From the NCBI GenBank assembly GCA_903899015.1, contig CAIUHP010000099.1:1-56077 (forward strand): a stretch of 56,077 nt of DNA. Direction: 5' to 3'. This DNA is from an uncultured Armatimonadota bacterium. Its GTDB lineage: Bacteria; Armatimonadota; Fimbriimonadia; Fimbriimonadales; Fimbriimonadaceae. Positions 1-56,077 of the stretch are shown piece by piece; the first letter of the stretch is position 1; every line of letters begins with the position of its first letter. Made by a program: the position numbers and the translations under genes. Under the pieces are notes generated by a model. That model did not search any database. It was given only the letters and a program-made list of their open reading frames with translations, and had not been told where the DNA came from.

Positions 1-810
1 CTTCCGATGGCGATCGCGATTGCGGCCGTGAGCAAGCAAGTTTCGCCCGACGAATTGAAATCGACTCTCATGCTCGGCGAGTTAGGATTAGACGGCACTT
101 TGCGGCCCATCGATGGGGCCGTCAGCGTGGCCCTGATGGCGATGGAGCAAGGATTCAAGAAGCTGATTGTTCCCATAGACAACGCCGCCGAAGCCTCCGT
201 CGCGACGGGTGTTGACGTTTATGGTGTGCGAACCTTACTTGAAGCGGTCGAACTTCTCAACGGCTCGAATCTGTTCTCGCCCCAGAAGTTTGATGCCACC
301 GCAAATGCGCGACAAGCCGAATACACCGTGGATTACAGCGACGTAAAAGGGCAACGGCATGCGGTCCGAGCACTTGAAATTGTCGCTGCCGGTGGACACA
401 ACATGCTCATGACGGGTCCGCCCGGATCTGGCAAGACGATGCTCGCCCGTCGCTTGCCGACGATTCTGCCACCTCTCTCACTTGAGGAAAGTATTGCGGT
501 TACGCGGATTCATAGTGCGGCGCGAGAAAAGGAGGGTCGAAAGGGGCTCATTTGGGAACGACCTTTTCGGTCACCCCATCACAGCGCCAGTCACGCCTCC
601 ATCGTTGGCGGAGGCCGGAATCCCAAACCCGGCGAAATCTCCATGAGCCACCTCGGTGTACTTTTCATGGACGAGATGCCCGAGTTTGAGCGGCCAACAT
701 TAGAGGCTCTGCGTCAACCCTTGGAAGATGGAGTGGTGACGGTTGCGCGTGTTCAGAACACGATGACATTTCCTGCAGAATGTATTTTGATTGGCGCGAT
801 GAATTCTTAA
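1..810 (+). pseudogene. comM: ComM/YifB Mg-chelatase-like ATPase, 5' part, interrupted by an integrative element
   Basis: ComM is a hexameric AAA+ helicase that promotes branch migration during natural transformation. This is the N-terminal part: the reading frame is open at base 1, so the true start lies upstream. Visible are the Lon-protease-like N-terminal fold (LMLGELGLDGTLRPI), the Walker A loop GPPGSGKTM near base 415, the RPFRSPHH motif, and the Walker B/sensor stretch FMDEMPEF near base 665. The frame follows comM to the codons for ILIGAMN, then enters foreign DNA and stops two codons later at 808-810. The rest of the protein resumes at 9589. The truncated product keeps the nucleotide-binding loops but lacks the NPCPCGY zinc-ribbon-like insert and the C-terminal Mg_chelatase_C domain, so it is probably non-functional. 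Identity is secure. Confidence 0.93.
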
Positions 811-819
811 CCTTGTCTT
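777..819. other. attL junction
   Basis: Left comM/element junction. comM sequence runs to GG at 793-794; the element arm ATTCTTAACCTTGTCTT (803-819) is the inverse of the right-end arm at 9562-9578 with 15 of 17 positions matching. Crossover at GG is inferred from dyad symmetry. Confidence 0.7.
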
Positions 820-1130
820 TGCATGGTTGAATACGCAACACGACTCTTTGTATCACAGCATGCAAATTCCATTCGAATATCCAACGTGCGCAACTGATCT
901 CTGATAGGCTCAGATACAACCTTCCATGGCGCCTTTGTATGATCATGAAGTACCGCTAAATGGCGGGTTAGCCTGTGCTTCAATCCTGCTGGTTTGTGTC
1001 TAGAAAACGACCGTTTACCTTACAGAACATAGACTGAGGCTTACACGAAGCCATTGAACCTGGCGCCGTGTTCAACTTCACGTCTATATATCAAAGTCTA
1101 AATTTGGCTTACGGCGTTGGGAAACCAGAC
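811..1130. other. Non-coding left end of the element
   Basis: About 320 bases between attL and the resolvase start carry no convincing gene. They hold one copy of the GGGTTAGCC nonamer at 965-973. The resolvase frame is open upstream to 1068, but its conserved N-terminus begins at 1131, so this tract may contain the resolvase promoter and a resolution (res) site; no res sub-sites could be delimited by eye. Confidence 0.4.
965..973 (+). repeat. GGGTTAGCC nonamer, copy 1
   Basis: Exact nonamer in the left non-coding end of the element, followed by TGT like copies 2 and 5. It is the only copy without an ATG within 30 nt; the resolvase start is about 160 nt downstream. Confidence 0.6.
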
Positions 1131-1697
1131 ATGAAAATCGGTTATGCACGCATTTCTACCAACGAACAAAATCTTGACCTTCAACTTGACGCACTTGCCA
1201 AGGCAGGCTGTGAGAAGATTTTCAACGACACTGCTTCCGGCTCGAAGACTGATCGTCCGGGATTGCATGACGCCATAGAGTTTGCCCGTGAAGGTGATGT
1301 TATTGTCGCATATAGGCTTGATCGGTGCGGACGCTCGTTAAAGCATCTGATCGAAACGGTGTCAACGCTGGAAGCAAAGGGAGTTCACTTCATATCACTT
1401 TCAGAACAGATCGACACCACAACTTCTGGCGGTCGCCTGCTGTTCCACTTGATGGCGTCGATAGCACAGTTCGAGCGCGACCTTATCCGTGAGCGAACTT
1501 TCGCCGGTCTTGCCTCTGCCCGTGCCCGTGGCAGAAAAGGCGGACGAAAGCCGAAGCTAAACAAGTCGCAAGTCGAGTTTGCCAAACGACTGCGGGCAGA
1601 CCCTGACGTCATCATCAAGGATGCATGCAAATCACTTGGAGTGAGTCGAGCGACATTCTATGCAGTAACTTCAAATGGAGCGAAGGACGCCCATTAA
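1131..1697 (+). CDS. Small serine recombinase (resolvase/invertase)
   Basis: A 188-residue site-specific recombinase of the Hin/Tn3-resolvase family. It opens with the canonical MKIGYARIST block, with catalytic Ser9. The dimer-interface helix (SIAQFERDLIRERTFAGL) and a basic linker (ARGRKGGRKPK) lead into a C-terminal HTH_7 DNA-binding domain (KDACKSLGVSRATFYAV). The open frame extends 21 codons upstream to 1068, but family proteins start at MKIGYARIS, so 1131 is chosen; no strong Shine-Dalgarno precedes it. Its likely role is resolving multimers of the excised circular element or inverting a segment. No inverted target repeats are apparent. It is distinct from the large serine recombinase at the other end, which is the probable integrase. 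Confidence 0.9.
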   Translation: MKIGYARISTNEQNLDLQLDALAKAGCEKIFNDTASGSKTDRPGLHDAIEFAREGDVIVAYRLDRCGRSLKHLIETVSTLEAKGVHFISLSEQIDTTTSGGRLLFHLMASIAQFERDLIRERTFAGLASARARGRKGGRKPKLNKSQVEFAKRLRADPDVIIKDACKSLGVSRATFYAVTSNGAKDAH

Positions 1698-1710
1698 CAA
1701 GACCAGTTGG

Positions 1711-2319
1711 TCAAAACCACTCCCATTGACCAACTGGTTCTCCGCGATTAAGTTTATTAGCAATTGCCACTGAATCAAAAATCAGAGTCAACCCAAGCAA
1801 GCTATCTACAACAGTGCAAGCGACAACAGCGTTTGGACTGGATAGCATAGGCAAATAGATCGCAATGCTAATGCAAAACATTACGATGCCCTTGCCTATC
1901 TGACCGTTGTACATTTGGGCGAACCCAGCCGAACAGCAAATCACGGAGAGAAGAACTGCGATGACCGGAGAGTGGCTACCGGGCGCCTTGGTGATCGAAT
2001 TTGGTGCGGGAGTTTGGTTTCCGTGGCTATACGGTTGAAAGTTGCTTGGTTGCTGTGGCATCCGCTGTGGTGGAAGGGAACCGGCTTTCAATGGAATTTG
2101 TGCGCTGTGCTGAGTGGCTGGCGGGGTCACCCTTGCTGTACCGCATCTAGGACACCTAACCATTGAAGGTGCCATCAATGCTGAGCATTGGGGGCATTGG
2201 TCACTGCTTGGTGATGCCATGGCAGGTGCCAGCGGGCTCATTGGTCTTCCACAGTGAGGGCAAGCAGGAGCCTGATCTGAACATTGCTTACCGCAATCTG
2301 GGCAAATTAGGAGTGGCAT
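1711..2319 (-). CDS. Zinc-ribbon / TM2-domain membrane protein
   Basis: A 202-residue protein with two tandem zinc ribbons at the N-terminus (CPDCGKQCSDQAPACPHCG, residues ~6-24, and CPQCSALMAPSMVRCPRCG), a Pro/Gln-rich linker, and a C-terminal TM2 domain with two hydrophobic segments around the GFAQMYNGQIGKG turn. The frame is open to a GTG at 2349, but ATG 2319 (MPLLICPDCGK) starts right at the ribbon and is preferred. It converges on the resolvase with only 13 bases between stops. TM2/zinc-ribbon proteins are common, of unknown biochemical function, and occur on mobile elements. The architecture is clear; the role within the element is unknown. Confidence 0.75.
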   Translation of the reverse strand: MPLLICPDCGKQCSDQAPACPHCGRPMSPLAPAMASPSSDQCPQCSALMAPSMVRCPRCGTARVTPPATQHSAQIPLKAGSLPPQRMPQQPSNFQPYSHGNQTPAPNSITKAPGSHSPVIAVLLSVICCSAGFAQMYNGQIGKGIVMFCISIAIYLPMLSSPNAVVACTVVDSLLGLTLIFDSVAIANKLNRGEPVGQWEWF

Positions 2320-2398
2320 TTTCTTCGTTCCGTATGTGTCTTTGGACACGACAGTGAAGACATCTTACCTTCACTATCTAAGTGCAACCTGACCCTAA

Positions 2399-2677
2399 TT
2401 GGGGAAACGGAACAAACGCTCGACAAGGACAAAGGAATTTGATCTCTTGCTTGAAATCATTAAGCAAGCAAGGGAAGACGCAAATTTATCTCAGCGAGAA
2501 GTGGCTAAGCGGTTAGAGTTTCATCCCACAGTATTTGGGAAGATCGAACGAGGGGACCGCGCCCTTGATGTCATTGAGTTCATTGCTGTGTCTCGTGCCA
2601 TTGGGGCCGATCCGTTAGTCCTGTTAGGTTCCTATTTGGTTGCGGAGCAGAAGGCCCGTATTGAAAAATCGTCCTAA
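2399..2677 (+). CDS. Xre/Cro-CI-type HTH regulator, possible R-M controller
   Basis: A 92-residue single-domain HTH protein. The helix-turn-helix spans residues ~25-60 (LSQREVAKRLEFHPTVFGKI then ERGDRALDVIEFIAVSRAIG), the classic Xre/HTH_3 pattern. The start is TTG at 2399, immediately after the divergent TM2 gene's upstream region; no other in-frame start keeps the basic N-terminus. It lies 111 bases upstream of the cytosine methyltransferase on the same strand. That position is typical of C-proteins that time methyltransferase and endonuclease expression, but it could equally regulate the whole element. No palindromic C-box could be assigned with confidence. Confidence 0.75.
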   Translation: MGKRNKRSTRTKEFDLLLEIIKQAREDANLSQREVAKRLEFHPTVFGKIERGDRALDVIEFIAVSRAIGADPLVLLGSYLVAEQKARIEKSS

Positions 2678-2788
2678 CTAGGGCTGTACGAACTGGCTCC
2701 CATTCGTAATTCTACAAACAACACTTGACCTTCGAATCAATTTCCCCAAGTTGACTGCCGTCATTAACAGACCGTTTCCGTCTATAAC

Positions 2789-3745
2789 ATGGAAATGAAG
2801 TCTCTTGAAATGTGTGCCGGGGCAGGTGGCCAGGCGGTCGGGCTGGAACTGGCTGGCTTTGAACATACGGCGCTAGTCGAGTTGGACGCTCACGCATGCT
2901 CCACACTCCGATACAACCGGCCAGGATGGTCAGTATTTCAGGAAGACCTCAATCATTTTGATGGGCGCCCCTTCAGAGGAATCGAGCTACTGGCGGGCGG
3001 ATTACCTTGTCCTCCTTTCAGTCGAGCAGGCAAACAGCTAGGCGAAGATGACGAGCGCAACCTGTTTCCGTCCGCTATCAGGCTAGTAGATGAGACAAAA
3101 CCTTTGGCCGTGATGATCGAAAACGTTCGTGGAATTCTGGATGCGGTATTCGAAGACTACAGAACATATATAGCCGGAGAACTCAGGAAGATGGGGTACC
3201 GCACGGACTGGCGCCTGTTGCAGGCAAGTGATTATGGAGTCCCGCAACTTCGACCGCGAGTCGTGTTCGTCGCTTTACAGGAGAGATATGCAGACCATTT
3301 TATTTGGCCAACGGCCGGCCTGCGTCCACCACTAACCGTTGGCGAGACTTTACGCGACCTAATGGGTGCGAATGGATGGGAAGGAACAGATGCGTGGGCT
3401 GACAATGCTGATGACATAGCTCCTACAATTGTCGGTGGAAGCAAGAAGCATGGAGGTCCCGATTTGGGACCTACCCGAGCAAAGCGTGCTTGGTCTGCTT
3501 TAGGGGTCGATGGGCATAATATTGCTCTCGAAGCACCGCATCCCGGATTCGAGGGCATGCCACGTCTGACCGTTCGGATGACCGCGCGATTGCAGGGATT
3601 CAGGGACGACTGGCAGTTTGTAGGAGCGAAGACCAACACATACAGACAGGTTGGTAACGCCTTCCCTCCGCCAGTGGCACAAGCTGTGGCCACCCAAATT
3701 AGACATGCATTGGAGGTTGCAGAGCCAACCTTGGTGTCGATGTGA
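2789..3745 (+). CDS. C5-cytosine DNA methyltransferase of an NgoMIV-like R-M system
   Basis: A 318-residue type II C5 methyltransferase with the motifs in order: I (EMCAGAGGQAVGLELAGF, residues ~7-24), IV with the catalytic Cys (GGLPCPPFSRAG, Cys74), VI (ENVRG, 111-115), VIII (DYGVPQLRPRVVFVAL), then the target-recognition region, IX (RLTVRMTARLQGF) and X (YRQVGNAFPPPVA). It should protect the element's host DNA by methylating the sequence cut by the neighbouring endonuclease. Its stop overlaps the endonuclease start in GTGA (3742-3745), so the pair is translationally coupled. Start ATG 2789 could be replaced by ATG 2795. The gene itself contains a GCCGGC site near 3312, which matches the predicted target and would need methylation. 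Confidence 0.93.
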   Translation: MEMKSLEMCAGAGGQAVGLELAGFEHTALVELDAHACSTLRYNRPGWSVFQEDLNHFDGRPFRGIELLAGGLPCPPFSRAGKQLGEDDERNLFPSAIRLVDETKPLAVMIENVRGILDAVFEDYRTYIAGELRKMGYRTDWRLLQASDYGVPQLRPRVVFVALQERYADHFIWPTAGLRPPLTVGETLRDLMGANGWEGTDAWADNADDIAPTIVGGSKKHGGPDLGPTRAKRAWSALGVDGHNIALEAPHPGFEGMPRLTVRMTARLQGFRDDWQFVGAKTNTYRQVGNAFPPPVAQAVATQIRHALEVAEPTLVSM

Positions 3746-4599
3746 GTTCCCTGATCGCAGAACGACGGCGCGCATTTCACGCTGACCTTCTGAACGAAGT
3801 CCTTTGTGTTGACGCAAAGGGAATAGCGTCGAATGCGGATAGTAGCTCAACTTTGAGCAGGAAACTGGCACTTCGCATAGCTGAAAAGTTGAAATCGGAG
3901 GTTGGGCGGGATCGCCTAGCAGGGCAGACTTCTGGATCGAAATTTGAATCAATCGTCGAGGTGTATGTATTTTCTACCTTCTTACAGCTAGGCCACTTGC
4001 GCCCTGGAACGTGGGAAGTTCGAAAGATGGGAACCCGGGCCAAGCTAGGAATAGCTGGATTTGAACAATACGGCCATCTCACTCAACTGGCTGACCTTGC
4101 GAGTGAGAATCCTATGTTGGCTGTTGCCCTCGGTGCTGACTATGTAATAGCACCGGATGTAATCGTTCTACGGCGTCCCGAAACAGACGCATTCATCAAC
4201 GAAGGTAAGGAGATTGTCGATCTCGATATAGCGCGCTTGACGCCGATTCGATCAGTGAATGATGTACTTCCCACTCTTCATGCTAGTATTTCATGTAAGT
4301 GGACATTGCGAAGCGACCGCGCTCAGAACGCAAAGTCAGAAGCCCTAAATCTAGTGCGAAATCGAAAGGGAAAGTTACCGCATATCGTGGCAGTAACCGG
4401 CGAACCTATGCCATCAAGAATAGCGTCATTGGCGTTAGGGACCGGTGACCTAGATTGCGTGTATCATTTTGCTCTGCCTGAGCTTAGAGAGGCTTTGGAC
4501 GAATATGGTGACGAATCAGGCATCGACATGATCAACAACTTAGTGATTGGAAAGCGACTCAAAGATATAGCAGATCTTCCGCTTGATCTAGCAATATAG
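3742..4599 (+). CDS. NgoMIV-type type II restriction endonuclease (predicted G/CCGGC)
   Basis: A 285-residue protein that reads like R.NgoMIV over almost its full length as I remember that sequence. Shared blocks include RLAGQTSGSKFE, HASISCKWTLRSDRAQNAKS, RNRKGKLPHIVAVT, ALGTGDLDCVYHFALPEL and GKRLKDIADLPLDLAI. The PD-(D/E)XK variant core is present at the expected spacing: Asp139 in APDVIV, Ser184-Cys185-Lys186 and Glu200, each one residue off NgoMIV's D140/S185-C186-K187/E201. NgoMIV is a tetramer that cuts GCCGGC and needs two sites for full activity. The start is GTG 3742, overlapping the methyltransferase stop; no other start keeps the N-terminal ERRRAFHADLL helix. Family assignment is strong; specificity is inferred from similarity. 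Confidence 0.92.
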   Translation: MSSLIAERRRAFHADLLNEVLCVDAKGIASNADSSSTLSRKLALRIAEKLKSEVGRDRLAGQTSGSKFESIVEVYVFSTFLQLGHLRPGTWEVRKMGTRAKLGIAGFEQYGHLTQLADLASENPMLAVALGADYVIAPDVIVLRRPETDAFINEGKEIVDLDIARLTPIRSVNDVLPTLHASISCKWTLRSDRAQNAKSEALNLVRNRKGKLPHIVAVTGEPMPSRIASLALGTGDLDCVYHFALPELREALDEYGDESGIDMINNLVIGKRLKDIADLPLDLAI

Positions 4600-4741
4600 C
4601 GAAAACCATAGCCATAGTTAAATCGCATACCATGTTCTCTCTTTAGAAGTTCCACCAGACATGGCCCTATATGTAAGCAAGAAGATATAGCCGTACTTGT
4701 TGACTTATTAGCCTCTATTTCGCTCTATGTAAAACCGATTC

Positions 4742-4750
4742 GGGTTAGCC
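4742..4750 (+). repeat. GGGTTAGCC nonamer, copy 2
   Basis: Lies 27 nt before the ATG at 4778, which opens an unrecognised 77-codon frame. Followed by TGT. Confidence 0.6.
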
Positions 4751-4949
4751 TGTAATCATCTATTGCCATATGATTAGATGCCAAACGAGCACGATGCTTC
4801 ATTTATAAATCGCTACCATGCGGTTAGCGCAATCATTTGCGACTCAGTGTATACGATGTCGCAATGTGATAAGAAGTCCACAGCTTGGAGTGATGCACAC
4901 TTGAAGCTACGATCTGCGCTCAGATTTCTATTTCCGCATACAACTAGTA

Positions 4950-4958
4950 GGGTTAGCC
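4950..4958 (+). repeat. GGGTTAGCC nonamer, copy 3
   Basis: Lies 30 nt before the DUF932 gene start at 4989, the most reliable gene start among the five copies. The tract between is pyrimidine- and CA-rich and has no Shine-Dalgarno sequence. Confidence 0.6.
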
Positions 4959-4988
4959 CGCATCATCATCTTCACCAAACACATCGTC

Positions 4989-6221
4989 ATGCAAAACAAG
5001 AACGACATTAACGTGAACGCCTTTGGTGAAGAGCGAAACTCAGTTTGGACCGGAAAATCTGGTACTCGTGATGACGACGGAACCTATCGGACTGCATTGG
5101 GTCACGAAGCTACGTCAGAGTTCCACCACGTAGCCAAATCCTGGTCCTACCGATGCAAGCATATCGCCGAAGTTACGCTGGCCATGCTCGACAAACAAGC
5201 GAAGCAACACGACTTTCGGGCAGGGATCAGCGAACTTATCATCGCAGACGACCTTACGCTCGGCGGTGCCAGGTTCACCGATCATGGCCTTGCGACGCTC
5301 ACGCGGTACCTCGGAATGCCAAATCTGATGATTGAATTCATGAGAGAACGAGGATACGTACGTGAACTCTCCGACTTGATCAACGATGGTTTGCGCGAAT
5401 TGAAACGCTCGCAAGGTGAGCGGACATTTTTCCTTCGAACGACACTTGGTGACGATCCGCAAGTGAATGCCGTCTTGTCTGACAGCTACTCGCCTATTGA
5501 CCACACCGAAGTAATCGACAGGGTCTGTCAGGCACTCCCTGAAGATGGGCGCGGTGTGCTTGCCAGCCAATTTGATGATGATGATGAATCGGGGAACTTA
5601 ATCCTCAATCTGCTCTTGCCAGATTCGTTCAAAGACGATCCTGACAGCTCCTATGGATGCGGTATTTCGATTTGTAACGGCCGACTTGGGCTTGGCAAAT
5701 TGGCGATCTCACCATACATTTTTCGCTCAATTTGTTGGAATGGTACGCGCTGGGGGTGGCGTGAAACCAACGTCGGAGTCAATCAAAAACACTCCGGCCG
5801 TATTGACCGAAACCGACTTCAAGCCGATATAAACCGGGCGGTGAAAGTCGCGCTCAGTGGTGGCCATGATCTTCTAGCCTTGATGTACTACACACGCGAG
5901 ATTGCAGTGATTGACCCGCAACGGCTAATCGCATCTTTGAGCCAGGATCGGCGCTTATCGACGGAACAGGCACGAGCGTGGCTGAAGGGCTATAGCGAAG
6001 AACCAGTTGACACTGCGTTTGGCGTGGTAGGCGGTTTGACGCGTGGTGCCCAGTCATTGGCCCCTGGAATCCGCAACCAGCTTGAAGAAGTTGCTGGCGC
6101 GATTCTGGTGCCATCGTTGACCGCTGATCGACGGGCGGTCGAACGACACTGGTCAAAGCTCCTGGAGCGAGCGCAAAATGTATCAGACGAGCAAGTTGCG
6201 CGAATTACGGCCACGAATTAA
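4989..6221 (+). CDS. DUF932-type plasmid/phage protein
   Basis: A 410-residue soluble protein matching the overall pattern of DUF932 (phage/plasmid-like protein, TIGR03299 relatives). It has an N-terminal region leading to TRYLGMPNLMIEFM, a central strand-rich core with VLSDSYSPIDHTEVIDRV, then SICNGRLGLGKLAISPYIFR and CWNGTRWGW, and a helical C-terminus. Members are widespread on plasmids, phages and integrative elements and have no established biochemical function. ATG 4989 follows nonamer copy 3 by 30 nt and has no Shine-Dalgarno. A hairpin directly after the stop probably terminates the transcript. The assignment rests on remembered family features, so moderate confidence for the family and high confidence that this is a real gene. 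Confidence 0.7.
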   Translation: MQNKNDINVNAFGEERNSVWTGKSGTRDDDGTYRTALGHEATSEFHHVAKSWSYRCKHIAEVTLAMLDKQAKQHDFRAGISELIIADDLTLGGARFTDHGLATLTRYLGMPNLMIEFMRERGYVRELSDLINDGLRELKRSQGERTFFLRTTLGDDPQVNAVLSDSYSPIDHTEVIDRVCQALPEDGRGVLASQFDDDDESGNLILNLLLPDSFKDDPDSSYGCGISICNGRLGLGKLAISPYIFRSICWNGTRWGWRETNVGVNQKHSGRIDRNRLQADINRAVKVALSGGHDLLALMYYTREIAVIDPQRLIASLSQDRRLSTEQARAWLKGYSEEPVDTAFGVVGGLTRGAQSLAPGIRNQLEEVAGAILVPSLTADRRAVERHWSKLLERAQNVSDEQVARITATN

Positions 6222-6229
6222 AGCGACAA

Positions 6230-6259
6230 GCAGGAGCGGGGTTAGCCCTCGTCTCCTGC
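6230..6259 (+). terminator. Hairpin after DUF932 gene, containing nonamer copy 4
   Basis: GCAGGAG (6230-6236) pairs with CTCCTGC (6253-6259), with additional GGG/CCC pairing inside. The loop holds GGGTTAGCC. No real T-run follows (ACAACAGTTTC), so termination is uncertain and a recognition hairpin is possible. Confidence 0.5.
6239..6247 (+). repeat. GGGTTAGCC nonamer, copy 4
   Basis: Sits in the loop of the 6230-6259 hairpin and 27 nt before the ATG of the small membrane protein at 6275. Confidence 0.6.
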
Positions 6260-6274
6260 ACAACAGTTTCTTAC

Positions 6275-6457
6275 ATGGGTAGGAGATGCTCCTGTAGGTG
6301 TAATCAATCGGGCTGTAGCGGATGTCTGCTTTGGGTCATAGGTGTAATAGCCCTGGCCGGGGTTAGCCTGTTTTGCGACATAACCGCTTGGGTCATGTAT
6401 ATTGGCGTCGCTATGATCCTACTAAGGGAGCTATACCGCTTCCTTTTTGGTGGCTGA
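6275..6457 (+). CDS. Small Cys-rich two-helix membrane protein
   Basis: A 60-residue frame with six Cys in or next to a basic N-terminus (RRCSCRCNQSGCSGC), one hydrophobic stretch (LLWVIGVIALAGVSLF) and a second amphipathic/hydrophobic stretch (WVMYIGVAMILLREL). No homologue is recognised. It starts 27 nt after nonamer copy 4, the same spacing as copy 2 to its ATG. The frame also contains copy 5. Membrane-protein composition argues for a real gene, but length and lack of homology keep confidence low. Confidence 0.35.
   Translation: MGRRCSCRCNQSGCSGCLLWVIGVIALAGVSLFCDITAWVMYIGVAMILLRELYRFLFGG
6360..6368 (+). repeat. GGGTTAGCC nonamer, copy 5
   Basis: Falls inside the 60-codon frame at 6275 (reading G-V-S there) and 26 nt before an ATG at 6395 in the same frame, leaving open a shorter start. 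Followed by TGT. Confidence 0.55.
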
Positions 6458-6623
6458 CTACCCGGCCTCTTTTCGTTCTGGTTCCATATCTCGGAGAATT
6501 AACTTCTTATTTTAGGGTTGGTTTTCCGACGTGTATCGGTATAGCTCGCCTGTGCCTCAAATTATTAATTATGAAGTCGATGATAATGCGGGTACATCAA
6601 ACCTATAGATAACAAGCACAGCG

Positions 6624-7685
6624 TCAAAGCGAATCAGGAAATAGGTCCATATCCTCTCCGGGAAGAGGCAGAATTAAGTCACGTGCCCACACTACTAAAC
6701 TGGAGGGCACTTCGAGTTTTTCGGCTCCCTTCAAACTTCCAAGTCCGACTCCGGCCTTTCTAAGATCGGCCTGGTGTCTGGACAAGACTTTCTTGTTTGT
6801 TGTTTCCAGCTTGCGGTATCTTGCCACGCCTATTTGGGAAAGAGTTGCCCAAAGCATGAATCGGTTATTGACGATCTCATTCTTCTCAAATGTAGCGCGT
6901 AACTTCTTGTAGACAATGGTTGCGTTGGAAGGTGCCCAGTCTTTTGTCAACTCAATAATGTCTTCGCGAAGGCGATCCTCCAACTTTGTGTCCACATACT
7001 TACGCAGGTCAGCTACTGTCCGGCCGTTAGGCATCAAAGTTCGATGGATGCGTCCTGATTTATTGACTGTCTCATATCGGAGGACACCCTCTGCAAAGGC
7101 GATGCTGTCCAAAGCAAGTTGTTTTTTCCGTCCATCTGCCCGCTTAACAAGATGGCTTCGCACTTCCGATTCCTTGTCGTAGAATTTCCGATCCAATGCC
7201 CACTGTTTGACCGAAACAGTTGATCCGTCCGTCTCGTGATCTTGATATTCGTATGTTCCTGCGGTTCTTCTCTTATGTATGTGGCGAGCTAGGTCGTCAA
7301 CTATGTCACTGGGAGAATCCACTCTCCATGCATAGCACGAGTCAAAGCGAAACACCTGAAAGGTCTCAAAGTCCGGGACCGGCTGAGTAAATTCCATTCT
7401 CGATATGATCTCACCCATTCGATCCAATGCCCTGTTGATCTCTGGCTTGTCCAGTATTCCGACATTGTGTCCAAAGAGCAGTCGTGGCAAACTGACTTCG
7501 CAATACAAGGACGGCTCTTCATATTGGTGAGATTGAAACTCAAACCTCACTCCATCGTCAAGTGTTCGATAGGTTGTGAATATCGGCCCAAATCGGTCAT
7601 TTGCTCGATACTGCCACCACTTCTCTCCCTCCGTGAACTTTGTGCCGAGAGGAAAAGAGGTGCCAACTCTTATCGTGTCAATCAT
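6624..7685 (-). CDS. Gene II/X-like (Phage_CRI) rolling-circle replication initiator
   Basis: A 353-residue protein with the layout of filamentous-phage gene II and related plasmid initiators. The start is MIDTIRVGTSFPL. A strand follows with RFDSCYAWRV (the RxD motif typical of these proteins), then QWALDRKFYDKESEVRSH, which resembles the conserved K-x-YDK..E region, and VLRYETVNKSGR, resembling the conserved LR-x-E strand. These enzymes nick a double-strand origin through tyrosine and start rolling-circle replication. ATG 7685 is preceded on the minus strand by GAGAG about 12 nt upstream. It lies 157 bases downstream of the recombinase gene, same strand. Its presence suggests the element replicates when excised. 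The family call is from pattern memory; other HUH or Rep families are possible. Confidence 0.6.
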   Translation of the reverse strand: MIDTIRVGTSFPLGTKFTEGEKWWQYRANDRFGPIFTTYRTLDDGVRFEFQSHQYEEPSLYCEVSLPRLLFGHNVGILDKPEINRALDRMGEIISRMEFTQPVPDFETFQVFRFDSCYAWRVDSPSDIVDDLARHIHKRRTAGTYEYQDHETDGSTVSVKQWALDRKFYDKESEVRSHLVKRADGRKKQLALDSIAFAEGVLRYETVNKSGRIHRTLMPNGRTVADLRKYVDTKLEDRLREDIIELTKDWAPSNATIVYKKLRATFEKNEIVNNRFMLWATLSQIGVARYRKLETTNKKVLSRHQADLRKAGVGLGSLKGAEKLEVPSSLVVWARDLILPLPGEDMDLFPDSL

Positions 7686-7842
7686 GCTTTCATCTCTCTA
7701 ACAAGGTTAGCATTGAGGCATCCAAAGTACCCGAAACAGCCAGTTTTGGGCAACAGGCAGTTGCTCCATTTCCACTCAGTCCAAAGGTCAAACATGTGGA
7801 TTGGCGATTTTGATCATCATGAGACAAGTCAGCATGAAGTTG

Positions 7843-9546
7843 CTAGGCACGTTGCGTCATGATGGCCGTGACGGCGTCCGTTAAAACCAATGGGTGGGCC
7901 ATGAATACATTGTGGTCGAATGGTTTGAATACAAGGCGCTCCCCTTCGTAATCTTGGCGATGAAGCGGGATATACATACCATCACTGAATGGGTCATCGA
8001 CAATGTGTCGCATGTATTCGAGAGATATGCGGGCACAAGCCCTTGGAGTCGCTTCCTTCGTTCTGTAGTTCACAGGGTTAACAATCCCATCAAGGTAGAC
8101 CGGATATTCGATGCGAACTTTGAGCTTCTTGAATAGTTGCTTGACTTCAGTTCGGGACACGGCCATTTGTACCTCGTCTTGAGTTCGATGGCGAAGCATG
8201 TCGGCGCGGTGAATTGCGTCACGCTCTGCCTTCAGGTCGCCGATCTTCATATCGAGGATTTCTTCGCCTATGGTTTCCTTGCTGTAGAGGGTGACAAGCC
8301 TTGAGATTTCCTTGTCAATATCTTTGATAGTTCGAGTTCGACGGGGAGTCACTGTCTTCGGCGCACTATCCTTCTTTTGCTTGTGTATATCCTGAATATA
8401 AAGGTCTAAGGTTGCAAGAACGGCTGTTTCGATGATATCTGAGTCGATTTGGGACTTGGTGTGCTTAACCCCTTGTGGATGATCGCTGTGGGCTTCGCAA
8501 AAGTATGTGCGTCTTGTGCGATCTTTGAGTCTACGGACATGTACGCCCATTCTGCTCCCGCACTCTGCACACCAAAGCACGCCACTTAGAAGCCAACGCT
8601 CATTGAGCTTTTGGCGTGGATTTTGAGGGTGGTAAGTCTCCGTCCAAACTCCATTTATCTCCTTAGATGCATCTATTTGGGCAAGCAGGCTGGTGGCATC
8701 ATCTTCACTGATTATTGATGGGTAAATGGACGGTAGCATGATCGGCTCTCCCCGAGGTGATCGGCGCCGTGTGCGGGGATCGGTCTTCCATCGACCGGCC
8801 CGCCTTGTATATCCGTGTCCAAGCATGGTTTCTACCCAGTCGCGTTTCTGGAGGAGTTTCACCAGGTAGCTCTTCTGGAATGGAACACCAGACGCCGTCC
8901 GGTATCCTTCCGCGTTTAATTTCCTTGTTAGCGACACGTACGATTCGCCCGCCAACCGCAACACTACTGCTCGTTGGATACCTTGCGCTACGGATTCATT
9001 TATGACAATTCGACCATCATCGGTGAATTCGAGCCACGACGGTAACCTCCCACCGTGGCGCCTGCCTGCCCTAGCTCGTGCCGTGACATTGGCGGTGATT
9101 CGGATGCTGGCATTTCTCGATTCCTGCTCTGCCACAGAAAGAAGGATATTTCGAAGGAGCGTGTTGCCTGAGTTCGAAGTGTCGATTCCGTCCGATACGG
9201 AAAGTAGATCAATGCCAAGTTTCTCGAATGCGTCCCAACAATCAATCGAGTCTCCTGCGTTTCGGCCCAGCCGATCCGCTTTGAACACTATGAGTCTGTT
9301 GAAGGTTCCGCGTTTAGCGTCGCTATAATGCTTTACAAGCCCTGCCCTTTCCCTCCATGGGACGCTATAACCGCTAACATCCAAGTCTTGATTGGCAAGG
9401 GACTCAGTCTCATCTAGTATCCAACCGTTCGCATTGCACATCGCGCGAACGGAGTCCAATTGAACGTCAGGCGACATCTTGTCATCGCCCTCACGATATC
9501 GTGACAATCTGATGTACGCTCGTGCAATGACGGGACTACTACTCAC
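7843..9546 (-). CDS. Large serine recombinase (integrase of the element)
   Basis: A 567-residue large serine recombinase. The N-terminal catalytic domain has ARAYIRLSR with Ser15 as nucleophile, followed by KADRLGRN and the SVAEQESRNASIRI long-helix segment. A recombinase domain (GGRLPSWLEFTDDG onward) follows, then a zinc ribbon with Cys326, Cys329, Cys350 and a fourth ligand in CEAH, then a coiled-coil region (~405-450) and a C-terminal tail. It starts with GTG at 9546, 41 bases from the attR crossover, the usual place for such integrases. It should insert the element into comM unidirectionally; excision would need a directionality factor, which is not identifiable here. The gene reads inward from the right junction. 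Confidence 0.94.
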   Translation of the reverse strand: MSSSPVIARAYIRLSRYREGDDKMSPDVQLDSVRAMCNANGWILDETESLANQDLDVSGYSVPWRERAGLVKHYSDAKRGTFNRLIVFKADRLGRNAGDSIDCWDAFEKLGIDLLSVSDGIDTSNSGNTLLRNILLSVAEQESRNASIRITANVTARARAGRRHGGRLPSWLEFTDDGRIVINESVAQGIQRAVVLRLAGESYVSLTRKLNAEGYRTASGVPFQKSYLVKLLQKRDWVETMLGHGYTRRAGRWKTDPRTRRRSPRGEPIMLPSIYPSIISEDDATSLLAQIDASKEINGVWTETYHPQNPRQKLNERWLLSGVLWCAECGSRMGVHVRRLKDRTRRTYFCEAHSDHPQGVKHTKSQIDSDIIETAVLATLDLYIQDIHKQKKDSAPKTVTPRRTRTIKDIDKEISRLVTLYSKETIGEEILDMKIGDLKAERDAIHRADMLRHRTQDEVQMAVSRTEVKQLFKKLKVRIEYPVYLDGIVNPVNYRTKEATPRACARISLEYMRHIVDDPFSDGMYIPLHRQDYEGERLVFKPFDHNVFMAHPLVLTDAVTAIMTQRA

Positions 9547-9561
9547 AACGCACAGTTTACC

Positions 9562-9610
9562 AAGACAAGGTTTAGTATCTGTTGTCGGGGCGATGAATCC
9601 ATGTCCTTGT
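9562..9610. other. attR junction
   Basis: Right element/comM junction. The element arm AAGACAAGGTTTAGTAT (9562-9578) is inverted relative to the left arm (803-819). The shared GG is at 9587-9588 and comM resumes in frame from 9589 (GAMNPCPC). Confidence 0.7.
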
Positions 9611-10069
9611 GGCTACAAGGGTTTACCGGAAGAGAAGTGTATTTCGAGTCCCGCAACTTGCGGGCGGTATGCCGGGAAGATCAGTGGTCCTCTGATGGAC
9701 CGAATCGATTTGCACATCGAAGTTCCCCGACTCAAGCCGGATGAACTCATCGGAGCAACGGACGGCGAGGCCAGCGCGCCTATTCGCGACCGCGTCATGG
9801 CGGCTCGGGAACGTCAGAATGGACGTCTCGGCTCACACCGAGTCAACGCAAAAATGTCGCCGCGTGAGATTCGAGAAATGGTTCCTCTCGACAAAGAGAG
9901 CGAAGATTTCATGAAGCTTGTGATGGCAAGGTTGAACCTATCCGCCCGAGTCTACGACCGACTCCTGAAAGTAGCTCGAACCATCGCCGACCTTGCAGGT
10001 GACGAGCAAGTCGTCAAGAAACACCTCTCCGAGGCGGTGCAGTACCGGGACCGGTCGGAGGGTTTCTAG
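9589..10069 (+). pseudogene. comM: ComM 3' part, downstream of the integrative element
   Basis: Carries the remainder of ComM: the four-Cys insert NPCPCGYKG..CISSPATCGRY, the sensor/arginine-finger region KISGPLMDRIDLHIEVPRL, and the C-terminal Mg_chelatase_C domain ending SEAVQYRDRSEGF. The reading frame is open upstream into the element, but those codons are foreign. There is no obvious start or ribosome site at the junction, so this half is probably untranslated. Joining bases up to 794 with bases from 9589 gives an uninterrupted ComM across the site. The remaining codons look intact, with no decay, which suggests recent insertion or preserved ability to excise. Confidence 0.92.
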
Positions 10070-10187
10070 CAAGCACTAGGATCGAGGAATATTAGGCTTG
10101 TTACTCCTTGACGTCGGACAGTGCGCGAATGGACAAGGATCTGAATCCCAAATTGACTTGCGAGTCAGATCCTTATCAGCCGCTAGA

Positions 10188-10640
10188 CTAAGCTCGCAAG
10201 AAGTAAGTTGTCGGCGAAAAATTCGTTCCGTTGCCCGCGACTGGTCTTGAGTGTGGAGTCGGAGCTTGGTTATCAGCGACCGTCATCATTCCATTTTCGT
10301 CACAATCCAGCATCAAGTACACGTGATCCACGCCCTCATGATAAACATCACCGCAAGTGGTTCCAATATCCCCTGGTTGTTGATCACCCACTTCAATCCG
10401 ATTCCATCCTCGATTCTTCAGTGCGTTTACAAGGTCAAGTGCCATGCATGTATACGGAAGGTCGGTTAGGCCTGCATGCCGGAGTAGTACCGATTGCATG
10501 ATCGCGCATCCGTTATGCGGCCAAACGGTGCCACTGCAACGCGTAGGAAGTACGTGACTCGCTTCATCTTGTCGATGGGCAAAGGTAGTCGGGTCGCTTG
10601 CATCAGCGATTAGATTTTGAATTACTGTATCTATTGGCAT
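10188..10640 (-). CDS. Putative cysteine peptidase/amidase-like protein (NlpC/CHAP-like)
   Basis: A 150-residue protein without signal peptide or membrane segment. Residue order suggests a papain-like triad: Cys45 at a helix start (NGCAIMQSVLLRHAGL), His106 on a strand (VDHVYLML) and Asp123/Asn124 (VADNQA). A QPGDIG turn sits between them, as in NlpC/P60 and CHAP domains, where substrates are cell-wall peptides. Overall similarity is weak and the call is structural inference. ATG 10640 has TATGAT 8 nt upstream and no Shine-Dalgarno, consistent with a leaderless mRNA. It lies alone between comM and the halogenase; the 279 bases before the halogenase stop contain nothing I recognise. Confidence 0.5.
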   Translation of the reverse strand: MPIDTVIQNLIADASDPTTFAHRQDEASHVLPTRCSGTVWPHNGCAIMQSVLLRHAGLTDLPYTCMALDLVNALKNRGWNRIEVGDQQPGDIGTTCGDVYHEGVDHVYLMLDCDENGMMTVADNQAPTPHSRPVAGNGTNFSPTTYFLRA

Positions 10641-10648
10641 AGCATTTA

Positions 10649-10654
10649 ATCATA
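10649..10654 (-). promoter_or_regulatory. -10 element (TATGAT), leaderless type
   Basis: TATGAT on the minus strand, 8 nt before ATG 10640. Confidence 0.5.
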
Positions 10655-10919
10655 CAGACTACTTGTCAAAATTGGAAGGCTTAAATCTTGAATTTTGCGA
10701 TAAAGCGAATCAATCTCCTGCTTTCTAGTTACCCGTCCTAACTTCTGCGAGTTAAAAGTCGCGATGAAGAAGGCGATGCTGAAAAGATGAAGATAAGCGA
10801 AACTGGAAGTTGATCTCGGCAGACGGAATCAAACGTGCCCGCTACGATTCTGGCGAAAGCATGCGGGCTTCAAAAAGAAGATTGCTTGCAGCTCTCGACG
10901 GCATACGATAGGTTCGAAG

Positions 10920-12623
10920 TTAAGCTCCCGACGGGTCGGAGTGCCAGTGGAGGACGGGGGTTTCGTTGGGGGCTTGCATCGTGCGACGGCTTGGATCGAG
11001 GCTTGCTTCAATCCAGCCGCTTACGATCATTGCTTCAAACGTCGAGGGGACGCGACTTGTGAACCAAGTTTGGAATCCGGGTTCATGGCTTCGACTGGCG
11101 GCGATTCGATTGAGCTCGGCCAAGATTTCGTCAATCGTTGAGTACTTTTCAAGGGTCTTGACCAGGATTTCAAAGACGCCTCCCATCGGCAACGTTTGTC
11201 CATCCCGTTGGTAGGCGACGAAGCGTTCGACTCCGCCCTTTGCATATTTCGCCCGCTGAACCTTCTTGGCCCCGGCTAGGTTCAACTTGAAAACGTTGTT
11301 ATCGCCAAGGGGATTTCTAATCTCCATTGGGGTCAGGAACGTCCCTAGATCCTTAATGGCGGAGAGCGAGAGAGTCGCCGTTCCGACCATGTGGTCGTCA
11401 TCGATGAACCCGCCTTGAGCCAGCCATTGCCATGCTTTTTCTGGCGATAGCTCCAACCCGTTTTGGGCGGCAATTTTTGCGGTGTGCTCTCGCAGATCCG
11501 AAAACTGAGCGTTGGCGCTGTACCAATAGGCTGCGAATCGCTGGTGGTTCCGCACCCGATTCTCTTGGAGTTTCTGATACTCCTCCTTCAACCAGTCGGC
11601 GGTGAACCAACCGCGATCAAGTTCGAGAATGGTGAACGCGGCCTCGCGCGCGGCTGCGTGAGTAATAGAGAGTCCTGCCGCTAAGATAGGGTCGGCAAAG
11701 CCTGAGCTTTCCCCGACCAAAAACCAATTCTCGCCATACATCCGCGAAGCCAAGAAGGACCAATCTTTCGTGGTTGCGAGTTTGTCTTCCCGGGTGGCAT
11801 TCTTGAGAAGTCCCGCAATTAGTGGCTCCGAAGCAAGCGCGTTTAAATACAACTCTTCCGGCCGTTTACCGCTTTCTTTGTAGAAATCAACCGGCATCAC
11901 CAGTCCGACGCTGGTTCTTGTTGGGCTAAGTGGAATAAACCAAATCCAGCCATAGCCCACGCTCATGACCTGTACGCGCGTGCCGCCGATGCCGATACTT
12001 TCCGCCCATTCGGCGTTTTGCCAGTATTCCCACACCGCAATGTTCTGAAGTCCGGTGGGATATTCAACCGGAACATCCATCGCTCTTCGCAGCATTCCGA
12101 TGTGGCCTGATGCATCGATGTAATAGCGGGCTGTAACTGATTCTCCGGTGCTCAGTTCGAAGGACTCGACTCGGTCACCGTTGCGGTGGACTTTTGAAAC
12201 ACCCACGCCTTCATGAACTTCACAGCCCATTTCTTTGGCATAGTCCAGCAGGATCTTGTCATAGATGGCTCGGTCGACTTGGAAGGCGGTCGCCCTCCTC
12301 TGACCTTCAAATTTTGCAGGGCGAGGTTCTTCCTTGAGCACTCCATCTTGGATGAAATCAAAGTCCCAAAGCTCCTTCGTGTTTCCCCATTTGTAGGTTG
12401 CGCCAACCTTGATCGGAAAGTTCGCGGCCTCTACTCGGTCCCAAACTCCCATCTCATCGAGGTAAGTGGAGATGAGAGGCAGATGACTTTCGCCTACGTG
12501 ATCGCGAGGGAAAACTTCGCGCTCAAAGATCTGAACATTCAGCTTGCGATTATGCTTTTTGAGATAGGTGCCAAGCGTACTGCCCCCAGGTCCGCCCCCG
12601 ATTATTGCAACGTCGCAATCCAT
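10920..12623 (-). CDS. Flavin-dependent halogenase-family oxidoreductase (CmlS-like)
   Basis: A 567-residue FAD enzyme. It has the N-terminal Rossmann motif VAIIGGGPGGSTLG, a VGATYKWG segment with the conserved lysine region of flavin halogenases, and the family signature WIWFIP (WxWxIP) in VGYGWIWFIPLSP, which keeps flavin from acting as a monooxygenase. A second flavin motif (VGESSGFADPILAAGLSITHA) and a ~170-residue helical C-terminal domain match the CmlS-type layout and length. It would chlorinate or brominate an unknown aliphatic or aromatic substrate; a halogenase-like dehydrogenase is the alternative. ATG 12623 is chosen because TATAAT lies 6 nt upstream and the FAD motif starts at residue 4; the frame is open further to 12704. 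No biosynthetic cluster is adjacent. Confidence 0.72.
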   Translation of the reverse strand: MDCDVAIIGGGPGGSTLGTYLKKHNRKLNVQIFEREVFPRDHVGESHLPLISTYLDEMGVWDRVEAANFPIKVGATYKWGNTKELWDFDFIQDGVLKEEPRPAKFEGQRRATAFQVDRAIYDKILLDYAKEMGCEVHEGVGVSKVHRNGDRVESFELSTGESVTARYYIDASGHIGMLRRAMDVPVEYPTGLQNIAVWEYWQNAEWAESIGIGGTRVQVMSVGYGWIWFIPLSPTRTSVGLVMPVDFYKESGKRPEELYLNALASEPLIAGLLKNATREDKLATTKDWSFLASRMYGENWFLVGESSGFADPILAAGLSITHAAAREAAFTILELDRGWFTADWLKEEYQKLQENRVRNHQRFAAYWYSANAQFSDLREHTAKIAAQNGLELSPEKAWQWLAQGGFIDDDHMVGTATLSLSAIKDLGTFLTPMEIRNPLGDNNVFKLNLAGAKKVQRAKYAKGGVERFVAYQRDGQTLPMGGVFEILVKTLEKYSTIDEILAELNRIAASRSHEPGFQTWFTSRVPSTFEAMIVSGWIEASLDPSRRTMQAPNETPVLHWHSDPSGA

Positions 12624-12629
12624 GAGCGA

Positions 12630-12635
12630 ATTATA
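12630..12635 (-). promoter_or_regulatory. -10 element (TATAAT), leaderless type
   Basis: Consensus TATAAT on the minus strand, 6 nt before ATG 12623; it decides the start of the halogenase gene. It lies in the 61-base gap after the rhamnosidase stop, so the halogenase has its own promoter. Confidence 0.6.
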
Positions 12636-12684
12636 ACGCTCCGGACAAAAGCCGATAAGCAGGACTCGTGGTCCGGCTTGTGAG

Positions 12685-15600
12685 TCATTTGGCAGCACAC
12701 TCAAATTGATGGATGCCAGAACCTATTTCGTAGGTGTGTTTGGATTCAAGTTTCCCTTTTACGTTCAGATGAGGAAACGGCATAACGACAGTTGCAGTTA
12801 CGTTGGGGGGAACCGTTACGGACAGATGGAATTTTGAACCTGACAGCTTCCAGGAGACGGAAATCTTGCCTCGAATGGAGTCGTAGGCTGCTTCGGAGGA
12901 TGTGATCCCTCCACCGGGAATGGGCTGGATGACGGGGTGTGACCAGCCGGGTTGGTTACCAGGGGTGATGCCTCCGATCACTTTCATCATCCACTCACCG
13001 ACGCTGCCGATGGCCCAGTGGTTGAATGAGTTCATGCCTGGGTTTTGGAATCCGCGCCCCTTTACATATCCATCCCATCGTTCCCAAATCGTGGTCGCAC
13101 CATTGTCAATCGTGTAGCCCCAACTTGGGAACGTTCGGTTCATGAGGAGCTTATAAGCAAGATCGTTGTGTCCCCAACGAGTCAGTTCAAGCATCAAACG
13201 GTGAGTGGATTGGATGCCCGTCGAAATGTGGTTGTCATATCTAGCGACTGACTCAACCATGCGCTTAACGGCATTGCCGCGTAACTCATCGGGCAGCAAG
13301 TTAAAATTCAGAGCCAAGGCATATCCGGCCTGCGTGTCACCTTTGATTCTGCCTTGAGCATCGACAAAGGCTTCGCAGAACGACCGTCGGCACTTTCGAG
13401 CGAGATCACCGTAATGCTTGGCATCTTTAGCTCGCCCAAGCTCACGAGCCATTTGCTCAACAATCTCGGTGGATCGGGCCATAAAGGCGGTGGCCAAGAC
13501 CTCAGGCGGGACCGCCCCACCCTTAGTTGGCCATCCCTTTTGAATAAGGGTATCGCCATTGAGCCAATCGTTGAAATCGTGACCACGCTCTTTCAACCAC
13601 AGGCCATTTGGATTGTGTGCGTGTAAGAAATCGACGTATCGCTTGGCCGAGGTGTAGTGGTCTTGCAGAAGTTGCCCATCTCCATAGTTTTGATAGGCAA
13701 GCCATGGGACAAAGACCCCCGCATCACTCCAAGCTGGGCTACCGATGGCGGAATCTTTAGGGCTCGGCCAGGGGACATACTCAGGATAGAGGCCGGATGA
13801 GTTCTGTGCGTCGCGGAGATCCTGGCTCCATTTGGCGAAGAACCCGTTCATGTCCATGTTGAACACGGCGGTCTGCCCAAACGCCTGGATGTCGCCCATC
13901 CAACCCAACCGCTCATTTCGCTGAGGACAGTCGGTAGGAGAACTCATTAAGTTGGCTCGTTGAGTCCAAAGTATATTTTGCCAAAGGCGATTCAGCATTG
14001 CGTCGGAACAATGGAACGTACTGACTTCCGGCGAATGAGAGTTGAACACAAGCCCGGTGACATCTTCAAGGTCCGGCTTTGAAGTCACGTTGGAAATCTC
14101 AACGTAACGGAAGCCATGGTAAGTAAAATGCGGCTCGAACTCCTCTGGTTTTGACGAAGCGAACGTATAGAAATCCGTTTGAGCAGCCGTTCGGAGGTTC
14201 TCGGTGTAGATGTTGCCGTCCTCCGAGAGAACTTCTGCATACCGGATTCGGGCGGTTAAGTGGGCTCGGCCCTTCAATCGGACCCTGGCCCAACCGACCA
14301 TGTTTTGCCCCAAATCCACCACATAGGTTCCCTTCTTGGGTTCCGTGATCGCGATTGGTTTGAGCCGGGCATGAACCTCAATCGGCTCATTTGGCTGACA
14401 AACGATTTTTGGAGAGCCTTTTCCGACAAGTCTTACCGGCTTCCAATCGGGGGTCAACGTGAATCCCGTTTGATTCCAGCCAGTCTGAGCGAGGTTTGCA
14501 TTGAAGAATTCACCATCCAAGATATCGGATGACCGAATGGGACCGGCGTTCGATGAAGACCACTTACCGTCGGTTTGAACAACCGTCTCATCGTCCACAC
14601 TTAGCTGGCACGCAACGCTTGGCAACCGTCCGACCATTCCGCGAGGAAACCAAGCGATGCGTCCCGAATACCAAGCGTCTCCCAAGGTGATACCGATGAC
14701 ATTTGCACCCGGCTTGAGTAGCTTCGAAACGTCGTATCCCTGATATTGAACACGGTCCCGGTAGTCCGTCCACTCCGGCGCGAGCAGTTGAGTTCCGACT
14801 CGCTTTCCATTAAGCGTGACTTCGTATGCACCTAAAGCAGTGATGAATAGATGTGCTTTTGACGGAACAGACTTGACCGTGAATTCCCGTCGGACCATCG
14901 TTGCCGGAAGGGCTGGCAATGGCTTGAGGTCGTGAGAAACACAATCACCGTCCACAAGGCGGGCCTTGGACCACGCGCCCGATTCTGTACTCTTATCTGC
15001 TGTTACCGGTCGGTTGAGGGCGACATTTTTGAGATGGGAATTGACAACAAGTTCGGCAAGGGCATAGCTGAAGGTATGAGCGTCTCGTCGTTTAAGTTTG
15101 GTCACGGTCAAGCGGAGGTATCGACCTTGGCCATTGCAAGGAATCGAAACCGCACTCGCACCTGGATTCACAAAGTCCTTTTCGGAAAAGTCGGCTAACC
15201 GACTAGGAGATTTGAATTCGGGTTCTTCGGAGGTCTGAATGTTGAAGCGAACGGGAAAAAGGAAACCAGGAGTATCAGCGTAGTCGAAAGGGCGCGCAGG
15301 ATAGAGTTGAATTTCTTGAATCGGCACAGACTTGCCCAGGTCGATTTGCACCCATTGCACATCATCTTCTCGACTCGCTTCCCCACCGTGATATCCATTG
15401 TTGGGTTGAGTATCTTTTGCTTCGGTGAGAACAGTCGGATATTGTATCCACTTCGCCACCCACTTGGGTCCGGCCGTCCAGGTTGCTGGCTTACTCCAAG
15501 TTGACCGGTTGCCCGCTCCGTCTTGAACTTGAACTTTCCAGAAGACCGTTTGATCAGTTCGAATGGGCTTGCCATGATAGACGATGCCAAAAGTCGAGCG

Positions 15601-15879
15601 AGAGTGCACCTTACCAGAGTCCCAGAGATCAGCTTTCGCGGGCGACAAAAGATTTGGGGAAGTCGCGACCAGGATCCGGTACCCGTTCTGGACGACCGAT
15701 TTAACCGCAGGATTGCTTTCGGCGAGTTTCCATGAGAGGCGTGGAGTGGGGGTATCGACCCCAATAGGATCGACTAGGTACTCGCATCGCAAATGGTCGG
15801 CACGCAACATTGCATTCTCCTCGGCCTCTTTGCCAAACCGAATTCCGGTCGTCATCACGCAAATCAACGTGGCGATCAT
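12685..15879 (-). CDS. Alpha-L-rhamnosidase (GH78)
   Basis: A 1064-residue secreted or cell-associated GH78 enzyme that removes terminal alpha-L-rhamnose from plant glycosides or polysaccharides. Its order is a short hydrophobic N-terminus (MIATLICVMTTG), a Bac_rhamnosid_N fibronectin-like strand region (LRCEYLVDPIGVDTPTPRLS) and a discoidin-like (F5/8 type C) insertion around residues 150-290 (VQWVQIDLGKSVPIQEIQLY). Next come the substrate-binding N domain, the (alpha/alpha)6 catalytic barrel with the hallmark DCPQRNERLGWMGD near residue 650, and a C-terminal beta-sandwich. ATG 15879 has GGAG 7 nt upstream; nine further codons are open upstream. The stop lies 61 bases before the halogenase start. 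Family call is very secure. Confidence 0.93.
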   Translation of the reverse strand: MIATLICVMTTGIRFGKEAEENAMLRADHLRCEYLVDPIGVDTPTPRLSWKLAESNPAVKSVVQNGYRILVATSPNLLSPAKADLWDSGKVHSRSTFGIVYHGKPIRTDQTVFWKVQVQDGAGNRSTWSKPATWTAGPKWVAKWIQYPTVLTEAKDTQPNNGYHGGEASREDDVQWVQIDLGKSVPIQEIQLYPARPFDYADTPGFLFPVRFNIQTSEEPEFKSPSRLADFSEKDFVNPGASAVSIPCNGQGRYLRLTVTKLKRRDAHTFSYALAELVVNSHLKNVALNRPVTADKSTESGAWSKARLVDGDCVSHDLKPLPALPATMVRREFTVKSVPSKAHLFITALGAYEVTLNGKRVGTQLLAPEWTDYRDRVQYQGYDVSKLLKPGANVIGITLGDAWYSGRIAWFPRGMVGRLPSVACQLSVDDETVVQTDGKWSSSNAGPIRSSDILDGEFFNANLAQTGWNQTGFTLTPDWKPVRLVGKGSPKIVCQPNEPIEVHARLKPIAITEPKKGTYVVDLGQNMVGWARVRLKGRAHLTARIRYAEVLSEDGNIYTENLRTAAQTDFYTFASSKPEEFEPHFTYHGFRYVEISNVTSKPDLEDVTGLVFNSHSPEVSTFHCSDAMLNRLWQNILWTQRANLMSSPTDCPQRNERLGWMGDIQAFGQTAVFNMDMNGFFAKWSQDLRDAQNSSGLYPEYVPWPSPKDSAIGSPAWSDAGVFVPWLAYQNYGDGQLLQDHYTSAKRYVDFLHAHNPNGLWLKERGHDFNDWLNGDTLIQKGWPTKGGAVPPEVLATAFMARSTEIVEQMARELGRAKDAKHYGDLARKCRRSFCEAFVDAQGRIKGDTQAGYALALNFNLLPDELRGNAVKRMVESVARYDNHISTGIQSTHRLMLELTRWGHNDLAYKLLMNRTFPSWGYTIDNGATTIWERWDGYVKGRGFQNPGMNSFNHWAIGSVGEWMMKVIGGITPGNQPGWSHPVIQPIPGGGITSSEAAYDSIRGKISVSWKLSGSKFHLSVTVPPNVTATVVMPFPHLNVKGKLESKHTYEIGSGIHQFECAAK

Positions 15880-16071
15880 ATTGGTCTCCAATCTTCGATA
15901 GCGCAAGGCACTTTTCCTGTTTGGTTATCGGCTAGAACGCTCGCAATACATCCTTTGCGCGGCATGGAACGTTCATGTTCATAAGCGAGATCACAATTTC
16001 TGCGGGATATAGCGCGCCATGAACCTTCACGCAGTCGTATTAGGTACGGTCACATACCGCTCGCAAGAATC

Positions 16072-17241
16072 ATGCCACCCAACTCCAAGCCCAAGGCACC
16101 GAAAACACGATTGCCTTTTTTGGAAGGAATCCGAGGGTTGGCGGCACTGTATGTGGTGATTGGTCACATTTGCTCCCTGTCAGATCCTCGATTCATCGCG
16201 GGACGAATCAGCCACTCGCCTGATTGGCTCCAAAGGGTGCTATCGGTCTTTTCTTATGGCCACCTAGCAGTCGCGGCGTTTATCGTACTTTCCGGTTTCT
16301 GCTTGGAGCTTTCGCTATTCGCGAGAGAGAACGGGGTCATTCACAGCCTCAAGCGTTTTTACAAGCGCCGGGCTCAGCGAATCTTGCCGCCGTATTACGT
16401 CTGCTTGGCGATTTCGATCTACGTGGGAATCACGATTACAAGCAAGCAGTTTGGAATCCCCTTTGAGCAGTATTTGCCGATCGACCAAAACACGATTCTG
16501 ACTCACGTGCTCCTGGTCCACAACTTCTCGCTTGACTGGATGTATAAGATCAACGGGGTGCTTTGGAGCATCGCGATCGAGGTCCAGCTTTACATCCTCT
16601 TCCCGTTGTTCGTATTAACCATCAACAAGCTTGGGCGGACAATTACTTTGGTGGCAGCAGGGCTCATCGCTTACGAAACGATTCTTCGCGTGCCGGGCGC
16701 GCCCAAGCTCTACCCGTGGTACGTGCCGCTCTTTGTCGGAGGCATGGTTGCCGCCCATTTGGCTTTCAAACCGACGAAGATCGGCCGGTTGCCGGTCCTC
16801 GGGAGTCTGCTCACGGTCTTATGCATCGGAGGTGCGTGCTACTCGACGTTTAGAGAGTGGCCCATTTTTGCTTCTGACCTCTTTACCGGGTTTGCAGTTG
16901 CGAGTCTTTGCTATGCCCTGACTGGGTCGCAGCGAGGACCGATCTATCGGCTCCTGATTTGGAAGCCGGTCGTCGTCCTCGGAACGTTTTCTTACAGCCT
17001 TTATCTCATGCATCACCCGATCGCACAGATTCTGTTTGCGAATCGTCCGGGCTGGGCAGTTGGAGAAGTGAACATGTTCCTTTATCTGCTGAGTTGCTTA
17101 CCGTTGATCCTCATCGGTTGCGGCATCTTTTACTTCTTCTTTGAACTACCGTTTATTCCCAAGAAATCGGGAACACCACAACCAGAGTCAAAGAAACACG
17201 CTCCTGCTGGCCTACCATTGCGGCCCTACGCGCCTAAATAG
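16072..17241 (+). CDS. Acyltransferase 3 (OafA/YrhL-type) membrane O-acyltransferase
   Basis: A 389-residue integral membrane protein with about ten transmembrane helices. The N-terminal LPFLEGIRGLAALYVVIGHIC carries the conserved R-G-x-A and catalytic His of Acyl_transf_3, and YKRRAQRILPPYYVCL is the matching family R-x-x-R-I-x-P-x-Y motif. Such enzymes acetylate or succinylate cell-surface polysaccharides, exopolysaccharide or secondary metabolites, moving acyl groups across the membrane. The C-terminal 30 residues are a basic Pro-rich cytoplasmic tail. It is divergent from the rhamnosidase and followed by a hairpin. No glycosyltransferase is adjacent, so the substrate cannot be named. Confidence 0.9.
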   Translation: MPPNSKPKAPKTRLPFLEGIRGLAALYVVIGHICSLSDPRFIAGRISHSPDWLQRVLSVFSYGHLAVAAFIVLSGFCLELSLFARENGVIHSLKRFYKRRAQRILPPYYVCLAISIYVGITITSKQFGIPFEQYLPIDQNTILTHVLLVHNFSLDWMYKINGVLWSIAIEVQLYILFPLFVLTINKLGRTITLVAAGLIAYETILRVPGAPKLYPWYVPLFVGGMVAAHLAFKPTKIGRLPVLGSLLTVLCIGGACYSTFREWPIFASDLFTGFAVASLCYALTGSQRGPIYRLLIWKPVVVLGTFSYSLYLMHHPIAQILFANRPGWAVGEVNMFLYLLSCLPLILIGCGIFYFFFELPFIPKKSGTPQPESKKHAPAGLPLRPYAPK

Positions 17242-17246
17242 AGCAA

Positions 17247-17276
17247 GGCGAAGTCTGTTATCGACGGGACTTCGCC
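17247..17276 (+). terminator. Hairpin after acyltransferase gene
   Basis: GGCGAAGTC (17247-17255) pairs with GACTTCGCC (17268-17276), a 9-bp stem with a 12-nt loop, 5 bases after the stop and followed by CTTTGG. The T-run is short, so a moderate terminator. Confidence 0.6.
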
Positions 17277-17318
17277 CTTTGGTGCATTTATGTGGTCCAA
17301 ACAGGTTGGGAAACCGGC

Positions 17319-17324
17319 CATAAT
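17319..17324 (+). promoter_or_regulatory. -10 element (CATAAT) of the pyr cluster, leaderless type
   Basis: CATAAT lies 8 nt before the pyrR ATG, leaving almost no 5' leader for an attenuator. Confidence 0.5.
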
Positions 17325-17332
17325 CTTTTCAA

Positions 17333-17866
17333 ATGAGCGCAGTGTTGCTCGACGCAGGAGACATGCGAAGGACCCTCGGGCGCATGGCGCACGAGATTCT
17401 TGAAGCCAATCAGGGCGCCGAGGATTTAGTAGTAGTAGGCGTTCTTCGTCGCGGTTGGCCAATCGCGAAACGACTCGCCTTTTTGATGACCCAGATCGAA
17501 GGAACGACCGTTCCATGCGGAAAACTGGATGTTCGCGCATTTCGCGACGACAAGCCGAATGCAGAATCGGATGAGACGGAGATTCCCTTTGAAGTCTCTG
17601 GCAAAACCGTGATTCTCGTCGATGAAGTTATCTACACTGCTCGAACAGTTCGAGCTGCACTAGATGGCCTCATGCGATTTGGCAGACCCAAGTCGGTGCA
17701 ATTGGCGGTGCTGATCGACCGAGGGCATCGCGAATTACCGATCGAGCCGAATTACTGTGGCAAGAAGGTCGCCACCGAGAAGGGTGACCATATCATTGTC
17801 CGCGTGAACGAATACGACGGCATGGACCTTGTTGAGTTGAAGCGAGCTTCTCAGGAGAGCGAATAA
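17333..17866 (+). CDS. pyrR: PyrR bifunctional pyr regulator / uracil phosphoribosyltransferase
   Basis: A 177-residue PyrR. Family proteins bind pyr mRNA in response to UMP and can also convert uracil plus PRPP to UMP. The PRPP-binding loop is VILVDEVIYTARTVRAALD (residues ~88-106), with Glu and Ala where B. subtilis PyrR has Asp and Gly. The basic RNA-face/UPRT segment LIDRGHRELPI..NYCGKK is kept. It is first gene of pyrR-pyrB-pyrC, with pyrB starting two bases after its stop. A -10 hexamer 8 nt from the ATG suggests a leaderless mRNA, so the usual upstream anti-terminator is absent. Regulation, if any, would have to act on another transcript or at initiation of translation. Confidence 0.92.
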   Translation: MSAVLLDAGDMRRTLGRMAHEILEANQGAEDLVVVGVLRRGWPIAKRLAFLMTQIEGTTVPCGKLDVRAFRDDKPNAESDETEIPFEVSGKTVILVDEVIYTARTVRAALDGLMRFGRPKSVQLAVLIDRGHRELPIEPNYCGKKVATEKGDHIIVRVNEYDGMDLVELKRASQESE

Positions 17867-17868
17867 GC

Positions 17869-18804
17869 ATGGCGAAACATCTCTTAGGCATACGGCATCT
17901 CAACAAAGACCAGATTGAGCACCTCCTCAGCTTAGCGGCCGACTTCAAATTACGCGTGATTGAAGATAAGCCAGTACCCAAGCTCAACAAGCAGGTCGTG
18001 GGAATGCTCTTCTTCGAAAACTCGACTCGCACCCGAGTCAGTTTTGAGATGGCGGCTCATTATTTGAGCATGAAATCGGCCAATTTTGCCGCCGGCAACT
18101 CTTCGATGAGCAAAGGCGAAACGCTGAAGGACACCATTCTTACCCTTCGCTATGAGCGATTGACAGGTCTTGTGATGCGACATCGGATGTCGGGCGCGCC
18201 CACCCTGGCCTCCCACCATTTTGGCGGTCCGGTTGTGAATGCAGGTGATGGGCAACACGAACATCCCACCCAAGCCCTCGGCGATGCACTGACAATTATT
18301 GAGCGCAAAGGGGATTTAGATGGGCTCCGAGTCGCAATCGTCGGTGACGTTGAGCATTCACGAGTCGCCCGATCCAATGCTTGGCTCCTGAGCAAGATGG
18401 GAGCCGAAGTTCGATTTGTTGGGCCTAAAACGCTGATCCCGTCGCTATCTGCGATGCTACCCGCCAGTGTGTATTACGACCTTGCAACGGGAATTGCCGA
18501 TGCAGACGTCATTATCACCCTGCGCCTCCAAAAGGAGCGCATGAGCGAGGGCATGTTGAGCTCGGTTGGCGAGTACGCCTCGATGTACCAAGTCAACAAA
18601 GACACGTTGCGCTACGCCAAGCCGGACTGCTTAGTGATGCATCCTGGCCCGCTCAATCGCGGAATTGAGGTCGACGACATAGCGGCAGACGGTGAGCGGT
18701 CCGCAATTAATGCTCAAGTTGAGAACGGAGTCTTCGTCCGAATGGCGTCTCTTTACTGGTGCTTTACCAACGAAGAAACCCACGTGGACATGGTAACTGC
18801 CTAG
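17869..18804 (+). CDS. pyrB: Aspartate carbamoyltransferase, catalytic chain
   Basis: A 311-residue PyrB that condenses carbamoyl phosphate and aspartate to N-carbamoyl-aspartate, the committed step of pyrimidine synthesis. Seen are the carbamoyl-phosphate loop FFENSTRTRVSFE (residues ~49-61), the SSMSKGETLKDT loop with the Ser and Lys that reach the neighbouring subunit, MRHRMSGAP, and HEHPTQALGDALT. VMHPGPLNRGIE near the C-terminus is typical of the class that pairs with a dihydroorotase. No pyrI regulatory chain is nearby. ATG 17869 follows pyrR by two bases with an AGGAG-like CAGGAG at 17852-17857 inside pyrR, so coupling is likely. Confidence 0.95.
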   Translation: MAKHLLGIRHLNKDQIEHLLSLAADFKLRVIEDKPVPKLNKQVVGMLFFENSTRTRVSFEMAAHYLSMKSANFAAGNSSMSKGETLKDTILTLRYERLTGLVMRHRMSGAPTLASHHFGGPVVNAGDGQHEHPTQALGDALTIIERKGDLDGLRVAIVGDVEHSRVARSNAWLLSKMGAEVRFVGPKTLIPSLSAMLPASVYYDLATGIADADVIITLRLQKERMSEGMLSSVGEYASMYQVNKDTLRYAKPDCLVMHPGPLNRGIEVDDIAADGERSAINAQVENGVFVRMASLYWCFTNEETHVDMVTA

Positions 18805-18853
18805 CACTCGGTGTTGCCCCTAAACTGACTATGAACCTGGAGAATGAAAAGAT

Positions 18854-20173
18854 TTGAGAACGCTCTTAAAAAATGGCCGGATTCTGGACCCATCTCAGGA
18901 GTTGGATAGAGTTTCCAGTCTTCTGATTGAAGACGATCAAATCGTCGGTTTCGGAAATGATGTGCTGGATGCTCAAGTTGATGAGACTTACGATTGCACC
19001 GGCATGTGGATCTGCCCCGGTTTAGTCGACCCGCATGTTCATCTGCGCGAACCGGGTGGCGAGCACAAAGAAACGATCGTGACCGGAACTCAGGCAGCAG
19101 CGGCAGGAGGCTACACCACGATTTGCTGCATGCCAAATACCGATCCGCCTCTGGATAGCCCGGCACTCATCGACTTCATCCTTGACCGAGCAGCATCTCC
19201 GGAGGCAGGTGGCGTTTTCGTTGCTCCTGTAGGTGCACTCACTCGCGGCATGCGCGGAGAGGAACTCTCCGATTTGGCTGCGCTCAAACGTGCCGGCATC
19301 GTGGCCGCAAGTGACGAACAGTTCCCCATTCAGAATTCGAAGATCATGATGCAGGCGATGGAGTTCTGCGTCCAGCTTGATCTTCCGATCATGGCTCACT
19401 GCGAGGATATGAACCTCACCCGGGGTGGCAGCATGCACGAGGGTGCGGTCAGCGCAATGCTTGGGATGAAGGGAATTCCCCGCTCCGCCGAAGAGATCGC
19501 GATCGTTCGGAATTGTCTCCTTTCGCTCCACACCGGATGTCAGCTCCACGTTATGCGCGTGAGCACATGGGGAGCAGTGGAAATGATTCGCCAAGCCAAG
19601 TTCCTTGGCGCCCCCGTAACTTGCGAGATCTGCCCTATGCACTTCGCCTTCACCGATGAGAATATTGGCGAATTCGATACGCGATTTAAGATTCAGCCTC
19701 CTCTTCGAACTCAAGTTGATATCGACTTGCTCGTTCAGGGATTAACTGACGGCACGATCGACTGCATTGCCAGCGACCACTCACCGCATGCATCGCATGA
19801 AGTGGATGTTCCATTCGAGGAAGCCCCTTTTGGATCGGCCCAGCTTGAATCGGCAGTGGGTGTCACGTTGACACTGCTTACGCATAAGGGAGTCTTAACC
19901 CCGCTTGAAACCATCAACAAACTCAGCACCAAGCCAGCCCAAATCTTGCGACTTGATGCAGGAACCTTCCGACCAGGAGGAACTCCGGTAGCCCAAGTCT
20001 GTGTTATAGATCCTGACTGTGAATGGACGTTCGACCGACACAAGACCTTCAGCAAGAGCAAGAACACCCCGTTTGACGGAATGCGCATGAAAGGTAAAAC
20101 CATGCTCACTTTCTCGGGAAGTGAAATCTACCGCGACGCGCTGTTTGGCGACGAACGGTATTCAGTCGGATAA
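18854..20173 (+). CDS. pyrC: Dihydroorotase (class I), with one zinc ligand replaced by Arg
   Basis: A 439-residue class I dihydroorotase, third enzyme of UMP synthesis. Conserved: HVHLREPG with His61 and His63, Asp154 in AASDEQ, His182 in MAHCED, Asp308 in ASDHSPH, and CMPNTDPP. The position equal to Aquifex His232 (normally AHVST) is Arg235 in LHVMRVST, one base change from His, and the usual TPHHL is CPMHF. Two metal-site positions therefore deviate, while the rest of the fold is intact. It may be a low-activity or mononuclear form, or a PyrB-scaffolding partner. TTG 18854 starts the protein, with GGAG about 12 nt upstream; no in-frame ATG precedes the conserved N-terminus. It lies 49 bases after pyrB. 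Confidence 0.9.
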   Translation: MRTLLKNGRILDPSQELDRVSSLLIEDDQIVGFGNDVLDAQVDETYDCTGMWICPGLVDPHVHLREPGGEHKETIVTGTQAAAAGGYTTICCMPNTDPPLDSPALIDFILDRAASPEAGGVFVAPVGALTRGMRGEELSDLAALKRAGIVAASDEQFPIQNSKIMMQAMEFCVQLDLPIMAHCEDMNLTRGGSMHEGAVSAMLGMKGIPRSAEEIAIVRNCLLSLHTGCQLHVMRVSTWGAVEMIRQAKFLGAPVTCEICPMHFAFTDENIGEFDTRFKIQPPLRTQVDIDLLVQGLTDGTIDCIASDHSPHASHEVDVPFEEAPFGSAQLESAVGVTLTLLTHKGVLTPLETINKLSTKPAQILRLDAGTFRPGGTPVAQVCVIDPDCEWTFDRHKTFSKSKNTPFDGMRMKGKTMLTFSGSEIYRDALFGDERYSVG

Positions 20174-20175
20174 CT

Positions 20176-20961
20176 ATGCGGATTCGCACCACTCTTTCTT
20201 TACTGGCACTTATATCGATTGTGGGGTGCCAGTCAGCCAAGTTGCCCAATCCCAACGAACCATCAGAGGTTGGGATGCTTTCGGGAGATAACGTTGCCGA
20301 CCAATTTCAATCCATATCGGATTCGATGGCGGTTCACCGTAATCGACGCGAAATCAACGAGGCCGAATATGAAGCGATCATGCGTGATTACGCTTCTAAG
20401 TTGCTATCCGGCTACAGCCCAGACAAAGCTGATCCAGCGAAAGCTTACAAATATGCTGAAGTGCTCATTGCGGCCAAGAATTGGCCCGTCGCAAAAGCTA
20501 CCCTCGAAGTAGCCGTAAAGTTTGCTCGAATGACCAAAAACCAGGATCGCCGAGTCAATGACTCGCTCCGATTGGCTCGAGTCTATGCGGAAATGGGTGA
20601 TGTGGCGGAGGCAATCAAGGTTGCTCGTTCAACCTTTGACGCCCCTCCCGAAGAATCGGCACCGATACTTTTTGCAGCGCAGTATGAGATTACTCGTGCT
20701 GGCAGAGGCAAGGGGAAAGACATTGAACTCGCTCATTTGATCGAGGATGCGATTGCCATTGATCTGAAAGTCAAAGTGAACGCCGACACCGCACCCGGGA
20801 TCCTCTTTCTCCGCCAACGACCTCACCACATTAGTGTTGCGTGGAGAACGGTTGCAACGCTTTATTCCGCTGCCAACCGACCCGATTTGGCGGCAAAAGC
20901 CCTGTTGAATGCAGACACATTGGGCCACCATTCCATGATGGATCAGACTAGGACAATCTAG
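20176..20961 (+). CDS. Lipoprotein with TPR-like helical repeats
   Basis: A 261-residue predicted lipoprotein. The signal peptide MRIRTTLSLLALISIVGC ends in a lipobox (IVGC, Cys18). The mature part is mostly helical with repeated A-x-x-Y/L-x-x-A patterns (AKAYKYAEVLIAAKNWPVAKA, NDSLRLARVYAEMGDVAEAI, WRTVATLYSAANRPDLAAKA), as in degenerate tetratricopeptide repeats that mediate protein contacts. ATG 20176 begins two bases after the pyrC stop, so it is co-transcribed and probably coupled, although no link to pyrimidine synthesis is evident. No specific family is recognised. Confidence 0.7.
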   Translation: MRIRTTLSLLALISIVGCQSAKLPNPNEPSEVGMLSGDNVADQFQSISDSMAVHRNRREINEAEYEAIMRDYASKLLSGYSPDKADPAKAYKYAEVLIAAKNWPVAKATLEVAVKFARMTKNQDRRVNDSLRLARVYAEMGDVAEAIKVARSTFDAPPEESAPILFAAQYEITRAGRGKGKDIELAHLIEDAIAIDLKVKVNADTAPGILFLRQRPHHISVAWRTVATLYSAANRPDLAAKALLNADTLGHHSMMDQTRTI

Positions 20962-21034
20962 TATTTTGCAACTGACGATTATTAGGCCCTCGTTCTAGGC
21001 ACGTACTAATCTTTTGTAGAAATCGTGGAACTAT

Positions 21035-21064
21035 TTGGGAATGTGAGGCATTTCGAATTATAAT
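21035..21064 (+). promoter_or_regulatory. Sigma70-type promoter with leader, upstream of Met-rich protein gene
   Basis: TTGGGA (21035-21040), 18 nt, then TATAAT (21059-21064). Transcription would start near 21071, giving a ~50-nt leader that contains AGGAG at 21109-21113, 9 nt before ATG 21123. This contrasts with the leaderless starts elsewhere in the window. Confidence 0.55.
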
Positions 21065-21122
21065 GGCGTTGGCCGAACAGGATGTTCCCTGGTGCTCTGC
21101 CACGTCTTAGGAGAAATTGACA

Positions 21123-21386
21123 ATGAAAAAGATTCTAACTCTCGTATGTGTATCTGCTCTCGTACTTTCTAGCGTTGCCTTCGCACAAGACAAAGGCGGC
21201 ATGATGAAGAAAGACTCCATGATGAAGCACGGAGCGATGAAGCATGGTTCCATGATGAAGCACGGCATGATGAAGAAAGGCTCCATGATGAAGCACGGCA
21301 TGATGAAGAAGGGCTCCATGATGAAGCACGACGGCATGATGAAGAAAGGCTCGATGATGAAGGGCGACATGAAGAAGGGCGGCTAG
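21123..21386 (+). CDS. Secreted Met/Lys/His-rich repeat protein (MXKDX-like)
   Basis: An 87-residue exported protein. A clean signal peptide (MKKILTLVCVSALVLSSVAFAQ) precedes a ~65-residue mature chain built almost only of Met, Lys, His, Gly, Ser and Asp in repeats of the type MMKKGS and MMKHGM. It has more than 20 Met and several His. It resembles the 'pentapeptide MXKDX repeat' small secreted proteins. Met/His clusters could bind Cu(I) or other soft metals or scavenge oxidants; this is inference from composition. It has a strong Shine-Dalgarno and promoter, and ends at a strong bidirectional terminator, so it is probably well expressed on its own. Confidence 0.8.
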   Translation: MKKILTLVCVSALVLSSVAFAQDKGGMMKKDSMMKHGAMKHGSMMKHGMMKKGSMMKHGMMKKGSMMKHDGMMKKGSMMKGDMKKGG

Positions 21387-21413
21387 TCCCCTTCTTTTCT
21401 GCTTTTTAACCGA

Positions 21414-21449
21414 AAGGCGGCAAGGTCCATGCGACCTTGCCGCCTTTTT
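21414..21449. terminator. Strong bidirectional terminator between the Met-rich protein gene and maf
   Basis: AAGGCGGCAAGGT (21414-21426), 7-nt loop, ACCTTGCCGCCTT (21434-21446), a perfect 13-bp stem followed by TTT. A-residues on the left side let it work for maf, whose stop codon lies at its edge. Confidence 0.9.
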
Positions 21450-22023
21450 AAATCACGTCCCAGATTTCTTTGAGTTTTTCGATGGGCAGTCCGATCACAT
21501 TCGAGATGGAGCCTTCCAAACGCTGGACAAACCCTTCGGCTCCCTGCTGAATCGCATAGCTACCTGCTTTATCCATCGGGATGCCTGTCTCCACATAGGT
21601 TTCAATCTCCTGTCGCATCAGATCTCGAAACGTAACCCGAGACGTGTCACTTAGCACTCGCTCACCTCCCGGCCATTTAAGGCATATCCCGGTTATGACC
21701 AAGTGAGTTCGCCCCGACAGTCTTGTAAGCATCTGAACCGCATCGTTCTGATTCACTGGTTTTGAAAACTGTTCATATCTTCCCGCTTCGATCGGCAGAG
21801 CCACCACCGTATCCCCTCCGATGACAAGTGAATCGGGCCGTGTCAGAAAGACAGCATTTGCTTTTGCCTGGGCCAATCCCTCCGCGGTCGCATACGGGTC
21901 CTCAACAGTGAGAGCGTCTTCGTCAACGTGAGAAACCACGACTTCAAAGTTCTCAGCTAATTCTTTGAGCAATTCCTGCCGTCGAGGGGATCCGCTAGCA
22001 AGCACGATGTGGAACTTTGGCAC
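21448..22023 (-). CDS. maf: Maf-type nucleoside triphosphate pyrophosphatase
   Basis: A 191-residue Maf protein. It hydrolyses dTTP/UTP or modified nucleotides to monophosphates and is linked to septum control and pool cleaning. The N-terminal ASGSPRRQELL is the family signature (residues ~9-19); VIGGDTVVAL carries the catalytic Asp, and the FSKPVNQNDAVQML, MDKAGSYAIQQGAEGFV and SNVIGLPIEKL blocks are all in place. The start is GTG 22023, with TAAACT 6 nt upstream and no Shine-Dalgarno, a leaderless layout. It is convergent with the Met-rich protein gene and shares its terminator. Substrate subclass (YhdE or YceF) cannot be fixed by eye, although the QGAEGFV block favours the dTTP/UTP type. 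Confidence 0.93.
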   Translation of the reverse strand: MPKFHIVLASGSPRRQELLKELAENFEVVVSHVDEDALTVEDPYATAEGLAQAKANAVFLTRPDSLVIGGDTVVALPIEAGRYEQFSKPVNQNDAVQMLTRLSGRTHLVITGICLKWPGGERVLSDTSRVTFRDLMRQEIETYVETGIPMDKAGSYAIQQGAEGFVQRLEGSISNVIGLPIEKLKEIWDVI

Positions 22024-22029
22024 TCGCCT

Positions 22030-22035
22030 AGTTTA
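22030..22035 (-). promoter_or_regulatory. -10 element (TAAACT) of maf, leaderless type
   Basis: TAAACT on the minus strand, 6 nt before the GTG start of maf. Confidence 0.45.
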
Positions 22036-22126
22036 CGGATCTTTTGTGAATTCAAAAGATGCCCAGGATCTGGAATGGGGAAAACTTTCAGCAACTTAAA
22101 TGCCAAACGTGTTGTTCAATGATGAT

Positions 22127-22152
22127 ATGTGACGGAACAAGAGCCGTCACAT
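22127..22152 (+). promoter_or_regulatory. Perfect inverted repeat in the leader of the lipoprotein gene
   Basis: ATGTGACGG (22127-22135), loop AACAAGAG, CCGTCACAT (22144-22152). The 9-bp perfect arms sit 10 nt before the GGAGG ribosome site. No T-run follows, so it is more likely an operator or mRNA hairpin than a terminator. TGTGA-N-TCACA resembles Crp-type half sites, but the 8-nt spacer plus extra GG/CC is not canonical. Confidence 0.5.
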
Positions 22153-22176
22153 GAACAGCATTGGAGGTGCTGCAAT

Positions 22177-23238
22177 ATGGCTAAATTGAACCTTGGACTT
22201 CTCGTCCTGGTTTTAGTCGTCGGCAATGTTGCCGGATGTAAACCATCTATTGAAGCCGACTTGTCGCCGAATGGAAGGACGGCTGCGATTACAAGAGATC
22301 GCGGTTTGCTCTTTCGCGACACATCAGGTCAAGCTTCAGATCGACTCGTCTCACTCAAAGGCCCCGAATCTCCGGTCTATTCTCCCGACGGTAAGTGGGT
22401 TGTCGTAGCCTCGGGAAAGAAGACCTATTTGGTCGAGGAATCGACGGGCTACCTTTCTCTCATCCCCTCGATCTCACCACCGTACGCTTGGAAGCCAGAT
22501 AGTTCCGAGTTGTGTGGCACACGAGCCAACCAAGCGGTTGTCGTTCACGTCGCATCGAAAGAGGTCTGCCGAACTTACGCGCTTCCCGAAAATCCAGAAC
22601 ATGCCATCTGGCTGGGAACCCAGCGTGACTTAGCATTCACACGTGGTCATCGACTCCATGTTGTGACCAACGGAAAAGTACAAAGCCTGAACGTGGATGG
22701 ATCGATAACTTCAATCGCTCAAAAGGAGAAGAGCCAAACGATCGTGCTCACGGAAATGTTCGTTCGATCTCAACCGAAGAGCATTCCTGCCAGCGATGTC
22801 CGAATCGAGGAAGTGCCGATGGACCTTAAGGACCCGCCAAAGCAAATATGGACAGCCCTCGACAAGGAAGCTCTCGATATTAAGGATCGATTCTGTATTA
22901 CCGTCGCATCACTCGTTTCTCCCGATGGAGCACGAGTTGCTAATGTTGGCTTCGTCGATCAAAGCGAGCCAGGTCTGCTTAAGAAATTTGAAGCCTTAGG
23001 CGGGTTCGACGAAACGATCACCGATGCCAAGCTAAAGAAGCGCTTGCAAGCCCTGCAAAAGCAAATGCACTTTGCGGCGGTCATGACTTGTCGTGAATTA
23101 GGCCCATCCGTCGGGCCTCCCGTCAAACTCCTTAAGCAAAAATCCGATCAGTTGACCGATTCTTTCTTCTGGTCAAAGGACAGTCGAAAATTCGGAGTTT
23201 TTCTTGGAGAAAAGCTCGTTCTCTTGCCGATTCCATAG
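22177..23238 (+). CDS. Lipoprotein with beta-propeller-like (TolB/WD40-like) repeats
   Basis: A 353-residue predicted lipoprotein. ATG 22177 is chosen because GGAGG lies at 22163-22167 and the signal peptide (MAKLNLGLLVLVLVVGNVAGC, lipobox VAGC) follows immediately; a GTG frame is open from 22129. The mature part shows strand repeats of the type SPVYSPDGKWVVVASG, PYAWKPDSSELCG and FFWSKDSRKFGVF, the S-P/K-D-x-K-x pattern of TolB/WD40 blades. It probably forms a periplasmic-facing propeller that binds protein or ligand. No enzymatic motif is seen and no close family is recognised. Confidence 0.65.
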   Translation: MAKLNLGLLVLVLVVGNVAGCKPSIEADLSPNGRTAAITRDRGLLFRDTSGQASDRLVSLKGPESPVYSPDGKWVVVASGKKTYLVEESTGYLSLIPSISPPYAWKPDSSELCGTRANQAVVVHVASKEVCRTYALPENPEHAIWLGTQRDLAFTRGHRLHVVTNGKVQSLNVDGSITSIAQKEKSQTIVLTEMFVRSQPKSIPASDVRIEEVPMDLKDPPKQIWTALDKEALDIKDRFCITVASLVSPDGARVANVGFVDQSEPGLLKKFEALGGFDETITDAKLKKRLQALQKQMHFAAVMTCRELGPSVGPPVKLLKQKSDQLTDSFFWSKDSRKFGVFLGEKLVLLPIP

Positions 23239-23303
23239 GCTACGGTGACCGAGAAACCACGGAACTACTCGGATACGCCACAATAGGGATTCCGAGTAGT
23301 TCC

Positions 23304-24401
23304 ATGCGAGTTAGCTTCTACGACATCAAAGCTCAGTACGACGAGTTGCAGGCACCGATGGATGCCGCCGTCCATGCTGTTATTTCAAGCGGTAATTATT
23401 CGATGGGTGAAAACCATCGGCTGATCGAAGGGGAGCTTGCGGCCCTTCATCAAATGAAACACGGAATTGCCGTAAATTCTGGAACCGACGCACTTCGCAT
23501 TATCATGGATGCGGCAGGTATCCAGTCGGGCGACGAGGTCATCACCCCAGCTTTCACGTTCGTTGCGAGCGTAGAGACGATCGTTCAAACCGGCGCGACT
23601 CCAGTTTTCGTGGATATTGATCCGGCGACGTTCTGCATCGATCCAGCGAAGATTGAAGCAGCGATTACACCTCGAACGAAGGCTATTCAGCCCGTACATC
23701 TTTTTGGCCAGCTGGCAGATGTGAAAGCGATTACCGCGATTGCTGAGAAACATAACCTCAAGATCATCGAAGATGCCGCTCAGGCGATCGGATCCTCGTT
23801 TGAGGGCAAGCCCGCAGGCAACTTTGGAATTGGTGCGGGCTTTAGCTTTTACATCACCAAGAATTTGGGAGCAGCGGGAGATGCCGGCATTATCTTGACG
23901 AACGATGATGAAATCGCGACCGCTTGCAAATCGATCCGGGTTCATGGGATGGGCCGCGAGCGGTACTACTACGACCATGTGGGTTACACCTCTCGAATGG
24001 ACGAAGTACAGGCAGCCGTTCTACGCGTGAAGCTTACAAAATTCGATGAGTGGAACGCTCGACGTGCCAAGTTGGCGGCGGTTTACTATGATGTTCTCGC
24101 GAATGCATCAGTCATTTTGCCGATTACGTCGCCCGGTAATAACAACACGTTTCATCAGTTCAGCATTCGAACCGATCGACGAGATGCGCTCCAAGCTCAC
24201 CTCAAAGAGCGAGGCGTTGACACCATGATTTACTATCCGGTGCCGATCCATTTTCATGCTCCCTATGAGAAATATGGGCACGGTGCTGGTTCGCTACCTC
24301 AATCAGAACTGGTCGCCAAACAGATTCTCAACTTACCGATTCATCAACATCTTACGGTGGATCAAGTTGCCTACGCTGCCAAAGCTATCGCAGAATTCTA
24401 G
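23304..24401 (+). CDS. DegT/DnrJ/EryC1 sugar aminotransferase
   Basis: A 365-residue PLP enzyme of the DegT/DnrJ/EryC1 (ArnB/WecE) family, which transaminates nucleotide-linked keto-sugars for surface polysaccharides or glycosylated products. Seen are GTDALRIIMDAAGI (PLP phosphate contact), TPAFTFVASVETI, QPVHLFGQLADV, IIEDAAQAIGS (Asp binding the pyridine nitrogen), and SFYITKNLGAAGDAG, where Lys forms the Schiff base. RVHGMGRERYYYDHVGYTSRMDEVQAAVL is the typical C-terminal substrate segment. It is followed by a CelD-like acetyltransferase and a GT2 glycosyltransferase, together suggesting synthesis of an N-acylated amino sugar. ATG 23304 has no obvious Shine-Dalgarno. Confidence 0.93.
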   Translation: MRVSFYDIKAQYDELQAPMDAAVHAVISSGNYSMGENHRLIEGELAALHQMKHGIAVNSGTDALRIIMDAAGIQSGDEVITPAFTFVASVETIVQTGATPVFVDIDPATFCIDPAKIEAAITPRTKAIQPVHLFGQLADVKAITAIAEKHNLKIIEDAAQAIGSSFEGKPAGNFGIGAGFSFYITKNLGAAGDAGIILTNDDEIATACKSIRVHGMGRERYYYDHVGYTSRMDEVQAAVLRVKLTKFDEWNARRAKLAAVYYDVLANASVILPITSPGNNNTFHQFSIRTDRRDALQAHLKERGVDTMIYYPVPIHFHAPYEKYGHGAGSLPQSELVAKQILNLPIHQHLTVDQVAYAAKAIAEF

Positions 24402-24427
24402 ATTGCGACGGGTCCCAACTTATTCAT

Positions 24428-24454
24428 CCCTTGAGCGGCTGAGTCGCTCAAGGG
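24428..24454 (+). promoter_or_regulatory. 10-bp perfect palindrome just upstream of a -10 element
   Basis: CCCTTGAGCG (24428-24437), loop GCTGAGT, CGCTCAAGGG (24445-24454). The repeat ends 7 bases before TATACT (24462-24467), so it covers the -35 position of the next gene. No T-run follows. It could be an operator, or the terminator of the aminotransferase gene. Confidence 0.5.
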
Positions 24455-24461
24455 AGCCCGC

Positions 24462-24467
24462 TATACT
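24462..24467 (+). promoter_or_regulatory. -10 element (TATACT), leaderless type
   Basis: TATACT, 6 nt before ATG 24474. The first ATG at 24468 directly abuts the hexamer and could not be on the transcript, so 24474 is the better start. Confidence 0.5.
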
Positions 24468-24473
24468 ATGAAC

Positions 24474-25544
24474 ATGCTCCGCTCACAAGTGCACGTCGGT
24501 GCGGGGCTCTTTGACGAGCTGAAGAGTCCGTGGAAAGCGCTTGTACAAAGCGCATCTGACGCAACTCCTTTTCAGACCTTCGAGTGGCATCAAACATGGT
24601 GGAAACACTATGGAGGAATGCGCGTGCCGCAGGTCATCACCTTTTATGATGCTGACAAGCTTGTTGGGCTGATGCCTCTCATGCGAACGAGGGGACCGTG
24701 GCGAACCATTCGACCGATGGGAATGGGGCCATCTGATTACCTGCATCCACTCGCGATCCCAGGATATGAAGCATCCGTTGCGGCTGAGCTCGTGAACTCG
24801 CTTGCAGAGGCAAAGAACGTGGATCTAGTTGATTTGCATCAAGTCCGCGAAACCCGAGCGGTGGCATCCGCGTTTCAAGGCACGAGAATCAATCAAGCTA
24901 CTTGCTTGGTGCTCGACCTACCATCGACCTATGACGCTTACCTTGAATCAATCGGCAAGAGCCTTCGATACGATGTCCGTAAGCTGGATAAATCCCTCTT
25001 TAAAACGGGAAGAGCTCAAATAGAGCAAGTAGGAGCCGACCGGATCAACGAGGGAATGGATGTGCTTTTTGAACAGCACAAATTGCGGTGGCGAAAGCGA
25101 GGCCTGCCCGGCGCGTTTCTTGGAAAGGGTATTCAGTTTCACAAAGATTGGGCCGTCCACGCGAGCGCAAACGGTTGGCTTTGGCTGAGCATTTTGCGAC
25201 TTGACGATCAACCGATCGGTGCCATCTATGCCATGGCGATGGGAGATACCACTTATTATTATCAAGCCGGGTTTGACCCAGAAAAAGGCTCAGTTTCTCC
25301 CGGAACCTTGTTGGTTGCCCACACGATCCGTCGCGCAATCGAGGCTGGTATGTCACACTTTGATTTTATGCGTGGAGATGAGCCCTACAAGCGGCGTTGG
25401 AAACCTCAGCATGCGCACAGCAATCTAAGGTTGATTGCTTCGTCTCATGGCTTACTTGGGAATATGGGAGCCAGTTGGAATCAAGCGGGTAGCCGCGTAG
25501 AGAGCCGTGTTCGGGCACGTTTGGAGGGACGAGGTCTAATCTAA
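24474..25544 (+). CDS. CelD/BcsL-like GNAT-superfamily acetyltransferase
   Basis: A 356-residue protein of the FemAB/CelD-like double-GNAT group (Acetyltransf_6). Visible are PFQTFEWHQTWWKHYG (the common N-terminal P-F-x-x-x-x-W motif), the SLRYDVRKLDKSL helix, DDQPIGAIYAMAMGDTTYYYQAGFDPEKG, SPGTLLVAHTIRRAIEAG and the near-invariant FDFMRGDEPYKRRW. Family members acetylate or aminoacylate polysaccharide or peptidoglycan sugars. Here it follows a sugar aminotransferase and precedes a GT2 enzyme by 21 bases, consistent with amino-sugar acylation. Length is typical. Confidence 0.85.
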   Translation: MLRSQVHVGAGLFDELKSPWKALVQSASDATPFQTFEWHQTWWKHYGGMRVPQVITFYDADKLVGLMPLMRTRGPWRTIRPMGMGPSDYLHPLAIPGYEASVAAELVNSLAEAKNVDLVDLHQVRETRAVASAFQGTRINQATCLVLDLPSTYDAYLESIGKSLRYDVRKLDKSLFKTGRAQIEQVGADRINEGMDVLFEQHKLRWRKRGLPGAFLGKGIQFHKDWAVHASANGWLWLSILRLDDQPIGAIYAMAMGDTTYYYQAGFDPEKGSVSPGTLLVAHTIRRAIEAGMSHFDFMRGDEPYKRRWKPQHAHSNLRLIASSHGLLGNMGASWNQAGSRVESRVRARLEGRGLI

Positions 25545-25565
25545 GCGAACCAAACCTTTTCATCC

Positions 25566-26261
25566 ATGTCAGAACAACCAAAGAAAGGCGTCGCCATTAT
25601 CATTCCAGCGTTCAATGAAGAAGCGCGGATTCTGAATGTTCTTCAGGCAGCTAAGGCGTCCAAGTTGAAAACAGAAATCATTGTTGTCGATGACGGCAGC
25701 AAAGACCGTACGTCGGAAGTTGCCCGAACCGTCGAAGGCGTTAAGGTCATCAAGCTCAAGGCGAACCGCGGAAAAGGCGGGGCCTTAGTAACCGGAGTCC
25801 AAGCCACGAAATGCGGCATCCTTGCCTTTGTGGATGCAGACCTAGGCGGACTGCAAGGTCAGCACATTGACGACATTATCCGACCTTTGCTCAACGATCA
25901 ATGTGACATGTGCGTGGGAATCTTCCGAGGCGGAAAGGTCTGGAGCGACATGGCCCAGCGCATCACTCCCTATTTGAGTGGGCAACGTGCGATGAAACGA
26001 GAACTCTTTGAGGCCGTTCCCTACATGGCAGACCTTCGAATGGGGGTCGAGTGGGCGCTCACGAATACCGCCGAGAAAAGAAAGGCGAAAGTCATTCGAG
26101 TTCTCCTTCGCGGGGTTAGCAACTGCGCCAAAGAGCAGAAGATGGGCATCGTCAACGGCCTGAAAGCACGAGGAATTATGTACATGGAGATCACGGAGGC
26201 AATGGTGAAAACCCGTCGCAAGCGCGTGACGACTCGAAGGCCAAAACGGCCCCGATTTTGA
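25566..26261 (+). CDS. Glycosyltransferase family 2 (DPM1/GtrB-like)
   Basis: A 231-residue GT-A fold enzyme. It has GVAIIIPAFNEEARI at the N-terminus, IIVVDDGSKDRTSEVA, KANRGKGGALVTGV (the polyprenol-phosphate glycosyltransferase pattern), and the DXD-type FVDADLGG metal site. The C-terminus is a short basic tail (KTRRKRVTTRRPKRPRF) and there is no membrane segment, so it would bind the membrane peripherally or act on a soluble acceptor. It probably transfers a hexose to polyprenyl phosphate or a nascent glycan. It lies 21 bases after the acetyltransferase gene on the same strand, so probably one operon. Confidence 0.85.
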   Translation: MSEQPKKGVAIIIPAFNEEARILNVLQAAKASKLKTEIIVVDDGSKDRTSEVARTVEGVKVIKLKANRGKGGALVTGVQATKCGILAFVDADLGGLQGQHIDDIIRPLLNDQCDMCVGIFRGGKVWSDMAQRITPYLSGQRAMKRELFEAVPYMADLRMGVEWALTNTAEKRKAKVIRVLLRGVSNCAKEQKMGIVNGLKARGIMYMEITEAMVKTRRKRVTTRRPKRPRF

Positions 26262-26287
26262 ACTGTACTGCTCGTGACGGTAGCCGC

Positions 26288-26307
26288 TAGGACTGTTCGA
26301 GGTCCTA
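26288..26307 (+). terminator. Weak hairpin after the GT2 gene
   Basis: TAGGAC (26288-26293), 8-nt loop, GTCCTA (26302-26307), then TTT. Short stem; a plausible but weak terminator before the pckA promoter. Confidence 0.4.
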
Positions 26308-26338
26308 TTTCTGGGATATTTGGATCCAGACTGACAGG

Positions 26339-26402
26339 TACAATTTAAGCGTTCCGGGAGCGGTTGAGCCAATGGCTTAGGCCGATCCGGCAGGGAAACG
26401 CC
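26339..26402 (+). promoter_or_regulatory. pckA promoter and structured leader RNA
   Basis: TACAAT at 26339-26344 is the likely -10, placing the transcript start near 26351. The leader to the ATG can fold as one long irregular hairpin with nested stems: GCGTT/AACGC at the base, then CCGG/CCGG, CGG/CCG and an apical GAGCC-AAT-GGCTT. The outer stem begins at 26349, at or just before the expected first base. Unlike most neighbours this gene has a leader, suggesting post-transcriptional control. It matches no riboswitch class I know. Confidence 0.45.
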
Positions 26403-26406
26403 AAAG

Positions 26407-27942
26407 ATGCCGTCTACCGTTATAACCACTCCCTTTATGAATCTCGACACCGCGAGCGAAGTCGTCATTAATCCGAGCATCGACTCGCTTATCTCTGACT
26501 GCATTGCCCTAGATGCGTGCAAAGCGATGAGTACCGGAGCCGTTGTGGCTTACTCCGGAAAGTACACCGGACGCACACCGAAGGACAAGCAAATTGTCCG
26601 AACCGAAACCACCGAGTCAAATATCTGGTGGGACAACAACAATCCGCTTACGCCCGAGCTTTACGCTTCCTATCGAGATAAATTCAAGAACTACGTCGAT
26701 GGACGCAAGCTCTATGTCATCGATACTTTTGGTGGTGCGGACCGAGAACACCAGATCCGTGTGCGCTTCATCGTGGAACGCGCTTACCATGCGCTCTTTA
26801 TCAAGCAGCTCCTTATCCGCCCGTCTGCAGAAGAGTTGGCGACCTTTGAACCTGATTGGACGGTCGTTGATTTCGGCAAGTTAAAGATGGATCCGGAAGT
26901 CGATGGGACGCGCAGCGACGCGATCATCGCCATGAATTTTGATGCCAAGGAAGTCTTGATCGCCGGCACCGAATACGCCGGAGAGATGAAGAAATCGGTC
27001 TTCACGATCATGAATTACCTACTTCCCCTCAAGGGAGTGTTAAGCATGCACTGCTCCGCCAATATTGGGCAAGGAGGCGATACCGCACTCTTCTTTGGCT
27101 TAAGCGGCACGGGTAAAACCACCCTTTCGACGGACCCCAATCGACGTCTCATTGGGGACGACGAGCACGGGTGGACCGATACCGGCGTTTTCAACGTTGA
27201 AGGCGGCTGCTACGCGAAATGCATTAAGTTAAGCGAGGAGGGAGAGCCTGAAATTTGGAATGCCATTCGCCCAGGCTCCATCCTTGAGAACGTAACTCTG
27301 CGTGAAGACGGAACACCGGATTACGACGACACTACTCTCACCGAGAACACTCGCGTTGCTTATCCTCTGGAATTCATCCCGAACGTCCAGATCCCAAGCG
27401 TTGGCGGACACCCAGAGAACATCGTATTTTTGACCTGCGATGCGCTTGGCGTGCTTCCTCCTATCTCCAAGCTCACCGCCGAGCAAGCGATGGTGTATTT
27501 CCTCAACGGATACACCGCTAAAGTAGCGGGAACCGAAGCTGGAGTTACCGAACCAACGATTACCTTCTCGACATGCTTTGGACAGCCGTTCTTACCTCTG
27601 CCTCCAAAGGTCTATGCAGAGCTTTTGTCGGAGAAGATCAAACGACACGGTTCTCGGGTTTGGCTCGTCAACACCGGTTGGACCGGGGGAGCATTTGGTG
27701 TTGGAAGTCGCATGAAGCTGAGGTACACCCGGGCCATGCTTCAAGCTGCTTTTGCTGGAGTTCTAGACACGGTCGAGCATGAAGTCGATCCCGTTTTCGG
27801 ACTCAATGTCCCCGTTTCGTGTCCTGATGTTCCTTCTGATTTGCTGAAGCCTCGCGATACCTGGGCTGATCCATCGGCTTACGACGAGAAGGCAAAGGAA
27901 TTGAAAGCCATGTTCGATGCGAACTATGCAAGATTCATTTAG
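26407..27942 (+). CDS. pckA: Phosphoenolpyruvate carboxykinase (ATP)
   Basis: A 511-residue ATP-type PEPCK that decarboxylates and phosphorylates oxaloacetate to PEP, the entry to gluconeogenesis. Diagnostic blocks are the substrate loop SGKYTGRTPKDKQIV, MHCSANIG, the kinase-1a P-loop GLSGTGKTTLSTDPNR, the metal-binding kinase-2 region LIGDDEHGW, and EGGCYAKCIKLS. The C-terminal lid region VWLVNTGWTGGAFGVGSRMKL is also present. Length is standard. The ATG is preceded by a structured leader and only a weak GGGAAACG purine tract. It is monocistronic by context. With lutABC elsewhere in the window, it suits growth on lactate or other C3/C4 acids. Confidence 0.97.
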   Translation: MPSTVITTPFMNLDTASEVVINPSIDSLISDCIALDACKAMSTGAVVAYSGKYTGRTPKDKQIVRTETTESNIWWDNNNPLTPELYASYRDKFKNYVDGRKLYVIDTFGGADREHQIRVRFIVERAYHALFIKQLLIRPSAEELATFEPDWTVVDFGKLKMDPEVDGTRSDAIIAMNFDAKEVLIAGTEYAGEMKKSVFTIMNYLLPLKGVLSMHCSANIGQGGDTALFFGLSGTGKTTLSTDPNRRLIGDDEHGWTDTGVFNVEGGCYAKCIKLSEEGEPEIWNAIRPGSILENVTLREDGTPDYDDTTLTENTRVAYPLEFIPNVQIPSVGGHPENIVFLTCDALGVLPPISKLTAEQAMVYFLNGYTAKVAGTEAGVTEPTITFSTCFGQPFLPLPPKVYAELLSEKIKRHGSRVWLVNTGWTGGAFGVGSRMKLRYTRAMLQAAFAGVLDTVEHEVDPVFGLNVPVSCPDVPSDLLKPRDTWADPSAYDEKAKELKAMFDANYARFI

Positions 27943-27998
27943 TCGTTCGGTTAGTTAAATTCATTGCAAGCAGTGTGGACATTGATTGGCTGGTCATT

Positions 27999-28004
27999 CA
28001 TACT
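27999..28004 (+). promoter_or_regulatory. -10 element (CATACT), leaderless type
   Basis: CATACT, 8 nt before ATG 28013, with TGGACA 17 nt further upstream as a good -35. Confidence 0.55.
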
Positions 28005-28012
28005 AGCCTTCA

Positions 28013-28543
28013 ATGGGATATTACGTTCTGGGTGACCAAGGCCAAAAGTATGGCCCCGCCGATATTGACACGCTCAATGCTTGGATTGCCGAGGGGCGTA
28101 TCGTGTCCACATCGATGTTGGAAGACGCGGCGTCGGGCATGCAGTTGGCAGCTTCATCCGTACAAGGATTGAGATTTGCCCCAACAGCTCCTCCTCCTGC
28201 CGCACCCCAAGGTAGACCTACGCAGAACCCCTATCAGCAACCACCGTATCAGCAGTCGCCTTACCAGCAACCCCAACAACCGAATTACTATACGCAGACC
28301 CAATCCCAAGATAACGGACCGATCATCTTGGCGTTTGCACTGGCCGTCATTTCACCGATCCTCTCATTCTTGTTACCCATCGGTGGTCTCTTCACGGCTC
28401 TATGGGGAATTCGAACCGCAGCAAGAGCAAGAGAGAACGGCCACCCACTGGGAATATTAGCGATTGCCGCGTGTGTTGTTGCGATTTGCTTATGGGTTGT
28501 ATTCCGAATTTTCGGGTTGGGGCGAGTCATTCCTTACCGATAG
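28013..28543 (+). CDS. GYF_2-domain membrane protein, paralogue 1
   Basis: A 176-residue protein. The N-terminal GYF_2 (DUF4339) domain (residues ~1-55) has GYYVLGDQGQKYGPADIDTLNAWIAEGRI, the fold that binds proline-rich peptides. A Pro/Gln-rich linker with repeats of the type PYQQ (~65-95) follows, then a DUF4190-like pair of transmembrane helices (IILAFALAVISPILSFLLPIGGLFTALWGI and LGILAIAACVVAICLWVV, each quoted as its hydrophobic stretch). It probably sits in the inner membrane with the GYF domain in the cytosol. It is followed 93 bases later by a paralogue with its own promoter, a recent tandem duplication. Function unknown. Confidence 0.75.
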   Translation: MGYYVLGDQGQKYGPADIDTLNAWIAEGRIVSTSMLEDAASGMQLAASSVQGLRFAPTAPPPAAPQGRPTQNPYQQPPYQQSPYQQPQQPNYYTQTQSQDNGPIILAFALAVISPILSFLLPIGGLFTALWGIRTAARARENGHPLGILAIAACVVAICLWVVFRIFGLGRVIPYR

Positions 28544-28623
28544 TTCGGTAAGAAATCTGTCTAAAATTGCGTGACTCAGGGTGTAAATTCTGCGTATTCC
28601 TACAAGATTCCTTACACTTGCGC

Positions 28624-28629
28624 TATCCT
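28624..28629 (+). promoter_or_regulatory. -10 element (TATCCT), leaderless type
   Basis: TATCCT, 7 nt before GTG 28637; supports the GTG as the true start. Confidence 0.45.
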
Positions 28630-28636
28630 TTAATCC

Positions 28637-29152
28637 GTGCGGTACTTCGTAATTGGTGATGACGGGCAAAAATATGGCCCAGCAGATGTCGCGACCCTAA
28701 ATAGCTGGATTACCGAGGGGCGTCTCCTTCCTACTCAACAGTTGGAAGACGAAGCATCTGGTATGCGTTTAGCCGCTGGAGCGGTTCAAGGGCTCAATTT
28801 CCCAGTCCAGTCGGCAGCAGAGCAAGCCGCCGCTACTCAACCTGGACCGGCATCTAATCCTTATGCGGGTGGGCAACCTTATCAGCAAGGCTATCCTCGC
28901 GCCAGCTTCGGCGACGATGGATCGGAAGATGTTAAGAAGGCTTGGATCTACGCGGTTCTTGGCTTCTTCTGCTGCTTATTCCTTCACATTCCAGCGCTGA
29001 TCTTTGCTGGTAAAGCAGAGAGCAAAGGAAATCCTAAAGCGAAGGGACCCAAGATATTCAGCATTGTCGTGCTTGTGATTCAGATTCTTTGGATGGGCTT
29101 CAACATCATGAACATCATCAATCATCCGCCCGGATCAAACTTCCCACGCTAA
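28637..29152 (+). CDS. GYF_2-domain membrane protein, paralogue 2
   Basis: A 171-residue paralogue of the preceding gene. The GYF_2 domain is nearly superimposable (RYFVIGDDGQKYGPADVATL then the shared QLEDEASGMRLAAGAVQGL). The linker is shorter (QPYQQGYP), and the C-terminal helices (WIYAVLGFFCCLFLHIPALIFAG and FSIVVLVIQILWMGFNIM in part) differ from paralogue 1, so the duplicates have diverged or recombined with different membrane modules. GTG start with a leaderless-type -10. The conserved N-terminus and variable C-terminus suggest a shared partner and different membrane contexts. Confidence 0.72.
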   Translation: MRYFVIGDDGQKYGPADVATLNSWITEGRLLPTQQLEDEASGMRLAAGAVQGLNFPVQSAAEQAAATQPGPASNPYAGGQPYQQGYPRASFGDDGSEDVKKAWIYAVLGFFCCLFLHIPALIFAGKAESKGNPKAKGPKIFSIVVLVIQILWMGFNIMNIINHPPGSNFPR

Positions 29153-29227
29153 GTAAAATCCGTTAATAACTTGATCGGTTCGCCGTCTGGTTTATGAGCG
29201 ATCTTTTGGAATAAGATCACGTAGACC

Positions 29228-30298
29228 ATGTCGGTGAACCTGTTCTCTCCGCTCCAGCTTCGGGACGTAACCCTCCGTAATCGGATCGCGGTTTCTCCCA
29301 TGTGTCAGTACTCCAGCGACGATGGCTATGCCAGCGACTGGCACCTCGTTCATCTCGGTAGCCGTGCGGTCGGCGGAGCAGGCATGGTCATGCTTGAGGC
29401 AAGCGCCGTCCTCCCCGAAGGCCGTATCTCGCCTCAAGACCTCGGCATTTGGAAGGACGGGCATATCAAGGAATTAGCCCGCATTGCCAAGTTTATCAAG
29501 GCTCACGGCGCATCCCCCGCTATTCAGCTCGCACATGCGGGTCGCAAGGCCTCCATGCGTCGTCCCTGGGAGAAGCCTCATGCCGCCGTTCCAGTATCAG
29601 AAGGAGGATGGAGCGATGTTTATAGTTCCAGCCCGCTAGCCTTTAGCGAGAACTACCTTACTCCCATCCAGCTATCCATCCACGAGATTGAAAAGGTTAT
29701 TGAGGCATTTTCCGATGCGGCGCGGCGATCGCACGATGCCGGTTACGAAATTATTGAGTTACATGCGGCTCATGGCTACTTGGTCCACCAATTCTTGTCG
29801 CCCCTCACGAATCATCGAACAGATGACTTCGGAGGGAGCTTTGAGAATCGGACTCGGCTGGCACGCTACCTTGTTACAAGCATGCGCGAAGTGTGGCCGA
29901 AAGAGCTTCCACTCCTGGTACGCCTATCAGCGACCGATTGGGCAGACGGGGGCTGGGACCTCGCCCAAACCGTGAGACTCTCAAAGGATCTAAAAGCACT
30001 CGGAGCAGACATGATCGACTGCTCAAGCGGAGGCAATATATCGGGAGCTTCGATTCCAGTGGGTCCCGGTTATCAGGTTCCGTTTGCACAGGCGGTGAAA
30101 CAAGCAGGAGTTCCTTCCATCGCGGTCGGACTGATCACGGAAGCTCAGCAGGCCAACGACATTGTCGTAAATGGCGAGGCAGACCTTGTCATGCTCGCCA
30201 GAGAACTGCTCCGTGACCCTTATTGGCCTCTGCATGCGGCAAAGGACCTGGGAATCGACGTTCCCTGGCCGTTGCAGTATGAGCGAGCAAAGCTCTAG
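29228..30298 (+). CDS. Old-yellow-enzyme-family NAD(P)H:flavin ene-reductase (NamA/YqjM-like)
   Basis: A 356-residue TIM-barrel FMN enzyme of the YqjM/XenA 'thermophilic-like' OYE class, which reduces activated C=C bonds using NADPH. Visible are LFSPLQLRDVTLRNRIAVSPMCQYSS (with the Cys that tunes the flavin), PAIQLAHAGRKAS (His/Ala-Gly-Arg flavin contacts), IELHAAHGYLVHQFLSPLTN, R-T-DDFGGSFENRTR, and the C-terminal phosphate-binding ADLVMLARELLRDPYWPLHA. Length matches the family. The native substrate is unknown; roles in detoxifying enals or nitro compounds are typical. TAAGAT lies 10 nt before the ATG. It is convergent with the PP2C gene. Confidence 0.92.
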   Translation: MSVNLFSPLQLRDVTLRNRIAVSPMCQYSSDDGYASDWHLVHLGSRAVGGAGMVMLEASAVLPEGRISPQDLGIWKDGHIKELARIAKFIKAHGASPAIQLAHAGRKASMRRPWEKPHAAVPVSEGGWSDVYSSSPLAFSENYLTPIQLSIHEIEKVIEAFSDAARRSHDAGYEIIELHAAHGYLVHQFLSPLTNHRTDDFGGSFENRTRLARYLVTSMREVWPKELPLLVRLSATDWADGGWDLAQTVRLSKDLKALGADMIDCSSGGNISGASIPVGPGYQVPFAQAVKQAGVPSIAVGLITEAQQANDIVVNGEADLVMLARELLRDPYWPLHAAKDLGIDVPWPLQYERAKL

Positions 30299-30326
30299 AA
30301 CGAGAGCTTTTACGTTGTAACCCTCG

Positions 30327-31157
30327 CTACTTGGCTTGGACTTCGTCGATTCGAACGATCATCACAGTGGTGTTGTCACTGCCTCCTCCGAGGAGGGCTT
30401 GTCCGACGAGCGTCCAAGCGGCTTCCGCGGGAGCCTTCGAACGAAGGACTTCAAAGATGGCGTGATCTTCAACGTGATTCACGAGGCCGTCACTGCAAAG
30501 CATGAACACGTCGCCTGGCTGCAAGTCAAACGACTCGACGTCAGGGCGCACGTCACCTTCGGTGCCAATGGCTCGCGTCAGAACGTGCTTGTAAGGATGA
30601 GTCTCAGCTTCTTCAGGGCGAATGATTCCAGCCCGAATGGCTTCGTCGACCCACGTATGGTCATGAGTCAACATCGTGAGTTCATCATTTCGGAGTCGAT
30701 AGATTCGACTGTCTCCCACTTGAACCGTGTAGGCGATATTCTGAATAAGGATCAGACCGCTGAGCGTCGTCCCCATTCCCTTGCGGCTGGGAATTGCCCG
30801 ACCTACATCCACCACAAATCGGTTGGCCGCTTGAACTCCCGACACCATGGCGGTCGTTGGCTCGGATGACGGATGATGCAAATAGACGTCGATGAAGGTC
30901 TTGCACGCGAGTTCGCTGGCAATTTGCCCGGCGGCATGTCCACCCATCCCATCACAAACTAGGAACACGAGTCCGCGGCTCGCGATGGTCTTCTCATCCT
31001 CGGTTACAAAGTATTCAAATTTGTCTTCGTTGTTCTCTCGAACTCGACCAAGATCCGTTTTCGCGGCGACAGTTACCTTGGGAACGAACTTGAGTTCCAC
31101 ACTGGGAACGAGTTGTTCAGTCGTATATTCGGCTGTAATTTCATCCATAGAATTCAT
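30327..31157 (-). CDS. PP2C-family serine/threonine protein phosphatase
   Basis: A 276-residue soluble bacterial PP2C (PrpC/Stp type) that removes phosphate from Ser/Thr kinase targets. Metal-site motifs are present: RVRENNEDKFEYF (Glu-Asp), LVFLVCDGMGGHAAGQIAS (Asp-Gly), GMGTTLSGLIL, VGDSRIYRLR, LCSDGLVNHV and GGGSDNTTVMIVRID. The N-terminus before residue ~30 is a variable tail. It lies 26 bases after the FHA-domain gene on the same strand, a typical pairing: the FHA protein binds phosphothreonine and the phosphatase resets the signal. The start could be ATG 31157 or 31148. No Ser/Thr kinase is in the window. Confidence 0.93.
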   Translation of the reverse strand: MNSMDEITAEYTTEQLVPSVELKFVPKVTVAAKTDLGRVRENNEDKFEYFVTEDEKTIASRGLVFLVCDGMGGHAAGQIASELACKTFIDVYLHHPSSEPTTAMVSGVQAANRFVVDVGRAIPSRKGMGTTLSGLILIQNIAYTVQVGDSRIYRLRNDELTMLTHDHTWVDEAIRAGIIRPEEAETHPYKHVLTRAIGTEGDVRPDVESFDLQPGDVFMLCSDGLVNHVEDHAIFEVLRSKAPAEAAWTLVGQALLGGGSDNTTVMIVRIDEVQAK

Positions 31158-31183
31158 TGGTCAAGAGTTCTTTTTGCCGAGGC

Positions 31184-32140
31184 TTAGACCTTCGGCGGGT
31201 TGATGCGGACCTGGAATTCCATGCTTCCAAATCGAATCACGTCTTCGGGAGTCACGAGCGTTCGCATGTTTGGAACGAGTTTCGCATCATTCAGCATCGT
31301 TCCATTGCTGCTTCCGGTGTCGGTAATGAAGACACCGTCTTCAGTTACTTCAATGACACCATGCTTGCCACTGATGTAAGGGTCGGCGATCTGAACATCG
31401 TTCTCGGCTTTTCGACCGAAAACGCTGAGCCCCTTCTTCAGAGGAAATTCCTTTCCTTCCCCAATCAACACGGCAGGAGCAACCTCTTTTTGAGGGGCGG
31501 CTGCAATAGCGGCCGTCTTATTTGCGCCGAATACCTGAGTCGTGTTTCCACCCTTCGCACCTGGCAAGGAGACTTGAAGCTCAATGCCTCCAAAGCTCAA
31601 CTTCTCTCCACCAACCAGCGTTTTTCGGTCTCCCGCGCCAAGTTTGACGCCGTCGGCCTTTGTTCCGTTGGTGCTTCCAAGATCCTCCAGAACAAGAACG
31701 CCATCGGTGTTGGTGATCTGGGCATGTCTTCGACTGGCCCGAGCGTCAGAAAGTAGAACATCCCCTTCTCGACCGATCACGTTGACGCCTGGACGCAACG
31801 GATGCTCGCGACCGCTCTGCTCAACCAACATGGGAAGTTGAATCGCAGGTGCACCAAACGCATCGCCAGGCAGAGCTCGGTCAAATATGAGTCCACAGTC
31901 AATGCAGAACATGACGCCTGCCGGGTTATAGGCTTTACATACCGGGCACTGAATCGGTTTGATCGTTTGCGTCGCGTTTAAGCTCGGCGCGTTCCCCATG
32001 ACCGTCTTGTTGGGGTCAAGCACCGGCGCTGTCCCCATCCGAGTCTTATTCGGGTCGGAAGATAATAATTGCGTTCTATTGGCGTCGTTCATGAGGTCAA
32101 CACTTGCTTGGACGGTTTCGTTACTGCCTTTAGTTTGCAC
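31184..32140 (-). CDS. Double-FHA-domain protein with zinc ribbon and N-terminal Thr repeats
   Basis: A 318-residue signalling protein. Residues ~20-58 carry three similar units (NRTQLLSS, NKTRMGTAPVL, NKTVMGNAPSL) whose N-K-T threonines look like kinase sites. A zinc ribbon (CPVCKAYNPAGVMFCIDCG) follows. Then come two FHA domains, each with the phosphothreonine-binding pattern: VIGREGDVLLSDARASRRH..LGSTNGT at ~115-170 and VFGRKAENDVQIADPYISGKH..TGSSNGT at ~240-290. The layout resembles GarA/FraH-type proteins where a phosphorylated N-terminal Thr is bound by the protein's own FHA domain. The GTG 32140 start is tentative; ATG 32092 is an alternative. The PP2C gene follows. Confidence 0.88.
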   Translation of the reverse strand: MQTKGSNETVQASVDLMNDANRTQLLSSDPNKTRMGTAPVLDPNKTVMGNAPSLNATQTIKPIQCPVCKAYNPAGVMFCIDCGLIFDRALPGDAFGAPAIQLPMLVEQSGREHPLRPGVNVIGREGDVLLSDARASRRHAQITNTDGVLVLEDLGSTNGTKADGVKLGAGDRKTLVGGEKLSFGGIELQVSLPGAKGGNTTQVFGANKTAAIAAAPQKEVAPAVLIGEGKEFPLKKGLSVFGRKAENDVQIADPYISGKHGVIEVTEDGVFITDTGSSNGTMLNDAKLVPNMRTLVTPEDVIRFGSMEFQVRINPPKV

Positions 32141-32276
32141 GGATTAGAACGTGATGGCGATAGAAGGGCCGAAAGTCGGTCTGAAAATGCCGCAGAATAT
32201 CGCGATTGCCCCTCAAGTTGAAGCGGAGTCGCTAAAATATCCTCATTCGTCCGACTGGCCATGAGCCCGTACTAAT

Positions 32277-34457
32277 ATGAAAAGAACTCTCTTCCTTGCT
32301 GCCTCCCTTTTGGGAATCGCCGGTTCCTCGTCTGCCCATCTCTTGGACAATGGAATTCAGCGCTCGAATCCATTCTTGCCGCCCAACGCTTCGTTACATT
32401 ACGCGCTGGATCGCGAATTCGATCTACTCGATATCTCGGTTGATTTAGATATCGATGCCGCGAACTATGGTTTTACAGGCAAAGCCGTCAATACCCTTGC
32501 TCCCCTTCGAGATGGCTTGAAGTCGATTCATCTGATGGCGGGTCGAGAGCTCAAGATCTCGGCCGTTACCGTCGATGGGCAGAATGCTCGGTTTACTCAC
32601 GAAGGTCGAAGTCTCGTCATTAACCTGCCCACTTCGATTAAGAAGGGTCAAAAAGCCGTGGTCGCGGTCGCTTATAACGCGATCAACACCAAGGCGCAGC
32701 CGTTTGGCGGAGAAGGTGGATTCCACTGGATCAAGCCTACAAAAGCGAACCCAAATCATGTCGGTTTCTGGACTCAAGGTGAGAGTGAATCCAACAGTAA
32801 TTGGGCACCAACCTGGGATTACCCGAATGACTTCGCGACGAGTCAAACGCGAGTGACCGTTCCTGCGGAATGGAACGTTGTGGGTAATGGAAACCTAATC
32901 TCGGACACTAAGTCGCCGGATGGAAAGCGACGAACCTTTGTATGGAAGATGCCTTTACCGCATGCAACCTACCTGTTAACCGTTTGCGGCGGTCCATTCG
33001 ATATCAAGACCGATAGCTGGGAAGGCGTCAAGCTTATGTACGTGGTGCCAAAGGGGGAAGGCTATCTCATTGATGGATCCTTCAGCGACACCAAGGATAT
33101 GCTGTCTTACTACTCCAAGATCACGGGGGTCAAATATCCTTGGCCGAAATATGCTCAGGATGCCATGTATGACTTTGGCGGCGGCATGGAGAACGCAAGT
33201 GCAACGACGCTTGGTGAAGGCAGCCTCGCCGAGCCACGAGAAGGCTTCCATCGCATGGCTAGCTTGAACTCACACGAGTTGGGGCACCAGTGGTTTGGAG
33301 ACTTTGTCACTTGTAAAGATTGGGGCAACATTTGGCTCAACGAAAGCTTTGCGACCTTCATGCAGATGATGTATTTCGAGCACAGCTTGGGCAAAAACGG
33401 ATACGACCAAGAGGTTGAGAACAACACTCAAGCCTATCTGGGCGAAGCGCGCTCCTACAAACGCCCGATCATCACGAAGATGTATCCCAACGCTGACCGC
33501 ATGTTTGATTCGCACACCTATCCGAAGGGTGGTGTCGTTCTTCACACGCTGCGCAAGCAGTTAGGCGATGATGCTTTCTGGGCTGGCATCAAGCTCTACT
33601 TGCAGACCAACGCCCACACTCCGGTGGAGTCGTGGCAGCTTTGCAAGGCACTGACGGATGCAAGCGGAATCAATTGCGAGCCGTTTTTCAACCAATGGCT
33701 CATGAAGCCTGGTCATCCGGTCATTGAAACTTCTTGGACATGGAACGAAGCGGCAAAGTCGGTAAGCGTTGTGGTCAGCCAGACTCAGGACACGAGCGAC
33801 GGTACACCGATTTACGAGATCCCTGCGAAGGTAGGAATCATAGTTGATGGCAAAGTGACCGAAATGCCCATCCCGGTCAAGGACAAAATTTCGACCGCGA
33901 CTTTCCCACTCGATAGAAAGCCAGACGCGGTGCTTTTTGACCCTAATCACGAGTTCCTCAAGGAAATGCCGAAGCTGTTTTGGGCAAAAGAAGAGTTGCC
34001 AACAATCTTCAAATACGCTCCAAACTGCATCGATCGAAACCGAGCGATGCAGATGCTGCTCGAAGGGAATCCTTCCGACGAAACCATTCATCTGGTTGCG
34101 GATGGCGTGAAGGCTGATTTGGAAATGGCACCCACTTTCCGATCGATTCGGGGTCTTACGAACCTGAAGCGAGAAGACTTGAGACCCTTGTTTATGGGAC
34201 TGCTGAACCACCCCAATTTTGATCGACGAGCAGAAGCCGTTCAAGCTTTGGGCGAGTTACCTGCAACTCCAGAAGTGACAGCGAAGCTCCGGTCACTCAT
34301 CACCGATAAAGATCCGATCGGAGTCGTCGTCGCCGCTATTCGGGTGTTAGCAACCTGGGACAAGAAAGGTAACAAGGACGTGTTCCATAAAGCACTTACG
34401 ATTCCTTCCCACCACGATCGAATCAAAACAGCGGCTCAGTCCGCACTCGAAGATTAA
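32277..34457 (+). CDS. M1-family zinc aminopeptidase, secreted
   Basis: A 726-residue M1 (gluzincin) aminopeptidase that trims N-terminal residues from peptides. Signal peptide MKRTLFLAASLLGIAGSSSA. The N-terminal beta-saddle is followed by the catalytic domain with the exopeptidase motif GGMENAS and zinc ligands His333, His337 (HELGHQW) and Glu356 (NESFATFM), the exact HExxH-x18-E spacing. The C-terminal ~150 residues are helical with HEAT-like repeats (LRPLFMGLLNHPNFDRRAEA..), typical of the family's fourth domain. TAAAAT near 32233 could be the -10, giving a leader of about 40 nt. Strong family call; peptide preference unknown. Confidence 0.95.
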   Translation: MKRTLFLAASLLGIAGSSSAHLLDNGIQRSNPFLPPNASLHYALDREFDLLDISVDLDIDAANYGFTGKAVNTLAPLRDGLKSIHLMAGRELKISAVTVDGQNARFTHEGRSLVINLPTSIKKGQKAVVAVAYNAINTKAQPFGGEGGFHWIKPTKANPNHVGFWTQGESESNSNWAPTWDYPNDFATSQTRVTVPAEWNVVGNGNLISDTKSPDGKRRTFVWKMPLPHATYLLTVCGGPFDIKTDSWEGVKLMYVVPKGEGYLIDGSFSDTKDMLSYYSKITGVKYPWPKYAQDAMYDFGGGMENASATTLGEGSLAEPREGFHRMASLNSHELGHQWFGDFVTCKDWGNIWLNESFATFMQMMYFEHSLGKNGYDQEVENNTQAYLGEARSYKRPIITKMYPNADRMFDSHTYPKGGVVLHTLRKQLGDDAFWAGIKLYLQTNAHTPVESWQLCKALTDASGINCEPFFNQWLMKPGHPVIETSWTWNEAAKSVSVVVSQTQDTSDGTPIYEIPAKVGIIVDGKVTEMPIPVKDKISTATFPLDRKPDAVLFDPNHEFLKEMPKLFWAKEELPTIFKYAPNCIDRNRAMQMLLEGNPSDETIHLVADGVKADLEMAPTFRSIRGLTNLKREDLRPLFMGLLNHPNFDRRAEAVQALGELPATPEVTAKLRSLITDKDPIGVVVAAIRVLATWDKKGNKDVFHKALTIPSHHDRIKTAAQSALED

Positions 34458-34466
34458 TCATTCAAA

Positions 34467-34492
34467 AGGGCCCCTGCACTCGCCAGGGCCCT
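34467..34492. terminator. Bidirectional hairpin between the aminopeptidase gene and yraN
   Basis: AGGGCCC (34467-34473) pairs with GGGCCCT (34486-34492), with further TG/CA pairing inside. A-rich on the left (TTCAAAA) and short T-tract on the right. It separates the convergent aminopeptidase and bla-rnhB-yraN transcripts. Confidence 0.65.
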
Positions 34493-34506
34493 CTGACTTT
34501 GTGCCA

Positions 34507-34866
34507 TTACGGGGCCAGAATGTCTTTGTAATGCCTCGTGCCGTCGCGATCGATTGCGATGAGATCGAGGCGAGTGGGTGGGTCTTTTAACTCCATTTCA
34601 GTGATGTACTCAAGAATGGCTCGGCTTAACGCTTTGAGTTTTTGTTGACCAATCGATTCCTCAGGCGAATAGCCGGGAGCTTGGCGGTATTTCACCTCCA
34701 CAAAAACAAGAACATCTCCGTCCATCGCAACGAGGTCGATCTCACCTCGGTGAGCCTTATAATTCCGCGTGATCATCGCGTAACCCTGATCAATCAGGAA
34801 TTGAGCGGCTTTTGCTTCCGCTTCTCGTCCAAGTTGCACACGATTTGGCTTCAGAGCATCAGACAT
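34507..34866 (-). CDS. yraN: YraN/UPF0102 endonuclease-like protein
   Basis: A 119-residue member of the UPF0102 (YraN) family, a Holliday-junction-resolvase-like PD-(D/E)XK fold. The core is intact: GREAEAKAAQFLIDQGYAMI, then GEIDLVAMDGDVLVFVEVKYR with the Glu-Asp..Glu-x-Lys active-site pattern, then GQQKLKALSRAILEYI. The function is not established; the fold implies DNA binding or cleavage. It is last gene of bla-like/rnhB/yraN, with its start overlapping the rnhB stop by 16 bases. rnhB-yraN adjacency is conserved in many bacteria, which supports both calls. Confidence 0.93.
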   Translation of the reverse strand: MSDALKPNRVQLGREAEAKAAQFLIDQGYAMITRNYKAHRGEIDLVAMDGDVLVFVEVKYRQAPGYSPEESIGQQKLKALSRAILEYITEMELKDPPTRLDLIAIDRDGTRHYKDILAP

Positions 34867-35450
34867 GGCTGGTCAAAATCTCTAACGGGACCGAATGATC
34901 GCCGATGAATGGGGCAGGGTCCGTGAGTGCGCAAAGCTTCAAGGTGCTCGGGAGTTGGATAGCCAAAATGACGGTCGAATCCATACTCAGGATATTCCGC
35001 TGCGTATTCAACCATTAATCGATCTCGATAAACCTTGGCAAGGATAGACGCGGCTGCAATACACGCATACTTGCCGTCACCTTTGATGACAGCTTCTCCT
35101 TCACAACGCATCGAATTTGGCAATCGGTTGCCGTCGATATAAATGTAATTGGGTGGACTCGATAGAGCCGCTAGGGCTCGCTCCATTGCAGCCATGCTCG
35201 CCCACAGAATGTTGATTCGATCAATCTCATCTGGCTCAGCACGTTCAATCCAATAAATCGAACCCGCTTGAATGCGATCATAAAGAGCTTCTCTTGCTTT
35301 GGGGTCGAGCTTCTTCGAGTCGTCAATTCCTGATACATCAAACCCTTCGGGAAGGATGACTGCGGCCGCGACTACTGGCCCCGCGAGTGGCCCTCGACCG
35401 ACCTCATCGGCTCCGGCGGCTCCAGGAACATGAATCAGTGATTTACGCAT
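34851..35450 (-). CDS. rnhB: Ribonuclease HII
   Basis: A 199-residue RNase HII, which removes misincorporated ribonucleotides and RNA primers from RNA-DNA hybrids. The active site is visible: GADEVGRGPLAGPVVAAAVIL (Asp-Glu plus the GRG substrate sensor), the IDGNRLP strand with the third Asp, and the C-terminal Asp region ASILAKVYRDRLMVE. DSKKLDPKAREALYDRI and GYPTPEHLEALRTHGPCPIHR are further family blocks. Its start overlaps the upstream stop by 8 bases (35443-35450), so translation is coupled. Confidence 0.96.
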   Translation of the reverse strand: MRKSLIHVPGAAGADEVGRGPLAGPVVAAAVILPEGFDVSGIDDSKKLDPKAREALYDRIQAGSIYWIERAEPDEIDRINILWASMAAMERALAALSSPPNYIYIDGNRLPNSMRCEGEAVIKGDGKYACIAAASILAKVYRDRLMVEYAAEYPEYGFDRHFGYPTPEHLEALRTHGPCPIHRRSFGPVRDFDQPCLML

Positions 35451-36258
35451 GTTGCTGGTACAGGATCTCCGAAATATCTGCGATCAATGCAGGTGCGATG
35501 GTTAGCTCCTCAATGCCTTTCGTAAAGACGGTCAGGACATAGTCTTGCCCGCTTGGAGGATAGACAATCGCGACATCGTGACACATGAGGTCGTTCCACC
35601 CCGTCTTATTGGCAACGTAGGCGTCCGCAGGCAATTTTGCGGGAATGCAGTTGCGGTGAGTTTGGCCAAATAGAATCTCAATCATTGCTCGTGAAGCTCG
35701 CGCCGAAACCACCTGCTCTTTAGCCAATTTTACGAGGATCGTGAGGAAACCACTTGCCGTGACTTCGTTGTTGAGTCCCATCTGGAAAGCTTTGCCGTCC
35801 TCAACGCCTCGCCGAATAATCATGTCGGTGGCGCCAAGTTCATGCATGAATTGGGTGATTCGTTTCGCACCTAATTGTTCAACTAAGAGGTTCGTGGCGA
35901 GATTGCTACTGCATGTGATCATTGGCTTTGCAAGCTGAATCAGCGCTTCCCTTTCGCCAATCCTTTGGTAAAGGCCCTGCTCCGAATCTCCTTCTGGGTT
36001 CAAACGATAGCTACTTCCATCCACGATGCTATCGAATTCGTTGAGGATCGTGATCTGATCATTCAGCTTGAGCAGACCTTGTTCTGCTTGGTGGAACAGC
36101 TCCATCAACACACAGACTTTCATCGTGCTCGCAGCATGAAAAGTCGCTTCCCCATTGATGAGCCAGCTGTTTCCAGTTCCGAGGTCGTGATAGCCAACTG
36201 CGATCTGACCGCCTCCGAAGGCATGAATCCGATCTTCAACCTGTTGTTTGGGAGTCAC
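35443..36258 (-). CDS. Class A beta-lactamase-like serine hydrolase, no signal peptide
   Basis: A 271-residue protein of the beta-lactamase2 (class A) fold. The nucleophile motif is STMK (Ser44-Lys47), the SxN motif is Ser117-Ser118-Asn119 instead of SDN, and NKTGWN supplies the KTG triad. The omega-loop segment is RRGVEDGKAFQMGLNN, without the ExxLN signature that holds the deacylating Glu166; Glu153 could substitute. No signal peptide or lipobox is present, so it is predicted cytoplasmic, which argues against a role in beta-lactam resistance; an amide or ester hydrolase is likelier. GTG 36258 has TACTTT 6 nt upstream (leaderless). It is first gene of an overlapping operon with rnhB and yraN. 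Confidence 0.78.
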   Translation of the reverse strand: MTPKQQVEDRIHAFGGGQIAVGYHDLGTGNSWLINGEATFHAASTMKVCVLMELFHQAEQGLLKLNDQITILNEFDSIVDGSSYRLNPEGDSEQGLYQRIGEREALIQLAKPMITCSSNLATNLLVEQLGAKRITQFMHELGATDMIIRRGVEDGKAFQMGLNNEVTASGFLTILVKLAKEQVVSARASRAMIEILFGQTHRNCIPAKLPADAYVANKTGWNDLMCHDVAIVYPPSGQDYVLTVFTKGIEELTIAPALIADISEILYQQHA

Positions 36259-36264
36259 TTAGGG

Positions 36265-36270
36265 AAAGTA
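36265..36270 (-). promoter_or_regulatory. -10 element (TACTTT) of the bla-like/rnhB/yraN operon
   Basis: TACTTT on the minus strand, 6 nt before GTG 36258. Confidence 0.4.
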
Positions 36271-36389
36271 CCCGTTCCTTGGATGTCTTTCAGGTTCGAA
36301 TTTCAAACAGAACGATTCTCAGGAACAGGCGTTTAACTCGCTATAAGGTTAAGGAATTAGCCGAAAGATTTGAAAGGAGATAGATAGAA

Positions 36390-36704
36390 ATGAAAACAAA
36401 GCTGTTTCGCGTTTTCGCACTTGCCGTTATAGGTGCCTCTTTCATCGGTGTTTCGTCAGTAGCTTCTGCGGGCGGATGGGAGAATCGACACGATCGTGAG
36501 ATCCACCGTGCCGAATGTAGAATCGACGACCTTCGAGTTGCAAAAGATCGAGCAGCTGACCATCATGACTGGCGTGCCGTCCGAAGAATCGAGCGCGACA
36601 TCGATCGTCAGCAAGACATCATCCGTCACGAACGAAGAGAACTTGAGCGAGAGCGAGATCGCGACCGACATTGGGATCGAGACCGGGATTGGCATCGCGG
36701 ATAG
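36390..36704 (+). CDS. Small secreted Arg/Asp/His-rich protein
   Basis: A 104-residue exported protein. The signal peptide is MKTKLFRVFALAVIGASFIGVSSVASAG. The mature part is a highly charged single helix or coiled coil (EIHRAECRIDDLRVAKDRAADHHDWRA pattern) ending in alternating Arg-Asp with His/Trp (ERDRDRHWDRDRDWHRG). It has a clear AGGAG at 36375-36379, 10 nt before the ATG, unlike the leaderless neighbours, and a strong terminator downstream, so it is a monocistronic unit. No domain is recognised; the alternating charges could bind polyanions, metal ions or surfaces. Confidence 0.7.
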   Translation: MKTKLFRVFALAVIGASFIGVSSVASAGGWENRHDREIHRAECRIDDLRVAKDRAADHHDWRAVRRIERDIDRQQDIIRHERRELERERDRDRHWDRDRDWHRG

Positions 36705-36734
36705 CTTGTAGCCCAACCGCTTCACTCTAGAACA

Positions 36735-36770
36735 CGAGGTCCATCCATTGAGGGATGGGCCTCGTTTTTT
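36735..36770 (+). terminator. Rho-independent terminator
   Basis: CGAGG-T-CCATCC (36735-36746), 6-nt loop, GGATGG-G-CCTCG (36753-36764), then TTTTTT. Near-perfect 12-bp stem with a T6 tail. An ATG at 36755 in the GH26 frame lies inside this stem, which argues for the later start at 36800. Confidence 0.92.
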
Positions 36771-36799
36771 GGATTGGGATCAAGGGTAGTCTCGCCCAA

Positions 36800-37759
36800 A
36801 TGGCCCACCATCCCGTCAACCCAAACGCGACTCCGGAAGCGCGCGAACTGCTCGACTTCTTATCTGAAATCTCTGGCAAACGTGTGATGTCGGGACAACA
36901 CAACTTTCCCGGTGGAATCTCAAGATACAGCGAGGAGGCCGCCGAGATAGGAGGCTCATATCCTGCGGTTTGGGGTCAGGATTTTGGATTCTCGGCTGAC
37001 GACCAAGACGGTGTCCATTTTCGTGATCAAGTTATCGCAGAAGCGATCCGGCAATATCGAGACGGATCGATCGTCACTCTCATGTGGCATGCAGTACAAC
37101 CAACGCATGACGAGCCCGTTACGTTTAAGGAGAACATTATCGGTTCTCTCAGCGATGCTGACTGGGAAGCTTTGATTACTCCTGGAACCGCTCTCCATCA
37201 GCGCTGGATTGATCAATCTGACGTGATTGCTACTCTCCTGAAGCGACTCCTGTATGAGAACATTCCTGTCCTCTGGCGCCCTTATCATGAGATGAATGGA
37301 GATTGGTTCTGGTGGTGCAACCGCCCTGGTCCGCGGGGTTATCAGGCACTTTACCGGCAGCTCTATCATCGTTTTGTACAAGTTCACGGGCTAAACAATC
37401 TTTTATGGGTGTGGAATGCGAATGCTCCTCGGCATGACGCAAAGGAGTACCCACCTTTCTTTCCTGGGCATGACGTCGTTGATGTTCTGGCCACGGATGT
37501 CTATGCCAACGACTATCGCCCCGAACACTATCGAGCCATTCTTGAGCTAGCAAATGGCAAGCCCATCGCTTTTGGCGAGGTTGGGGATATGCCGACTCCC
37601 GAACTGTTAGCTCGGGAGCCTATGTGGGCCTGGTTTATGACCTGGTCCGGTTTTACATCGGATCACAACGATCCGACAGAGGTCCGAAGGCTGTATCAGG
37701 ATCCCCGCACTCTCCATCGGCCCGCACGACTCTCGGATGCTGAGCCTTCTGGAACCTAA
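36800..37759 (+). CDS. Glycoside hydrolase family 26 (beta-mannanase-like), no signal peptide
   Basis: A 319-residue GH26 TIM barrel, normally an endo-beta-1,4-mannanase, with some lichenase or xylanase members. The start of the barrel is RVMSGQHNFPGG; the acid/base is Glu164 in WRPYHEMNGDWFWW and the nucleophile Glu260 in PIAFGEVG, both with the expected flanking residues. WVWNANAPR and DVLATDVYANDY are further family strands. No signal peptide is present from ATG 36800 or from the upstream ATG at 36755, which lies in a terminator, so it is predicted intracellular and may act on imported oligosaccharides. TAGTCT lies 7 nt before ATG 36800. The stop overlaps the convergent GH63-like gene's stop. 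Confidence 0.88.
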   Translation: MAHHPVNPNATPEARELLDFLSEISGKRVMSGQHNFPGGISRYSEEAAEIGGSYPAVWGQDFGFSADDQDGVHFRDQVIAEAIRQYRDGSIVTLMWHAVQPTHDEPVTFKENIIGSLSDADWEALITPGTALHQRWIDQSDVIATLLKRLLYENIPVLWRPYHEMNGDWFWWCNRPGPRGYQALYRQLYHRFVQVHGLNNLLWVWNANAPRHDAKEYPPFFPGHDVVDVLATDVYANDYRPEHYRAILELANGKPIAFGEVGDMPTPELLAREPMWAWFMTWSGFTSDHNDPTEVRRLYQDPRTLHRPARLSDAEPSGT

Positions 37760-40149
37760 ATTCGGACTTTGGCAATCTTTCCTCGCGCGACCGCAATCAG
37801 TTTTCCATGCTCCCGTAGTGTCGCCAGGTGGGGCCACACATGCAACTCAAGGATCCGGCCCTTGATTCGAAGGTTGTGAACGGCAATATTGCGACCGGAA
37901 TTTCCATTTAGGCGGATACGACCGTCGGACTCAACGTCGCAAAGCTGTTCCAGACCAAGGAGACACATGAGCGCGCCCCAGGTGTAGTGAGGGTCCGAGC
38001 CGGATTTGAACGACTTGATGTTGAAATTCTCTCGGCAAGTTCCGTCAACGATCCAGTTCATCATGAACAGCCGGACCGATTTTTCCGCGTAGTCAATCGA
38101 CTCGGCGTCCGTGGCATATTTGCGTATGCCAAGGAAGGCGAGATAGCTTGTTGGCCCCCAAACCGTGCCGCGCCAATAACCTTGAGCCGGAAATGCCGGA
38201 TCGTCTCGAGAGATGGTTGGGCAAACCTGATCACCACCGAACTTCGAGGAGCTGAAGAAAAGGTCGAGCGTTTTGCGACCTCGCTCTTTTGAAGGGGCTT
38301 CCGCAATCAGGGGATAAAAGTTGAGGGGAGAAAGGCGCGTGCTAAAGATTTGTCCCGGCACGTTCAAGAGCGTTTTTTGAACTGAAAGGTGAACTTCTGC
38401 GCCTCCATCTCCTTGGAAATATTCAAGCTGAAAGTGGTGATGGCTCCCCGCTTCAAGTCTCATGGATTTCGAGTCAAGCGCGGTGGGTGCTTGAACCTTC
38501 CACGAGTCAAGGATCATTTGATCGTCAAGCCAAACGCGAACTCCGTCATCCGACACTACGTGAAAGACATAGGCATCCGTGGATGGAGCGGTGAAGTCCG
38601 CAGTAAATCGTGCTGAGAAGTCGTTTTGCCCAAATCCTGCTGCAGGTCCGTTGGTCCAACCAAAATCAACTTTCGACTCATGCCTCACGAGGGGATCGCC
38701 AGCTAGTTTTCTTCCGTGATAGAACTCACTTCGAAATCCGGGTTTCCCGTCCGCACTGAAGACCGACTCTTGATCGAGAGTCTCAACCGGTTGTTTTGGA
38801 GTCCAATATCGGTAGCAATAGGCATTGAGCGCGCTGTTCCACAGTTTATCGTTCATCCGCTGAGCAATCTTGGCTCGCTCATCTCGAAAGGCTTTAGCGT
38901 CCGCTTTGCGGCCAATGGTATCGGCGATCTTAGCAAGATAGTCTGCGTCCATCGCGTAGAGTCCGGTGAGATCGGTGGAGTCCAAATTCATGTTGGGTCC
39001 GACCATCTTGCCGTCATCAAACATCGGGCTATCGTCTAGTCCGCTTTCGTACTTTGCATTCTGGAGATCACCGGTCGAGCTTCCCCACTCAAGGATTCCA
39101 TCATGATTACCGTCCCGTTTCGCGTACCACCATTGATGCCACTTCACTAGCTTGGGATAGACCTCCTTGAGAAAGGCTAAGTCAGGTGCCCGTTGGTTGA
39201 TCTTCCAAACGCACATCGCGCCGACGCAGGGCTGAGAACGATCCACACTGGTTCCCCATCCGCGTCCGGAATAATTCGGTACGAATCCGTCCTTCGTCAC
39301 ACCGTTTAGTGCAGCACGAACCGTTTGTTTGGCGCCGGCAGGGTCTTCAAGGCTTGAGAGAAGCCCATTGAAGAAGCTGTCCCAACAGAACAAAACTTGG
39401 CCATCGGGTAAGCACCACCGACGGGACACAATCTGCGCCAACCGTCCTGTCTCTATCGAGAAGACCTTGGAGTTACCCATCTGGTTCTGAAGTGGATCGA
39501 CAAAACCACCCCAATCGCCTTCAGACCACAATCGGGTCTTCAAATATCGCTTTTTAGCTCGGTCAAGAATGGTTTCTGCGAGGCGTGGACTGGCAAGTTT
39601 TTCCACTCCAATTGAGAAATTGAGAGGAGATTTCTTACTCACCAGATACCTTCCCGACCATCCACTTGCTTGGATGCCGCTGGGCAAGACATGTCCGTCG
39701 ACATCCAGGGATACGGCCAGGTTTCCCGACTTCTCGATGTGTCGGCTCGGGTTCGCAACGAATTCGGGTTGAGACCCGGGCCAGGCCTTTCCAAGGCGGA
39801 GCCTAATTTCCGTATCGCCGGTGGTGCTGACTGTTCCAACTGCCGAACCTGAACCCGTTAGCCCCCATTCGTAAGTAACTTTCGATTGTCCTACTTCCCA
39901 GGAAATGCGGTGATAGCTGTCATCCGGTGCGGCCTCGCCAAACCGAAGCTTCGCGGCGGATAGATCGTTGTAGCCTTTGTGAACTTTTCCATCTTTGCCC
40001 ACCCATTCAATGCTCAGAAGGACGGATTCCTTGGCGCCTCGATAAACGACTACCCCGGCAAGTGCATCGGTGTAGTGGGTGCCGATCACTACGGGCTGAG
40101 CAGGCGGTATCAGTGTGAATAATGAGGCTAGAAGAGGCGATAAGTTCAT
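37756..40149 (-). CDS. GH63-like (MGH1/trehalase-clan) glycosidase with inserted PA14 domain
   Basis: A 797-residue secreted (alpha/alpha)6-barrel glycosidase of the GH63/GH37 clan. Signal peptide MNLSPLLASLFTLIPPAQP. A beta-sandwich N-domain (to ~200) leads into the barrel: VLFCWDSFFNGLLSSL, then DGFVPNYSGRGWG, DGNHDGILEWGSS, YESGLDDSPMFD (acid region) and GLYAMDADYLAKIAD. A PA14-like sugar-binding domain (FRSEFYHGRKLAGDPLVRH to YFQGDGGAEVHLS, ~470-600) interrupts the barrel before its last helices (YWRGTVWGPTSYLAFLG and the NFNIKSFKSGSDPHYTWGAL end). It probably cleaves alpha-linked glucose or mannose. ATG 40149 is chosen over TTG 40164 for the signal peptide. The stop overlaps the GH26 stop. 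Confidence 0.78.
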   Translation of the reverse strand: MNLSPLLASLFTLIPPAQPVVIGTHYTDALAGVVVYRGAKESVLLSIEWVGKDGKVHKGYNDLSAAKLRFGEAAPDDSYHRISWEVGQSKVTYEWGLTGSGSAVGTVSTTGDTEIRLRLGKAWPGSQPEFVANPSRHIEKSGNLAVSLDVDGHVLPSGIQASGWSGRYLVSKKSPLNFSIGVEKLASPRLAETILDRAKKRYLKTRLWSEGDWGGFVDPLQNQMGNSKVFSIETGRLAQIVSRRWCLPDGQVLFCWDSFFNGLLSSLEDPAGAKQTVRAALNGVTKDGFVPNYSGRGWGTSVDRSQPCVGAMCVWKINQRAPDLAFLKEVYPKLVKWHQWWYAKRDGNHDGILEWGSSTGDLQNAKYESGLDDSPMFDDGKMVGPNMNLDSTDLTGLYAMDADYLAKIADTIGRKADAKAFRDERAKIAQRMNDKLWNSALNAYCYRYWTPKQPVETLDQESVFSADGKPGFRSEFYHGRKLAGDPLVRHESKVDFGWTNGPAAGFGQNDFSARFTADFTAPSTDAYVFHVVSDDGVRVWLDDQMILDSWKVQAPTALDSKSMRLEAGSHHHFQLEYFQGDGGAEVHLSVQKTLLNVPGQIFSTRLSPLNFYPLIAEAPSKERGRKTLDLFFSSSKFGGDQVCPTISRDDPAFPAQGYWRGTVWGPTSYLAFLGIRKYATDAESIDYAEKSVRLFMMNWIVDGTCRENFNIKSFKSGSDPHYTWGALMCLLGLEQLCDVESDGRIRLNGNSGRNIAVHNLRIKGRILELHVWPHLATLREHGKLIAVARGKIAKVRI

Positions 40150-40164
40150 AAGCAAGAATCTCAA

Positions 40165-40635
40165 TTAGAGGACTTTGAGTAACTGGCGCATCGCGCCGAG
40201 GTGATAGAAAACGTGAGGAACCGGAGCTAATACCGATTCAAATGCCCGTATCTCTGACCAGTTCTCGTTGGTACTCAACCAACCGAGATAAAGCTCATAT
40301 TCACTTTTGATTTTGAATTTGAGGTCGTTCCACTCTTCCTCAGTCACTGTTTCCACTAACCAAGAAGAGTTCCAAGTGCCTTCGGGTTTAGGGAGACCTT
40401 GAGCAGTGTTGGCCGCCCTCAGAAGATAGAGCAAGTGAAACGCGTGCGCGGCGAGGCTGGCACTGGAAGCACTTGGCTTGACCGAAGCCCGTTCCGCATC
40501 GGCTGATTCCAATGCATCAAAGATGCCTTCCTTGCCTTCCACAACCCATGTGTAATTTTGCCCAACGGGTACTCCTTCGAAAGCCTCTCGAAAGAGAGTG
40601 GATACAGCCGCCTGAAAATCGCTATTGATTCCCAT
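40165..40635 (-). CDS. DinB/YfiT-like metalloprotein
   Basis: A 156-residue four-helix-bundle protein with DinB-superfamily features. The first metal-ligand helix is SASLAAHAFHLLYLLRAAN, and the closing motif VPHVFYHLGAMRQLL supplies the last two His. Members are often thiol-dependent transferases or hydrolases using bacillithiol or mycothiol, but many are uncharacterised. It lies between two carbohydrate-related genes on the same strand, 22 bases after the beta-helix gene's stop and 15 bases before the GH63-like gene's start. TAAGAT lies 10 nt before ATG 40635. Confidence 0.72.
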   Translation of the reverse strand: MGINSDFQAAVSTLFREAFEGVPVGQNYTWVVEGKEGIFDALESADAERASVKPSASSASLAAHAFHLLYLLRAANTAQGLPKPEGTWNSSWLVETVTEEEWNDLKFKIKSEYELYLGWLSTNENWSEIRAFESVLAPVPHVFYHLGAMRQLLKVL

Positions 40636-40657
40636 ATTTGAGGCTATCTTATCAGAG

Positions 40658-43036
40658 CTAGGGCACTTGGAAGGACATAAGATTCTCCCTTTGGCCCCGC
40701 CAGATGATCCATTTCTCGTGGTTTCCGATGGATAGGTTCTTCCAAGTTGATGTTAAATCGGCTCGACTTGATATGGGGAAGATGCCAACCTTGAGGATCA
40801 CATCGAGAGGGTGCAGACCGAGTTTGGCGGCAATGCTGTGTGCCGGGACTTCCACGATGAGCACTCCCGTTTCCGATCCTAAGCCGACCGCCGACTGCTC
40901 ACCTAAGCCGTTCAAGTTCTTGATTTTTGCTCCTAACCAATCAACAGTTTCATTGTCTCGCTCGAAAGAAGCGAGTTCTCGAATCCCGGATGGAAGGACG
41001 GGAGTTTTCGCACGCGCGCGCAGCTTAGGATCCAAAACTCCAAACTGATCCATTCGAAAGTTTCGAAATCCTAACGTCAATGCCGGCGACCCTGGTTTCA
41101 CTTGGTAATTTCCGTGGAGCGGATCGACAAACATGGCGTCCGCCAACACCGAATGAACATCACGGCCACTTTGCTTTTGGAGCGCGGTTGCGGGAGCCTT
41201 TGAAGCGCGCTCGGTGTGAAGTAAATTATTGTCGACTCGTTCGTCGAATGGCGGTGGAACCTGAATGATTTGGTATGGCGTGAACACAATGTTCTTGCTC
41301 AGAACGTCTTGGCTCTTGTTGAACCAGACATGGATGTGGAAGCTGTTGTCCACGATTATGTTGTTCTCGCAGACTCGATAGAAGCCCTCCCGAAGCTTCA
41401 ATCCGCCATGTAGGCAAAGGTTTCCGATGATGCGATAATTGGATGAACCGTCATCGAGATCTACGTCCCAACCGTGATCGCACCGCCATCGGTTGTTCAG
41501 TAGGGTGTTGGGTTCGAAAGCATCCAGCAAAGGCAATTTTGAGTGGTCGGTGTCTGCGATGTGATTCAAATCCACATCTTCGAGCCGCCAATATCGGTCG
41601 CGTCCCCACGAGTTAAACGACCCGTGGTCGCCCGTCTCTTTGACGGTGTCGAAAACGTCACAACCCTCAATCAGGTGACCACCCCAACAACCATCCCCGA
41701 TGTTGATTCCTGCTCGGGGTACGTCGTAAATGGAGCAATGCCGTACGGTGATGCGGCGAGACATTGCAATTTCGATCGGGGCACTTTGCTTTTCGATGCG
41801 GCCGGTCCGAGTGATCAGACAATTATCAACCAGGCAATCGCTTGGGTAGTCATTGGTGAGGGGACCAGACTTGAGGTCGATCTCACTCAACTTGTGGCGT
41901 TGATCGTATTCAAATAAGGGGCTTCGAACCGCTTTGGGGCTGCCAACAAACGAGACACCATTTGCTCCCGCATTCTCGATGCGACACTTACTCACTTTGA
42001 AGTGCCGGTTAAAGTTGCTGACGAAAACCGCGTTACCCCCTACTTCGTCGAAGAAGCAGTCTTGGATGATGCAGTTCTCGGTTCCATCTGCGTGAATCGC
42101 ACCTCCTCGGTAGATGGTCCAATCACTACGAAGAAGCGGTTCCTTGTTTTGCATGAAGGTACGTGCGACTCGCCTAAAGGTGATGCCTTCGATGGAGACA
42201 TCTTTCACTGGCTGGGCTTCCGAGCCCTCGAGTTTCACGAGGTTCGAGAGACTCACGCCTTCTATTTCGGCCGATTGAAGATCGAGTCCCTTGGGTGGAT
42301 AGTAGTACAGGGTATGAGTCGATGAGTTCAGGAACCACTCGCCAGGTGAGTCCAGTTCTTCGAAGATTCCTTCCACGAACATCACGTCCTTTTTGAAGCC
42401 GACTTGGCGATTATTCTGCCAGCCACCCTCGTAAGTCAGCCCCCCCTTCGCGTCCTTACCAGTGATTTGGTAGTGCACATCACCCCATTCATAAGCATGC
42501 AAAGCGTGGATATATCCTCCTGTAGGATCGGACCATGACTTGATGCGAGCAGGTGATAGACAGTCGGCCGCGACACCGTCAAAGAACTTTGCCTTGGGAT
42601 CGTAGTTCGGATAGCGAGCGAGCGGTTGCCACACCCCATTCACAAAGAGCTGATCCGTCTTGAACCCGACTGGAACGGTGGTTTGGAAGATGCCGTCGCG
42701 ATACGGTTGCCACGACGGATGAATGGCTGTGGCACCGCTTACAGAGACGGTCGCGCCTTTTGCGGCACGGATTTGTAGGCCCGAATCGGCAGGTTCTAAA
42801 ACCAGCGGTTTGGCCAAGCGATACGTTCCCGACTCAACGGTGATGACTCTGTTTTCATCCGAATGGCCGCGTAAGCGGAGCACCGCTGCTTCCAACGTTT
42901 TGAGAGGTTGGGATTTTGATCCCGAGCTTGCATCGTTTCCAGTTGAGCTGACAAAGATTTCCATCGGTGAGGACAGCGGTTGTACGGTCGGAGCGGCGTG
43001 AGTGGGCAAACAGATTAACGAAATGAAGATCACCAT
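40658..43036 (-). CDS. Secreted right-handed beta-helix protein with C-terminal PDZ domain
   Basis: A 792-residue exported protein. ATG 43036 gives a signal peptide (MVIFISLICLPTHAAPT); the frame stays open to 43135. FVSSTGNDASSGSKSQPLKT is the common start of beta-helix polysaccharide-active proteins. Coils follow (VKDVSIEGITFRRV, NCIIQDCFFDEVGGNAVFV, FKVSKCRIENAGANGVSF, ITVRHCSIYDVPRAGINIG). A C-terminal PDZ-like module ends it (TGVLIVEVPAHSIAAKLG then LHPLDVILKVG). The architecture suggests a glycan-binding or lyase-like enzyme, as in GH120/PL-type beta-helix proteins; no catalytic residues can be named. It is divergent from an alpha/beta hydrolase with abutting promoters. Confidence 0.82.
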   Translation of the reverse strand: MVIFISLICLPTHAAPTVQPLSSPMEIFVSSTGNDASSGSKSQPLKTLEAAVLRLRGHSDENRVITVESGTYRLAKPLVLEPADSGLQIRAAKGATVSVSGATAIHPSWQPYRDGIFQTTVPVGFKTDQLFVNGVWQPLARYPNYDPKAKFFDGVAADCLSPARIKSWSDPTGGYIHALHAYEWGDVHYQITGKDAKGGLTYEGGWQNNRQVGFKKDVMFVEGIFEELDSPGEWFLNSSTHTLYYYPPKGLDLQSAEIEGVSLSNLVKLEGSEAQPVKDVSIEGITFRRVARTFMQNKEPLLRSDWTIYRGGAIHADGTENCIIQDCFFDEVGGNAVFVSNFNRHFKVSKCRIENAGANGVSFVGSPKAVRSPLFEYDQRHKLSEIDLKSGPLTNDYPSDCLVDNCLITRTGRIEKQSAPIEIAMSRRITVRHCSIYDVPRAGINIGDGCWGGHLIEGCDVFDTVKETGDHGSFNSWGRDRYWRLEDVDLNHIADTDHSKLPLLDAFEPNTLLNNRWRCDHGWDVDLDDGSSNYRIIGNLCLHGGLKLREGFYRVCENNIIVDNSFHIHVWFNKSQDVLSKNIVFTPYQIIQVPPPFDERVDNNLLHTERASKAPATALQKQSGRDVHSVLADAMFVDPLHGNYQVKPGSPALTLGFRNFRMDQFGVLDPKLRARAKTPVLPSGIRELASFERDNETVDWLGAKIKNLNGLGEQSAVGLGSETGVLIVEVPAHSIAAKLGLHPLDVILKVGIFPISSRADLTSTWKNLSIGNHEKWIIWRGQRENLMSFQVP

Positions 43037-43103
43037 CGATTGGCCTATTATGCGCCGACAAGGAGAGACTCTCCTGTCTGGTTTAAACGTTATAATGCGA
43101 GAC
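43037..43103. promoter_or_regulatory. Divergent promoter pair for the beta-helix and hydrolase genes
   Basis: TATAAT at 43091-43096 is 7 nt before ATG 43104 (plus strand). CATAAT on the minus strand (43047-43052) is 10 nt before ATG 43036. The two -35 regions would fall in the same ~20 bases around 43068-43075, so the promoters overlap and could be jointly controlled. The tract also includes GTTTAAAC (43081-43088), a perfect 8-bp palindrome next to the plus-strand -10. Confidence 0.55.
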
Positions 43104-43901
43104 ATGGAGCTTCTGGCGCTTGCCGTCCTACTCACGATGCCAATTACGAAATCGACACCCCAGTGGCCGGGAACGGTTGGCGACTATCACGGCTTCGTGA
43201 TGCACTCGTTCAAAGTGGATGGATGTGACTGCAACGTGGTTGAACCCAAGTCGGTTGGCAAAGGAAACCATTGGATCTGGCGGATGGAGTTCTTCGATCA
43301 CCGCCCGATGGCGGATTTGGCTCTCTTAGAGAAAGGCTACTTTTTAACCTACATGAACGTTGGCAATACGTTTGGAGCGCCGAGTGCAATTGACCATCTG
43401 GACAAGTTCTATTCCGAAATGACTCGAACCTACAAACTCAATCGTAAAGTAGTTCTTGAAGGCTTTAGTCGTGGCGGTCTTTACGCTTACAACTTCGCGG
43501 TTCGCGACCCTAGACGAGTTGCCGCGATTTACGGCGACGCACCCGTCTGTGATTTCACCAGTTGGCCCGGAGGTAATGGAAAAGGCCCCGGCAGTAAGGA
43601 TGATTGGACCAGCCTGATCAAAACTTACGGGTTCAAAGACGAGGCGGAAGCACTGGCATATCGCCACAATCCGATCAATGAATTGGCAACTTTAGCCAAG
43701 GCTCATATCCCGATTCTACATGTCATCGGATCCGCCGACGAGGTAGTTCCTGTTTCCGAAAATACCGACCTTGTCGAGGAGCGCTACAAGAAACACGGTG
43801 GCACGATTGAAGTCATTCGCAAGCCGGGCGGGCTGCACCATCCCCACAGCCTGGATGATCCGACACCGATCGTCGAATTCGTTCTTAAACATCAACGCTG
43901 A
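43104..43901 (+). CDS. Secreted alpha/beta hydrolase (dienelactone-hydrolase/esterase-like)
   Basis: A 265-residue alpha/beta hydrolase. ATG 43104 is fixed by TATAAT 7 nt upstream and by a hydrophobic N-terminus (MELLALAVLLTMPITKS) that looks like a signal peptide; the frame is open upstream to 43002. The nucleophile elbow is VLEGFSRGGLYAYNFA (Ser), the acid is in HVIGSADEVVPVSE (Asp), and the His is in LHHPHS near the C-terminus. An early KPxxxAxxxPWxxR-like lid (VGKGNHWIWRMEFFDHRP) suggests a carbohydrate or acyl esterase. Divergent neighbour is the PDZ beta-helix protein, so joint glycan deacylation is possible. Confidence 0.8.
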   Translation: MELLALAVLLTMPITKSTPQWPGTVGDYHGFVMHSFKVDGCDCNVVEPKSVGKGNHWIWRMEFFDHRPMADLALLEKGYFLTYMNVGNTFGAPSAIDHLDKFYSEMTRTYKLNRKVVLEGFSRGGLYAYNFAVRDPRRVAAIYGDAPVCDFTSWPGGNGKGPGSKDDWTSLIKTYGFKDEAEALAYRHNPINELATLAKAHIPILHVIGSADEVVPVSENTDLVEERYKKHGGTIEVIRKPGGLHHPHSLDDPTPIVEFVLKHQR

Positions 43902-43903
43902 CC

Positions 43904-44683
43904 TTATTGAGCCAGCCCAGGATAGAGGCGAGATGCGATCACGACGACCACCAGGGTTGAGATGGCGAGGACCAAAAGGTCAACTCCTATCGGAAATCCT
44001 TGCGGTCCGCCAACGATCATCGTGCTGCGAAGAAGGTCAACCTGATAGGTCAACGGGTTGAGTTGTGATAAGACTTTGAGCCACGACGGCATCATCTCAA
44101 TGGGATAGATCGCATTGCTCGCAAAGAAAAGGGGCATGGTCAGCACTTGACCAATACCCATGAATCTCTCACGGGATTTGACGATGCAAGCGATGATTAG
44201 GGAGAACGTCGAGAAGAAGGCTGCACCTAAAATGATCGCGAGGACACCGCCCAAGAGAGCGACCGGATTCCAATTGAGATGCACTCCGAGACAGAGAGAA
44301 AGGGCGTAGACGAAGAAGCTTTGAATGACTCCACGAATGCCCGCCGACATGGCTTTCCCCGCAACCAGAGCAGACCGAGGTGCTGGACTCACGAGATACT
44401 TTTGCAGGATCCCGAGATCCTTTTCCCATATCGCTGATAACCCGTAAAAGATGGATGTAAACAGGACGCTTTGGGCAAGAATTCCCGGGGCCATGAAATC
44501 GAGATAAGCGAGGTTTCCGGTATGAATGGCCTTTGTCCGAGCCATAACTTGACCGAAGACAAGCATCCAAAGCGCGGGCTGGATGGCACGGGTGAGAACT
44601 TCCGTGGGGTCCCTGCGCAGCTTGGTAGTCTCCACTTCCACCATTGCCCAAGACTTGATTGCAAAGCTAGAAACGATATTCAT
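43904..44683 (-). CDS. ABC-2 type transporter permease (DrrB-like)
   Basis: A 259-residue membrane protein with six predicted helices of the ABC2_membrane family. Blocks are the N-terminal RRDPTEVLTRAIQPALWMLVFGQ, LDFMAPGILAQSVLFTSIFYGL, the ABC-2 signature segment KDLGILQKYLVSPAPRSALVAGK, and the C-terminal ASNAIYPIEMMPSWLKVLSQLNPLTY (quoted in part), which is diagnostic of NodJ/DrrB exporters. Its start overlaps the ATPase stop by 4 bases, so it is coupled. The substrate is unknown; drugs, lipids or glycans are exported by relatives. It converges on the hydrolase gene with 2 bases between stops. Confidence 0.9.
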   Translation of the reverse strand: MNIVSSFAIKSWAMVEVETTKLRRDPTEVLTRAIQPALWMLVFGQVMARTKAIHTGNLAYLDFMAPGILAQSVLFTSIFYGLSAIWEKDLGILQKYLVSPAPRSALVAGKAMSAGIRGVIQSFFVYALSLCLGVHLNWNPVALLGGVLAIILGAAFFSTFSLIIACIVKSRERFMGIGQVLTMPLFFASNAIYPIEMMPSWLKVLSQLNPLTYQVDLLRSTMIVGGPQGFPIGVDLLVLAISTLVVVVIASRLYPGLAQ

Positions 44684-45477
44684 CCGAGCCTCTTCGCAGT
44701 TCGACGGGCCCGGGCCGCTTCTTTAAATCCGCCTGCTTCTTCGATGTGCTTGCCCGCGTAAGCAATAAAGACATCGTCCAGCGTCGCCTCCCGATTTCCG
44801 ATGGAAGCCTTCAGTTCATCGGAAGTTCCAACAACGACCATTTTGCCGCTGTTCATAATTCCCATTCGGTCGCAAAGGCTCTCCACTTCTTCCATGAGGT
44901 GAGTGGTCAATAAGATCGTGGTCTGGTAGTTATCGCGAAGCTGAAGTATATGCTCCCATACCGAAGCTCGGGCTACCGGATCGAGTCCCACTGTCGGCTC
45001 GTCGAGGAATAACATTTTGGGTCGATGCAGCATCGATTGCGCGATCTCTAGCCGTCGGATCATGCCTCCTGAAAACTGCCGCACTCGTTTGTCGGCGACA
45101 TCCGAAAGGTTCATAAACTTCAGGGCCTCAAGGGATCGAGAAAGGCGTTCGTCACGCGGAACGTCGTACAGTTTGGAGTAGAGGAGTAGATTCTCCTTCG
45201 CGGTTAAATCGCCGTCCGCCGAAACCATTTGTGGGACGTAACCGATTTGTCTCCGAACCACGGAAGATTGCGTGCGGATATCGAATCCGCAAATGCGTGC
45301 GGTACCGGAAGTCGGCGCGAGGAGGGTCGTGAGCATCTTGATGAGCGTGCTCTTCCCCGCTCCGTTTGGCCCCACCAACCCAAAAACTTCTGACTCCTGA
45401 ACCGTGAATGAAACACCATCCACTGCTACTAGATCTTCATATCTCCGAGTCAACGAGTCAGTCTCTAAAATGTTCAA
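44680..45477 (-). CDS. ABC-2 transporter ATP-binding protein (DrrA-like)
   Basis: A 265-residue ABC ATPase: Walker A GLVGPNGAGKSTLIK (residues ~34-48), Q-loop YVPQMVS, signature QFSGGMIRRLEIAQ, Walker B MLFLDEPTVGLDP and H-loop LLTTHLMEEVE. The C-terminal extension (LDDVFIAYAGKHIEE) is the DrrA/NodI-type tail. With the permease it forms an exporter as a 2+2 complex. The start is TTG 45477, since no in-frame ATG precedes MNILETDSLTRRYE-like conserved residues; TAGAAT lies 10 nt upstream, again with little room for a leader. Confidence 0.93.
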   Translation of the reverse strand: MNILETDSLTRRYEDLVAVDGVSFTVQESEVFGLVGPNGAGKSTLIKMLTTLLAPTSGTARICGFDIRTQSSVVRRQIGYVPQMVSADGDLTAKENLLLYSKLYDVPRDERLSRSLEALKFMNLSDVADKRVRQFSGGMIRRLEIAQSMLHRPKMLFLDEPTVGLDPVARASVWEHILQLRDNYQTTILLTTHLMEEVESLCDRMGIMNSGKMVVVGTSDELKASIGNREATLDDVFIAYAGKHIEEAGGFKEAARARRTAKRLG

Positions 45478-45637
45478 GGCTCATTCGATTCTACGTGAGG
45501 CACGCCTTGTTGATAGCTTAGGATTTTCGAGGAATAACACGTGCTGGGTTCCGAGCCTCTCCTTTCAAATGAGTTCGACTTGACCCACAGGTGTCTATAC
45601 GAGACAGGCTGAATTCCGCTAGGCTAGAAGGACAAAG

Positions 45638-47893
45638 ATGTTGTCTTCGCTTCTCCTCGTTCTTCATCCTATAATTGGTGCGTCGCAGACGACGTTGCCA
45701 CCGATCTTGCCGAAGCCGGTTTCCATGCATGCCGAATTTGGTGGCCCGTTTGAGATTACTCGCGATACTGTACTGATTGACCCAGAGAACACGGAGGCTA
45801 CTCGGATCTTTCAAGCGATGCTTATAAAGGGCTCCGGCTTCCAACTCCACAAAGGAAAACAGGGTTCGTCGGCAGGAGCGATTCGCTTTGAGAAAGCTCC
45901 CACAGGTTCGCTTCATGCCGAAGGCTACTCACTTAAATCTGGTAGCGATGGAATAACGGTCCTATACGCCGATTCGGCAGGTGCTCTCTATGCTGTCGAG
46001 ACCTTGCGGCAACTACTTCCGCCCGCGATTGAGGGGCCGAAGGCAAGTCAAGATGCCCATTGGTCGGTTCCGGCGGTGACCATCGAAGACTATCCTCGAT
46101 TTCCATGGCGTGGGATGCATCTTGATGTTTCGCGCCACTTCTTCCCCGCGCCTTACATCAAGAAATATCTTGACTATCTAACCTTCATGAAGATGAACGT
46201 CTTCCATTGGCACCTAGTAGATGATGGTGGATGGCGCATCCAACTCGACAAGTATCCTAAGCTCACGTCCATGGGTGCATGGCGATACGGCATCACTTCC
46301 GGATGGGACCAATCCAAGCTTCGCTTTGATCCTGCGAGCAAGCTTCCAAAGTACGGCGGCTACTACACGAAGAAGGAAATTCGAGACGTCGTGAAATATG
46401 CGGCGGAGCGAAATATTACGGTGGTTCCGGAAATCGAGATGCCCGGGCATACGATGCCGGTATTTGCAGCCTATCCCGATCTGGAGTGCCAGAATCAGAA
46501 GCCAGCCGCTCAGCCAGGACAGCCCGCAAGCAACGTTTATTGCGTTGGAAACGAGAAAACCTTTGACTTCGTTCATAACGTGCTTGACGAAGTGATGGAA
46601 TTGTTCCCTTCGCCTTGGATTCACATCGGCGGAGACGAAGTGGACAAGAGCTACTGGAAGGCTTGTCCGCTTTGCCAGGCAAAGATTAAGGCGGAGGGGC
46701 TAAAGAACGAGGAAGAACTCCAAAGCTTCTTCATTCGCCACATTGATCACTACTTGGCTTCCAAAGGTCGCCGATTGATTGGATGGGACGAAATCTTGGA
46801 GGGTGGCCTTGCTAAAGGAGCCACCGTCATGTCTTGGCGTGGAATCGACGGCGGCATCGCAGCCGCAAAGGCCGGACATGACGTTGTGATGTCGCCCACA
46901 TCTCACTCGTACTTTGACTACTCAAACGCGTCTTTGACGACGGAACACGTTTACACATTTGACCCGGTTCCTCCTGCGTTGAATGAAGAGGAAGCCAAGC
47001 ATGTTTTGGGCGGACAAGCGAATGTTTGGACGGAATGGATTCCAACGACTTCACGAGTGGAATTCATGATTTTCCCTCGTATTACGGCGATGTCTGAAAC
47101 GCTTTGGTCACCCAAAGCAGGCCGCAATTACGAGGAGTTCATGACTCGGATGCCTTCAATTTTTGAGCGACTCGACCGACTGGGAGCAAGCTATTACATG
47201 CCAGCGCCACGAGTGGAGACGAACGCCCTCCTGTTCAAGGATTCGGCGAAAATTGCAGCGGTCCAAGAGCGTTGGTCCCCAGGCACTCTTCGGTATTCGC
47301 TGGACGGGAAAGCTCCAACGGCTCAATCGCCTGCCTACACGTCACCTTTCTCCCTCAACCATGCGGCTACCGTGACGTTTGCTTTCGTTTCGAAAGCAGG
47401 ACAGACCGGTGAAACCGCCCAAGTGTCATGCGCCCCTCAACGAACAATCCCCGTTCCCACACTTGCGCCGGGCTGGAATTCAGCCTATTTTGAAGGGAAT
47501 TGGTCGAACGTTCCTGACTTCTCGAAGCTTACGCCCATCAAGTCTGGCGCGACCGACCACATCAGCCTGGATGGTCGAAATCGAGATGAGAACTTCGCGA
47601 TGCACTTTAGCGGCTACTTCAAAGCCGAACAGGAAGGAGTGTATCGATTTACCCTTGGCAGCGATGATGGTTCCTGGCTCAAAGTAGGGGACTTAACGGT
47701 GGTGGATAACGACGGCTTGCACAGCCCCTCCCCCAAGGCGGGAACGATCTGGCTACCGAAAGGAATTCACAAGATTGAAGCTGGATATTTCCAAGGCGGG
47801 GGTGCATTCTCGTTGAGCTTGAATGTTCAGGTTCCGGGAACGAGCACGCCCATGTCGGTTGATAGTTACGTCTACCGCAACGCTAACAAATAA
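45638..47893 (+). CDS. Secreted beta-N-acetylhexosaminidase (GH20) with C-terminal PA14 domain
   Basis: A 751-residue GH20 enzyme releasing terminal GlcNAc/GalNAc from chitin oligomers or glycoconjugates. Signal peptide MLSSLLLVLHPIIGASQ. GH20b domain to ~145, then the TIM barrel: FPWRGMHLDVSRHFFP, MNVFHWHLVDDGGWRI, VVPEIEMPGHTMP, the catalytic pair Asp333-Glu334 in WIHIGGDEVDKSYW, and GGQANVWTEWI. A chitobiase-type C-terminal fold (RYSLDGKAPTAQSPAYTSPF, ~545-605) follows, then a PA14-like domain (AMHFSGYFKAEQEGVYRFTL to GIHKIEAGYFQGGGAF). ATG 45638 has a purine tract GAAGGAC 5 nt upstream. A second PA14 domain occurs in the GH63-like gene, a shared sugar-binding theme. Confidence 0.94.
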   Translation: MLSSLLLVLHPIIGASQTTLPPILPKPVSMHAEFGGPFEITRDTVLIDPENTEATRIFQAMLIKGSGFQLHKGKQGSSAGAIRFEKAPTGSLHAEGYSLKSGSDGITVLYADSAGALYAVETLRQLLPPAIEGPKASQDAHWSVPAVTIEDYPRFPWRGMHLDVSRHFFPAPYIKKYLDYLTFMKMNVFHWHLVDDGGWRIQLDKYPKLTSMGAWRYGITSGWDQSKLRFDPASKLPKYGGYYTKKEIRDVVKYAAERNITVVPEIEMPGHTMPVFAAYPDLECQNQKPAAQPGQPASNVYCVGNEKTFDFVHNVLDEVMELFPSPWIHIGGDEVDKSYWKACPLCQAKIKAEGLKNEEELQSFFIRHIDHYLASKGRRLIGWDEILEGGLAKGATVMSWRGIDGGIAAAKAGHDVVMSPTSHSYFDYSNASLTTEHVYTFDPVPPALNEEEAKHVLGGQANVWTEWIPTTSRVEFMIFPRITAMSETLWSPKAGRNYEEFMTRMPSIFERLDRLGASYYMPAPRVETNALLFKDSAKIAAVQERWSPGTLRYSLDGKAPTAQSPAYTSPFSLNHAATVTFAFVSKAGQTGETAQVSCAPQRTIPVPTLAPGWNSAYFEGNWSNVPDFSKLTPIKSGATDHISLDGRNRDENFAMHFSGYFKAEQEGVYRFTLGSDDGSWLKVGDLTVVDNDGLHSPSPKAGTIWLPKGIHKIEAGYFQGGGAFSLSLNVQVPGTSTPMSVDSYVYRNANK

Positions 47894-47907
47894 CAACTCT
47901 GCTATTG

Positions 47908-47951
47908 ATGCGCATTTCGCTAGGGAATTAAGGCCCCAGTGAAATGCGCAT
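47908..47951 (+). promoter_or_regulatory. 11-bp perfect inverted repeat upstream of the lut operon
   Basis: ATGCGCATTTC (47908-47918) and GAAATGCGCAT (47941-47951) flank 22 nt that also contain GGG..CCC pairing. The right arm ends 16 bases before a -10-like TACGAT (47968-47973). It could be an operator for a lactate-responsive regulator, or the terminator of the GH20 gene; no T-run follows. Confidence 0.5.
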
Positions 47952-47979
47952 TCGAACTTATGCGAGGTACGATGCTGAA

Positions 47980-48756
47980 GTGTCTCGCTCGGCATCGAAC
48001 ATTTCTCAGACTGAGCCCATGACAACAGGCGCACCTAAGCCAAAAGTGCGACTGATGTTGACCTGTCTTTGCGACGCATTTTTTGGCGAAGTCGGAATTG
48101 CCACCGTTAGGGTCCTTGAACATGCCGGTTGCACTGTGGTCTTCGACAAGGATCAAACCTGTTGTGGTCAACCCCCTTTCAATTCGGGTGATTGGACTGC
48201 CGCGCGACTTGCCGCGGGCCACTTGATGCGCACAACGCTCATCCATAAGGACACCGTTGTTACTCCGAGCGCCTCGTGTGCGGCGATGGTTCGAGAAGGC
48301 TATCCCATGCTCTATACCGACATGGCCCATCCTGAGATTTTTGAGTTGGGCGAATACTTGGTCCAACACTTGAAGATCGAAACTTGGCCAATAACTGCTA
48401 AGAAGATGCCCGCGAAGACAAAGGTTGCTTTCCACTCCTCATGCCATGGACGAGGAATTGGGCTCAAAGGAGAACAGCGTCAACTCTTAGCCAGCCTGCC
48501 TTGGGTCGAACTTGTACCGTTTGACCAAGGAGAGCAATGCTGTGGATTCGGCGGCGCTTTTTCGGCCAACCATCCTTCGATTTCCGCAGGAATTGGCATG
48601 GAAAAACTCAAGAACATTCTTGAATCGGGTGCCGACGAAATCGTAGGAGGAGACATGGGTTGCCTCATGCAACTCAACGGGCTCATCAAGCGCAACAAGC
48701 TCAAGATCAAAACGCGACACTTTTCCCAATTGCTCGCAGAGGGGATCGGCGAATGA
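47980..48756 (+). CDS. lutA: Lactate utilization protein A (Fe-S oxidoreductase subunit)
   Basis: A 258-residue LutA, a subunit of the LutABC L-lactate dehydrogenase that oxidises lactate to pyruvate. It carries two CCG domains (DUF224/CCG): DQTCCGQPPFNSGD and EQCCGFGGAFSANHP, plus TPSASCAAMVREGYP and AFHSSCHGRGIG, whose cysteines bind iron-sulfur clusters. Start choice: GTG 47980 has TACGAT 6 nt upstream in the leaderless pattern; ATG 48019 would give a start nearer the conserved KVRLMLTCLCD; ATG 47944 lies in the inverted repeat. The stop overlaps the lutB start in ATGA. Confidence 0.9.
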   Translation: MSRSASNISQTEPMTTGAPKPKVRLMLTCLCDAFFGEVGIATVRVLEHAGCTVVFDKDQTCCGQPPFNSGDWTAARLAAGHLMRTTLIHKDTVVTPSASCAAMVREGYPMLYTDMAHPEIFELGEYLVQHLKIETWPITAKKMPAKTKVAFHSSCHGRGIGLKGEQRQLLASLPWVELVPFDQGEQCCGFGGAFSANHPSISAGIGMEKLKNILESGADEIVGGDMGCLMQLNGLIKRNKLKIKTRHFSQLLAEGIGE

Positions 48757-50117
48757 AGATTCCATCGGTTGAAAAGTTTTCTCGCGACCTTGCCACTGAG
48801 ACCGTCGAAAGCGTACGGAGCGCTTCGGTCGCCAAAGTGGATGCGCGGAGTAATGCTCTAAAAATCGCCTTTGATGACTTAGAAGGGGCACGAACTCAGG
48901 CCGCTCAAATCAAGGATTACGTACTTGATAACCTGCCCAACCTTTTGCCTCAACTCGAGCTGAAGTGTCGTTTGAACGGCATTGAAGTTCACTGGGCAAA
49001 GAACGCCTCCTCTGCCCGTAAGACGATTCTAGAGATTTGCAAGGCCGCTGCACCGGAAGGCGGGTCGATCGTGAAAGCCAAGTCGATGGCCACCGAGGAG
49101 ATCCACCTAAACAAGCATCTCATCAAGAATGGCTATGAAGTGGTCGAGACCGATTTGGGTGAATACGTTGTCCAAATCGATGACGACACACCTAGTCACA
49201 TCGTCACTCCGATCATCCACAAGAATCGGAAGCAAGTGGCAAAAAGTTTTGAGCGCGAGGGGCTCGGACCTTACACCGAGGTTCCTTCCGAACTTGCGAT
49301 GCAAGCTCGGCACCATCTCCGGGAGAAATTCCGGGAAGCCAAGATCGGCATCAGTGGCGTCAATTTTGCGGTTGCCGAAAGTGGCCGGATCGTTCTCGTT
49401 GAGAACGAAGGAAACAATCGTCTCTCGACCACTGCTCCTGACGTCCATATTGCTGTGATGGGGCTTGAAAAGGTTTTACCAAGCGAGACTGACTTGCCGC
49501 TGTTCCTACGACTTCTCGCGGGATCTGCGACCGGGCAGCAGATGACGACCTATATTCACATGATCTCAGGCCCGAGGCGAAAGGATGAGATGGATGGTCC
49601 AAAGGAAGTTCACCTCGTCATCCTCGATAACGGGCGATCCAAAGTTCTCAACGGTCCTTACAAAGAGATCCTCCGCTGCATTCGCTGCGGTGCTTGCCTC
49701 AATGTCTGCCCCGTTTATCGCCAAGCAAGTGGCCACGCCTACAACAACGTATATTCAGGTCCCCTAGGTGCCGTCTTGGGCCCGGCTCTGGAAGGGGTTG
49801 AGAAATTGCCTGACTTAGCAAAGGCGTCAACTCTTTGCGGTTCGTGTGAAGAAGTTTGTCCGGTTAAGATTCCGATCCCTCGCATGCTACTTCAACTGCG
49901 AGAAGAGGCCAACCGAAAAGGGCTCGTGAAGGAAATGATTCCTTGGTCTATGTTCTCCGTTGGATCGACGAGTGGTTTTCGGTGGAGGCTAGGACTGAAG
50001 ATGTTGCCGTTAGCTCCGATCGCAAAGCATCCCGCAAAATCGGGCTGGGAAGAATTTAAAGACTTGCCCACAAAAGAGGGACGAGATTTTAGGAAGTGGT
50101 GGAATGGGAGATCGTGA
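48753..50117 (+). CDS. lutB: Lactate utilization protein B (Fe-S/LUD-domain subunit)
   Basis: A 454-residue LutB. The N-terminal LUD domain (~60-285) includes GSIVKAKSMATEEIHLN, GVNFAVAESGRIVLVENEGN and GLEKVLPSETDLPLFLRLL. Two 4Fe-4S ferredoxin motifs follow (CIRCGACLNVCPVYR and CGSCEEVCPVKIPIP), then a helical C-terminal tail (EEFKDLPTKEGRDFRKWW). It passes electrons from lactate oxidation to the respiratory chain. The start ATG 48753 overlaps the lutA stop and the stop overlaps lutC by 14 bases, so the three subunits are translationally coupled. An earlier in-frame start lies inside lutA and is unlikely. Confidence 0.95.
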   Translation: MKIPSVEKFSRDLATETVESVRSASVAKVDARSNALKIAFDDLEGARTQAAQIKDYVLDNLPNLLPQLELKCRLNGIEVHWAKNASSARKTILEICKAAAPEGGSIVKAKSMATEEIHLNKHLIKNGYEVVETDLGEYVVQIDDDTPSHIVTPIIHKNRKQVAKSFEREGLGPYTEVPSELAMQARHHLREKFREAKIGISGVNFAVAESGRIVLVENEGNNRLSTTAPDVHIAVMGLEKVLPSETDLPLFLRLLAGSATGQQMTTYIHMISGPRRKDEMDGPKEVHLVILDNGRSKVLNGPYKEILRCIRCGACLNVCPVYRQASGHAYNNVYSGPLGAVLGPALEGVEKLPDLAKASTLCGSCEEVCPVKIPIPRMLLQLREEANRKGLVKEMIPWSMFSVGSTSGFRWRLGLKMLPLAPIAKHPAKSGWEEFKDLPTKEGRDFRKWWNGRS

Positions 50118-50640
50118 AGCGATCCTTACAAATCTAGGGAAGGCGGGAAAAAAATCTCGCCTACCATTGCCTCCGGCACCCATGCCTGCTCTCACGTACG
50201 ATGCGCTGTGGGAGATTTTTGCGACCAAACTTGAAGCTTTGGGCGGCCGCATCGGAAATCTGCAAGATCTTGAAGTGATTTTGTCTCGTCCCCATGTTCT
50301 CGATGTTGAGTCGGCAACTCGTCTCGGTAGAAAATCAGGAGGAGCCGATGTTTGGGCCGCGGAAGTCGGGGTGACTACCGTCGACCTCGCGATCGCCGAA
50401 ACAGCCACTCTGATGTTATCAACCGGTCCCGGTCGACCCCGGTTGGCAAGCCTTACTCCCACCTTGCACGTTGCACTCGTACCAAAAGAAAGAATTGTGG
50501 CGACGATGTCGGAAGCCTTTACCCAACTTACCGATCGCACAACCGTGCTTATCACCGGACCAAGCCGAACAGCCGATATCGAAGGCATTCTTGTCCGGGG
50601 CGTTCATGGCCCTGGAGATGTTCTCGTGATTCCGGTTTAG
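50104..50640 (+). CDS. lutC: Lactate utilization protein C (LUD domain)
   Basis: A 178-residue LutC consisting of a single LUD domain with GADVWAAEVGVTTVDLAIAE, TLMLSTGPGRPRLASLTPTL and the C-terminal TGPSRTADIEGILVRGVHGPGDV (quoted in parts), the block shared by all LUD proteins. It completes the lactate dehydrogenase complex. Its start overlaps lutB by 14 bases. It converges on the PagL-like gene with 6 bases between the stops and no terminator hairpin. No lactate permease or LutR-type regulator is in the window. Confidence 0.94.
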   Translation: MGDREAILTNLGKAGKKSRLPLPPAPMPALTYDALWEIFATKLEALGGRIGNLQDLEVILSRPHVLDVESATRLGRKSGGADVWAAEVGVTTVDLAIAETATLMLSTGPGRPRLASLTPTLHVALVPKERIVATMSEAFTQLTDRTTVLITGPSRTADIEGILVRGVHGPGDVLVIPV

Positions 50641-50646
50641 CGGCTC

Positions 50647-51222
50647 TTAGTATCGAAAGCCGATCAGCAAGAAGAGCTGATTTTCGCCCTTATTGTGCCC
50701 TTTCGTACCTGCATTTGAAATGTGTAGGTAACGAGCACCCAGCATGAATTCTTGTTTGCCAATCGCGATGGTCGCTCCCGCATCCAGTAACGGAGTCGAA
50801 TTCACGATACTATCCAAGTTATCCGTGGCATGATTCTGCGCCTGGAGCCCCCAACCCAAATCGACGAATGCTCCGAGACCGTGCCGATTGGCGGGAAGTA
50901 GCCAACGAGCGTATGCGAGTCCTCCGACTGCAAACGAGGTATCGGGAGCGGCACCAAAAACGCCGGGAGATTTCGTGGTTTCGAAATAACCTTCATAAAC
51001 GACTTGTGCGGGAATTTTGTTGATGAAAAAGCGAGGCTCGCGTCGTGCATAGGCATACCCGATGCCTCCACCCGTCCGAACTTCCTCCGTTCCAAGCACC
51101 AAAAGTCCACGTCCGATAAAGCCTTTTACTTCATGGGAAGATGTATTAAAATCACTGTCAGATGCTCCAAAAACGGATGCAACCGAACCTAAAATAAGTA
51201 AGAAAACGCCTAAAACCTTCAT
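50647..51222 (-). CDS. PagL-like lipid A deacylase / acyloxyacyl hydrolase-family outer-membrane protein
   Basis: A 191-residue protein with a signal peptide (MKVLGVFLLILGSVASVFGA) and an outer-membrane beta-barrel pattern ending in an aromatic C-terminus (FLLIGFRY). The penultimate strands carry RYLHISNAGTKGHNKGENQ, matching the PagL active-site pattern H-x-S-N-A-G..P-N-x-G-x-N, with His and Ser as catalytic residues and Glu in GENQ as third member. PagL removes the 3-O acyl chain of lipid A. If correct, the organism has an outer membrane with LPS-like lipid. It is divergent from der with a 71-base gap. The short motif is convincing; overall similarity is low. Confidence 0.7.
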   Translation of the reverse strand: MKVLGVFLLILGSVASVFGASDSDFNTSSHEVKGFIGRGLLVLGTEEVRTGGGIGYAYARREPRFFINKIPAQVVYEGYFETTKSPGVFGAAPDTSFAVGGLAYARWLLPANRHGLGAFVDLGWGLQAQNHATDNLDSIVNSTPLLDAGATIAIGKQEFMLGARYLHISNAGTKGHNKGENQLFLLIGFRY

Positions 51223-51293
51223 GAAACTCTATCGGGGGCCCCGAACTCTCCGCAACGCAGATGTTGTAAGATCAGGTACATTCTGACTCCCCC

Positions 51294-52712
51294 ATGCGTT
51301 CTACGCTTCCTGTTGTTGTTATCGTTGGCCGTCCAAATGTCGGAAAGAGCACTGTCTTTAACCGAGTCATACGTCGGCGCATTGCAGTGGTCGAAGATAC
51401 CCCAGGAATCACTCGCGATCGTCTTTATGCCGAAGCGGAGTGGAACGGGCGAAGGTTCCAGCTTGTAGACACCGGCGGAATCGTGTTCCAGGAAGAAGAC
51501 CCCCTGGCGGATCAAATTCGCGTTCAGGCGAATGTTGCCCTTGAAGAAGCCGACGTTGTTCTCTTTTTAACTGACACCACTGCGGGCGTAAACCCAGATG
51601 ATATGGACCTTGCCAATCAGCTGCGGCCGATTGAAAAGCCGGTACTCGTAGTCGTCAACAAAGCAGACAATCCGCAGCGCGACGATTTCGCAAACGAATT
51701 TTATAGCCTCGGCCTTGGCGAGGTTTATCCGGTTTCTGGTCTCCATGGTCGCGGTATTGCCGACCTCATGGATGTTGTGGTCGACTTACTACCACCCAGT
51801 TCTGAAAAGCGTGACGAGCGCGAAGAGATCAAGGTCGCGATTGTTGGCAGACCCAACGTCGGGAAATCATCGTTGGTCAACGCCTTTACTGGCGAGCAAC
51901 GAATGATCGTCTCCAACATTGCCGGTACGACCCGAGATGCAATTGATACCGAACTCGAATACAAGGGCGAGAAATTCAGACTGATCGACACCGCAGGTAT
52001 TCGACGTCGCGGCAAGATTCAAGGCTCGGTCGAATACTACATGGTCGATCGAGCTCAAAAAGCGATCGACCGATCAGACTGTGCGATGATCGTCGTGGAT
52101 GGCAGCGAAGGCCTAACCGACGGCGACAAGCGCATCATGAAATTGGCCCACGACGCTGGAAAGGCTTGCGTTTTTGCGGTGAATAAGTGGGACATTCAAG
52201 AGCCACCAGACGGCCAACCCAAGCTCAAATCACCGATCAAGAAGGACTTCCTTCAGACAATTTCGAACGAAATACCCGAGCTGGCTTATGCAACCGCCGC
52301 CTTTACCTCGGCAAAGGAAAGTTCAGGCTTGGAGCCCGTGCTGGATGAAATTCTCCGAGCACAGGAAGCCTACAGCTTCCGAGTTTCGACTGGGCTTCTG
52401 AATCGGCTCATCCAGGACGCTACTTTTGCTCGCCCCTACACCAGCAAGGGCCGTGCACTGAAGATTTACTACGCCACTCAAGTTTCCACTCGGCCGCCAA
52501 CGTTCGTGCTGTTTGTCAACGATCCTGACTTGCTTCACTTTAGCTATGAGCGTTACCTGCTCAACAAGATTCGAGCCGCATTCCCACTTGAAGGAACGCC
52601 TGTTCGCATCCGAACGAAGTCGAGCCACGGCAAGGATGATGCGGTCGTGAAGGGCAAGTCGAAAGGCAAGGCCATGGCGAAACCTAAGCCAAAGCCCCAG
52701 CCGAAACCTTGA
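51294..52712 (+). CDS. der: Ribosome biogenesis GTPase Der (EngA)
   Basis: A 472-residue double-GTPase required for 50S subunit maturation. GTPase 1 (~8-165) has GRPNVGKSTVFNRV, DTPGITRDR, VDTGG and VVNKAD. GTPase 2 (~180-350) has GRPNVGKSSLVNAF, GTTRDAIDTE, IDTAGIRRRGKI and AVNKWD. The C-terminal KH-like domain (~355-450) has ARPYTSKGRALKIYYATQVS and PTFVLFVNDPDLLHFSYERYL. A Lys/Pro-rich tail follows (~GKSKGKAMAKPKPKPQPKP), longer and more basic than usual and possibly rRNA-contacting. ATG 51294 has no Shine-Dalgarno; TACATT lies 11 nt upstream. Confidence 0.97.
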   Translation: MRSTLPVVVIVGRPNVGKSTVFNRVIRRRIAVVEDTPGITRDRLYAEAEWNGRRFQLVDTGGIVFQEEDPLADQIRVQANVALEEADVVLFLTDTTAGVNPDDMDLANQLRPIEKPVLVVVNKADNPQRDDFANEFYSLGLGEVYPVSGLHGRGIADLMDVVVDLLPPSSEKRDEREEIKVAIVGRPNVGKSSLVNAFTGEQRMIVSNIAGTTRDAIDTELEYKGEKFRLIDTAGIRRRGKIQGSVEYYMVDRAQKAIDRSDCAMIVVDGSEGLTDGDKRIMKLAHDAGKACVFAVNKWDIQEPPDGQPKLKSPIKKDFLQTISNEIPELAYATAAFTSAKESSGLEPVLDEILRAQEAYSFRVSTGLLNRLIQDATFARPYTSKGRALKIYYATQVSTRPPTFVLFVNDPDLLHFSYERYLLNKIRAAFPLEGTPVRIRTKSSHGKDDAVVKGKSKGKAMAKPKPKPQPKP

Positions 52713-52717
52713 TCGCT

Positions 52718-53500
52718 CTAGTTGTACATCACTCGGGCCAGTAGGAAATTCGCGATATAGATCAGCACCATGGATACCACCACGGTGTTCGTGGTTGCTT
52801 TACCAACTCCGACCGCACCCTCCTTTGTTCGCATGCCCTGTTGGCAGGCGACCAAAGTGATAATGAGTCCAAATACTGGCGTCTTGAGAATGCCGTGAAT
52901 AACGTCTTCCGGTTTTACAAACTGGGAAACGGAATGCATAAACGCGAGTGCGGTGATGTGCTCGGTTGTCGCAATGAGGAGCCCGCCTGTGATGCCTGAC
53001 CACATGCACACGAGAGCAAGCACGGGCAGCATTGTGATTCCGGCGATGACTCGTGGAAGCACCAGGTAATTCGTTGGATGGACGCTGAGCATCTTCAGTG
53101 CGTCAATTTGCTCGGTAACCGCCATCGTTCCGATTTGGGCCGCCATAGCCGATCCGCACCGACCGGCAACCATGATTCCCGCGATGACGGGACCAATTTC
53201 TCGAGTCACGGTCAAACCAACGGTTGCTCCAACAAATCCAGTTGCGTTGTAGCGACCTAGAAATTGAGAAAGGTACAGCGACAATACGGCGCCGGAGAAA
53301 AATCCCGTTAAGGCAACGATGGGAACCGAAGCCACTCCGATAAAGGCCATCTGATTGACGGTTTCACCGAATTCAAATGGACGACGGAAGCACCGCTTGA
53401 TCGCGTCCAGAAAAATGATTGTGATCTCACCAAAAAAGGTTAGGAAAGTTAGGATCGGAGCAACAATCGGTTCGAAGATGCCAGCCGGCTTTGTCGCCAT
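52718..53500 (-). CDS. MlaE-family lipid-transport ABC permease
   Basis: A 260-residue permease of the MlaE/YrbE/Ttg2B family (PF02405), which moves phospholipids between inner and outer membrane. Signature segments are AFIGVASVPIVALTGFFSGAV, GLTVTREIGPVIAGIMVAGRCGSAMAAQIGTM (quoted across the family's EIGP block), TEQIDALKMLSVHPTNYLVLPR and CQQGMRTKEGAVGVGKATTN. ATG 53500 is chosen because TATCAT lies 7 nt upstream and the conserved protein starts there; the frame is open to 53638. No MlaF ATPase or MlaD gene is visible here. Its stop is 5 bases from the convergent der stop. Confidence 0.94.
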   Translation of the reverse strand: MATKPAGIFEPIVAPILTFLTFFGEITIIFLDAIKRCFRRPFEFGETVNQMAFIGVASVPIVALTGFFSGAVLSLYLSQFLGRYNATGFVGATVGLTVTREIGPVIAGIMVAGRCGSAMAAQIGTMAVTEQIDALKMLSVHPTNYLVLPRVIAGITMLPVLALVCMWSGITGGLLIATTEHITALAFMHSVSQFVKPEDVIHGILKTPVFGLIITLVACQQGMRTKEGAVGVGKATTNTVVVSMVLIYIANFLLARVMYN

Positions 53501-53507
53501 GGTATTT

Positions 53508-53513
53508 ATGATA
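53508..53513 (-). promoter_or_regulatory. -10 element (TATCAT) of the mlaE-like gene, leaderless type
   Basis: TATCAT on the minus strand, 7 nt before ATG 53500; decides the start. Confidence 0.5.
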
Positions 53514-53548
53514 GCCGCATTTGGCAAGAGAGCAAACTGAAACAGGGG

Positions 53549-53554
53549 TATCCT
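53549..53554 (+). promoter_or_regulatory. -10 element (TATCCT), leaderless type
   Basis: TATCCT, 7 nt before GTG 53562; the same hexamer and spacing as at 28624. It supports the small gene below. Confidence 0.45.
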
Positions 53555-53561
53555 CCCTATC

Positions 53562-53714
53562 GTGGCCCGGCCCCAGCAGTTCTCATCAAAGCGCAAGGAA
53601 AAATTTCCTTGGATTTTGTTGCTCGCGCTTGCGTTCACAACCTATTTCTTTTGGATTCTTCCTCTTCAGCTTGGACCTCGACCGGTAAAGGTCGAGTTTT
53701 CTAAAACGAAGTAA
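53562..53714 (+). CDS. Small single-pass membrane protein (50 residues)
   Basis: A 50-codon frame from GTG 53562 to TAA 53712-53714. The translation is a basic N-terminus (MARPQQFSSKRKEKFP), one hydrophobic helix (WILLLALAFTTYFFWILPL) and a short C-terminal tail (QLGPRPVKVEFSKTK), a typical inside-positive single-span membrane protein. A leaderless-type -10 lies 7 nt upstream. It sits between mlaE (divergent) and the YchF-like gene, whose ATG is 15 bases downstream, so the two may be co-transcribed. No homologue is recognised. Composition, promoter and packing support it being real. Confidence 0.55.
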   Translation: MARPQQFSSKRKEKFPWILLLALAFTTYFFWILPLQLGPRPVKVEFSKTK

Positions 53715-53729
53715 ACCAACGGGTTCCCT

Positions 53730-54785
53730 ATGAAAGTTGCACTGATCGGATATTCCGCGAGTGGACGAAGCACCCTCTATAGAGCGGCCTCACGGGGCCT
53801 TGCCAAAGGGGATATCACCGCAGTTCCTGTTCCTGACCCTCGATTCGATACCATCGTCGCCCAGGTCAAACCGAAGAAACAAACTCCTGCCTCAGTGATC
53901 CTTCACGACGACCTCGATCCTATTTCTGGTTCGGGCAAAGCTTTCTCGTTGAAGCTGATCGACAGTGCCAAGAAGGCCGATCTCTTGCTGCATGTAGTTC
54001 GCGGCTTTGAGTCGAACACCGTCGCCTACCACGACGACGTGGATGCCTTACGCGACCAAGAAGCGATCGACGTCGAACTCGTGCTCGCAGATCTGCAAAT
54101 CGTGGAGAATCGTCTTGAGCGTTTGAAGCGGTCGACGATGCTCAAGACACCCGGCTCCCCCGACTACATGGAGAATGATCTTTTTCAAAGGATTAAAGAT
54201 CCCCTTGAAAACGGCGTTCCCATACGCGCCATGGAGCTTTCGGAAGACGATCAAGTGGTTGTGCGTAACCACCAGTTCTTGAGTTCGAAGCCGATGGTCA
54301 TCGCCTTTAACGTGAACGAAGACGAGGCATCGACTCCTTCTGAAAAGATGATGAAGCGCATTGAAGAACTCGCAAAACGAGGCACGCCCGCTTTTCCAGT
54401 TTGCGCCACGATTGAGGAAGAAATCGCTCAGCTAGAACCCGCCGATCAACTCGAATTTTTGGAGTCGCTCGGACTGACCGAACCCGCGAGCGATAAAGTC
54501 ATTCGGGCCGTTTACTCTGCGCTTGGCCTCATCACCTTCTTTACTGCGGGAGATAACGACACCCACGCGTGGCCCCTCAAACGAGGCAGCACGGCTCTCA
54601 AGGCAGCTGGCACCATCCATAACGATATCGCAAAGGGATTCATTCGAGCCGAGATCGTCCACTACGAAGACTATCTCGCCGCTGGCTCACTTGACGCCGC
54701 TTATGCTGCAGGCAAGATGTCGTTGGAAGGCAAAGAGTACGTGATCCGAGACGGCGACTTGCTCCACATCCGCAATAAGAGTTAG
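53730..54785 (+). CDS. YchF/OBG-family P-loop protein with degenerate nucleotide motifs
   Basis: A 351-residue protein with YchF layout: G domain with helical insertion (~125-170), then a TGS-like C-terminal domain (ITFFTAGDNDTHAWPLKRGSTALKAAGTIHNDIAKGFIRAEIV and the rest, which is very YchF-like). The family normally hydrolyses ATP and binds ribosomes. Here the P-loop is GYSASGRST (positions 7-15), with Arg13 where family members have the essential Lys (GKST). The DxPG switch-II motif is missing: the region reads HDDLDPISGSGKAF. The NxxE specificity motif survives as FNVNEDE. It may be an inactive paralogue with a regulatory role. No Shine-Dalgarno precedes the ATG. Confidence 0.8.
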   Translation: MKVALIGYSASGRSTLYRAASRGLAKGDITAVPVPDPRFDTIVAQVKPKKQTPASVILHDDLDPISGSGKAFSLKLIDSAKKADLLLHVVRGFESNTVAYHDDVDALRDQEAIDVELVLADLQIVENRLERLKRSTMLKTPGSPDYMENDLFQRIKDPLENGVPIRAMELSEDDQVVVRNHQFLSSKPMVIAFNVNEDEASTPSEKMMKRIEELAKRGTPAFPVCATIEEEIAQLEPADQLEFLESLGLTEPASDKVIRAVYSALGLITFFTAGDNDTHAWPLKRGSTALKAAGTIHNDIAKGFIRAEIVHYEDYLAAGSLDAAYAAGKMSLEGKEYVIRDGDLLHIRNKS

Positions 54786-54802
54786 GACCGGCCCCACCCA
54801 AG

Positions 54803-54808
54803 TACAAT
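54803..54808 (+). promoter_or_regulatory. -10 element (TACAAT), leaderless type
   Basis: TACAAT, 7 nt before ATG 54816. Confidence 0.5.
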
Positions 54809-54815
54809 CGGATTC

Positions 54816-56077
54816 ATGCTTCCGATTGCAGGGATTCTGCTTGCGGTTTCGATGGCGACGCCCGCTCAGACAGTTCAACTTAAACCAGGCATGACTCTGA
54901 CCAAGAGCTGCAAGGTTGCCGCTTACGACTATTTGATTCCAACACAGCAGGGAACTGCAAAGGCGGGAGACGAAGAAATCCCTACTCTTTCTCCCGCGAT
55001 CGTGATCAAGGGTAACAACCTCGTGATCGATTTCGCCGGTTCGGTGCTACGAGGCTCCCCTTCAACCGTCGATCCCGACAAAAGAAAGGGCCTCGGAATC
55101 CTGGTTCAAGGTGACAACATCACCTTGAAGAATCTGACGGTTCGCGGCTACATGGTCGGACTTTGGGCTAAAAACTGCACCCACTTACGCATCGAAAAGA
55201 GCAACTTCTCTTACAACTGGAAGCAGCATTTGATGTCGACCGTCGACAAAGAAGATCTCAGTGACTGGCAAAGTTACCATCACAACGAGCACAACGAATG
55301 GCTACGCTATGGCGCGGCAATGTACTTTGAAGGTTGCGAGAAGTTTGCAGTCGAACACACGAGATCCGTCGGTGGTCAATGCGGGCTCATGCTGGTGCGA
55401 AGCAATAATGGCTTGGTTCGGAACAACGACTTTTCATTCAACAGTGGCGTCGGGCTCGGCCTCTACCATTCGTCAAGCAACAAGGTTCTGAATAATAAGA
55501 TTGACTGGTGCGTCCGAGGATTCTCTTACGGCGTTTATAACCGGGGGCAGGATTCTGCGGGCATCCTCATTTTCGAGTTGTGCCACAACAATGTCTTCGC
55601 ATTCAACTCGGTAACGCATGGCGGCGACGGCTTCTTTATGTGGGCGGGGCAGACCATGATGGACACGGGAAGGGGCGGCTGTAACGGCAATATCCTTTAC
55701 GGAAACGACTTCAGCCATTCCCCGTGCAATGCGATTGAAGCAACTTTTGCGAGTAACTCCTTTGTCAACAACAAACTCGTTGAATGCTGGCATGGTGTTT
55801 GGGGCGGCTTCTCATTCGACACGAAAATCGTCGGTAACATCTTTGGATACAACGGGGAGGCTATCGCGATCGAACACGGTCAGGATATTGCGATCAACCA
55901 CAACGTGTTCATTCGGGATAATGGGGCGATCAATCTTTGGCAAGATCCGATTACCGATAAGAGTTGGAAATATCCCAAGTACCACGACACTGACAGTCGC
56001 GACTACCAGATCTTCGGCAACAAGTTCATCGGAACCGCAACCACCGTTATTCAGATTCGAAATACCAATCGCGTCAA
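54816..56077 (+). CDS. Secreted right-handed beta-helix protein (NosD-like), 3' end beyond window
   Basis: A frame open from ATG 54816 to the last base (420 complete codons), so the C-terminus is missing. The N-terminus MLPIAGILLAVSMATPAQT is a signal peptide. The body shows parallel beta-helix coils with repeated N-N pairs: ITLKNLTVRGYMVGLWAKNC, GLMLVRSNNGLVRNNDFSFN, NKVLNNKIDWCVRGFSYGVY, NNVFAFNSVTHGGDGFFMWA, GNILYGNDFSHSPCNAIEA, NSFVNNKLVECWHGVWGG and TKIVGNIFGYNGEAIAIEHG. This is the pattern of NosD/carbohydrate-binding (PbH1) proteins, periplasmic or extracellular and often glycan-active. A leaderless-type -10 precedes the ATG. No catalytic residue can be assigned. It is the second large beta-helix protein in the window. 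Confidence 0.85.
   Translation, partial: MLPIAGILLAVSMATPAQTVQLKPGMTLTKSCKVAAYDYLIPTQQGTAKAGDEEIPTLSPAIVIKGNNLVIDFAGSVLRGSPSTVDPDKRKGLGILVQGDNITLKNLTVRGYMVGLWAKNCTHLRIEKSNFSYNWKQHLMSTVDKEDLSDWQSYHHNEHNEWLRYGAAMYFEGCEKFAVEHTRSVGGQCGLMLVRSNNGLVRNNDFSFNSGVGLGLYHSSSNKVLNNKIDWCVRGFSYGVYNRGQDSAGILIFELCHNNVFAFNSVTHGGDGFFMWAGQTMMDTGRGGCNGNILYGNDFSHSPCNAIEATFASNSFVNNKLVECWHGVWGGFSFDTKIVGNIFGYNGEAIAIEHGQDIAINHNVFIRDNGAINLWQDPITDKSWKYPKYHDTDSRDYQIFGNKFIGTATTVIQIRNTNRV

Follow-up and report, generated by a model that had tools for sequence, protein, structure and literature searches.

A YchF-like protein lacking both nucleotide switches in an order of Armatimonadota

Proteins that retain a GTPase fold after losing its motifs are known as pseudoGTPases, those of p190RhoGAP being one example, and some functions of the plant protein OsYchF1 are reportedly independent of ATP binding. 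The p190RhoGAP pseudoGTPases are eukaryotic signalling domains within larger proteins, whereas the switchless YchF described here shares their fold, is free-standing and keeps its base-pocket residues; similarly, OsYchF1 was studied in the laboratory, whereas the present case is a natural lineage.

The physiological role of YchF/OLA1 itself, which one study introduces as a universally conserved ATPase, is said there to be largely unknown (PMC8138138). In accounts of the Escherichia coli protein, cross-links locate its main contact with the ribosome to the N-terminal ATPase domain, close to Asn20, and its ATPase activity is stimulated by ribosomes (PMC8138138, PMC8779481); PDB entry 8kie, by its title, contains YchF with the 50S subunit. 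E. coli Cys35, Lys78 and His114 are listed as functional residues (PMC10144078), and Cys35 is also treated in a second source (PMC8779481). According to a review table, a change at Asn230 of OLA1 abolishes nucleotide binding, a change at Phe127 drastically lowers ATP binding, and residue 310 bonds adenine, the table printing Ser310 where the chain that we aligned (2ohf) has Thr (PMC10144078). Our searches returned no literature on YchF in Armatimonadetes and, judged by titles and the starts of abstracts among the matches listed, no description of a switchless YchF.

A conserved YchF variant with a reduced nucleotide site

The window, meaning the whole stretch of 56,077 nucleotides analyzed here, is one contig (C99) of a 4.9-Mb, 99.87% complete genome from an uncultured bacterium of the Fimbriimonadaceae. 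At 53730..54785 on the forward strand it encodes a protein of 351 amino acids, beginning MKVALIGYSASGRST...; among named relatives, the closest identified are Fimbriimonas and other Armatimonadota MAGs (82% to JARLGV010000109). The first-pass annotation had proposed descent from YchF with a well-kept C-terminal TGS-like region, and both proposals hold. The protein matches YchF structures 1jal (2.4e-66) and 8kie (8.3e-61, residues 5-346 aligned) and follows the YchF/OLA1 domain order of G domain, inserted helical domain (approximately residues 96-188, 54015..54293, +, from alignment to 1jal/8kie and the helices of an AlphaFold model) and C-terminal TGS domain (PF06071, 54528..54773, +), the last matching Pfam YchF-GTPase_C at 2.4e-30 and 104.9 bits against a cut-off of 27. 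The AlphaFold model, built from an eight-sequence input, has a mean pLDDT of 64.6, with residues 8-35 around the P-loop below 50; it aligns to 1jal (Z 23.2, 308 residues, rmsd 5.3) and 8kie (Z 23.2, 326 residues, rmsd 5.4), and as a prediction it supports the YchF fold but not the pocket. The score against TIGR00092, the NCBIfam family 'redox-regulated ATPase YchF', is 241 bits, below the equivalog cut-off of 279.2. We conclude that this is a real, conserved variant of YchF, which shares with YchF/OLA1 (TIGR00092, PF06071, 1jal, 8kie, 2ohf) the three-domain order, the helical and TGS domains, the NxxE G4 motif, the magnesium Asp and the base-contact Phe, and differs from it in lacking switch I with the redox Cys35, lacking DxAG, having the potassium-site Lys78 replaced, scoring below the family cut-off, and having a variable P-loop Lys.

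To place these differences, we compared three sets of sequences. Of the 74 switchless copies counted in the order among the matches listed, the 42 read letter by letter are all those in a set of 61 genomes, the window's own included. The window's own family supplies 21 of the 34 canonical rows, other families 12 and E. coli one, so that close rows inflate canonical conservation. A further 33 rows are non-canonical (intermediate) YchF-like proteins from other Armatimonadota families; these and the 12 other-family canonical rows were hand-picked from hit lists. A partial copy (G270b) was omitted from the tree, and a split copy (G010) and a canonical fragment (G054) were kept out of the alignment.

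The P-loop survives as GYSASGRST (residues 7-15, 53748..53774, +), of which orthologues keep Gly7 in 41/42, Gly12 in 42/42 and Thr15 in 41/42. The GxxxxGK[ST] pattern is broken at residues 12-15, where the first-pass annotation correctly read GRST for GKST, with Arg13 (53766..53768, +) in place of the Lys. That annotation had, however, taken the lost Lys to be the defining change and raised the prospect of a fixed Arg, naming orthologues with Lys as an observation that would refute it. The orthologues carry Lys in 23/42, Arg in 17/42 and Cys in 2/42, so that this refuting observation was in fact made, and a tree built without this column requires five changes between Lys and non-Lys, four of them forced by well-supported branches. 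Arg as the key change is thereby ruled out; the Lys position is labile, and the feature that unites the set is the loss of both switches (42/42).

Switch I, which had been overlooked, represents a larger loss than either GRST or the missing DxAG. The spacing from the P-loop Thr15 to Asp36 is 20 residues in all 42 orthologues, versus 30-31 in all 34 canonical rows, which indicates that the 11-residue switch I (the NFPFCTIEPN region of E. coli) has been deleted; the junction falls by alignment at codons 27/28 (53808..53813, +), and E. coli Thr36 and Cys35 are gone with it. The switch I pattern is found in 34/34 canonical, 0/33 intermediate and 0/42 switchless rows. A hidden switch I further upstream was rejected, as an open frame of 356 aa leaves no room beyond the 351-residue protein. 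For switch II, the earlier reading was right that the region is lost but not in its reference motif, since canonical YchF has D[IV]AG (34/34) and not DxPG. The G3 remnant here is DDLD (residues 60-63, 53907..53918, +), its first Asp being kept in 42/42, and D[IV]AG occurs in 4/33 intermediate and 0/42 switchless rows. All 42 orthologues are without the switch I Thr, and 41 of them without the DxAG Gly.

Conservation follows the same outline. Mean pairwise identity in canonical and switchless rows, respectively, is 0.93 and 0.31 over residues 60-75, 0.90 and 0.60 over the P-loop (residues 5-18), and 0.64 and 0.63 over TGS, figures that compare regions within one set better than one set with the other because the sets differ in breadth and 21/34 canonical rows belong to one family. 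Residues near-invariant in canonical rows are kept in at least 41/42 switchless rows for 0/4 in switch I, 1/17 in G3/switch II, 12/26 elsewhere in the G domain, 2/4 in the helical domain and 13/21 in TGS. By these measures the P-loop as a whole has loosened too, which counts against the explanation that we favor below.

Other parts of the pocket remain intact. Asp60 (Mg), Asn194, Glu197, Phe93 and Thr272 (54543-54545) are each present in 42/42 switchless rows, including all 19 with Arg or Cys in the P-loop. Counted by hand against human OLA1 in 2ohf, Phe93 (54006..54008, +) corresponds to Phe127, the base-recognition residue, Asn194 to 230 and Thr272 to 310; the G4 motif, NVNE (residues 194-197, 54309..54320, +), is of the YchF type, with NxxE replacing NKxD. 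Relative to E. coli, Cys35 is deleted, Lys78 is replaced and the His114 column holds Tyr.

The gene shows no sign of decay and is not a chance reading frame: among the three closest loci, pN is 0.12-0.13 against a nearly saturated pS of 0.73-0.85, evidence of purifying selection. A pseudogene is ruled out by this ratio together with the same anatomy in 42/42.

Two forms that alternate across the order

To assess the distribution of the two forms, 113 genomes of the order were surveyed with TIGR00092, whose cut-off separates them cleanly within the order but not within other families: full-length canonical copies (n=29) score 506-531 bits and switchless copies at most 265.4. Among the matches listed, 70 genomes have the switchless form only, 31 the canonical only, 4 both and 8 neither, in a tally made by hand with fragments assigned by judgement (a 264-bit piece in G147 as canonical, those in G151 and G158 as switchless). 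In the 88 genomes at least 90% complete, the corresponding counts among the matches listed are 57, 26, 3 and 2. Six single-contig genomes carry the switchless form only (G026, G029, G041, G145, G154, G155). Across most of this order, the switch has been lost in nature from what is apparently the only YchF.

The window's own genome is one of the four with both forms, the others being G005, G008 and G054 (73% complete, with a canonical fragment). The first-pass annotation had suggested a search for a second, canonical ychF, and one is present at G000:C87:22065-23153 with 521.7 bits, 35% identical to the window protein over residues 28-347. Coexistence is not a binning artefact, as G008 consists of one contig carrying both. 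Within the window's genus (20 genomes), 15 have the canonical form only, 3 both and 2 the switchless only. The switchless form, alternating with the switched one among close relatives, offers a natural test of whether YchF function needs a nucleotide switch, and it is a warning that a 'YchF' annotation need not imply an encoded ATPase.

The near-exclusivity of the two forms may reflect shared descent, a point against the explanation favored below. In a 109-row tree (quick method, no bootstrap, unrooted), canonical rows including E. coli lie on one side of a branch with SH-aLRT 98. The 21 canonical rows of the window's family cluster tightly (support 99) and stand separate from the switchless lineage, which makes them unlikely to be switchless genes that were repaired. 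In the canonical-only genome G004, homologues of the small ORF upstream of the window's gene and of the gene downstream (54816..56075, +, in the ORF list, running off the window) lie about 315 nt apart, the remaining region being rearranged relative to the window, and no trace of switchless ychF was detected at E up to 1. This empty site fits replacement of one YchF form by the other.

The YchF-like proteins of other Armatimonadota families are in intermediate states, suggesting stepwise loss. Like the switchless form, these 33 proteins lack the switch I pattern (33/33) and mostly D[IV]AG (absent in 29/33); they differ in keeping the P-loop Lys (33/33) and in a loop of 20-31 residues between the P-loop and Asp36, not uniformly 20. 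Three of the other Armatimonadota genomes, G270 (L121), G253 and G255, have two YchF-like copies each, the G270 pair being adjacent on one contig. Viral contigs yielded no relative. Plasmid records gave 74 with matches, all below 60% identity, and among the best 15 of the 74, 8 carry a ychF annotation while 7 have no listed gene.

The eight genomes with neither form gave no match in a further search either. Two of them, G045 (98% complete) and G156 (97%), also have no hit to the small membrane protein described below among the matches listed; a single deletion at the locus would account for both absences. At this completeness, genomes without any YchF suggest that it may be dispensable here, which likewise counts against the favored explanation.

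A small membrane-protein gene upstream

Directly upstream lies an unannotated gene for a small single-TM protein (53562..53714, +; 50 aa if GTG is the start), identified by profile, hydrophobicity and pN/pS and ending 15 nt before the start of switchless ychF. The protein has a basic N end and the pattern FPW...FWxLPxQLGxRPVxVEF, and its substitutions are protein-like (pN 0.16-0.30, pS 0.82-0.91). A profile finds it directly upstream of 42/44 switchless and 0/34 canonical loci, although E-values at these loci are partly by construction, the profile having been trained on them. One of the two loci that it misses, L060, offers hardly any upstream sequence; the other, L079, truly lacks the ORF beside ychF, though its genome (G021) has a hit on another contig. 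Screening for a hydrophobic ORF upstream, without the profile, gave 40/43 switchless, 0/34 canonical and 2/33 intermediate loci. The profile at E < 1e-3 likewise finds 2/33 intermediate loci, in both of which the ORF ends where ychF starts, and one more has a similar TM ORF just upstream. In 36/42 loci the stop of the small ORF overlaps the start of ychF. Database searches with the small protein gave no Pfam match (four sequences tried), scattered matches of low significance in NCBIfam (the best, 0.00076, in 1 of 19) and no credible PDB match (best 0.53).

The small gene is also found away from switchless ychF. It is matched at E up to 0.01 in 104/113 genomes of the order, including 30/31 canonical-only genomes, some of these matches being weak and 13 of the regions having been read; an MlaE-like gene lies within the same 10-kb region in 4 of those 13. 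In at least three genomes (G021, G129, G157) the hit is on a contig other than that of switchless ychF. This survival without switchless ychF, and the separate contigs, argue against a dedicated partnership.

On the other strand, a divergent MlaE-like permease gene (52718..53638, -, by Pfam) has a listed GTG start that overlaps the small ORF; its true start may lie further in, at an inner Met. Among larger neighbors (ORFs of at least 90 aa), no cluster besides ychF itself (39/43) occurs in more than 11/43 loci. A terminator-like stem at 53677-53696 was rejected, as it falls inside the small ORF and the region holds 4 such sites versus 3.2 expected. Rfam gave no match over 50000-56077.

A nucleotide-holding YchF and the alternatives

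We consider it somewhat probable, from the residues kept and lost, that the protein is a YchF which holds a nucleotide, does not switch and carries out the usual ribosome-linked job. The pocket for an adenine nucleotide is mostly retained. What is missing are the third-phosphate sensors of a G domain (switch I and the DxAG Gly) and the Lys of the potassium site, from which we would expect the protein to hold nucleotide rather than cycle. The nucleotide would then serve as a structural cofactor, or its level would be read, without cycling between ATP and ADP states, and the target would be bound in one fixed conformation. As the only YchF found in most genomes of the order, the protein most likely performs the ordinary ribosome-linked task; we infer ribosome binding from its kinship and its alternation with canonical YchF, and the ribosome or stress role put forward in the first-pass annotation is plausible. 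The contact itself may differ, given the changed N-terminal domain and the Asn20 column, which holds Asn in 0/42 switchless rows. It also counts against this reading that Asn194, Glu197 and Phe93 might be conserved purely for folding.

That annotation went further and supposed nucleotide independence, in effect a pseudo-ATPase with an empty pocket whose binding surfaces alone do the work. Replacement of the P-loop Lys by Arg or Cys in 19/42, loss of the switches in 42/42, and the state of the Asn12 column (Asn in 0/42) and the His114 column (His in 1/42) would suit it; we nonetheless regard it as rather unlikely, because the base pocket and the magnesium Asp persist in 42/42, the 19 Arg/Cys forms among them, while neighboring switch residues changed freely. 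The opposite possibility is that the protein still works as an ATPase through a rebuilt active site, in which His101 and the invariant Lys49-Lys50 stand in for the lost switch residues. His101 (54030..54032, +), one column off the catalytic-loop His114 of E. coli, is kept in 40/42, Lys49 and Lys50 (53874..53879, +) are each present in 42/42 and rare in canonical rows (1/34 and 4/34), and with the invariant Asp60 their conservation leaves room for what may be a different catalytic arrangement. Loss of the switch I Thr throughout, of the DxAG Gly in all but one row and of the P-loop Lys in 19 makes this unlikely.

Control might instead have passed to the membrane, with the upstream-encoded protein tethering or regulating switchless YchF in place of the nucleotide switch. 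The association of small ORF and switchless form, by profile and without it, the overlapping stop and start, and the protein-like selection on the ORF all speak for such coupling, which is nevertheless very unlikely in view of the profile's training on the same loci, the gene's presence in 30/31 canonical-only genomes and its separate contig in at least three switchless ones. E. coli YchF has been used as a cytosolic control protein (PMC7549839), so membrane coupling would be new. A combined version, in which most of the order uses an adenine-nucleotide-holding, non-switching YchF whose control has moved to the small membrane protein translated just before it, making a membrane-coupled, non-cycling ribosome factor interchangeable with ATP-cycling YchF, is quite unlikely. 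Finally, the predominance of canonical-only genomes in the window's genus (15 of 20) might suggest a paralogue that is decaying or surplus since canonical ychF arrived, but this is hardly credible for a gene that is the sole YchF found in 70/113 genomes among the matches listed, has an intact frame in the 42 copies read and has pN far below pS.

Beyond the switchless rows, Lys50 also occurs in 32/33 intermediate rows, and the Lys49-Lys50 pair is a lead on what replaced the switches.
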